Source: an uncultured Trichormus sp. (GTDB lineage Bacteria > Cyanobacteriota > Cyanobacteriia > Cyanobacteriales > Nostocaceae). From it: DNA of 64,000 nt. The stretch is from assembly GCA_936914905.1 (NCBI GenBank), contig CAKZGI010000286.1, positions 1-64,000 of the forward strand. The letters are read 5' to 3'. The notes beneath the pieces are model-generated. The model was not told the origin of the DNA. It searched no databases and was given only the letters and a program-made list of their open reading frames with translations. The stretch's first letter is position 1. Each line of letters starts with the position of its first letter. Below, piece after piece: positions 1 through 64,000 of this stretch. A program made the translations under genes and the position numbers.

Positions 1-527
1 AAGGATACCAAAATGGAGAATTCCCCGTTGGTGCTGTACCAATGCCTGTCCGAAACGTAAATTATAGTGTCCATCCGTTTGAGAGTGGTGCGGAAATGCG
101 AGAGATATCATTTATGGAAATATGGACTAACGGTAGTCCGACCCCTGAAGAAGCTTTATGTAAGGCTTCTAAAAAACTCATATCCTTACTAAACCCCTTC
201 TTGCACGTGAGAGGTTCTAATATCCCCCACTTCGGTAATAATCAGAATTCTTCAGACTTAGCCAAATCATCTTTACAGCTGGATGGTGTGGGGAATTCAA
301 GAGAAATTCTTACAAATACATTCATTGATCAACTTGAATCGCCTGCTAGGGCTTTTAATTGTCTTAAACGAGCTGAAATACATACGATAAATGATTTACT
401 TAAATATAGTCGGGATGATTTGCTTAAACTAAAGAGTTCTGGAAAAAAATCCGTAGATCAAGTATCAAAAGCTTCATGGGAACGTTTTGCTGCAGAATTA
501 CCCGGTAGCGAGATGTGCATAGATTAG
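1..527 (+). CDS. rpoA: RNA polymerase alpha subunit, 3' part (partial)
   Basis: This is the C-terminal part of the alpha subunit of the plastid-encoded RNA polymerase; the gene starts before the window. The frame is open from base 3 to the TAG at 525-527. The end of the N-terminal domain is visible (residues like EIWTNGSPTPEEAL). It is followed by the alpha C-terminal domain, with the helix-hairpin-helix core ARAFNCLKRAEIHTI and LLKLKSSGKKSVDQV, which in bacteria contacts promoter DNA. The gene converges on petD, the normal plastid arrangement where the ribosomal-protein operon meets the psbB operon. The identification is firm; only the 5' part is missing. Confidence 0.96.
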   Translation, partial: GYQNGEFPVGAVPMPVRNVNYSVHPFESGAEMREISFMEIWTNGSPTPEEALCKASKKLISLLNPFLHVRGSNIPHFGNNQNSSDLAKSSLQLDGVGNSREILTNTFIDQLESPARAFNCLKRAEIHTINDLLKYSRDDLLKLKSSGKKSVDQVSKASWERFAAELPGSEMCID

Positions 528-829
528 GAATAAGCGGTATTTTATCAGAATGGTACTACTTAGCCCATCTCTTGACCAATGGGGCTATTTATTAATAACA
601 AAAGCGAATAATTAGAAAATTTCTGGTAAAGGGAATGCGGACAAAAAGCAGCTATACGGCTTTGGTTATATAGTTAGTTGTCAAATAATAAATAGAAAAA
701 ATAATAGAATCATTTCGATAATTTTTTTTTTTTATAGCTCATCCAAAAAGGAACGAGTCTAGGGAGATATTGTTTTGTAACAATAATTCCCTAGAATCTA
801 TATGTGCATATCAATGAACTAATAAGGTT
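528..829. other. rpoA-petD convergent spacer
   Basis: About 300 bases between the two converging stop codons. AT-rich, with a T run near 722-734. The stretch 757-796 has a short inverted repeat (ctagggagatattg / caataattccctag) that could fold as a 3'-end hairpin for either transcript. No gene is seen. Confidence 0.5.
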
Positions 830-2035
<1,206 letters not shown>

Positions 2036-2234
2036 AATCCAATAATTTTCCTTCAACGCTTCAATAAATTTATCCCTATAGTCTAAGACAGGAATTCAAT
2101 TCGCTAGATAACCGTTCACCTATTTCAGTGATAAGCATCAGCGGCAATGGAATAGCAACCTCGTAAACAATTAGATTTTAAGATCAGTCCTTTGATTACC
2201 CAGGAATCAATTGATTTTGTCTGTAAGTGTTAAA

Positions 2235-3730
2235 TCATAGAGGACCTGAAATGCCTTGTTTGCGGATCATCAGGAAATGCGTTGGCATAGAAACGGCAGT
2301 AAGTAGCGGCAATACGAAGGTATGCAAACTATAAAAACGAGTCAGTGTAGATTGCCCTACACTTACACTTCCTCGTGATGATTCTACTAATGAAGATCCT
2401 ATTAGAGGAATAGCTTCGGGTACACCAGTTACTATTTTAACTGCCCAATAACCAATCTGATCCCAAGGCGAAGAATACCCAGTCACACCAAAAGATACGG
2501 TTAGTACAGCCAGAATAACGCCGGTAACCCAAGTCAACTCGCGAGGTTTTTTAAATCCTCCTGTGAGATATACACGAGATACATGTGGAATCATCATTGG
2601 AACCATCATACTTGCTGACCATCGATGGACAGATCGAATCAGCCATCCAAAATTGACTTCAGTCATTATATATTGAACCGAAGAAAAAGCTTCTGTAACG
2701 GTCGGACGATAGTAAGAAGTCGTGGCAAAACCGGTGGCTACCTGAACCAAAAAGCGAGTCAACGTAATTCCCCCCAAACAATAGAATATATTCACGTGAG
2801 GAGGAACATATTTACTAGTAATATCATCAGCAATTGCCTGAATTTCGAGGCGTTCTTCAAACCAATCGTATACCTTATCGAGGTGGGTAAGCTTTTCCAA
2901 CTCCCCCTCTATAAACCGTACGTGAGGTTTTGCTCTCACACAGCTTAAACAAATATATCTGAGTAATCGTCCATTCTGTTAATAGGCACTTGATATGAAG
3001 ATAAAATAGGATAATACTTTATACTTTTTTATTTCTTAAATGCTTTTAAGATAAAAGAAATGGACACGTTATGATTGCATCGTAAACCTCAGAAACATGT
3101 TTTGCCTCAATCCCGCGTTAGCTTTTTTTGTTCATTCACGCGAGGAATGAATATGACTAGCATCTCGGAAAAACTCTTTCTCTTATCGTTCGGTCTATCC
3201 TTAATGAATCAGGATAAATCAATGGATAGATTTTTTTTCTCGTTCCAATCTGATTATCGGAGCATCTACGAACCTTGGATCTCTACTATACTCCGGTAAA
3301 TCCTTCTCTTGAAAAGTGAAAAAACTTGATGGGCAAGAATTCTCCGACCATCATGCAAATATGTGAAACAACAGATAATTCGCATAATTATGATCGTTTT
3401 ACCCCACTCCCTTTTATTCTCAATTGAAAGATAGTTAACTTCTTTGCAGTTGCTTGATCGAGCGTCGAAGTAACATACTTGTCGTCGAGTAACCGTTTTT
3501 GTCACGAAGTTTGAATGGTAGATTGGTGCGGATTAATCGTAGTTCGAACCCTACCAAGCAAATTATAGTTTCTTGCGCTCTGGGTGCTAATAACCAAACC
3601 ACTACCCAGCAAGATAGCTAATTTTTTGTTGAAGAAAAAGAAATATCTATATAGATAGATATTTCTTTTTCTTCAACAAAAGATCATTTATTCATTGAAC
3701 CAGACTGGTGGCAGCGAGTCACACACCCAT
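2235..3730 (-). CDS. petB: Cytochrome b6 (split gene)
   Basis: Cytochrome b6, the haem-binding core of the b6f complex, four membrane helices. Exon 1 is the 6-base microexon ATGGGT (3725-3730) and exon 2 is 2235-2876, together 215 residues, the standard length. Exon 2 opens [18 protein letters not shown] and ends RKQGISGPL. The genomic reading departs from the conserved protein at many single C-to-U-repairable sites, such as [11 protein letters not shown] where MMVLMMILHVF is usual, and TAVSMPTHF where TAVFMLMHF is usual. Codon 2 is GGT (Gly) where Ser is common. The gene lies between psbH and petD in the psbB operon. Confidence 0.96.
2877..3724 (-). other. Group II intron of petB, with a long perfect hairpin
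   Basis: 848-nt group II intron starting GTGTGAC and ending AT. Domain V is near 2901-2944. About 43 nt inside the 5' splice site lies a 27-bp perfect inverted repeat with a 4-nt loop (3624-3681), an unusually long and regular stem for domain I. Confidence 0.9.
3624..3681. repeat. Perfect 27-bp hairpin in the petB intron
   Basis: The arms are 3624-3650 and 3655-3681 with loop ATAG. The arm sequence contains GTTGAAGAAAAAG and its exact complement. It sits close to the 5' end of the petB intron, so it is transcribed. Confidence 0.95.
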
Positions 3731-3858
3731 ATCAAAATATTTCAGAGGATAATTCGCGCAATTTAACTACCTTTTTGACTCCTCCGAACTCTTCTTCGTC
3801 CAGGAACCCCCGGCTATTCCAGCGGTGGGTTCCAATGCACTAACCCACCCCTTCTCTC

Positions 3859-4083
3859 CTACCAACTAATCGGAATCCCATCCAAAAGAACAGATGAATT
3901 GTAAATTTCCAAAATGATAACTAAGAATACAGCAAATAAGGCCATGAATAACCCCATTAAAGGGGTAGTTCCCCAACCAGGGGCCACTTTCCCATATTCT
4001 GAGTTAAGTGGCTTCAAAATCACTCCTAAGAGACTAACCCGGGGTTTACCCTTGGGGGTATCATCAACAAATTTTGTAGCCAT
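3859..4083 (-). CDS. psbH: Photosystem II phosphoprotein PsbH
   Basis: Small single-helix subunit of photosystem II, 74 residues, the family's usual length. The N-terminus [13 protein letters not shown] is followed by the stromal region and a membrane helix ([20 protein letters not shown]), ending in LLDGIPISW. The frame is complete from ATG. It lies between petB and psbT in the psbB operon; psbN is on the opposite strand just beyond it. Confidence 0.98.
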
Positions 4084-4167
4084 AGAGCTTATTCAATCGA
4101 TTGAATTTTACTGACTTTGTGTACTATTATACCTCATGGGAATTAATATTTCTTAGGTTACACAGCA

Positions 4168-4299
4168 ACGGAAACTGCAACTTCGGTCGCTATCTCTACA
4201 TCTTGTTCACTTGTCAGCTTCACCGGTCACGCTTTGTATACTGCCTTCGGTCAACCCTCCGAAGATCTCAGAGACCCCTTCGAGGAACACGAAGATTAG
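4168..4299 (+). CDS. psbN: PsbN, photosystem II assembly protein (ACG start)
   Basis: A 43-residue single-helix thylakoid protein needed for photosystem II assembly and repair, encoded antisense within the psbB operon as in other plastids. There is no ATG; the frame begins ACG-GAA-ACT-GCA, matching the conserved METAT, so C-to-U editing of the start is inferred. The genomic reading [20 protein letters not shown] differs from the usual TLVAIFISCLLVSFTGYALY only at sites that C-to-U changes would restore. The end RDPFEEHED is conserved. Confidence 0.93.
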
Positions 4300-4438
4300 T
4301 TAGACTGAGAGACCTTCCCGGAACAACCGAGGAAGGTCTTCAACTAGTCCTACTTTTCCCTCTTGCATGAGTCCGCCGATGCGAGCGGCTAAGACAAGTA
4401 CTACCTTTTTTCCTTTTTGAGTATCTAAGTATAGATTT

Positions 4439-4711
<273 letters not shown>

Positions 4712-4731
4712 TTATAAAAAAAAATTTCAAC

Positions 4732-6258
4732 TCAAACAGCTTGTCTCTTGGTACTTGGATCCCCCAACTTCTGGAATGCTCCGAATTCGACCTGAGCATC
4801 TAGGTCGGGATCAATACCAGCAAAAACGTCTCTGAAGAGGGTTCTTGCACCGTGCCAGATATGACCAAAGAAAAAGAGTAGAGCAAATGTGGCGTGACCA
4901 AAAGTAAACCACCCTCTAGGACTACTTCTAAAAACACCATCTGATTTAAGAGTAGCGCGATCAAATTCAAAAATTTCACCCAATTGGGCGCGTCTTGCGT
5001 ATTTCTTTACTGTAGCGGGATCGCTGAAGCTAGCGCCGTCTAGTTCACCGCCGTTAAATTCTACAGTTACGCCTACTTGCTCAACACTGTATTTAGATTC
5101 CGCTCGTCTGAATGGGACATCGGCTCTTACGATGCCTTCGCCATCTACCAAGACTACTGGAAATGTTTCGAAGAAGGTAGGCATACGGCGTACGAACAAC
5201 TCATGACCCCCCTTATCTTTGAAGACGGCATGACCTAACCAACCTATAGCTATACCATCGCCATTGTCCATTGCACCTGCTCTGAATAATCCACCTTTAG
5301 CCGGGTTATTACCAATGTAATCGTAAAAAGCTAATTTTTCTGGAATTTTAGACCAAGCTTCAGATGGACTTAAATTTTCAGCCTTGCTAGAACGGATTCG
5401 TCGATCTATCTCTTGTTGAAAATATCCTTGATCCCATTGGTAACGCGTAGGACCAAACAACTCGATTGGAGTGGCGGCAGAACCGTACCACATGGTTCCA
5501 GAAACTACGAAGGCAGCGAAAAAGACAGCAGCGATACTGCTAGATAATACGGTTTCGACATTTCCCATACGAAGAGCTTTATACAATCGTTGTGGGGGAC
5601 GAACACTAAGGTGAAATAGACCAGCTAATATACCTAGGACTCCTGCGGCTATGTGGTGCGAAGCTATTCCTCCCGGAACGAATGGATCAAAACCTTCAGC
5701 TCCCCAAGCCGGATCTACGGGTTCCACCTTTCCTGTTAATCCATAGGGATCCGACACCCAAATGCCGGGACCGAATAAACCGGTTACATGAAATGCTCCA
5801 AAAGCAAAACAAAGTACTCCTGAAAGGAATAGGTGAATCCCAAAGATTTTGGGTAAATCCAAGGATGGCTTTCCTGTGCGATCATCGCGAAACAGATCTA
5901 AATCCCAGTAGACCCAGTGCCAGATAGCTGCCAAAAAAAGTAAACCAGATAATACGATGTGCGCCGCGGCTACACCTTCGTAGCTCCAGATACCTGCATC
6001 GCTTACGGTATCTCCGGTAATACTCCAGCCTCCCCACGATTTTGTTATTCCAATACGAGTCATAAATGGAATAACAAACATACCCTGCCTCCACATAGGA
6101 TCAAGAACAGGGTCAGATGGATCGAAAACAGCTAGTTCATAAAGAGCCATCGAACCCGCCCAGCCAGAAACCAAAGCAGTATGCATCAGATGTACAGAAA
6201 TCAGACGACCAGGATCGTTTAGTACGACAGTATGAACGCGGTACCAAGGCAAACCCGT
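4732..6258 (-). CDS. psbB: Photosystem II CP47 antenna protein (ACG start)
   Basis: CP47, the inner chlorophyll-binding antenna of photosystem II, six membrane helices and a large lumenal loop. With the start at ACG (6256-6258) the protein is 508 residues, the exact family length, beginning (M)[16 protein letters not shown]. The first ATG-like alternative would lose conserved N-terminal residues, so an edited ACG start is preferred. Histidine-rich helices such as [19 protein letters not shown] are intact and no internal stop occurs. It heads the psbB operon and is divergent from clpP. Confidence 0.97.
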
Positions 6259-6759
6259 GAAAAACCCCTTTCTTTATTATTGGAAATAAAAGCTATATGA
6301 CTTTCTCGCGATGATATCGGCTTGCGCTACGAAGAAGCAAAAATTCAAACTTTGTTTGTATAAAATAGAGAACTGAATTGATTTTTGGTTGGAGTGATAT
6401 TGGTCTTAAATAACAAATATCGTTCTTCGTTTGCTTGTAGGCACCCGTATCCATCCCCTCCTTACATCACCAATTCGAGCGAACAAGGGAGAGGCCAAAA
6501 ATTATCCTCACAGGAATGAGAAAGACATGGATATTCTAGCATCTACATTCTTTATATAACAACGTAGAGATTGGTCCCATCCAAAAAATTAAAGCTCCTT
6601 ATACAGAAAATCCATGGTGTTTAGACTTACCACAAAGCCTCCATTAAATTTGTTATAATATTATACGAGCTTTTGCTAGCTTCGGTTTATACGTTCCCGA
6701 TTCAGTAAGTGGGATTGAAAACAGTAAGAGAAAGAATACAAATAATTTTTAATTTCTAC
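6259..6759. promoter_or_regulatory. psbB-clpP divergent intergenic region
   Basis: 501 bases between two divergently transcribed starts, so promoters and 5' UTRs for both the psbB operon (minus) and clpP (plus) must lie here. I cannot assign individual promoter boxes with confidence. No gene is seen. Confidence 0.6.
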
Positions 6760-8687
6760 ATGCCAATCGGTGTTCCAAAAGTGCCCTTTCGTCTACCTGG
6801 GGAGGAGGATGCTGTTTGGGTTGACGTATAGTACGACTTGTCAAGTGCGTTGAGCCATATGGACTTACTTTCCATGAGCCTTCACCCGATCCATATTAGC
6901 GATCTCACTTACAATATACTGAGTTTTCAGTTGTTAAACCCGTGATGTTTACAAGATATTTACCCATTATTGGAATCCATGGCTAGTTAGAATAAACAGG
7001 TTATTCAGGCTCCGGTAACTGAGTCCTAAGCGTGGTCGTAGTAGAAGCAGCTACTGAATGGGAGATAAGATGAGCAAGATTCCAGAAAAGTCTATCACTT
7101 CTTAATCACTTCTTAATGCATTAGTTGTGGGAATAGGAAGAAGAGGGGAAGTAAAACTATTCGTTCCATACGTACGAGTGACGGTAGGACCCCCCCCGAA
7201 GTAGAAAATGAACCCAAAGATTCTTGAAAGAGCTCAACCATGAACAGGAAGACACTGGTACGAAGGGGGTTGAATGCTGGGCAAGTCCATCCCTACGACA
7301 GGCCGGTTACGGGGTGGTTCAAGATGTTTGATGGATAAGACAGACAAATCTGAACCGGAATTGAATAAATAGTAGGCATCTTGCATAGCGAGCGTTGTAA
7401 AAAAGAAACGCTAGTGTTCTCCTTTATGAGAAAACAAAAAATTTTAAAGTTTTTTCTTCTTTTATGATACCTCCATAACTATGATGCCTTCATAACGTAC
7501 AAACTACCAGAGCCGTATGCTTCTAGCGACGCTCGTACGGTTCCAGAGGGGGGTGAAGGTGCATGACACGTAAACCTATCCTGATCAACCGGCTTCATCG
7601 GGAAAGACTTCTTTTCTTGGGTCAACAGGTAGATGATGAAATTGCTAATCAACTTATCGGTATCATGATGTACCTGAATGGAGAAGACGAAGCCAAAGAT
7701 ATTTATTTGTATGTGAATTCTCCCGGCGGAGCAGTCTTAGCCGGGATGTCTGTTTATGATGCTACGCAATTCGTGGTACCGGACGTGCATACCATTTGTA
7801 TGGGACTAGCAGCTTCGATGGGATCTTCCATTTTAGCTGGAGGAGAAATTACCAGACGTATAGCACTACCTCACGCTTGGCGCCAACGATTTTTATGATA
7901 TAGAAAGCTGTGCCTTCGCCTGGTTAGGTAACAATAGCATGGCATCGGATACTTGGTGATTCTTTTTGTTCTTTCGGACACATATCCGAGAGTGAAGTAG
8001 TAAAACGCCGAGATAGTAACACGAATCAAAGAAACCTCTCTTTATTTTTGATAGATTCGACGGGGGATCTATCTATTTATTAGCGTCATAAACTCAATAA
8101 TTTGTGGATTCTTCGTAGTTTTAGAGGATGATACTTCTTTTTCCTCGATATTAGAAAGAGATTGATTCTATTGCCCATCGGGGATAGACATAAAAAACTT
8201 TGGGATTGCTCAAACCACGAAGCAACGGAACCATCGTAGTATTTTAGAAGGATGGTACTCTTTTATTTCTTAAAGTATTGCGTAAGAGGGATTTTTTAAC
8301 AAGGCAGGAGAATTTTTTTTCTTGCGTGGAGAGGCTGACGCTTCTAACTATCCCACAGGCTGGCTACTTGGCGTTTTACCCCAACCAACGCATAGCCGTA
8401 TGCATAGATAGTTGCCCGTACGGCTAGTCCTGGGTTATATTACAATCAGGGTAATGATTCACCAACCTGCTAGTTCATATTATGACGGACAAGCAGGAGA
8501 GTGTGTTATGGAAGCAGAAGAAGTTTCGAAACTCCGTGATTGCATAACCAGGGTTTATGCACAACGAACAGGTAAACCTCTATGGATGATTTCTGAAGAC
8601 ATGGAAAGAGACGTTTTTCTGTCAGCGGAAGAAGCCCAGGATTATGGTATCGTGGATTTCATCGCATCAGACAATACTCCGAATTGA
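6760..8687 (+). CDS. clpP: ATP-dependent Clp protease proteolytic subunit (two introns)
   Basis: The plastid ClpP serine protease, a stromal Clp core subunit. Exons are 6760-6830 (71 nt), 7586-7877 (292 nt) and 8448-8687 (240 nt), giving 200 residues. Exon 1 reads [17 protein letters not shown]. The nucleophile Ser lies in GLAASMGSS and the catalytic His in VMIHQPA at the start of exon 3. Both introns are present, as in most land plants. The exon 2/intron 2 boundary was placed to keep the 292-nt exon length and the frame ALPHA-RVMIHQP. The first intron starts GTACG rather than GTGCG. Confidence 0.95.
6831..7585 (+). other. Group II intron 1 of clpP
   Basis: 755 nt. The 5' end reads GTACGACTTG (consensus GTGYG) and the 3' end GAT. 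The domain V hairpin is at about 7510-7546 (GAGCCGTATGC ... GTACGGTTC). No intron-encoded frame is seen. Confidence 0.88.
7878..8447 (+). other. Group II intron 2 of clpP
   Basis: 570 nt. The domain V-like hairpin TAGCCGTATGC ... CCGTACGGCTA is at about 8393-8427. The 5' boundary (TGGCGCC) does not match GTGYG, so the exact junction is uncertain by a few bases. Confidence 0.8.
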
Positions 8688-9075
8688 TAATTCAGTAAAT
8701 AATCTTGTGTGTGTGTTTTTTTTTTTCTTATTTTATATGATTCTTTCGGCATCGATATGCAGAAAAGAGGAATTATCTGATTCTTTCTTGTGCAACAAAA
8801 AACTTTCAAACACCCAAATAAAAGTAGAAAAACTTTTATCTATATCTGTGATTTGAGGTTGAACCAAAGACTAAATCTAGTTGAAGTAGTAAAAAAAATC
8901 CTTTGTCTTTTCATACTCTTTTATCTAGGTAATTGTTCTATTGAACCTCCAGGGGCCTCGGACCGTGCCTCCCGTTAAAATAATATATCGAAACCTAAAA
9001 ATAAAAGATATTGAGATCTTGCATGCACATGGTTAAGAATATTCTAAACCAAACAGATTCTCTGCTTCTTTGAAC
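8688..9075. other. clpP-rps12 spacer
   Basis: 388 bases, AT-rich, with a T run near 8718-8727. No gene or tRNA is seen. Confidence 0.5.
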
Positions 9076-9189
9076 GTGCCAACAAATCAGCAACTTATTA
9101 GAAAAGCTAGACAAAGACTGGGCGGTGGAACCAAATCCCCAGCCCTTCGGGGATGCCCCCAACGGCGGGGAGTATGTACCAGGGTGTAT
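9076..9189 (+). CDS. rps12: Ribosomal protein S12, 5' exon (trans-spliced), GTG start
   Basis: First 38 codons of ribosomal protein S12 of the small plastid subunit (decoding centre). The exon is 114 nt, the conserved size, and contains [18 protein letters not shown]. It is followed at once by GTGTGACTCG, the 5' part of a group II intron. The remaining exons normally lie in the inverted repeat, outside this window, and are joined by trans-splicing. The codon in the start position is GTG (9076-9078), followed by CCA ACA; neither ATG nor in-frame ACG is available immediately upstream. Confidence 0.93.
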
Positions 9190-10145
9190 GTGTGACTCGT
9201 TCGGACTGAAAACCAAGCAAAAAAATTTTGGTATTGTATAATATATATATATATATATATATTTTTTTTTTAAGCATGGTCTAAATTTATTGTCCATCCG
9301 TTTCGAAGAGGAATGGAAATTCACGGTTGCGGTCGGTGAAACTCCGACCATCTCGATTTGGGATGGTGACAAGATAAAACATCGATGATGTTAAATAGAA
9401 TCATTAAGCGATGTTAGCAAAATAGTATCAATATTGATACCTTCATCAATTTTGTTGCAGTGGCAGTTATCCCGGGTCAAGTTTTTTGCCAACTTCCAGT
9501 TCGAAACACCGTTACTATACGAATGATTTCTTATACTGCAAAGAAAAAAGAAAAGTTATTTGCCCGGACTGTTTCAAGGGTGGAGCTACTCACTGGGGAT
9601 CATACGACCCGCTAACAGCAACCTTGTTTCTTTCATCTTGGAGGAACTTCATGCTCCGGTGTATAGGAAGGACCCAGCTGCCAGAAGTTAAACCGTGGAA
9701 ACAGTGGAATCCGTAACGTTTCCGATGTAGCATCTTGTCGGTGAGAGGTCTTGGGAACAAAAAAAAAATCCGGAGCGTTTATGGGTGGGAAGGTTGGGGT
9801 AGCAAAAGCCGCTGGAAATCTTATTTTTTGCATCAGATAAAGAGAATTCTTTGTAAAAAAAAGAAAAGAAAGTCATCCTTACAAAAAAAGTAAATATATA
9901 TTTATATACTTAACACTTGATATTCGAAAAATACATGGAGCATATCACAACACATAGTTTTATTGAATCTATTTAATTTTTTTTTTTTTTTACCAAATGT
10001 AGTTTAATCTAGATAATCGATCTGTATAAATTAGTAGTATATCTAAGAAAGGATAAATGAAGATCCTACGGGCTGGTATAGTTATTTCAAAATAAATGGA
10101 TTTTGCAAAGACTAAAATCTGATTTTTTGTGAGGTTAGGTATCTA
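9190..10145 (+). other. 5' half of the rps12 trans-splicing intron and rps12-rpl20 spacer
   Basis: The region begins with the group II 5' signal GTGTGAC after the rps12 exon, so its first few hundred bases should be the 5' intron half. It contains a TA microsatellite (about 9239-9260) and several A/T homopolymers (9760, 9852, 9977). Open frames on either strand here do not resemble known proteins and I do not call them. Confidence 0.6.
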
Positions 10146-10493
10146 ACGACCAGGGTAAAACGAGGATCCGTAGCTCGGAGGCATCGCAAAAATACTCTCG
10201 AATTTGCGGCCGGATTCCGGGGGGCTCATTCTAGACTGTTTAGGGCGGCGAATCAACAAGAGCAAAAAGCACTCGCTTCTGCCTATGCGGATAGAAGTAA
10301 TAGAAAAAGAGAAATGCGTCGTTTGTGGATTGCTCGGATCAATGCAGCAGCACGAGAGAATGGGATTACATATGGTGGGATTATTCATAATTTGTCTGAG
10401 AATCGAGTTTATTTGAACTGCAAAACACTTGCGCAGATAGCTACTCCAGATGCCTATTGCTTCTCTAGGATTGTACAGGCTGTAACGAAATGA
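10146..10493 (+). CDS. rpl20: Ribosomal protein L20 (ACG start)
   Basis: Large-subunit ribosomal protein L20, 115 residues, basic. The frame starts ACG-ACC-AGG-GTA, matching the conserved MTRVKRG, so C-to-U editing of the start codon is inferred. Conserved blocks are VARRHRKNTLEFAAGFRGAH, SRLFRAANQQ and REMRRLWIARINAAARENG. It lies downstream of rps12 on the same strand and converges on rps18. Confidence 0.95.
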   Translation, partial: TTRVKRGSVARRHRKNTLEFAAGFRGAHSRLFRAANQQEQKALASAYADRSNRKREMRRLWIARINAAARENGITYGGIIHNLSENRVYLNCKTLAQIATPDAYCFSRIVQAVTK

Positions 10494-10592
10494 GGTACGC
10501 TGACTTACTTTTTTTATAAGCCTCTCCAGATGATTTATCTCGGAGAGGCAAAAGATACATAAGAGGATTTTTTAATTCTTAGCAAAAATATT

Positions 10593-10820
10593 TTAGTTTT
10601 CGCTGTTGGAGAAAGGCGATAATGCTAAAATACGAGCTCTTTTTATGGCAACCGTCACTGAACGTTGCTGTTTAGAAGTCAATCTATTCATTCGTCTAGA
10701 TAGAATCTTTCCTTGTTCGCTAACAAATCGACGAAGTAAGCTTGTGTTTCTGTAATCGATAGTTTCGTCGGATCGAATTGATGGGGAGCGTCTGCGGGAA
10801 GATCGTTTAAATCTATTCGT
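10593..10820 (-). CDS. rps18: Ribosomal protein S18 (ACG start)
   Basis: Small-subunit ribosomal protein S18, 75 residues with the start at ACG (10818-10820), reading (M)[10 protein letters not shown], which aligns with the usual MNKSKRSFRRR. The core [23 protein letters not shown] and [21 protein letters not shown] is conserved. A TTG four codons upstream is a weaker alternative. Downstream gene of the psaJ-rpl33-rps18 cluster. Confidence 0.93.
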
Positions 10821-10883
10821 GATACTTCGCAATTACCAATATCTAATACTATTGACTACCTATGGATCTATTATATTTTTGAT

Positions 10884-11087
10884 TTACTTTTTCAACTCTT
10901 TGTGAATAGTGTGCTTACCGCAACAAAAACAATATTTTTTTGATTCCAACCGAGTAGGTGTATTCCGACGATTTTTACGCGTAGTGTACCGAGAGACACC
11001 TGCGGGATTGTTGTAACCAGCCCTTGTCCGGACACAACTTGTACATTCCGAAGCGATAGTTACTCGTGCATCTTTACTTTTAGCCAT
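10884..11087 (-). CDS. rpl33: Ribosomal protein L33
   Basis: Large-subunit protein L33, 67 residues, complete from ATG. Reads [18 protein letters not shown], then [17 protein letters not shown] and [18 protein letters not shown]; the paired Cys residues are the zinc-binding motif found in many L33 proteins. It lies between psaJ and rps18 on the same strand. Confidence 0.97.
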
Positions 11088-11159
11088 AATACTGATTGGA
11101 CTTTTTGTTTTAAGTTTTTTGCTTCTTATAAAAAAAGGAAAAGATTTTTAAATTCCTGG

Positions 11160-11288
11160 TTACAGGAACGGAAAAACTAAGGCATCCGGAAAAAAACGAT
11201 TTATTTCTATTAACAAACCAGCTAACAACCCAAACCATATAGTAGCAATTACGGGGGCTGTAGAGAGATAAATCTTCACATATTGCAT
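11160..11288 (-). CDS. psaJ: Photosystem I subunit IX
   Basis: A 42-residue single-helix photosystem I subunit that helps dock PsaF. Reads [18 protein letters not shown], the helix, and [14 protein letters not shown]. Complete ATG-to-TAA frame and family length. First gene of the psaJ-rpl33-rps18 group. Confidence 0.97.
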
Positions 11289-11564
11289 CAGAAAATCACC
11301 TTTTTCTTTTTTTTTCCCCCTCTTCCCTCTCCCTAAATTTGAAATTTTTTTTGCATCCTACCACTAAACAAAAAGCTCCTTATCGATCCTCTCCTCTCGG
11401 AAAGTTAGGATATTCTTTTTCAATTCGAGGATTCGGAGTTGCACTATACAAAACCGAAACTTTTTTTTTTACTCTGCCGGTGGCGAGTACATCTAAGAAT
11501 TGGTTATAATCCAATGAGACCGGCTAATTACATATCAGTAATGCCAATTACGATTAATATAAAT

Positions 11565-11638
11565 AGGGATGTAGCGCAGTTCGGTAGCGCGTTTGTTTTG
11601 GGTACAAGATGCCGCAGGTTCAAATCCCGTCATCCCTA
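11565..11638 (+). tRNA. trnP-UGG: tRNA-Pro (UGG)
   Basis: Cloverleaf with acceptor AGGGATG/CATCCCT, anticodon TGG in the loop TTTGGGT, and T-loop GGTTCAAATCC. In its normal place between psaJ and trnW. Confidence 0.96.
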
Positions 11639-11812
11639 TTTTTTTTTTTCTCGATGCGGAAAGCTTCGAGCTTCGGAGGTTTACTATAAAATTCCATTTT
11701 TCTTATAAATAGATTCCTTGTTTAAATAGAAGAATGAGGGGGAGGGTGAGCTTTTTCGTCGTCCTGTCACCCTTCCTCTCCGAAAGAAAAAAAAAGTACC
11801 AGTCAGGGAGAA

Positions 11813-11886
11813 GCGCCTTTAGTTCAGTTAGGTAGAACGCGGGTCTCCAAAACCCGATGTCGTAGGTTCGAATCCTATAGGGCGTG
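11813..11886 (+). tRNA. trnW-CCA: tRNA-Trp (CCA)
   Basis: Cloverleaf with acceptor GCGCCTT/AGGGCGT, anticodon CCA in the loop CTCCAAA, and T-arm TAGGTTCGAATCCTA. Next to trnP, as in other plastids. Confidence 0.96.
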
Positions 11887-12164
11887 TTTATGATCTCTGA
11901 ACCAACAGAGACTCGTGAGTTTTTCTATGTCTCTTAAAGTTTATAAACTATAGGAGACAAAAATAAAAAAGATTGCTGTTGTAGCCAGACATATCTATTT
12001 TCCCGGATGAAAAAACTTTTTGGAACTCACACCAAAATAGATTAATCGGGTGCTAGAAGGAAACAGAAACAGAAATGTGACAATATACTTAATAGATTTA
12101 GAGTTATTTGTATTTCTATTTCCCATTCAGAGAATTGTCCTATCAGACCTAAAATCATTAATTT

Positions 12165-12281
12165 TTACCTAATATCCAATTGGTCACCACGCCTATATTG
12201 TGAATATGCAGTTACAAATAATCCAGCTAAGGTTATTGGGATCGAACCTAGCACAATTCCGGATAATAATGCTTCAACCAT
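12165..12281 (-). CDS. petG: Cytochrome b6f subunit PetG
   Basis: A 38-residue single-helix b6f subunit needed for complex stability. Reads [20 protein letters not shown], then [17 protein letters not shown]. The Ser residues in GSIPI and AYSQY stand where Leu is conserved (TCG/TCA to TTG/TTA by C-to-U). One residue longer at the C-terminus than the usual 37. Pairs with petL on the same strand. Confidence 0.96.
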
Positions 12282-12428
12282 TCAAGTTTGTAGATATCTA
12301 ATACGAATACTCACCGAAGCAAGTTCAGCTTTCAACCAGCGAGCAAATCTTGGTGGGTACAGTGAATTGCTAAGCGCCCGTGGGCCCCCCTTTGTTCCTT
12401 CCTTCCCCTTACAGCCGATACTGCTATC

Positions 12429-12524
12429 TCACGAAATCTTAATCTTGTTCAATCCAACAAATAAAGCTAAAGTTAAAGTTAGTACGGATGTCAAAAAGGC
12501 AAAATAGCTTGATAGAGTGAGCGT
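12429..12524 (-). CDS. petL: Cytochrome b6f subunit PetL (ACG start)
   Basis: A 31-residue single-helix b6f subunit. The frame begins ACG-CTC-ACT-CTA, matching the conserved MLTLTSYF, so an edited start is inferred. It continues SSYFAFLTSVLTLTLALFVGL and ends NKIKIS. Upstream of petG; divergent from psbE. Confidence 0.9.
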   Translation of the reverse strand, partial: TLTLSSYFAFLTSVLTLTLALFVGLNKIKIS

Positions 12525-13079
12525 GGGTTTAAATACCAAATTATCTAACATATAATTTAGTATACAATTTTATGAGGTTGTTTTTTACTCAATATCATCG
12601 TTGTTGACTACGATTTTCTCAATTTTACTAGAAACAACATGGGAAAAGTATGCTTTTATGTGGGAACGATTCATCCAATAAGATAACGAAGTTTTTTTTA
12701 CTTTACAACAAGTCTCAAAAAATATATAGAAACTCTTTTTTATTTAGAATATATATATATATATATTTTTAATCATATATTTTCATATATTTATTATTGG
12801 TTATGAACTGGATATGGTATAAAAGGAAGCATTAAAGTACATAACAACTGATTACTTATCCACTGGAATCTTTTTAGTATGGCTTGCCGCATCGGAGGGA
12901 GGATAGCTATACTTATCCAGTATATTTCCGATATACCCTTGGTATAATAGTGACAACCTATTTTGGATTGATTCTGGTTCGGTGAGATGCGCTGGCAGAT
13001 CCCTAACCCTCCAGTGTCGATACTTCCTTCCAAAAAACAATCCTTTTCAGTATCACGACATAGAAATACGGAGCTAAAC
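12525..13079. promoter_or_regulatory. petL-psbE divergent intergenic region
   Basis: 555 bases between divergent petL (minus) and psbE (plus), so promoters for both transcripts are expected here. It contains a TA microsatellite at about 12750-12766. No gene is seen; a 119-codon minus-strand frame at 12794-13153 has no resemblance I recognise and overlaps psbE. Confidence 0.55.
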
Positions 13080-13331
13080 ATGTCTGGGAATACAGGAGAA
13101 CGTCCCTTTGCCGACATCATTACTAGTACTTGATACTGGGTCATCCATAGCATAACTATACCCTCCCCGTTTATTGCAGGTTGGCTTTTTGTCAGTACAG
13201 GTTTAGCTTATGATGTTTTTGGAAGCCCCCGCCCTAACGAATATTTCTCTGAGAATCGACAAGAAGTTCCTTTAATAACTGGTCGTTTCGACTCGTTGGA
13301 ACAGGTTGATGCGTTTACCAAACCGTCTTAG
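13080..13331 (+). CDS. psbE: Cytochrome b559 alpha subunit, with in-frame TGA
   Basis: The alpha chain of cytochrome b559 in photosystem II, 83 residues, one membrane helix with the haem-ligand His in WVIHSITIP. Codon 18 (13131-13133) is TGA where the conserved residue is Arg (T-S-x-Arg-Y-W), so U-to-C editing to CGA is inferred. Apart from that the frame is open and conserved from [16 protein letters not shown] to FTKPS. First gene of psbE-F-L-J. Confidence 0.95.
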
Positions 13332-13599
<268 letters not shown>

Positions 13600-13729
13600 G
13601 GGTTGAGAACGATCGTTAACCTCGAGCGAAGGAAGATCAAAATCCTAATCATTTGTGACCGTTCATGTCTTAAGTCGTGACCGAGTGGTGGAACCAAACG
13701 AAGTAGGATAAGGGGAGGGAGTGGTACAA

Positions 13730-13852
13730 ATGACCAATACCACTGGAAGGATTCCTTTGTGGTTGATCGGGACTGTAGCTGGTACACTTGTAATAAGTTT
13801 GTTAGGCATATTCTTTTACGGAGCCTATTCAGGACTGGGATCATCTCTCTAA
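13730..13852 (+). CDS. psbJ: Photosystem II subunit PsbJ
   Basis: A 40-residue single-helix photosystem II subunit, reading [20 protein letters not shown], then [13 protein letters not shown]. Complete ATG-to-TAA frame. Last gene of psbE-F-L-J, converging on petA. Confidence 0.97.
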
Positions 13853-14365
13853 GATCTAAGAATGGATATATCTGATTACTAGTCAATAATTTTTTGTCTA
13901 ATACGATTCGCGTACTGAGCAAAAAGTTGGAGGTGACTCTATTAATATTAAGACAATTGCTTTTTCGTTCCTATTTCACGCTACATTCAAAAACAAGAGA
14001 AAGCTTTTTTACTGAATCTAGTCATACTTAACGTCATTTCTAGGTATGAATGGTCTGTGGGTTTTGTTGGAACAATATAGTTTCTATATATATATATTAT
14101 CCCATAGTGTCACTAGATCTCAGTGATCCATCTTTCAAATAAACTAATTACTCGATCGATTCTTCTTTGAAGAAGAATCGATCGAGATTCGGCTTGCTTG
14201 ATGGTACGAACCTGCGCTATCTTTTTTTTTTTAGTATCAAACATATAAATGTACTGAATCCTCGATTTGTCCCTTCCCTGGTGGAGGAGGCAGACCAAGT
14301 TCAAGACCGACCTTTGATGGGTAGTTTAGACTTCCAAAGGGGTACAAAGCAAAGCAAGTGTGGAA
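13853..14365. other. psbJ-petA convergent spacer
   Basis: 513 bases between two converging genes. A 36-nt perfect palindrome at 14151-14186 is the clear structural element. A T run is at 14222-14231. No gene is seen. Confidence 0.6.
14151..14186. terminator. Palindromic hairpin between convergent psbJ and petA
   Basis: 17-bp perfect arms (14151-14167 and 14170-14186) with a 2-nt loop. The arm reads CTCGATCGATTCTTCTT. Placed between convergent genes, it could act as a 3'-end stabilising structure for either transcript; that role is inferred. Confidence 0.7.
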
Positions 14366-15331
14366 TCAGAAATTCATTTCCGCCAACTGGACTTTTTCAT
14401 ACTGTTTCTTCTTAAGGACGAGAAAAATCTGTGCCAGAACTACTGACGCAAAAAAGACTAGAAGACCTTGAATACGTAGTGGGTCTTGGAGTACGATTTC
14501 CACTTCCCCTTGACCGAAACCACCCACGTTAGGATTATTAGTCAACGGTTGATCGACCTTAACAGATTCACCTTCTGAAATGATAAGTTCGGGACCGGGT
14601 GGAATAATATCAGTAACTTCACGACCCTCGGATGATTCTTCAATAACAACTTCGTAACCACCCTTACCCTCTCTACGGACTACCTTTTTTATTTTTCCTG
14701 CTACTGAAGCGGCGTAAACCGTGTTGTTGCTCTTACTCCCGTCTGGATAGATTTGTCCTCTACCCCTATTTCCCCCAACATAAATGGGATATTTCAGGAA
14801 ATGCGCCTCCTTGTTACTCGCAGGGTCTGGTGCAAGAATTGGAAATACAATCTCACTATAGAGTTTGCCCGGAACGGGACCTATCACGATTATGTTCTTT
14901 CTGTCGGGGCGATAATTTTGATACGATAGTTTTCCCAATTTCTCCTTCGTTTCGGCCGGAATCCTATCGGGAGGAGCCAATTCAAACCCTTCGGGTAAAA
15001 TAAGGACAGCACCTACATTCAACCCACCTTTTTTGCCATTAGCAAGCACTTGTTTTATCTACGTATCATAGGGAATCTTAACGACTGCTTCAAATACAGT
15101 ATTGGGAAGAACTGATTGCGGGGCCTCTACATCTACCGGTTTCTTTGCTAAGTGGCAATTTGCACATACAATGCGCCCCGTAGCTTCGCGCGGATTTTCA
15201 TAATTCTGTTGCGCAAATATCGGATATGCGTTTGAGACGGGTGAATAGCTCACTTTACCAAAACCAATATATATTACCAGTGATAGAACCAACCATTTTT
15301 TCATCCAGTTATTCATAATTATTCTTCGCAT
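14366..15331 (-). CDS. petA: Cytochrome f, with in-frame TAG
   Basis: Cytochrome f of the b6f complex, about 320 residues. There is an N-terminal signal sequence, then [19 protein letters not shown]. The haem attachment motif is CANCH ([11 protein letters not shown]). The C-terminal membrane anchor [20 protein letters not shown] is followed by EMNF. At 15062-15064 and 15059-15061 the codons ACG-TAG stand where Met-Gln is conserved in [14 protein letters not shown]. Opposite edits (C-to-U, then U-to-C) two bases apart would restore it. The start is ATG at 15329-15331 or a second ATG five codons later. Confidence 0.95.
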
Positions 15332-15567
15332 AGATGTATGATTGTTGCCAAGTCTCCGTGCAAACGGATCGTTTACGGACCCTGGATATTACTAAACGTA
15401 CTTCCTTTATATCAAATCCATTGGTAATTTTCTATCTTTCTTTGCTCATTCCTTTGATCATTAGTGAATGGCTAAGAAGCGGGGGGATGGATGGGTTGGA
15501 TTGTTATGAAAAATGGGTCCATCCAACCCGTCGTCCATGGTCAGATGCTGATTCTTTTTTAGAATCG

Positions 15568-17074
15568 TCATTCACTCATTGTATGATGAGTCGCTACAAT
15601 TGAAGGGGATGTACGATTTAAATGACGAAAAATCCGATACTTAAATACTGTATCTAAAATGACTGGGAACGTTGAGACAAAACAAGAAATTGCATATTTA
15701 TTAGGAGCCAACCCGAAATGTTCAAAGGAAGATCCTACAGAAAGTTCCCAACCATGGGGGGAGTGGAACCCTACGCATGGATCAGTTAGTAAAAGAATAG
15801 AGAACGCCTTCATTGTGTCATTCAAACTATAAAATAATTCTTGAATCCAAGAATTTGGAACTGCAAGTCTCTTTCGACCCATTATAAGCAATAGAACCGA
15901 GATGATGATGCTAATTGTATCGGTTACTAATTGCAAAAGTAGCTGAATATTTGCTTCATTATACATTACTGCTAATCGAATAGTTTCGTTGTACGTATTT
16001 GTATCATAATTCCACAATTGATTATCTATCGAAATTCCAGTAGCGTCGTTTAACCAAAGCAACGCCTCTGTCTTCCGAAGCCGAGTCAAAGCCCTTTCCT
16101 CTTGAAAAGCGTTTATGAATAGTTGTGGTTGATAAAGGTTCCACCAACGCCTGATCTGAGGTTCTATAAAGCTATTTTTTAGAATAATCAAAATCACGGA
16201 AGGAAGGAGTAACAAACACCCGATATACTGGATGGAGACTAATGATTGGTTTTTAGCCAACAGGAAGTCGTTAAGTACTGAAAAACTCGATTGACGACTT
16301 GTCAATTCCGCCTTGAATCTCGACAAGGTACGAGTCAAAGATCGGGGTACCAGGCTTATGGACTCATAAGTTGTTATAGCATCCAACCCATCTATTGGAT
16401 CGTAATCAGATGATTCCTCAGTCAGTTCTCGATTTGTTCGAAACGATCGAGGGTCTGGGTCTGTGTAACAACACCTTACTCGAGTATTAGAATCATTCAA
16501 GGTTTCTTGAATCCAAGCTAATTTTCTATTCATTTCTTCCGAACTAGTCGATTTGTCACAGACAATTCTGTTCTTGAAACACGTATAACCCTCGTCTTTC
16601 CGAGAACAAGTAAGTATTTTTTGTCCCTCGCTCACACTCTGACCTTTGCTGTGATTCTGTTGGAGTCTTAGCATTAGTGATCGAATATTCAGAGTCTTCG
16701 CTGACCGAAATAAAGACAGATACGGATAATTTTGCGCAAAAAAAAAAATTTATAGGATGAGTGTCAACGAGCGAAGACGACTCAGGGTGCTTCATCCCAA
16801 AAATAATTTCCAAAAATCTATCAAGTTTCAATACCAATAGGCTTAGTCTACATTCTAGGAGACTCCAATATATTCGAAAAATACTTTTATGGAAGTCTCT
16901 ATCTGTAAGAGTTTCGACGATTGACAATAACTCTTCGAAAGAAAACGGTTTTGCTTGTGTGAAAACTTTTGTCCTTATAGAATTCAGGCGCTTACTAGCC
17001 TCATAAGCTCTATCCAGGGAACGATGTGAAGTACTGCGAAACCATCGAAGAACATTCCAATAATATGATCTCAT
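15568..17074 (-). pseudogene. cemA: Chloroplast envelope membrane protein CemA, split by a frameshift
   Basis: CemA, an inner envelope protein linked to proton and inorganic-carbon handling. The conserved C-terminal domain is intact (SFIEPQIRRWWNLYQPQLF; FHSPHGWELSVGSSFEHFGL; VFKYRIFRHLNRTSPSIVAT). An N-terminal part starts MRSYYWNVLRWFRST at 17074 in a different frame. The two frames join exactly if one T is removed from an 11-T run (minus strand; 16738-16748), giving about 501 residues. I mark it as broken as written. A homopolymer sequencing error, transcriptional slippage or real loss are all possible. Confidence 0.8.
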
Positions 17075-17227
17075 ATATCATTTCTATTTCAGAAGAAGAT
17101 CAACGGGGTGGAGTACTAATCGAATCAATCTTGAGTAGTTTAGTATCGAATTGCATCCTTAGTACTCCACCCATCCCACCCCGATTTCTTCATTAATTAT
17201 TTACTTATTCATCAACTCGACGATATT

Positions 17228-17782
17228 TCAGAAACCTTCAACAGATACGCGTAGGAAACGAGCAAGTTCGGCTGCTTCTTCCTCTATCCCTCCCAGAGTC
17301 AAATCCTCATCAATTCGATTTAGAGGGATATTCTGTCTACCCCTGACTCTCAGATAAAGGCTTCGACGGGGGTAGGGACCTTCTCGGACATCCAATCCAA
17401 TAGCCTCTATATCTTTGAGTGGGAGATTGATGCGAATACGACGACTAGTTCCGGGAAATCCCCATCGGAATATTGATAAGATTCCCTTCTGTTTATCGAA
17501 GAAATTGTATCCACTCCCCACGTTCCAAAGTACGGTACACAATAAGTAAAACCCGAGGAAAAGGCCTGCGATGCCATAGAAAGACATTACGATACCTTGG
17601 GGGATAAAAACAATCTGTTCGGACGGAAGTCCAGAAATAAGGTCTCTGCCAATGCAACTAGAGATCCCAACTAATAGGAAACCTGTTGCACCGCAGACAA
17701 GGATAGAAGCCCAACAGAGATTTGTAATTGTGCGAGAGCCCCTCACGGTATCTACCCGGATCCGTTTGGAATGCCAAGTCAT
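17228..17782 (-). CDS. ycf4: Photosystem I assembly protein Ycf4
   Basis: Thylakoid protein that scaffolds photosystem I assembly, 184 residues, the family's usual length. Two N-terminal membrane helices (TNLCWASILVCGATGFLLVG and GIAGLFLGFYLLCTVLW) are followed by the stromal domain with FRWGFPGTSRRI, DIEAIGLDVREG and RRSLYLRVRGR. Complete from ATG. It lies between cemA and psaI on the same strand. Confidence 0.97.
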   Translation of the reverse strand: MTWHSKRIRVDTVRGSRTITNLCWASILVCGATGFLLVGISSCIGRDLISGLPSEQIVFIPQGIVMSFYGIAGLFLGFYLLCTVLWNVGSGYNFFDKQKGILSIFRWGFPGTSRRIRINLPLKDIEAIGLDVREGPYPRRSLYLRVRGRQNIPLNRIDEDLTLGGIEEEAAELARFLRVSVEGF

Positions 17783-18007
17783 TAGTATTTCCTCAAAGAT
17801 TGCATGATATAGTAGTTGTCCTTTGCGTCACCGATCTTATTATCCTCTCTCACTATATATATTTTTTTTTTACGTGAAATCTCAAAAAGACTCGATTCAC
17901 ATGCGACAGCGGGTCGGTCAATTTCAAAAATAGGTTCAAACAACTGAGTGAGCAAAATTGAACTTCTTTTTAGCATTAATTTATGAAAGTGTATCTAACA
18001 GAAAGGA

Positions 18008-18118
18008 TTAGATAATTTCATCACGCTCTATGTAGAGAAATAGAAAAGCCATTGTTATTGCCGGAAATAACAAACCTATTAAGGGTACAAAAATAGAGGG
18101 TAGATAGGACGCTGTCAT
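18008..18118 (-). CDS. psaI: Photosystem I subunit VIII
   Basis: A 36-residue single-helix photosystem I subunit at the PsaL/trimer side. Reads [20 protein letters not shown], then [12 protein letters not shown]. Complete ATG-to-TAA frame, between ycf4 and accD. Confidence 0.96.
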
Positions 18119-18501
18119 GATGAATTTACCTCAAATTAAGATAAAAAAGAATATTTATTTATACAATACTACATCTTCCTTTCACCTCTCTTTCTAGTAT
18201 TTAATGATAGTCTTTTTTGCCCTACAAAGAGAAGGGCTTTCTAGACTTCTGCTTAGTAGAATCATATAATTACCAAGTATCATCCCTAAAATTACCCTCG
18301 TAAATTAAGTTGTTAGCAAATAATCTGCTATTGCGCTTCTCATTGATTTAATGGACGTAGATGTGCTTTATGTGGGAGAGATCAAATAAAATTCCATCTA
18401 TCAATATCTAGTAGATAACTTTTTTTTTTATTGATATCGAATCGAGTTGAAACTCGCGTTTTTTTACCGCAACAGTAATTGAAAAATTTTGCATATATTC
18501 G
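18119..18501. other. psaI-accD spacer
   Basis: 383 bases, AT-rich, with a T run near 18421-18429. No gene is seen. Confidence 0.5.
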
Positions 18502-19446
18502 TTATCGCTTTTGTCTATCCCGATAAGGAGCTAAGCAATAAAGTTCGAATATTTCGCTCAAAACACCCTTCGGGAGATTACGTGGTACAATCAAATCGAG
18601 TAGTCCATTATCGAATAAAGATTCAGCCGATTGAAAACCGTCAGGTATTTTTTGGCGTAACGTCTGTTCGATCACCCTTTTACCAGCAAACGCTATATAA
18701 GCTTCAGGCTCGGCTATGATTATGTCTCCTGACATACCAAAACTAGCAGTTACACCACCCGTAGTTGGATGGGTAAGAACCGAGATATAAGGCAATTTCT
18801 TCTGAACTTGAAATTTCTGCAGAGCGGAAGAGATCTTAGCCATTTGCATTAAGCTTAATGTTCCTTCTTGCATACGAGCACCCCCAGAAGCACAGACTAT
18901 GATTAGTGGGAGAGACTCGTGCGTTGCATACTCAATCAAGCGAGTAATTTTCTCGCCCACGACAGAACCCATACTTCCTCCCATGAAACTGAAGTCCATA
19001 ACACCAAGTGCTATACTTTTTCCCTCTAGATGCCCTATACCTGTTTGAACGGCATCCGTCAAACCTGTGTCTTCTTGAGAATTAGCGATACGATTATGAT
19101 AGAAATCCTCATCAGAGAAATCTAAAACATCTATTGCGGTCATGTCTTCATCCATGGGAATCCAAGTGTCGCGATCAATTAGAAGTTCGATTCTTTCGAT
19201 ACTATTCATTCGAAGATGAAAACCACACTCATCACAAATACTCTTATTCTGTTTAAGAAATTTCACATAAAGCGTATTTTCACAATTGTCGCACCGAGCC
19301 CATAATCCCTTATGAGTATTGATATTTATTTGTTTCTCCTTCCCCTTTCTATCTTCACTTGAATCCTCTGAAGTTTCTTCTGGAAAAGTTCCGATGATCA
19401 ATCCGCCAAATTTACGTCTATCTTCAAACCAATCTGTTAGAGACGT
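18502..19446 (-). CDS. accD: Acetyl-CoA carboxylase carboxyltransferase beta subunit (ACG start)
   Basis: Beta subunit of the plastid acetyl-CoA carboxylase, first step of fatty-acid synthesis. With the start at ACG (19444-19446) it is 314 residues and begins (M)[15 protein letters not shown], matching the family's [14 protein letters not shown] four-cysteine zinc finger is visible (CDNC ... CDEC). The carboxyltransferase core is intact: [51 protein letters not shown] and [13 protein letters not shown]. An in-frame TAG lies further upstream, so a longer N-terminus is unlikely. Confidence 0.96.
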
Positions 19447-20003
19447 AATTTTATCCTCGTCTACTTTTGACCCCTAACCCAAGGAATTTTAAGTGGTGTT
19501 TAGATTACACCCATTCCCTCAATAAAATAATTGAATGGGACATTTTATGGAACATCAATTTTATCTCAATCTTGTCTAATTGGCATCGTTTTAATTGAAC
19601 CGGATTGTTGAAACTATTGACTGATTTGATGACCCAACAAACTAAGTGACAACCGGAGGATTCTCCAGCTGATCAATTCTATGTTATGAACTCGAGATCA
19701 ATTCTCCAACATACATATTGTGTATATGTCACAAGATTTTGAATACTAATTCAGTAAATCGTTGATTGCATCTGATCTGCCCATTAATGCACCCTTTACT
19801 GTTGATTTTGAATTGATGGGGGATTGAACCCCTAGATCCATGGTCCAGGGCCATGTGTCTTCGTCCAACGAGCGACCAATTCTCTTTACATAACTTATGG
19901 GGAAGGGATATGGTAAAGATAAATTCTCTACCAATATTCCCCGCCCATTCCATGGGTCCCGCGGGACCACCTTGCTTGGTGGTATCAAATTTTATGAAAT
20001 CAA
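19447..20003. other. accD-rbcL spacer holding a degenerate trnR
   Basis: 557 bases between accD and rbcL, both on minus. The only recognisable element is the trnR-like sequence at 19810-19882. Confidence 0.6.
19810..19882 (-). tRNA. trnR-CCG: Degenerate tRNA-Arg (CCG)-like gene, genomic anticodon CUG
   Basis: A tRNA-like fold on the minus strand: acceptor AATTGGT/ATCAATT with one G-U pair, T-arm GGGG-TTCAATC-CCCC and a 5-bp anticodon stem CATGG/CCATG. The anticodon loop reads CCCTGGA, so position 33 is C instead of U and the anticodon is CUG. The D-arm is weak, with a C-A mismatch and extra bases. Ferns carry a trnR-CCG (or UCG) at this place between accD and rbcL. Changing C33 to U and U35 to C would give U33 and the anticodon CCG, so it may be edited or be a pseudogene. 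Confidence 0.65.
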
Positions 20004-23565
<3,562 letters not shown>

Positions 23566-23570
23566 AAGGA

Positions 23571-23969
23571 ATGAAATTGAATCTTCGCGTAATGGCCCCT
23601 AATCGAATTGTTTGGAACTCTGAGGTTTGGGAAATCATTTTATCCACCAACAGTGGTCGAGTTGGTATACTGCCTAACCATGCGCCGCTTCTTACAGCTT
23701 TGGATATGGGAGTCCCGAAGATACGCCAGGACGAGCAATGGTCTGCGATGGCACTAATGGGTGGTTTCGCCATGGTAGAGAATAATCAAGTAACAGTACT
23801 GGTCAATGAAGCGGAACAGGCTACCGAAATTGATCCCGACGAAGCTCAAAGGTGTTTTCAGATAGCTCAGGCTGACTCAGCAAAAGCAGAAGGCAAGAAA
23901 AGTGTGATAGAGGCTAATTTAGCTCTTAAGAGAGCCAAGGCTCGATTAGAAACTTTGAACGCGATTTGA
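23571..23969 (+). CDS. atpE: ATP synthase CF1 epsilon subunit
   Basis: Epsilon subunit of ATP synthase, 132 residues. An N-terminal beta-sandwich ([34 protein letters not shown]) is followed by the C-terminal helical hairpin ([36 protein letters not shown]). Starts at ATG 5 bases after the atpB stop, so the two are very likely co-transcribed. Confidence 0.98.
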
Positions 23970-24120
23970 TCTTTTTCTTATCACCTTCTTGCGGAAGATT
24001 GATAGAGAGACGTGTGTGATACAATGCAAAAGAATCCAACGATTTCGTGGTCCTGTCATAAAATTAAGACACTACCCGAAAATTATCTTATATATCTCAC
24101 ATACACATTTGTAGAACTTA

Positions 24121-24152
24121 TTAGATATCAGTCTAGTAATCATGATATCTAA
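24121..24152. terminator. Inverted repeat downstream of atpE
   Basis: Ten-bp arms TTAGATATCA / TGATATCTAA with a 12-nt loop, between the atpE stop and trnM. Likely an RNA 3'-end stem-loop for atpB-atpE; the role is inferred. Confidence 0.5.
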
Positions 24153-24160
24153 TAGGTTTT

Positions 24161-24232
24161 ACCTACTATTGGATTCGAACCAATGACTCTCGCCGTATGA
24201 AAGCGATACTCTAACCGCTGAGTCAAGTAGGC
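24161..24232 (-). tRNA. trnM-CAU: Elongator tRNA-Met (CAU)
   Basis: Cloverleaf on minus with anticodon CAT in loop TTCATAC, T-arm TTGGTTCGAATCCAA and acceptor GCCTACT/AGTAGGT. The terminal pair is G1-U72; position 1 is usually A, so the acceptor has a G-U end pair. In its normal place after atpE. Confidence 0.95.
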
Positions 24233-24440
24233 TTTTTTTTACACGACAACAAACATGCCGCGCTTATTTCTTTCTATTATACTCGACAAAGTATTTGAAA
24301 ACAACTACACATTCTATCAAGAAAAAAAAAGAAAATATTATTTGTTTCAAAGATGAGTTCTATTTATTTGTCTTGAGTATCTGACTTGACAAGGATCGAT
24401 GGGTATTGATACAATAGTTATTGCATCTAAAAAATGACCA

Positions 24441-25107
24441 AGGGTTATAGCTCAGTGGTAGAGCACCTCGTTTACACGTGCGCCGATGATTTCTCTAGAA
24501 AGGTTTATCGAGTCCAATCGATTCAGGCAAAATTCTGCATGAAAAATTTCTGTCTTACCTCGGTGAGGTATGGGGGAACAATAGCATGGCAAGTGAATTG
24601 GTCAGAAAAGGATCATTTTTAGAAATAAGTTGATATGGTGGATGAGTGATCTATCCAATGCTATTACAGATGCTGGGAGCTGTGCGAGGACCCCAATAGA
24701 TCTCTTCTTCGTCTTACGAACTTTCAGGTGTAAAAAGTATCGTATATTCCTCTCAAGCGACAGAGAATATCTGCCATTACGAAGAGGTAGATCCATGCAT
24801 TTTAAGAGCAAACCTGTGTCAACACGAATAACCTAATCAAGATACTTCGGGATTGCTTCATCTATATCCGTAAATCAAAAAGTGAAACGGGTTTGGTTAA
24901 GTACACGGAATCACCCTATCTGGTAACGAGAAGGTTGATGCATCAACAATCGTTCGCTTATCTCAACTTAAATGGGAGAGCGGTTGATGATAGAGCCCAG
25001 TGCAGCGAAAGCGGCATGTTGGGTTCGTTAAGCAGTTCTAGAATATTCAACATATATTTGGATCTGCATGACCGAGAATGTCTACGGTTCGAATCCGTAT
25101 AGCCCTA
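24441..25107 (+). tRNA. trnV-UAC: tRNA-Val (UAC), split by a group II intron
   Basis: Exon 1 is 24441-24477 (AGGGTTATAGCTCAGTGG, through the loop TTTACAC) and exon 2 is 25073-25107 (CGAGAATGTCTACGGTTCG, ending TAGCCCTA). The acceptor AGGGTTA/TAGCCCT pairs. The intron opens GTGCG and ends AC. The gene order atpE-trnM-trnV-ndhC is as usual. Confidence 0.95.
24478..25072 (+). other. Group II intron of trnV
   Basis: 595 nt, 5' GTGCG, 3' AC. A domain V-like segment is near 24993-25027. Short open frames inside are not recognisable. Confidence 0.88.
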
Positions 25108-25552
25108 ATCCGATGCAAAAACGCCATCCGTTACGATTAGAATGTTCAATCCATAAAAAAAAGGATTTCTTTATATAGTTAGAGAGAACTATAACTATAT
25201 AGATAGAGAATTTTTGTTAAGTTCAATCCGGATCCTTGAATTTTTAAAACTGACTCCCTCCTCAAACAAAGTAATTTGGTAATATATTTCAGTAAATTTC
25301 TCGTAGAGATGATCAGACGTACCCTCGACAAGTGAGGGTGATTTTTATACATACACGTCGATCTGAGTTATAATAAAAAAAAAAGTTTGATTTCCTCCTT
25401 CCTCGCTTCTCTGGATTGAATATCTACCACAGCGATTTTTAAGCAAGGATTCCTTGCTAAAGCTTACTTTTGACTTTCCTCAAAATTTGTTACATGTTAC
25501 ACCTACTGTGGCATAGTTGTTAAATGACTTTCAATTTGAAAGGAGTATGTGA
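25108..25552. other. trnV-ndhC spacer
   Basis: 445 bases. An AT-rich inverted repeat (TATATAGTTAGAGAGAACT ... TATAACTATATAG) is near 25172-25204 and an A run near 25374-25384. No gene is seen. Confidence 0.5.
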
Positions 25553-25915
25553 ATGTTTCTGCTCCATAAATACGATTCTTTTTGGATTTTCCTACTAGTA
25601 TCTCTGTCTATTCCCTATCTAGCTTTTTCGATTCCCGGAATTATTGCCCCTACACGCGAGGGACCAGAAAAGTTATCAATTTATGAGTCAGGTATTGAAC
25701 CTAAAGGAAATACCTCGATTCGATTTCAGATCCGTTACTACATGTTCGCTTCGGTATTTGCAATCTTCGACGTCGAGACAGTCTTTCTCCATCCTTGGGC
25801 TATGAGTTTCAGGGAATCAGGCCTATTCGCTTTCATTGAAGCGATCATCTTCATACTTATATTAATAGTCGGTTCGGTTCATGCATGGCGAAAAGGAGCA
25901 TCGGAACGGTCTCAA
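25553..25915 (+). CDS. ndhC: NAD(P)H dehydrogenase subunit 3; stop apparently made by editing
   Basis: Membrane subunit of the thylakoid NDH complex (complex I ND3-like), three helices. The frame starts at ATG after a GAAAGGAG ribosome-binding site. At codon 121 the genome has CAA (25913-25915) exactly where the 120-residue family ends (ALEWS-stop). C-to-U editing to UAA would end the protein there. Without it, the frame runs 24 codons further into sequence with no ND3 similarity. Codon 119 is CGG where Trp is conserved. The last ten bases overlap the ndhK start. Confidence 0.93.
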
Positions 25916-26682
25916 TTCCTGAGTATTCGAATGGAAAAAACAGCGGTAATGCTAAACCCCGCGATAATTCTCTCATCTATTCAATAGAGTCCTTATTACC
26001 CGATCAGGGCGCGTCAAACTCAATCTTTTTAGCTAGTATTAATGATTTTTCAAATTGGTCTAGACTGTCGAGTTTGTGGCCATTATTATACGGTACTAGC
26101 TGCTGTTTTATTGAGTTTGCTTCACTAATAGGTTCGCGATTCGACTTCGACCGATACGGCTTAGTACCTAGATCCAGCCCCAGACAGGCTGACCTCATCG
26201 TAACAGCCGGTACGGTAACTATGAAAATGGCTCCGTCTCTGGTCAGATTATATGAACAGATGCCTGAACCAAAATATGTAATTGCTATGGGAGCTTGCAC
26301 AATCACAGGAGGTATGTTTAGTACAGATTCCTACAGCACTGTTCGCGGAGTAGATAAATTAATTCCTGTGGATATTTATTTGCCAGGTTGTCCACCTAGA
26401 CCCGAAGCAATAATTGATGCTGTGACGAAACTTCGGAAAAAAGTGGCTCGAGAACATAACTATAGAAGAGACAAAGATCGAACATCTATTTCTAACCGAA
26501 AAAAGTACTTTGGTATGAATCATCAACTACATTTAGTACCCAGCATCCATACTGGCGAGTACAACCAACGGATAGATGATCGGGGTAAAGAGTCCTCGTT
26601 AGATGCTTTTTTGGTCTCGGTAGATTCAATAAAATTAAAGGGTCAGCTTTTGGAAGAATCAATATCGGAAACTGGTGATTAG
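25906..26682 (+). CDS. ndhK: NAD(P)H dehydrogenase subunit K (ACG start)
   Basis: PSST-like subunit of the NDH complex, ligating the terminal N2 iron-sulfur cluster. The vicinal Cys pair is in [10 protein letters not shown], with further ligands in [11 protein letters not shown] and [10 protein letters not shown]. An ATG seven codons upstream is possible, but ACG at 25906 gives (M)[10 protein letters not shown], which resembles the usual MVLTPEYSDNK start, so the edited ACG is preferred (258 residues). It overlaps the ndhC end by 10 bases, as in many plastids. Confidence 0.93.
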
Positions 26683-26726
26683 ATAGATCTTCAGGGTGCA
26701 GAAACAGAAGAGAGGTTTTAATCGAT

Positions 26727-27242
26727 ATGAATATAATTGAGAATAACAAATTTGATACCAAGACGACGCAGGGTCGATTATCTGCTTGGTTGACTAAAAA
26801 CGGGTTTGCTCACAGACCATTAGGTTATGATTACAGAGGTGTCGAAACTTTGCAGGTTAAAGCTGAAGAGTGGCTGTCAATAGCTGTTGCTTCATACATT
26901 TTTGGTTTTAACTATCTACGTTCCCAATGTGCATATGATGCGACACCGGGGGGGCCCTTAGTTAGCGTGTATCACCTCACGCAGATGCAAGACGAGGCGG
27001 ATCAACCCGAGGAGGTTTGTATAAAAATCTTTGTTCCAAGGGAAAACCCTATAATTCCTTCGGTTTTTTGGGTTTGGAAAAGTTCTGATTTTCAGGAACG
27101 AGAATCTTATGACATGTTAGGAATAATCTATCAGGGTCATCCACGTCTTAGGCGTATACTGATGCCTGAGAGTTGGATCGGCTGGCCTTTGCGCAAAGAC
27201 TACGTTGTACCCAATTTTTTTGAGTTGCAGGATGCATATTAG
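26727..27242 (+). CDS. ndhJ: NAD(P)H dehydrogenase subunit J
   Basis: 30-kDa-like peripheral arm subunit of the NDH complex, 171 residues, ATG start. The conserved C-terminal motif region reads [18 protein letters not shown], then [23 protein letters not shown]. Third gene of ndhC-K-J. No internal stop. Confidence 0.97.
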
Positions 27243-27484
27243 TTTACTTTACATATTAACGGGGGAAGAAAGCTAGTTCCTCCTAATGAATCATGAATCA
27301 TACCCGTACTTTTTTTACAGCTTTTTTTTGAACGGAAAAGTCCCGACACGACAATTTGCCAATTAATAAAAATACTTATCTGCCTAGATGGTTTCTAGTA
27401 CGACTAATCTTACCGATCGCCATATGTTAATCGGAGAGATACATTCGATGCTATCGCATCGAATTGTTCTCTCTGTTAATAACA

Positions 27485-27557
<73 letters not shown>

Positions 27558-27871
27558 CGAAAAAAAAATGCTCAAAAAACAGAAGAAAGATGTAGATCTT
27601 TTTCTGATTCATTTATTTCTTCTTGCTCGGTCGAACTAGTAGCATTAGCTATTTGCTTTGTGCGAGACTTCGTATGGTTTTCATTCAAATCAACCATTCA
27701 GACAGTCTTTTAGGCTTGCTGAATGGTTCATTTTAGATTTCTACCTAAAAAACAAAGTGAAATTTTTTTTTTTTCAGTCCGAAAGTACGGAATTTTCGGT
27801 AATCAATCGAGTTATGAGTGTATCACATGAGTCTCTATAGAAGATCTAGTTTTTTGTTTATACTGTCCCAT

Positions 27872-28495
27872 TGGGGATAGAGGGGCTCGAACCCTCACGG
27901 TTAAAAACCAACGGATTTTCTTTCTACCACGATTTGCATTGTTACGTTTGCCGAACGTGCAGAATTGGACTCTATCTTTATTCGCGAAAAATCTATCAAT
28001 TCTAATACTTGTTTGTCGAATTTTTTTGTTGAATGCAACAGCAAGTCGAGCAAAAAAAGATCGGCAGTAAGAAGAATAATAGGTCTTTTTTCTTCCAGAA
28101 ATTCTGGGAGGAAGATTGGTGCAATTCTAGACAGCGACTATGTATTACAACAAGGATCACGCCCGATATTCATCTAACCCAACCAACCATTTAGTCCTCT
28201 CGTTCGTTCCTTTGCTTCATCTCATCCGATCGATGATCGTAGTAGCCGGACACTCGTCTTCAGTTACTTCGACTGTAAAGATTGAAAGAGTGTTCGTTTG
28301 AATAGCTCCCGTCGAGTCTCTGTACCTATCTTGCTTTGCCGTCCAAAAGTCACTTAGCTGGAGTTAGATTTGGCTCAGGATTACCTGCGAAAGAATCCTG
28401 GGTTCCCCTGAATCTGGGAGCTGTCACTCGGTCCGTTTCCACACCCAGGCTCGATCCGATTGAGTCCGTAGCGTCTACCATTCCGCCATATCCCC
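27872..28495 (-). tRNA. trnL-UAA: tRNA-Leu with group I intron; genomic anticodon CAA in place of UAA
   Basis: Exon 1 is 28462-28495 (GGGGATATGGCGGAATGG, ending GGACTC) and exon 2 is 27872-27919 (AAAATCCGTTGG, ending CTATCCCC). The acceptor GGGGATA/TATCCCC pairs. The intron is inserted after anticodon position 34, as in all plastid trnL-UAA genes. The last exon 1 base is C rather than U, so the genomic anticodon is CAA. C-to-U editing would restore UAA and also the U-G pair normally used at a group I 5' splice site. Confidence 0.93.
27920..28461 (-). other. Group I intron of trnL
   Basis: 542 nt, beginning AATCGGATCGAGCCTGGG, close to the conserved AATTGGATTGAGCC start of plastid trnL introns. 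It interrupts the anticodon loop. No homing endonuclease frame is seen. Confidence 0.85.
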
Positions 28496-29055
28496 TACCC
28501 TTGGGCCCCAATAGACTGAAAAAAAAAAAATAGACGAATTCTTTCCCCCCTATCCGGATCATAGATCCTTTGTATCTGAAGGATCTAAGCGAAGAATAGA
28601 CGGAAGTTTTATTTGATTATGCTTCGTTATCTCTTATCTAAGTAGTTAAACCTTCAGTTTCTTTTTTTTATAGAATTTTCCTGGCATAGACTCACCTAAC
28701 ATCATGATTATACATCAATGTACCAATTTAGGCAATACTATAATATTTCAATCCATCCTTTTTGGGTTTTTGTTAAAATTTATATGAACAGTATACTATA
28801 GAAAACTCAGCCAATGATCCGATATTGATCTTTCGCCTGTCTTCCAGAACTCTACTTCTTTTCCATCCACAAAAATTGTTATCATTTTGTGGGTGAAGGC
28901 TCTCATCATTCATATGTTATGGTTGTCACAAAAACGAATCCTTAATGAAATTGGATGGGTACTGTTCCAGAATTAATTGTGTGTGGGAGTTGCATGCCAA
29001 ATCCCGACTGAGGTTTTCTTTTTCAATATGAAAAGTTCACAGAAAAGGAGTTTTT
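28496..29055. other. trnL-rps4 spacer; trnT-UGU not found
   Basis: 560 bases where many land plants carry trnT-UGU. I find no complete cloverleaf on either strand. A hairpin CCACAAAA ... TTTTGTGG is near 28868-28893. Otherwise nothing is recognised. Confidence 0.6.
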
Positions 29056-29685
29056 ACGTCTCGTTACCGAGGACCTCGTTTTAAAGTGATACGCCGTCTA
29101 AAGAGTTTGCCAGGACTTGCAGGCGAGGCTTCCAATCCGGGAGAAACTCGGATTGCTCCTGATCCCACATCCACCCCAAAGAAGATTTCTCAGTTTTGCG
29201 TGCGGTTGGAAGCTAAACAAAAATTACGTTATAACTACGGATTGACAGAACGTCAATTGCTCCGATATGTTCGTATAGCTAGGAAGACTAAGGGTTCCAC
29301 GGGGCAAGTACCATTGCAATTACTCGAAATGCGTTTAGACAATATTATTTATCACTTGGGTATGTCTCCGACCATTCCTGCAGCTAGACAACCGGTCAAT
29401 CACAGACACATCTTAGTCAATGATCGTATTGTGGATGTACCTAGTTACCGTTGCAAATCCAAAGATATAATTACTGTTCGGAATCGACCAACTTCTTTGA
29501 ATGGGGTAAAAAGAACCGGTATAATTGAGTCTTCTCGAGGGAGCCAAATACCAGATCACCTAACCTTTTCTCTCTCGGAGGACAACAGACCGAAGGGGTT
29601 GGTTAATAAAACCGCGACTCGAGAATCTATCGACTTGAATATAAACGAATTGTCAGTTGTCGAATACTATTCTCGCAAAGCTTAA
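29056..29685 (+). CDS. rps4: Ribosomal protein S4 (ACG start)
   Basis: Primary 16S-rRNA-binding small-subunit protein, 209 residues with the start at ACG (29056-29058), reading (M)[20 protein letters not shown]. The S4 RNA-binding domain is intact ([40 protein letters not shown]). The next in-frame candidates downstream would remove the invariant SRYRGPR block. GAAAAGGAG lies upstream. Confidence 0.96.
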
Positions 29686-30089
29686 ACCTAAGTGAGTTCC
29701 TTATACTTATTAAATAAATAACTTTTTAAGTAAATCAGATTGTTTGAGAATCCTTATAATTCTCAAGCGATCTGTTTGAGATAGAAACCAACAAAGACTA
29801 ATCTTTCGTTACAAAAACCTGTTTCAAATCTCGTACTTCGTACTTTAACAGCTGAGTTTTTCAACAGATCGAACCGACATGTCATTAAATATTCTGGACT
29901 AGGCTACTTAACTTAAAGATTTCCAATAATGAGCAATTCTACTATCAAGGACCATTCCTATTTCCAACCTATCAGTCTTCCCGTTCCGGTGATTGGGAAG
30001 GCTTTAGTTATCAGTTAATAGTAAGTTGATTGTAGGTGTAATACCGCAACGAAGAAGACGTGGAAAGAGAAGAAAGGTTTCAAAAGAAA
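29686..30089. other. rps4-trnS(GGA) spacer
   Basis: 404 bases between the convergent rps4 and trnS-GGA. Just after rps4, near 29739-29782, an inverted repeat (AATCAGATTGTTTGAGAATCC ... TCTCAAGCGATCTGTTTGAG-like, imperfect) could form its 3' end. No gene is seen. Confidence 0.4.
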
Positions 30090-30175
30090 GGAAGGAGAGG
30101 GATTCGAACCCTCGGTAAACGGCAGTCTACTTAGCATTTCCGGTGCTACACCTTAAACCCCTCGGTCACCCTTCC
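30089..30175 (-). tRNA. trnS-GGA: tRNA-Ser (GGA)
   Basis: Class II cloverleaf with a long variable arm on minus. 5' GGAAGGGTGACCGAGG, anticodon GGA in the segment GCACCGGAAATGC, T-arm CGAGGGTTCGAATCCCTC. It sits between rps4 and ycf3 as usual. Confidence 0.95.
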
Positions 30176-30636
30176 TTTAGGTTTGATTTATCAGATACTC
30201 TCACGCATTCTAGAGATTTAGGTAGCGAAGTGGCAAGCTGATGGTCCATAACAATCAGTGTAGTGTTTTTTTTTCACATAGATCTAGCACTGACCTACTT
30301 AATATTAATGAGATATTGGTGATATCTGAAATTGGCAAAAAAAAAAAATATATATATATATATATATTCGACTTATTCAAAATTTTCTTGGTCACTATTA
30401 AAAAATTAAAGAGACTTTGAATCAACCTATTCCATTGCATTTTCATGTTTGATTGAAAATTAAAGCCGATAAACTAAACGATGTGCGGCGTACTTTATCG
30501 CATCATTGGTTTCCCGTAATCGCATCATTGGTTTCCCGTATCGCCAAACGCCAAAAGCAGCATTGTTTTATTAATAATCCCCATTAATACAATAATAAGT
30601 GGAGTGTCAGAGAAAAACAAAAAATTGGAATTGATT
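30176..30636. other. trnS(GGA)-ycf3 spacer with microsatellite and tandem repeat
   Basis: 461 bases. An A run followed by a TA microsatellite is at about 30337-30368, and two exact 22-bp tandem copies are at 30497-30540. No gene is seen. The ycf3 promoter is presumably in its distal part. Confidence 0.6.
30497..30540. repeat. Exact 22-bp tandem duplication
   Basis: Two identical consecutive copies (30497-30518, 30519-30540) with the unit starting ATCGCATCATTGG. It looks like a recent slippage duplication. Confidence 0.95.
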
Positions 30637-32530
30637 ATGCCCAGATCTCAGAGAAATGACAATTCTATTGATAAGACTTCCACAATTATAGCAGATATTT
30701 TGTTACAACTATTACCGACCACTGAGAGAGAGAGGAAAGCTTCTACATATCATAGGGATGGTGCGATTCGATAGGGTAAATCGGCTCTAATCTAGTAGAC
30801 GGTAATCCCAATAGACCCACCTTTTGTGAAGGTGTTTTTCGATTCATGAATAAGTCCTTCGGTCGTGTATCCACGATTTGCGCAGCCTCGAAAACTACAG
30901 CCATACGTACTAATAGGTCTTAGTAACAAGCGGAAGGCTGAGCCTACGAAATGATATGCTACGCATGATTTCGCAGGTGGGCGTGGGGGGAGGACACTAC
31001 GCGTAGGAATTGACATCACAAAGACTTCGTTAATCTAGTTTTGGTTTCACCACGTATTAAACTTCTTTGACAACTCTAGAATCGTGGTCGACTGTGATTG
31101 GGATGACAGACACCCATCCCGTTTGTGTTTTGGATACCCATAGAATCATCGGAGATTGTCGAAGCGAATAATCCCCGTAATATGAAAAAAAGGGGTTGGG
31201 AACGAAGAAATTGTAAAGGGTTTTCGTAAGTAACATATTGTAATTTTGTAGTTGCTTGCCTCAATTGGAAATTTTTTACAAGAAGGATGGTTAGGTGCGA
31301 ATTCTACAACACACTAACCCCCGCTCAATTACAGGTTAGGGGTAGGAATAATAATAAATTATTTCGAACGTTACTACCCCCAGTGCATCGGGCGGGAGGA
31401 GCCGTACGAGATGGAAATCTCACGTACGGTTTTGGAACGGGGCTTATTCGTATTAGCAACCGTAACGGATGTCGGCGCAATCCGAAGGAGAATATGCAGA
31501 AGCTTCATAAAACTACTACAAAGCTATGCGTTTAGAGATTGATTCTTACGATCGGAGTTACATACCTCATAATATAGGTCCTATTCATACTAGTAACGGT
31601 AAACATGCAAAAGCATTGGAATACTACTTCCAAGCATTGGAGCGGAATTCGTTTCTGCCACAAGCTCTTAATAACATGGCTGTGATCTGTCACTACGTGC
31701 GATTATCTATACCTTGGGATCTTTTGGCTCGTAGCCATTCAACCAACGAAAAAGGTATCCCACAAGTATACTTCTTTCTGATCAATCTGAACGAGAGTTG
31801 TTGCAAGCTGTGGGAATAAGCTCTACCCCCTCCAGATTAACCCAAGTTTGTTTGAGAGAACGGTGTAACCTAAAGATCCCATGGGTAATCGATTGAATCG
31901 AAGGATATAGCACCGTAAAGATTCATCATTGAAAATATGGGTCGATACAATGAGTTTGGTCTAACCAAGAAGTTACACAATCTGTCTCTGTAGCAGGGTC
32001 GATTGGAGGTTTAGGGGTAACGGACCACGGTGTAGTATCAAATCCCAAAGGACCAATCTATCTGAATGGATCCATTTTTAGAAGGGATAGGATAATTAGC
32101 TTTAGAAGAAGAGGGCTGTAGAAATAAATAGAGAAGCTTTTTTCTTTCTTGACTGGGAGTATGGAAAATACTATATCCGGAAAGAGGTAGAGTTGGAAAC
32201 CCCCATTGATGACTACTCCCGACTCTTCGACGAATTGGAAATAGGTTTACTATTTTCCCGATGGGAGTTGTTAGTAAGAAGGTAGTTGTTCGAGCCGTAT
32301 GAGGTAGGAAACTCTCAAGTTCGGTTCTGAGGGAGGAAGTCGCAAAAAGACCTATCCATCCTGACCGAGGGGAACAAGCCATTCAGGAGGGAGACTCAGA
32401 AAATTCAGAAGCTTGGTTCAATCAAGCCGCTGATTATCGGAGACAAGCAGTAGCACTTTCCCCTGGTAATTACATTGAAGCACAGAATCGGTTGAAGATT
32501 ACTGGACGTTCTTCTCCATTCAGTAAGTGA
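30637..32530 (+). CDS. ycf3: Photosystem I assembly protein Ycf3 (two introns), with in-frame TAA
   Basis: TPR-repeat chaperone for photosystem I assembly (Pafl). Exons are 30637-30760 (124 nt), 31467-31696 (230 nt) and 32366-32530 (165 nt), giving 172 residues. TPR segments include [12 protein letters not shown][10 protein letters not shown], [20 protein letters not shown] and [20 protein letters not shown]. Codon 31508-31510 is TAA where Gln is usual (EALQNYYEA), implying U-to-C editing. Both exon junctions carry the group II signals GTGCG. It lies upstream of psaA, whose product it helps assemble. Confidence 0.94.
30761..31466 (+). other. Group II intron 1 of ycf3
   Basis: 706 nt, 5' GTGCGATTCG, 3' AAC. 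A clear domain V hairpin is at about 31398-31436 (GAGCCGTACGAGATGGAAAT, then CTCACGTACGGTTT). Confidence 0.92.
31697..32365 (+). other. Group II intron 2 of ycf3
   Basis: 669 nt, 5' GTGCGATTAT, 3' GAC. Domain V is at about 32290-32332 (CGAGCCGTATGAGGTAGGAA, then CTCTCAAGTTCGG). Confidence 0.92.
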
Positions 32531-35112
<2,582 letters not shown>

Positions 35113-35119
35113 TGGCTAG

Positions 35120-37342
<2,223 letters not shown>

Positions 37343-37633
37343 TCGATGAACTTTTCAATCTACCTTCTTTCTAATCAACAAACAGAGTTTTTCTGCTTTG
37401 AGCTTACCCGTGCTACTATTATCTCGCTCGGGCTAATCGCAAGATCAGTCGGATTACAAGTTGACTCATGAAAAGAGAAAAGGAAAAAACCTATATATAT
37501 ATATATGTATATAGGTTTTTTCCTTTTCTCTACCCACACGTCGAGGGCAAGTAAATATTTCCATAACAGATCTGATCCGTTTTCTTTTATCTTTAGAATA
37601 GTATCACAATCCCATTCAATTGACTTTTGAATT
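37343..37633. other. psaB-rps14 spacer with hairpin
   Basis: 291 bases dominated by the inverted repeat at 37475-37530. No gene is seen. Confidence 0.55.
37475..37530. repeat. Perfect 23-bp inverted repeat between psaB and rps14
   Basis: The arms 37475-37497 and 37508-37530 (GAGAAAAGGAAAAAACC plus TATATA) are separated by a 10-nt AT loop. Within the psaA-psaB-rps14 transcript it would form a strong stem, possibly an RNA processing or stabilising site. Confidence 0.9.
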
Positions 37634-37936
37634 ATGGCAAGAAAGAGTCTTATTGAGAAGGAGAAAAACAAAAAGAAATTAGTAAAAGAATATGATCCTA
37701 TTCGTCAATCTTTGAAACGACAGATCAGGATGAGTTCATCAATCCAGGAAAAGATAGAATTTTTTAAGGAGCTCCAATCTTTGCCGCGTAATAGTGCGCC
37801 TACTCGTCTCCGTAACCGATGTTCCTTAACCGGACGACCTAGATCTAATTATAGAGACTTTGGTTTATCCAGACATGTATCTCGCGAAATGGCACATACC
37901 TGTTTGTTGCCTGGGGTAAAAAAATCAAGTTGGTAA
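37634..37936 (+). CDS. rps14: Ribosomal protein S14
   Basis: Small-subunit protein S14, 100 residues, ATG start. Reads [20 protein letters not shown], then [20 protein letters not shown] and [17 protein letters not shown]. Last gene of the psaA-psaB-rps14 operon. Confidence 0.98.
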
Positions 37937-38062
37937 ATGAAGAGGGACTCTATTTATAAAGTAAAAAAAGTACGATTCATCTAGCTTACATAGTTCTTTC
38001 TTTTTTCATATTCAATGTAATTATTAAAGAATGTATAATAATTACATCGAAGGTATCGGTTA

Positions 38063-38136
38063 CGCGGGGTAGAGCAGCTTGGTAGCTCGCAAGGCTCATA
38101 ACCTTGAGGTCACAGGTTCAAATCCTGTCTCCGCAA
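38063..38136 (+). tRNA. trnfM-CAU: Initiator tRNA-Met (CAU)
   Basis: Starts CGCGGGGTAGAGCAGCTTGG, with anticodon CAT in CTCATAA and T-arm CAGGTTCAAATCCTG. The D-arm and the C1 start are typical of initiator tRNA. Follows rps14 as usual. Confidence 0.96.
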
Positions 38137-38705
38137 AGGAAATCACCGATTCTTTCTCTGCTGTTGATGCAATAGGTGACGCCCCCCGAGCTTATGCTAA
38201 AAGTTTTGCTAATCTCCAAGTCTCATAGAGACCTAGAAAAAAAAAAGTTCTATATATAGTTCTATAGATAGATATATCTATCTATATATAGAAAGATAGA
38301 TAGAACTATTTACATAATTTCTCAAGCTATAGCTACTTTGTTTCACGCAAAAAAGGAAATAGTAATTCAATCAATTAGAGTGTCCCTCTATTGACAATAT
38401 TGGGCGCGGATGTAGACGCACAAGGTCTAAACTCGAATGACAATAGAATAGAAGATACTAAAAAAAAATTTCGTTACTCAGTCCCAAAAGAGCTATTTTT
38501 TTTTGCTTTTTTGCTTGGTTCCGATAAAAGAAACAAAGGACAGAACTTATTTTTAGTTTATTCCTACTCGTCTTACATACGATACGTTACGTATGTCTCC
38601 ACCCATAGACAAAAAAAAGATATCTATCTATCTATATCTATCTATATCTATATATGCCTATATATATATATATGTATAGATATACATATATATAATTTTA
38701 GCTAA
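38137..38705. other. trnfM-trnT spacer, rich in AT palindromes (rearrangement junction)
   Basis: 569 bases. It holds a cluster of overlapping palindromes around 38237-38311 (units like CTATATATAG and AGATAGATATATCTATCT) and a long (TCTA/TA)n tract at about 38620-38695. In seed plants trnfM is followed by trnG-GCC, so this spacer is one edge of the fern psbD-block inversion. Confidence 0.65.
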
Positions 38706-38777
38706 GCCCCTTTAACTCAGTGGTAGAGTACCGCCATGGTAAGGCGTAAGTCATCGGTTCAAATCCGATAAGGGGCT
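38706..38777 (+). tRNA. trnT-GGU: tRNA-Thr (GGU)
   Basis: Acceptor GCCCCTT/AAGGGGC, anticodon GGT in the loop ATGGTAA, T-arm CGGTTCAAATCCG. It lies next to psbD but on the far side of the inverted block compared with seed plants. Confidence 0.95.
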
Positions 38778-42802
<4,025 letters not shown>

Positions 42803-43444
42803 ATATTCAAATGCGGTAAAAGAAAATAGTTAAAACTATGACAAGAAGGAAAATATTCTTCCTCTACTGGTAGTAAGTTGATATGGACTTGATTAATGTA
42901 CATTCTCGTCGGCACATCTGCGGCTCATTAAATCCAAGTAGATTTCTATTGTCTATCCATCTATTGGGATGGGTAGACACCAATCAATAAACAGGCTAGC
43001 TGGCTTAACGGTACGGGTAACCCAAAAAGAGTAAACTAGAGTAGGTTTTTGTGCTGTAATCGATGTCTATCTGTAAAAAAAAAAGGACGGTTTTTTCTTA
43101 GGAGCTACTTTTCTTTTTAGGTAAACTGTCAAAGTGGGGGCGGTCGGTTGCTATAACTCTATAACTCGAAATCAAATGTTCTGGTGAAGCGGTGGATAGA
43201 ATTAGCATTAACCCAAATTAATCGTACTTGAATTGGTGTTTCGACCTATAATATCATAGGTCATAGGCAAAGAATCCTTCTTCAGGGTACTGGTGCAAAA
43301 TCGGCATCTTTCTTCACTGACTAAAGCATCAGATATCTTCGACTTCTTTTTTTCTAAAATCCGTTTGTTAGACATCATTCACATACCTTATGATACTGAC
43401 GTCTCTCACTCTTATTATAGCTTAATGTTCGATATCGAACTGTA
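42803..43444. other. psbC-trnS(UGA) spacer
   Basis: 642 bases with an A run near 43076-43084. No gene is recognised; psbC and trnS-UGA converge here. Confidence 0.5.
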
Positions 43445-43532
43445 GGAGAGAGAGGGATTCGAACCCTCGATGGTGTTTCGGCACCATGCCAGTTTTCAAG
43501 ACTGGAGCCATAAACCACTCGACCATCTCTCC
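43445..43532 (-). tRNA. trnS-UGA: tRNA-Ser (UGA)
   Basis: Class II cloverleaf on minus: 5' GGAGAGATGGTCGAGTGG, anticodon TGA in the segment CAGTCTTGAAAACTG, a long variable arm, T-arm GAGGGTTCGAATCCCTC. It lies between psbC and psbZ as in other plastids. Confidence 0.95.
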
Positions 43533-43899
43533 TAGATACATAGATTTCTCCTCTAACAATCAGAAGTATCCATAACCTACCAAGAAGGTAGATATAATCT
43601 CTTAACGTCAATACATAAGTATTGTATCGAAAATCACCTATAGTATGGAAGATATGAGATGGATTTTTTTGTAAGATTAGTTGTAGAGTTTTGTGGATGA
43701 TTGTTCCTAATTGATTGGCTAAATTTTACACCGTCATTTGAGGAGTCATCGATAGATTGAGTTATGTCAAAATATAGAGTACCAGAAGGTTTTTAATTAT
43801 CCCCCCCGCTTGATCATGCTGGTACAATCAGAATATTATCCAATGAGGATGATTGGATGGTACAAACAACTCATTTTTTATACCCAGGGAATTAGAATT
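43533..43899. other. trnS(UGA)-psbZ spacer
   Basis: 367 bases, divergent trnS and psbZ. In-frame codons before the psbZ ACG exist but are not conserved. No other gene is seen. Confidence 0.5.
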
Positions 43900-44091
43900 A
43901 CGACTATAGTTTTTCAATTGGCATTATTTGCACTAATCACCATATCATTCCTACTAATTGTTAGTGTACCTGTTGCGCTCGCGTCCCCTGACGGTTGGTC
44001 CAGCAATAAAAATTTTGTATTTTCGGGGGCTTCGTTATGGATCGGATTAGTTTTCTTAGTAGGTATACCCAATTCCTTTATTTCCCAATGA
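43900..44091 (+). CDS. psbZ: Photosystem II subunit PsbZ (ACG start)
   Basis: Two-helix photosystem II subunit (formerly Ycf9). The ACG at 43900-43902 begins (M)[18 protein letters not shown], matching the family's MTLAFQLAVFALI. Continues [20 protein letters not shown] and ends IPNSFISQ. The family usually has 62 residues ending LIS; here the last codon before TGA is CAA, so the 63rd residue could be removed by C-to-U editing to UAA, or simply kept. Confidence 0.92.
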
Positions 44092-44365
44092 TTCAGAATT
44101 TTAGTACTCCGGAACTTACTGTCGCGGGTATAGATAGAGACTTAAGAAATACATAAATAAAGTGAAGATATAATCTATCTTAAAAAAGGAGCTACGGAAT
44201 ATCTACTTCACCTGAATCTGTCTCGGGGGGAGAGGGCGGGTGGGTCCCCTCGCCCGCAACCCGACCGAGTGAAGGGGCTGATGAAGAAACCGAATTACTT
44301 ACAATATGAGGTTACTACACACTAAGCCTGTGATGCTGTGTACAATACAAGTGGTAGCAGAATTT

Positions 44366-44436
44366 GCGGATATAGTTGAATGGTAAAATATCTCCTTGCC
44401 AAGGAGATGACGCGGGTTCGATTCCCGCTATCCGCC
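44366..44436 (+). tRNA. trnG-GCC: tRNA-Gly (GCC)
   Basis: Acceptor GCGGATA/TATCCGC, anticodon GCC in the loop TTGCCAA, T-arm GCGGGTTCGATTCCCGC. Follows psbZ; the next gene is trnC rather than trnfM, reflecting the fern rearrangement. Confidence 0.95.
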
Positions 44437-44789
44437 AATAAAGTCACTGAGGAGAGGAGCCTCTTTCATACGTGGAGGAAATAATGCCTAAAATGTTGAA
44501 TCGCAAGAATCACTTACTTAGTTCTTTTGATAACCCGATTCCTTGTGCTTGTGTTTGTGTGATTAATTCTTTTTTGTTTGATTAAGTGAGCAAAAAAAAA
44601 AAAAGAACCATCCAGTCATTTATTTTTGATCGGTCACTCAGAAAAGTACAAAAATGAGCCACTTGCTAAAGCTCTCCCTGAGTAGTATACTTATCAGTTA
44701 GTAAACTACGAACTATAAGGTCTTCCGTATGGATGGAGAGAAGCTTAGCCTTTGATCAGATCAAGATCCACTATAGCTTGTTCGATAGA
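44437..44789. other. trnG-trnC spacer (rearrangement junction)
   Basis: 353 bases joining genes that are apart in seed plants. An A run is at 44587-44601. No gene is recognised. Confidence 0.55.
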
Positions 44790-44861
44790 GGCGATATAGT
44801 CAAGTGGTAAGACAGAGGATTGCAAATCCTTGATTCCCCAGTTCGAGTCTGGGTGTCGCCT
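44790..44861 (+). tRNA. trnC-GCA: tRNA-Cys (GCA)
   Basis: Acceptor GGCGATA/TGTCGCC, anticodon GCA in the loop TTGCAAA, T-arm CAGTTCGAGTCTG. It is adjacent to petN, as is usual, but the trnC-petN-psbM group is turned relative to rpoB. Confidence 0.95.
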
Positions 44862-45359
44862 AAGAAAAATGTAAGTTGTTTTGGTTATGTATATATATAT
44901 TTTTTTTTTTTTAAGAAGGGAGTAGATAAACGGATATAAAAATAAGGAAAAAGAAGAGCAAAAAAGATAGATATATTAATCTTTTAATCTATATCTTTTC
45001 CTATTATCAGGGATTGTTTGCCGCGCCGAAACAAGATACAAACCGAGATGCTCTACGGTCTATCATAGCCTATCACTTTGAATGTATCTGGGTGTGTCAC
45101 GCGTAAGCAATCCCAATATCAGTATATCATTAATTGTTGGATAAATTGTTTAATTCAGCAAAAATATCAAAAAAAGTTTGGTCACATTAAAAAAAAAAAA
45201 AGGTCTATATGTTGTCACTATCCTTCGCTATTGGGATATCCTAGTAAGTAGGAATAAAATCCTCACGCGTTGCATATGTCAAATCTAGATATCCATGCGT
45301 AGACTCGTAGATACTAAATAGTCAATTTTTGGATAGTCGGAAAGATAGGAATCACAATC
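44862..45359. other. trnC-petN spacer
   Basis: 498 bases with several homopolymers (poly-T at 44901-44913, poly-A at 45190-45201). No gene is recognised. Confidence 0.5.
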
Positions 45360-45449
45360 ACGGATTCAATTAGTATAGCTTGGGCTGCTTCGACGGCGAC
45401 TTCTACGTTCTCTTTATCACTTGTAGTTTGGGGAAGAAGCGGATTGTAA
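45360..45449 (+). CDS. petN: Cytochrome b6f subunit PetN (ACG start, very heavily edited)
   Basis: A 29-residue single-helix b6f subunit. The genome reads ACG-start then [20 protein letters not shown], and VVWGRSGL at the end. Against the conserved MDIVSIAWAALMVVFTFSLSL, codons 11-15 (Ser-Thr-Ala-Thr-Ser) all need a C-to-U change at the second base to give Leu-Met-Val-Ile-Phe. The start and codon 3 would need one each too. Length, C-terminus and position after trnC make the call firm. Confidence 0.92.
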
Positions 45450-45750
45450 AAAAAAAGATATATATATATATATAGTGAACTCTTTCTCTTGTAAATCGAT
45501 CTGATTAATAGGCATCGTTGGTTGCGGAGGTACAATACAAGCAAACCCCCTCCCCTGCGGTGCGGGGGGGGGACAGATCTCGACTCGAAAGGGACAAAAG
45601 TACAAACCGATTTTTTGCTACCGGAGCTGTGCTGTTTATTATCGCGATAGCCTGACTGAATACTGGTCTGTTCTTCCCTATCCTGCAATGGACATGATTT
45701 ACTCTCCTTTTCTTTGTCCATTGACATAGGCCACGTTATGGCAACCAACA
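45450..45750. other. petN-psbM spacer
   Basis: 301 bases between convergent petN and psbM. It holds a TA microsatellite at about 45459-45473 and a GC-rich inverted repeat near 45545-45572 (CCCCCTCCCCTGCGG / TGCGGGGGGGG) that could be a 3'-end hairpin. Confidence 0.5.
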
Positions 45751-45855
45751 TCAGTTGTTTTGAGCGGCCGTTTGAATATAGAGAATCAGTAGAAAAGCTG
45801 TTGGAATTAGGATGAAAAGTGCGGTAGCTACGAACGCAAGAATGTTAACTTCCGT
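45751..45855 (-). CDS. psbM: Photosystem II subunit PsbM (ACG start)
   Basis: A 34-residue single-helix subunit at the photosystem II dimer interface. The frame begins ACG-GAA-GTT-AAC, matching MEVNILAF, so an edited start is inferred. Continues [19 protein letters not shown] and ends QTAAQNN. On minus and convergent with petN, as in other plastids. Confidence 0.93.
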
Positions 45856-46319
45856 ATTAATAGTTCAAATCGATTGAAGAGTAATATGAGTTGTCCCGTC
45901 GGGAAAAAACTCTTGGACTCTGTTATGAACCATCTATCTGTTTCGTTGCTGATTTAGTCGGGTCGACCGAATCAAGTGTCTCCAATCATTCGGGGGCGAT
46001 AATTCGGGGGCGATAAACAGTTTTGGTGGAACCCAATATTGATTATATAGTATATCACGAAATGATTTTTTGAGAATACCCACTTCTCCTATCTTCCGTA
46101 CAGCGGTAACTAACTTTTCATCAGTAGTAATCAACCAATGAGGGATTGTAATTTGGTGGGGGATTTTTCAAAAAGTAAAGCCATTTTATGAACTATAGAA
46201 AAAAAAAAGATATATATATATCTTTTTTTAGGTTTTTTTTAAGAGTTACTTTTTATGAAAATAGCTGATATGGATTGACTTTTGGTGGGGAACACCCTAT
46301 AATTCTAGAAGGTAATCTG
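45856..46319. other. psbM-trnE spacer
   Basis: 464 bases with a 14-bp tandem duplication (ATTCGGGGGCGATA twice, about 45988-46015) and an A/T hairpin (AAAAAAAGATATATATATATC, then TTTTTTT) at about 46200-46227. No gene is seen. Confidence 0.5.
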
Positions 46320-46392
46320 GCCCCCATCGTCTAGAGGCCTAGGACAACTCTCTTTCACGGAGGCGGCGGGGATTCGAATTCCCCTGGGGGTA
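46320..46392 (+). tRNA. trnE-UUC: tRNA-Glu (UUC)
   Basis: 5' GCCCCCATCGTCTAGAGG, anticodon TTC in the loop TTTCACG, 3' CCCCTGGGGGTA. This plastid tRNA also feeds tetrapyrrole synthesis through glutamyl-tRNA. Plus strand, upstream of trnY. Confidence 0.95.
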
Positions 46393-46576
46393 GCACTCAT
46401 TCGGTAAGAACCTGACAAATATTATTGGAGAGATTTCTATAGAATAACTCCATAGCTTTGGCTCTTGCGTACCTAAAAGGTATGAGTTATTAGATTTAAC
46501 TTGTCAAGACGTTATTATTACCATAGAACTCTAATATTGAAACTAAACTTAAACGTTTTTCTTTTTTTTTTAGCGC

Positions 46577-46658
46577 GGGTCGATGCTCGAGTGGTTAATG
46601 GGGACGGACTGTAAATCCGCTGGCGACGCCTACGCTGGTTCGAATCCAGCTCGACCCA
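46577..46658 (+). tRNA. trnY-GUA: tRNA-Tyr (GUA)
   Basis: Class II cloverleaf: 5' GGGTCGATGCTCGAGTGG, anticodon GTA in CTGTAAA, T-arm CTGGTTCGAATCCAG, 3' CTCGACCCA. Same strand as trnE. Confidence 0.95.
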
Positions 46659-46755
46659 AAGAGGAGATGGATACACTCTTACGTATCTTAGTTGATCTTT
46701 TTTACTGTTGTCATGACGGAATTCTGGTGGAATCAGTTCATTTCAGTAAAACCTT

Positions 46756-46829
46756 CGGGATTGACGGGTCTCGAACCCGCAACTTCCGCCTTGACAGGGC
46801 GGTGCTCTAACCAATTGAACTACAATCCC
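46756..46829 (-). tRNA. trnD-GUC: tRNA-Asp (GUC), inverted relative to trnE/trnY
   Basis: Minus strand: 5' GGGATTGTAGTTCAATTGG, anticodon GTC in CTGTCAA, T-arm GCGGGTTCGAGACCCGT, 3' CAATCCCG. In seed plants trnD, trnY and trnE share one strand. The isolated reversal of trnD is a known fern feature. Confidence 0.95.
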
Positions 46830-47876
46830 AGGAAGTATTTAGAGTTTATATAGTAGATAGTTCAAAGTCAACGACCTTGTTGAATTATCACTCGACAAAA
46901 GTATGTTAAAATACTAGAGTAGATCTCTATAGATAATTTGATTTCAAAGTAAAAGGAGGATCAAACCGAACATATTGGAAAACTACAATCTTAGGTAGTT
47001 ATTTCAAATCATACCAAGGAAGTAAAAAAGGATAATTTTAAAATGATTTCCTTTAGTTCATTAAAAAACCTGCTCAGCTTTAAACCTTTAAAGAGAGGTT
47101 TCTTTTCTTTTTATTCCCACTGGTTATGTTCTTCTTTTTTGTAAAGATAACTACTGCGTAGTTCTATTATTATCAACAGAATATCTCTGTCGGTTGGTGA
47201 CTTCTTATTTATTTTATAACCTATTGCATAACAATCTTCTTATTTATTTAATAACCTATTCCATCACAATGAAGTCGTTTTGACAGTCACTACATGTAAA
47301 GTTCCTCATCTAGTATAAGTAACTATTATAATAATCATTTTTTTTTTATAAAATTATGCTTCCCTAGCAATTGAATCTATTGATATAATAAACTTGTATA
47401 TATATATATATTTTTTTTGCTGTTCGCCACGAGTCGTTGCATTCTTACTTATTAATTATCACAAAAATAAATTAAAAAAAAAATATATTTCTAATTTATA
47501 GAAAATTCTCTTTCTGAAGACACGGTTTCGTAGAATTCGAGTTATACAAAACAAACTCGCACCCTCCCGGGGGGAGGTTTAGGACTTGGGAGAAGAAGAG
47601 TTTCTACGATCCAACAAAAACCTGTTGGTTTGGTGGGTTTTGTTTCCCTCCTATCTTCTATACTATCCCCCAATATTTTTTATCCTTCCCTTATATATAT
47701 ATTTTTTTTTTTAGAAAAACAATTCTTTTTCCTTATTTTAAAACACACAAAAAGGTATCCTGGGTGAGAAAAGAATACCAGCAAATTAAATAAAAATAAA
47801 AAAAGATATATGGAAATGGTGGAGTTTTGTCCGAGAATTAGTCTCGACGTAACAAGTATTAGGAGGAGATAGAGAT
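46830..47876. other. trnD-rpoB spacer (rearrangement junction) with tandem repeat
   Basis: About 1.05 kb, very AT-rich. It contains a 35-bp tandem duplication (47201-47270), a TA microsatellite at about 47397-47410, a GC hairpin (CCTCCCGGGGGGAGG) near 47566-47580 and an inverted repeat ACAAAAACC ... GGGTTTTGT near 47614-47643. No gene is recognised. The rpoB promoter and 5' UTR should be at its right end. Confidence 0.6.
47201..47270. repeat. 35-bp imperfect tandem duplication
   Basis: Copies 47201-47235 and 47236-47270 differ at three positions. The unit begins CTTCTTATTTATTT and contains ATAACCTATT. It lies in the spacer at an edge of the fern inversion. Confidence 0.92.
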
Positions 47877-51089
<3,213 letters not shown>

Positions 51090-51139
51090 TACTCCATAGA
51101 TTTTTAGAAAAAAAAAAACCAATTGAAACTTTTTATCTT

Positions 51140-53890
51140 ACGATTCATCGAACTAATTATCAACAACTTCGTATTGGGCTGGCTTCCCCCGAACAGATTC
51201 GTAGTTGGGCCGAAAGAAGGTTACCTAACGGAGACACCGTTGGCCAAGTTGATTAACCTTATACGTTGCATCATAAGACTCATAAGCCAGAGCGAGATGG
51301 TTTATTCTGTGAAAGGATATTTGGGCCAATAAAAAGTGGAGTTTGTGCCTGCGGAAACTATCGATCTGTTGATAATGAGGAGGAGTCTTCCAATTTTTGT
51401 AAACATTGCGAGGTTGAATTCACTGACTCTCGGGTTCGAAGATATCGAATGGGATATATCCAATTAGCATGCCCGGTAACTCATGTATGGTTCCTAAAGC
51501 GAGTCCCCAGTTACATAGCAAATCTACTTGCTAAGCCTCTCAAGGAATCAGAAAGCCCAGTGTATTGCGATGTGTGACTCGATCGTATATTTCGATCATC
51601 ACAGACTACACCTAATCTGTCATCTCATACGACAATGGGATGCCTCCACTTCCGACATATCTCTCACAATCGAGGAATATTTTGTAACTCGGAATAATAA
51701 CTATTATGTACAGACTGAGGGTTCTCTTCCAAGATTAATCGATTAATCCATCAATAAGGCTTCGTAAAAAGAGTCTCATCACGCAATCTCAATTGGGTGA
51801 TGAAAGGCCGATTCAAATCCTTTTTTTGAGGTTTCTTTTTATTAAAGCTCCTTGAAAAATAGATATGGTTATAGAAATCCAATCATCGCAAAGATTTCTT
51901 AAACGAATTATTGGTAACCATCGAGGTGGAGTGGAAATCCAAAGAAGGGTAATAATCGTATTAGGGACAAGATAAATCTCTCCAATCCATAACGGAACCG
52001 AGTCAAGGAATCTCCTTTTGGGAATGTGGATGGCGCGTGCAACAGGAGGGATTCAAGACTACTCAAGAAAGGCCTGTTGGAGCTCGAGTACCGAATAGCA
52101 ATTTCTGGATCGATAGATCGATTGATGGGGGAATCGGAGTGCTATAGTGTTCCAAGAAACCACCACACCATGGCACAAATTTTTGTGTTTAGATAAAGCT
52201 ATTCGAGCCGGATGAGAGGAAACACTCGTGTCCGATTCCGAGGGGGGGACTTTTTTTTACCTATCCCAATCTTTTTCTTGCTAGGCCTGTGGCTGAGAGA
52301 CCAACCTCATCAAGATTGCGAGGCTTGTTCAATTACGAGGATCGATCCTGGAAGAACGTTCTTCCTACTTACCTCTCCACTCGGAATTTCGAGATCCTTC
52401 AAAGAAATGAAATAGCTACCGGGGGGAGTGCTATCAAAAAAAGGTTAGCTAGTTTAGATATGCGAAGTGTTATGGATCGTGCATATTCGGAGTGGCAAGC
52501 ATCGGCGAGACGAGGTTATGTAGCACGTGAATGGGAAGATCGAACCGTCCAACGGAGAAAGGATCTTTTGGTCAGACGGATGAAACTAGCCAAAGATTTT
52601 CTTCAAACGAACTCGAAGCCAGAATGGATGGTTCTCGATCTATTACCAGTACTTCCGCCTGGGTTAAGACCAATAGTCGAACTATATGAAGGCGAGTCGA
52701 TTACCTCGGATCTTAATGAGCTTTACAGAAAGATAATTCATCGAAATAATACTCTTATAGATTTTCTATCGGGCAGTGAATTTACACCAGAAGGATTGAT
52801 TGTTTGTCAAAAAAGGCTCGTTCAAGAAGCTGTGGATGCCCTTATAGATAATGGTATACGTGGACAACCAATGAGGGATATCAATAATAGGCCTTATAAA
52901 TCTTTTTCCGAGGTAATTGAAGGGAAAGAAGGACGATTCCGTGAGAATTTGCTCGGAAAGCGGGTTGACTATTCAGGTCGTTTAGTTATCGTAGTAGGTC
53001 CGTCTCTCTCGTTACATCAATGCGGATTACCTCGAGAATTGGCAATTGAGCTTTTCCAAGCTTTTGTGATTCGTAACCTGATTGGACGACATCTTGCTCG
53101 TAATCTACGAGCTGCCAGGAGTATGATTAGAAAGCGGGATCCCATTATATGGAAAGTTCTTCGAGAAGTTATGCAAGGTCATCCTGTACTGTCGAATCGA
53201 GCACCCACATCACACAGATTAGGTATACAGGCATTTCAGCCCATTCTGATAGAAGGAAGCGCCATTCGTTTGCATCCATCAGTTCGTGGGGGGTTTAACG
53301 CAGATCTTGACGGAGATCAAATGGCTGTTCATGTGCCATTATCTTTAGAGGCTCAAACTGAAGCTCGTTTTCTGACGTTTTCACATACAAATCTATTATC
53401 TCCTGCTACAGGAGATCCTGCATGTGTGCCAAGTCAAGACATGCTTCTCGGTCTTTATATACTAACGATTGAAAATAAACAAGGTATTTACGGAGATAGA
53501 TACTCTATCTCGATACACGGAAATAACCTTTTTTTCCCAAAAATATCCTACTTTACCAATTATTATGATGTACTTAGGTCCAAAGATTTAAAAAATATTG
53601 ATTTATACAGTTATTTGTGGCTTCGATGGGAGATTGATTCACAGACAATCAGTTCAAAAATACGTGAATTGCCGATTGAATCGCAATATGAAGCCTTAGG
53701 AACTTCTTTGCATTTCTATGATAATCATCAAATAAGAAAATCTAGAGAAGAGTATATCCTTGGTATGTATATACTAACAACAGCTGGTCGCATCTCATTC
53801 AATCAGCAATTAAGAGAAGCTATGCAAGGTATATCAAAAGTTATTTCTTTTACCCATCGTACTTCGTCTGCACCAGATAGAATAAAATAG
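51140..53890 (+). CDS. rpoC1: RNA polymerase beta' subunit (split; ACG start; one in-frame TAA)
   Basis: Beta' subunit of the plastid RNA polymerase. Exon 1 is 51140-51571 (144 codons) and exon 2 is 52271-53890, about 683 residues. Exon 1 starts ACG-ATT-CAT-CGA and has the zinc-binding cysteines CACGNYRSV ... [13 protein letters not shown] at 51254 replaces a residue in [19 protein letters not shown] (Gln after U-to-C). In the catalytic loop the genome encodes [13 protein letters not shown]; the Leu codon CTT (53306-53308) would become Phe of the invariant NADFDGD by C-to-U editing. It lies between rpoB and rpoC2. Confidence 0.95.
51572..52270 (+). other. Group II intron of rpoC1
   Basis: 699 nt, 5' GTGTGACTCG, 3' AAT. 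Domain V is at about 52203-52243 (CGAGCCGGATGAGAGGAAAC, then ACTCGTGTCCG). Confidence 0.92.
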
Positions 53891-54021
53891 AACCATTTTT
53901 CTACTAACGAAGGATGAGAAAGCCTTACCCTTCTTTTTTTTTACTCAATAAATTGTTCGAATCTCAGTCTGTTGGTTGATAATCAAGAGGTAGGAGAAGA
54001 AAAAAAGTTGAGGTTTTTACC

Positions 54022-58212
<4,191 letters not shown>

Positions 58213-58413
58213 TTTAGTTTTTCATTTCATAAAAAATCAGAAAAAGGTTCGATTGAATAAAAGCAAATACCTGTTTGATTTGATAAAAATCATTGATTAA
58301 TAGATTACTTCGTTTATCCAATCAACGAAAAGCTTCGGTGGATTGTAATGATTCATTAGATATAGATAGAATGGAATGAATTCACCGTTTTTTTTTTTTT
58401 ACTTGAGGGGAAG

Positions 58414-59121
58414 ACGCAACAGAGAAATCGGGATATTGATTCAGAAGCAATGATGGGGGCAGGGGTTCATTTTGGTCATCAGACCCAGAAGTGGAATCCT
58501 AGGATGTCACCCTACATATTTACAGAACGGAAGGGTGTTCATATCCTCGATCTGACTCAGACTGCTCGTCTTTCGTCTGAAGCCTGCGATTCATCATTTG
58601 ATGCAGCAGCAGAAGGAAAAGAATTCTTGCTGGTAGGTACAAAATATCAGGTAGCTGATCTGGTAGCATCAGCCGCAACGCGATCTCGCTGTCATTACGT
58701 GAATGAAAAATGGCTTGGTGGTACGTTAACGAATCGGTCCACTACAGAAACCCGTCTTCGTAAGTTCCAATATTTGCGAGATGGAGAAGATACAGGAGGA
58801 TTTGATTGACTACCCAAGAAAGAGGCTGCGATTTTGAAGAGATAATTACTTAGACTCAAAAGGTATCTGGGTGGGATTCAGTATATGTCAAATTTACCTG
58901 ATATTGTGACAATTACTGATCAACATGAATAATCTATTGCCCTCCAGGAATGTATCACTCTAGGTATTCCCACAATTTGTATTGTCGATACGGATTGTGA
59001 TCCAGATCTTACGGATATTCCGATTCCAGGTAATGATGATGCGCGATCTTCCATTCGCTGGCTATTGGATAGATTGACATTAGCTATTCGCGAGGGTCGC
59101 TCAACCCTAAAGGTCCGATAA
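58414..59121 (+). CDS. rps2: Ribosomal protein S2 (ACG start; three in-frame nonsense codons)
   Basis: Small-subunit ribosomal protein S2, 235 residues if read through, the usual size. ACG at 58414 gives (M)[20 protein letters not shown]. Conserved [20 protein letters not shown] and [15 protein letters not shown] follow. TGA 58807 stands at the Arg of F-D-R-L-P-K-K, TAA 58843 at a Gln-compatible site in LKR[12 protein letters not shown], and TAA 58930 just before [16 protein letters not shown]. No frameshift is seen. It lies between rpoC2 and atpI as usual. Confidence 0.93.
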
Positions 59122-59329
59122 CTTTTTTTGAGGGATAATGTGGCTGGTCAATATCCGGTTCAACGTGGAGCAGCGAAAGATTCACGTTATGACTGTAAAT
59201 ATGGCATAATCCCATGAGAGGAACAATCTTTAAGTTATTTTTCTATTACCAAATCTAATTTTTTTTTACACAGATTTTACTATTGAAGCCAATTACGTTT
59301 CTTTTCAAAAATGAAGGGGGGGGTCTAAC

Positions 59330-60076
59330 ACGTATATTGATAACCTTAATTTTGATGAAATTAATGATCTATACCGAGTATCAAGCGTAGAAGTAGGTTA
59401 ACATTCCCACTGGCAAATAGGAGACTTTCAAGTTCATGCACAAGTTCTCGTAACCCCCTGGGTAGTAATCGCCATTTTGTTGGCTTTACCAATTGTGACT
59501 ACCCGTAACCTCGAAACGGTACCAACAGGTGGCCAAAATTTCATTGAATATGTTCTCGAATTCATTAGAGATTTAACCAGAACCCAAATGGGAGAAGAAG
59601 AGTATCTTCCTTGGGTTCCGTTCATCGGAACTATGTTTCTATTTATTTTTGTTTCTAATCGGTCAGGTGCTCTGTTTCCTTGGCGAATAATTCAATTACC
59701 CCACGGGGAACTGGCTGCGCCTACGAACGATATCAATACTACTGTTGCACTAGCCTCGCTCACATCAGTAGCGTATTTTTATGCAGGTTTGCACAAGAGG
59801 GGTCTTAGTTATTCTGGCAAATATATTCAGCCGACTCCGGTATTGTTACCTATCAATATTTCAGAAGATTCTACTAAACCCTTATCACTCAGTTCTCGAC
59901 TGTCTGGAAATATCTCGGCTGACGAGTCAGTAGTAGCTGTTTTGGTTTCTCCAGTACCTTTAATCGTTCCTGTACCTATGATGCCTTTAGGATTATTCAC
60001 AAGCGCTATACAGGCTTTAATTTTTGCTACTCTAGCTGCAGCTTATATAGGGGAATCGATGGAGGGTCATCATTAG
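59330..60076 (+). CDS. atpI: ATP synthase CF0 subunit a (ACG start; one in-frame TAA)
   Basis: Subunit a (IV) of the ATP synthase proton channel, 248 residues with the start at ACG 59330, the exact family length. TAA at 59399 stands at the conserved Gln of EVGQHxxWQIG, implying U-to-C editing. The essential Arg is in [13 protein letters not shown] (usually SFRLFGNILADE, a C-to-U difference). Conserved ending [13 protein letters not shown]. First gene of the atpI-H-F-A operon after rps2. Confidence 0.95.
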
Positions 60077-61084
<1,008 letters not shown>

Positions 61085-61566
61085 TTCGTTTCTACCACGA
61101 AACATTAACATTTGCGATCTTTACTTATGACTCACCCTGCCTAGATATCCGAATTTCCACGGAATTGATACTCAAAGGTTTCTTTTTTCGGAAGGAAGAG
61201 AGGGGATTCCGCCAGGAATCGTTACTTCACCCATTCACTGACTATATCTTATATCTATTTATGTGAGTTTCTTAGGAACTTCCTACGCGACAATAATAGA
61301 TTCTATAATTTTTTGTTTTTATTCATCATATTAAGTAGTTGGATTAGTTGCTCAAATCAAAGTCTAAGGAAATTATTATTTAATTAGACTTTTTTTTGCA
61401 AGTTTTCCCTTTACGACGGATTACCTCACTTCGGGCTAGACTAGATGTTACAACTAATATCTATCTATCTATATCGAGATATAGATAGATAGAAAATTAT
61501 CTATCTATATAGATAGATAGATATTAGTCTATCTATGTATAAAATCTTTCAGGGGGGTAGGGATTT
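61085..61566. other. atpH-atpF spacer with large palindrome
   Basis: 482 bases. The region 61453-61528 has 22-bp outer arms built of (TATC)n/(GATA)n units and a second inner palindrome, allowing alternative stem-loops or a cruciform. No gene is seen. Confidence 0.6.
61453..61528. repeat. Nested palindrome of CTAT/ATAG units
   Basis: Outer arms 61453-61474 and 61507-61528 are exact 22-bp inverted copies. An inner repeat (ATATAGATAGATAG, from 61479) can pair with the left arm instead. It ends about 40 bases before the atpF start. Confidence 0.9.
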
Positions 61567-62889
61567 ACGAGAAGTGCAAGTGAGATCGCCGCTCCCTCAA
61601 GCTGTTGGATCCTCGCTATAAGTTTCGGTCTAAACACGAATATCTTGGACATAAATCTGATTAACCTAATTCTGGTCCTAGGTATTTTATTTTATTACGG
61701 AAAGGGAGTGTGTGCGAGTCGCATGTCCAGATAGGATAACAGGGCTCTTCCAGTTGCACTTCAACAACAAGTAGAGAGAAGTGCAAAACTCCGACGAATT
61801 ACCTGCGAATAAGTATTGTGCAGGAACCAGAGCATTTCGCTGGAATCGCTAGGAACTTTCTCAATTTCAATCGATTCATTCGGAAGTATCATCGATATGG
61901 TTAAAGCGTAATTGCTTGAAGTCTTAGCAAAAACGGGGTTTTCTTTCCCCATCGCCCGAATAACGCCGCGATTGAATATTTATTCGATATATAACACTCA
62001 TTTCGAAAAGATAATGATTCCTAGCTCTCTTGCTTGAAGAGAGCAAGGAAAAAAAAAAGTGAGAGAAAAAGGAAAGAGTAGAAGAAAAAAAAAAAAAGAA
62101 ATGTGTTGGGAATCATCAACTTTTTTCTCTCTCTTAATTTGCTGAATAGACAACCCATGCGGCGGCGGAATAGAGACTATCTGGAAGAAGCGGTTTCGTC
62201 GGTAGTACAAAAGAAACTAGAAATACTACCCAGGAGAGCCCCTAATATTCAACTATCTTTTTCGTTTGTCGTCTACTCGGTCTGAGGCAAAGAAATAGTG
62301 AGAAGAACATGGCAGGTTCGCGTTTAATTCAAAAAATATGGCTGAATATTCTTTTCTTGTCTGAGGAGGGAAAGAGGCGCGATCAAGAAAGCCGAATGGA
62401 TTGAAAGATCCATGTTCGGTTTGGGAAGAGACCATTTTTCTTCGAGAATCGGAGGTATATGATCCACCTTCATTGATCAATCTATTAGAAAATCGTAAAA
62501 GGACAATTTTGAAAACTATTCAGGATGCGGAGGAACGTTATAAGGAGGCTACCGAGAAGCTTCAGAAGGCCCGAACCCGACTACAACAAGCTAAAGTAAA
62601 GGCGGATGAAATTCGCATAAATGGATTAGCACAATTGGACAAGGAACAACGGGATCTCGTTGATGCAGCTGATGACGATCTAAAGACATTAGAAGATAGT
62701 AAAAACTCTACAATTCGTTTTGAGAAACAACGAGCAATTGAACAGGTTCGACAACAAGTTTCTCGACTTGCATCAGAGAGGGCGCTAGAAAGTCCGAATA
62801 GTCGTTCGAATAATGAATTACACCTGCGTCTAATTGATTATAAAATTGGTATGCTCAAGTCCATGGAAGACATAGCCGATCAAAATTGA
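61567..62889 (+). CDS. atpF: ATP synthase CF0 subunit b (split; ACG start)
   Basis: Peripheral-stalk subunit b (I) of ATP synthase. Exon 1 is 61567-61711 (145 nt) and exon 2 is 62474-62889, giving 186 residues. Exon 1 begins at ACG, (M)[20 protein letters not shown], and holds the membrane helix [17 protein letters not shown]. Exon 2 is a long charged coiled-coil ([57 protein letters not shown]). The 145-nt exon 1 length matches the gene in other land plants, supporting the ACG start. Between atpH and atpA. Confidence 0.93.
61712..62473 (+). other. Group II intron of atpF
   Basis: 762 nt, 5' GTGCGAGTCG, 3' CAT. A-rich and T-rich runs are near 62049-62098. No maturase frame is seen. Confidence 0.88.
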
Positions 62890-62960
62890 TACCCTTTTTT
62901 ATGTAACAGGTTTCACTCTTCCCTTTTTTTCCTTGAGTAAGATATTTTGGTGAATATAAG

Positions 62961-64000
62961 ATGGTAATAAACATTCGACCCGATGAAATTAGCAGTATCA
63001 TCCGTAATCAAATTGATAAATACGTCCCAGAAGCAAAGGTTGTTAATATTGGTACTGTACCTTAAGTTGGGGATGGAATTGCACGTATCTATGGTCTTAA
63101 CAAAGTAATGGCTGGTGAATTGGTGGAATCTGAGGACGATACAGTAGGAATTGCTCCGAATCTAGAATCCGATAATGTTGGGGCTGTACCGACGGGTGAG
63201 GGTTTAACTATACAGGAGGGAAGTTCCGTAAAGGCGACGGGAAAGATTGCCCAAACCCCAGTGGGTGATTCCTTCTTAGGTCGTGTTGTAAATGCCTTAG
63301 CTGAACCCATTGATGGTAAGGGTAATATTCAAGCTTCTGAATATAGATCAATTGAATCTCCCGCTCCTGGGATTATCTCGAGACGTTCCGTGTACGAACC
63401 CCCACAAACAGGTCTCATCTCTGTTGATTCAATGATCCCTGTGGGTCGTGGTCAACGAGAATTAATAATTGGGGATAGACAGACCGGTAAAACAGCAGTA
63501 GCTACAGATACGATTCTGAATCAGAAAGGTCAAAATGTTATCTGTATCTACGTAGCTATTGGTCAAAAAGCCTCCTCTGTAGCCCAGGTAGTGAATACCT
63601 TTAAGGATCGCGGAGCCATGGAATATACCATCGTTGTGTCGGAGACAGCGAATTCTCCAGCCACTCTGCAATATCTTGCACCCTATACGGGAGCTGCTCT
63701 AGCAGAATATTTTATGTATCGCAAACAACATACCTTGATCATTTATGATGATCTTTCTAAGCAAGCCCAGGCTTATCGACAAATGTCTCTTTTGTTGAGA
63801 AGACCACCAGGGCGAGAAGCTTATCCGGGAGATGTTTTTTATTTACATTCTCGTCTTTTGGAAAGAGCGGCTAAATTAAGTCTTGATTTAGGTGAAGGTA
63901 GTATGACGGCTCTACCTATCGTGGAGACCCAGGCCGGAGATGTCTCGGCCTACATTCCCACCAATGTCATCTCTATTACCGATGGACAAATATTTCTATC
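62961..64000 (+). CDS. atpA: ATP synthase CF1 alpha subunit, 5' part (partial; one in-frame TAA)
   Basis: Alpha subunit of chloroplast ATP synthase, N-terminal about 346 codons; the gene runs off the window. Starts at ATG ([20 protein letters not shown]). Codon 35 (63063-63065) is TAA at the conserved Gln of [15 protein letters not shown], implying U-to-C editing. The P-loop is in [15 protein letters not shown]. Further conserved are [15 protein letters not shown] and [20 protein letters not shown]. Last gene of rps2-atpI-H-F-A. Confidence 0.96.

Follow-up and report, generated by a model that had tools for sequence, protein, structure and literature searches.

Organisation of the ndhC-ndhK junction

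The window, i.e. the whole stretch of 64,000 nucleotides of DNA analysed here, carries on its forward strand, as for all features described below at this junction, the gene ndhC (25553-25915), made of 120 codons and a stop codon that would result from a candidate C-to-U edit at C25913 (CAA to UAA), and the gene ndhK (25906-26682), the putative start of which is an ACG turned into AUG once C25907 is edited, in a frame that is open from an ATG at 25885. The two genes overlap by ten bases (25906-25915), which read ACGGTCTCAA in the DNA, ATGGTCTTAA when T is placed at 25907 and 25913, and AUGGUCUUAA in a message edited at both sites. Codons 119-121 of ndhC (25907-25915) are CGG TCT CAA; read from 25906, ndhK proceeds as ACG GTC TCA ATT CCT GAG TAT. 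The first-pass annotation had pointed out that C25907 is at the same time the first base of the CGG at ndhC codon 119 and the middle base of the ACG of ndhK, which is exact in the sequence; its editing would give R119W in NdhC (CGG to UGG) and a start in ndhK (ACG to AUG). The same annotation had placed an edited ndhC stop, UAA, at codon 121 through C25913, and here again both frames read as claimed. C25913 is also dual in its own right, as the ndhC change Q121stop is accompanied in ndhK by S3L (UCA to UUA in the message, TCA to TTA in DNA letters, Ser to Leu at codon 3). With T at both positions, ndhC ends ...EWS* after 120 residues and ndhK opens MVLIPEYS... A third candidate of the cluster, C25902 (ndhC S117L, TCG to TTG), lies five bases upstream of C25907. 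Within the ndhC coding sequence, a Shine-Dalgarno-like AAGGAG (25893-25898) stands seven bases before 25906, and the upstream in-frame ATG of ndhK (25885-25887), a rival start, is made by ndhC codons Ala-Trp. Failing the edit at C25913, ndhC would be ended by a TAG at 25985-25987, giving 144 residues.

Conservation of Trp at codon 119 and the end of the NdhC family at 120 residues had also been put forward, and both are borne out: this Trp is found in the reference NdhC chains as well as in 29/29 analysed protein-matched cyanobacterial loci, and the edited ending aligns to the C-terminal Trp or Trp-Ser of the reference chains. While the four best chains align to residue 118 only with raw NdhC, the edited ending is aligned by 7wff_C, 7eu3_C and 6hum_C through the C-terminal Trp-Ser and by 9grx_C through the final Trp. 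In the tables of PMC10811885, ndhC is 363 bp in three tree ferns, i.e. 120 codons plus stop. Regarding ndhK, the alignment of the edited start with 7eu3_K opens at residue 3 of this chain, a Leu, opposite query residue 4, so that the alignment implies a start here without displaying it; the two remaining plant NdhK chains enter their alignments further in and are uninformative on the start. Each of these candidate changes would restore a residue, start or stop conserved among relatives.

Origin of the window and signs of plastid RNA editing

The assembly holding the window comprises 485 contigs for 5.87 Mb, the window being on contig C286, and the gene content is of plastid type across the 64 kb, together with 13 tRNA genes. 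The cyanobacterium 'Nostoc azollae' has its home in the water fern Azolla. The genus of the assembly is represented by one other genome (G385) among the matches listed, and the plasmid records NC_014249 and NC_014250 of 'Nostoc azollae' 0708 show 100% full-length match to 12-kb stretches from two contigs of that genome. Since 'Nostoc azollae' lives in Azolla, the plastid contig would come from the host, and the window is almost surely chloroplast DNA of this water fern. Its G+C content of 40.1%, set beside whole-plastome values of 40.5% for A. pinnata and 42.2% for A. filiculoides and A. rubra (PMC12548569), does not settle the Azolla species.

Of note, the cyanobiont assembly is rated 99.99% complete with 3.5% contamination and contains the fern plastid contig. 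Two further contigs of the assembly, C175 and C459, hold long PPR-repeat frames of 952 and 458 residues, respectively, and look like fern nuclear DNA. PPR_2 gave 16 matches on contigs of the assembly vs. 0 in 14 control genomes; a search for the DYW deaminase gave no match in the assembly and likewise none in any control.

For Marsilea mutica, 17 peptide-covered editing sites are given in Table 2 of PMC12548569, and the eight rows whose genes had been located in the window were compared. Five of these eight sites are in the unedited state at the same place in the window DNA, namely petA codon 91 (TAG, nt 271; 15059), atpE nt 308 (TCA), atpB nt 590 (TCC, numbered from the ACG at 22084), atpA codon 35 (TAA, nt 103; 63063) and the ycf3 (pafI) stop before NYYK (about 31500), the latter placed by context without nucleotide number. 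At the other three (atpB nt 503, atpI and rpoC2, the last two placed by their peptides only), the edited residue is already in the DNA, and site content therefore differs between species. The in-frame stops in petA, atpA and ycf3 are of the kind that would need U-to-C editing. From the five matching unedited sites, and from the fact that such stops, left unrepaired, would break these three genes, the plastid RNA of this plant appears, on indirect grounds, to undergo editing. Besides, the psaB start codon in the window is ACG, as reported for Salviniales (PMC12548569). In-frame stops are visible in the translated start of rpoB, and atpB is devoid of ATG at its start, where the ACG at 22084-22086 makes the codon count fit the published site atpB nt 590.

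Age of the overlap

Cyanobacterial junctions were collected in two ways, that is a protein-matched set of 30 loci, 29 of which could be analysed, and a set of at least 118 loci retrieved from genome_contigs with a degenerate DNA pattern of the junction, 108 of which could be analysed; among the matches listed for the latter (80 titles), 76 are cyanobacterial and 4 belong to other phyla. Positions are counted from the ndhC stop, -7 corresponding to ACG 25906. In the protein-matched set, Trp precedes the last NdhC residue in all 29 loci, and 18 have an open ndhK frame at -7, every one of which (18/18) has ATG at -7 plus an equally spaced AAGGAG; in other words, the ndhK ATG is nested inside the ndhC Trp codon in 18/29 loci. 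In 5 of these 18, including the cyanobiont gene, a stop between -28 and -7 closes the ndhK frame, and -7 must therefore serve as the start there. This cyanobiont gene, from the very assembly that holds the window, reads AAGGAGCTTTGGAATGGTCTTGA, with the ndhK frame closed at -22. In the pattern-matched set (at least 118 loci fetched), the frame is open at -7 in 64/108 (59 ATG, 4 GTG), AAGGAG is found in 51 of the 59 loci with ATG at -7, and the frame is closed upstream in 38 loci with a -7 start. As the -7 frame is not open in 11/29 protein-matched and 44/108 pattern-matched loci, the arrangement is common and not universal. Judged from these junctions, the overlap is ancient and the candidate edits would repair it; editing did not create the architecture. 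The upstream ATG 25885 of the window recurs in many cyanobacteria at -28 as ATG, GTG or TTG.

No second plastid junction was confirmed by NdhC protein search in genome_contigs or viral_contigs, and the degenerate junction DNA pattern had 0 occurrences in viral_contigs. Among plasmids, 147 records came up, each below 60% identity. A DNA search at E 1e-60 across the family (217 genomes) matched 44, i.e. the window itself plus 43 at 67-76% that were read as cyanobacterial; among the matches listed for NdhC across the phylum (386 genomes), plastid-level identity was reached by the window only, the next best being 60%.

Density of candidate sites in ndhC and ndhK

Scored against three plant NdhC chains, whose agreement was required, ndhC has 10 codons where a C-to-U change restores the plant-agreed residue vs. 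55 positions where T is retained; at codon 121 the reference end sign was added by hand, since the NdhC chains end there. C is thus found at 10/65 scorable positions (about 15%), and at such density the two named positions would both be C in about 2% of cases, a figure to be read in the knowledge that the C25907/C25913 pair was chosen after the fact. The pair is real, yet not statistically extraordinary for ndhC; what is special is that both members fall within the overlap. Coincidence alone as an argument for function was rejected, owing to both this value of about 2% at the local density and the post hoc choice, and heavy editing of ndhC could have produced the pair as a by-product.

The 139-residue core of ndhK has 0 candidate repairs vs. 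59 scored positions, when ndhC has 10 vs. 55 (Fisher P 0.0015), though other references would shift these figures somewhat and the scoring of ndhK is confined to its conserved core. Because its core carries no candidates, ndhK would depend on editing chiefly through the overlap.

Proposed mechanism and alternative explanations

Altogether, C25907 and C25913 are very probably two ordinary plastid C-to-U sites, each of use to both overlapping frames, in a hyper-editing water fern that is almost surely Azolla. In such a scheme, the DNA could take on two T-to-C changes without harm, since editing would rebuild the ancestral junction as AAGGAG-N7-AUGGUCUUAA: the edit at C25907 would bring back Trp119 of NdhC together with the AUG of ndhK, and the edit at C25913 the NdhC stop together with Leu3 of NdhK. 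A ribosome finishing ndhC at this UAA would be seven bases past the first base of the ndhK AUG, where it could restart, aided by AAGGAG as proposed for tobacco; alternatively, a fresh ribosome would bind AAGGAG.

NdhK synthesis could instead begin at the unedited ATG 25885 (MAKRSIGT...), in which case C25907 would be edited for Trp119 only and the resulting Thr to Met at NdhK residue 8 would be incidental. This ATG is in frame, open and needs no edit, and the equivalent codon of many cyanobacterial loci also stands in an open frame, but several lines of evidence make it unlikely as the regular start. The AAGGAG lies seven bases before 25906, when no AAGGAG-like motif is present within 30 bases before 25885, and ACG 25906 is homologous to a cyanobacterial start whose frame can be closed upstream (5/18 protein-matched loci and 38 pattern-matched ones, at least 118 having been fetched). 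Both considerations favour 25906, the former because the motif precedes this position only and the latter because frames closed between -28 and -7 leave -7 as the first possible start. Moreover, ATG 25885 is dictated by the ndhC codons Ala-Trp, and its presence is therefore no evidence of its use. A start of NdhK at 25906 is backed by the cyanobacterial junctions and by the AAGGAG, although the frame from ATG 25885 is still open in this plant, where this ATG could be a minor start.

Even with initiation at 25906, the ACG could act as a weak unedited start, or the two sites could be edited in part, readthrough NdhC (144 residues) and low NdhK being then the normal state. In chloroplasts, start-making sites are indeed edited to a lesser degree than sense ones, peaks lying near 0.5 and 0.9 (PMC12548569); against this, only the edited peptide was found at 16/17 sites and the ndhI ACG start was read as Met in the same source, and if C25907 were only half edited, one NdhC message in two would still encode Arg119, all of which renders such a situation quite improbable. 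As for the cytidines being an artefact, whether from plastid DNA copied into the fern nucleus or from an assembly error, the contig does come from a bacterial assembly also containing PPR-repeat contigs that resemble plant nuclear DNA. However, plastid-type genes extend over 64 kb, the NdhK core agrees with plant chains at almost all residues with none of its 59 scored positions in need of repair, and editing is able to repair differences such as those seen, five of which coincide with published sites; an artefact is accordingly very unlikely.

Under the preferred reading of two editing sites shared by both frames, the possible states of the message can be read out directly. Unedited, or edited at 25907 alone, it encodes the 144-residue NdhC; edited at 25913 alone, it encodes a 120-residue NdhC that keeps Arg119, and 25906 still begins an ACG; edited at both sites, it encodes the canonical NdhC/NdhK pair. 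The tobacco-type geometry, in which the two genes share ten bases and the ndhK start lies seven bases upstream of the ndhC stop, would arise only once both sites are edited. Control of translation by the edits at C25907 and C25913 is possible, and the odds that termination-then-restart coupling operates in this fern, by analogy with tobacco, seem to be about even. As to folding, the predicted mean unpaired probability of the ndhK start is 0.38 and 0.73 (40- and 80-base flanks, respectively) in the unedited sequence and falls to 0.09 and 0.14 with both edits, in predictions made on a single sequence without shuffles or covariation and where the value for AAGGAG goes from 0.20 to 0.97 by flank and edits. 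The restored ndhK start would then be less accessible than the ACG, which would suit coupling, since the rbcL-gusA model described in passages of PMC4966725 would, by analogy, have the ndhK start buried in local structure until the upstream ribosome opens it; little weight is given to these predictions because of the lack of shuffles and of the swings of the AAGGAG value.

A stronger proposal would make the two sites an AND gate common to the two genes, with correct NdhC and correctly started NdhK coming from the doubly edited message only, and NdhK synthesis reporting finished ndhC maturation; it is a speculative scheme to which we give a low probability. If it were true, editing at 25907 alone would send ndhC on to 25987, with ribosomes ending far past the ndhK AUG, and editing at 25913 alone would provide the right stopping place but confront ribosomes with ACG. 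Position 25907, six bases before 25913, is inside what we take to be the binding stretch of the PPR editing factor for 25913, and for this reason editing at 25907 could also set the order of editing at 25913. With its core free of candidates, ndhK would in that case be translationally licensed by a heavily edited neighbour.

Comparison with known systems

Start-making edits in ferns, an edited ndhC stop in Ginkgo and the ndhC-ndhK overlap itself are already known. In Azolla, Salvinia and Marsilea, ACG to AUG conversion at plastid gene starts accounts for 18 chloroplast events (PMC12548569); C25907 would likewise turn an ACG into a plastid start codon, but the effect is on one gene in those Salviniales cases, when here the same base would also repair a sense codon of the upstream gene. 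Neither ndhC nor ndhK occurs in the main text of that article, the supplements of which may well list both sites. Among other ferns, editing is reported to make five starts and two stops in the plastid transcriptome of Ophioglossum, with neither ndhC nor ndhK among the genes concerned (passages of PMC4287625), which counts against the reading proposed here, and an ACG start is listed for 20/84 genes of Cyrtomium (PMC5192491). In Ginkgo biloba, C-to-U editing creates the ndhC stop, as proposed here, but ndhK receives a created stop and not a start, the created starts being those of petL and rps8 (PMC5131507). In titles, abstract beginnings and selected passages of the open-licence literature, no mention was met of one plastid edit giving a gene its start while repairing a sense codon of the overlapping gene; the candidate sites may already be in published supplementary tables.

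In the same window, the psbD-psbC overlap also has a nested ACG (41381-41383) at the psbC start position. An edit at C41382 would give the psbC AUG but be silent in psbD (CAC to CAU, His), and therefore matters to one frame only. The cyanobacterial junction shares the nested ATG and the AAGGAG spacing with the fern one as it would be after editing, with the difference that T is already in the DNA and no editing is needed. In hyper-editing ferns, selection for translation control has been put forward as the reason why start-making edits persist (PMC12548569). A cytidine that makes the start of one gene and the needed Trp of its neighbour would be doubly constrained, and its retention could therefore not be credited to the start alone. 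The two roles also differ in what they predict for C25907, i.e. about 95% editing as a sense site or perhaps about half as a start, and not both.

A further parallel is tobacco, where the ndhC-ndhK overlap is of ten bases with GTC after the ATG (PMC4966725, citing Yukawa and Sugiura 2008, 2013) and where stop-dependent coupling of the two genes is supported by chloroplast lysate work (PMC4966725). The edited overlap here is also of ten bases and has GTC after the start. The tobacco ndhC stop, TAG, is nevertheless encoded in the DNA, whereas start and stop would both come from candidate edits in this fern, which would thereby offer a natural test of stop-dependent ndhC/ndhK coupling where the stop arises after transcription.
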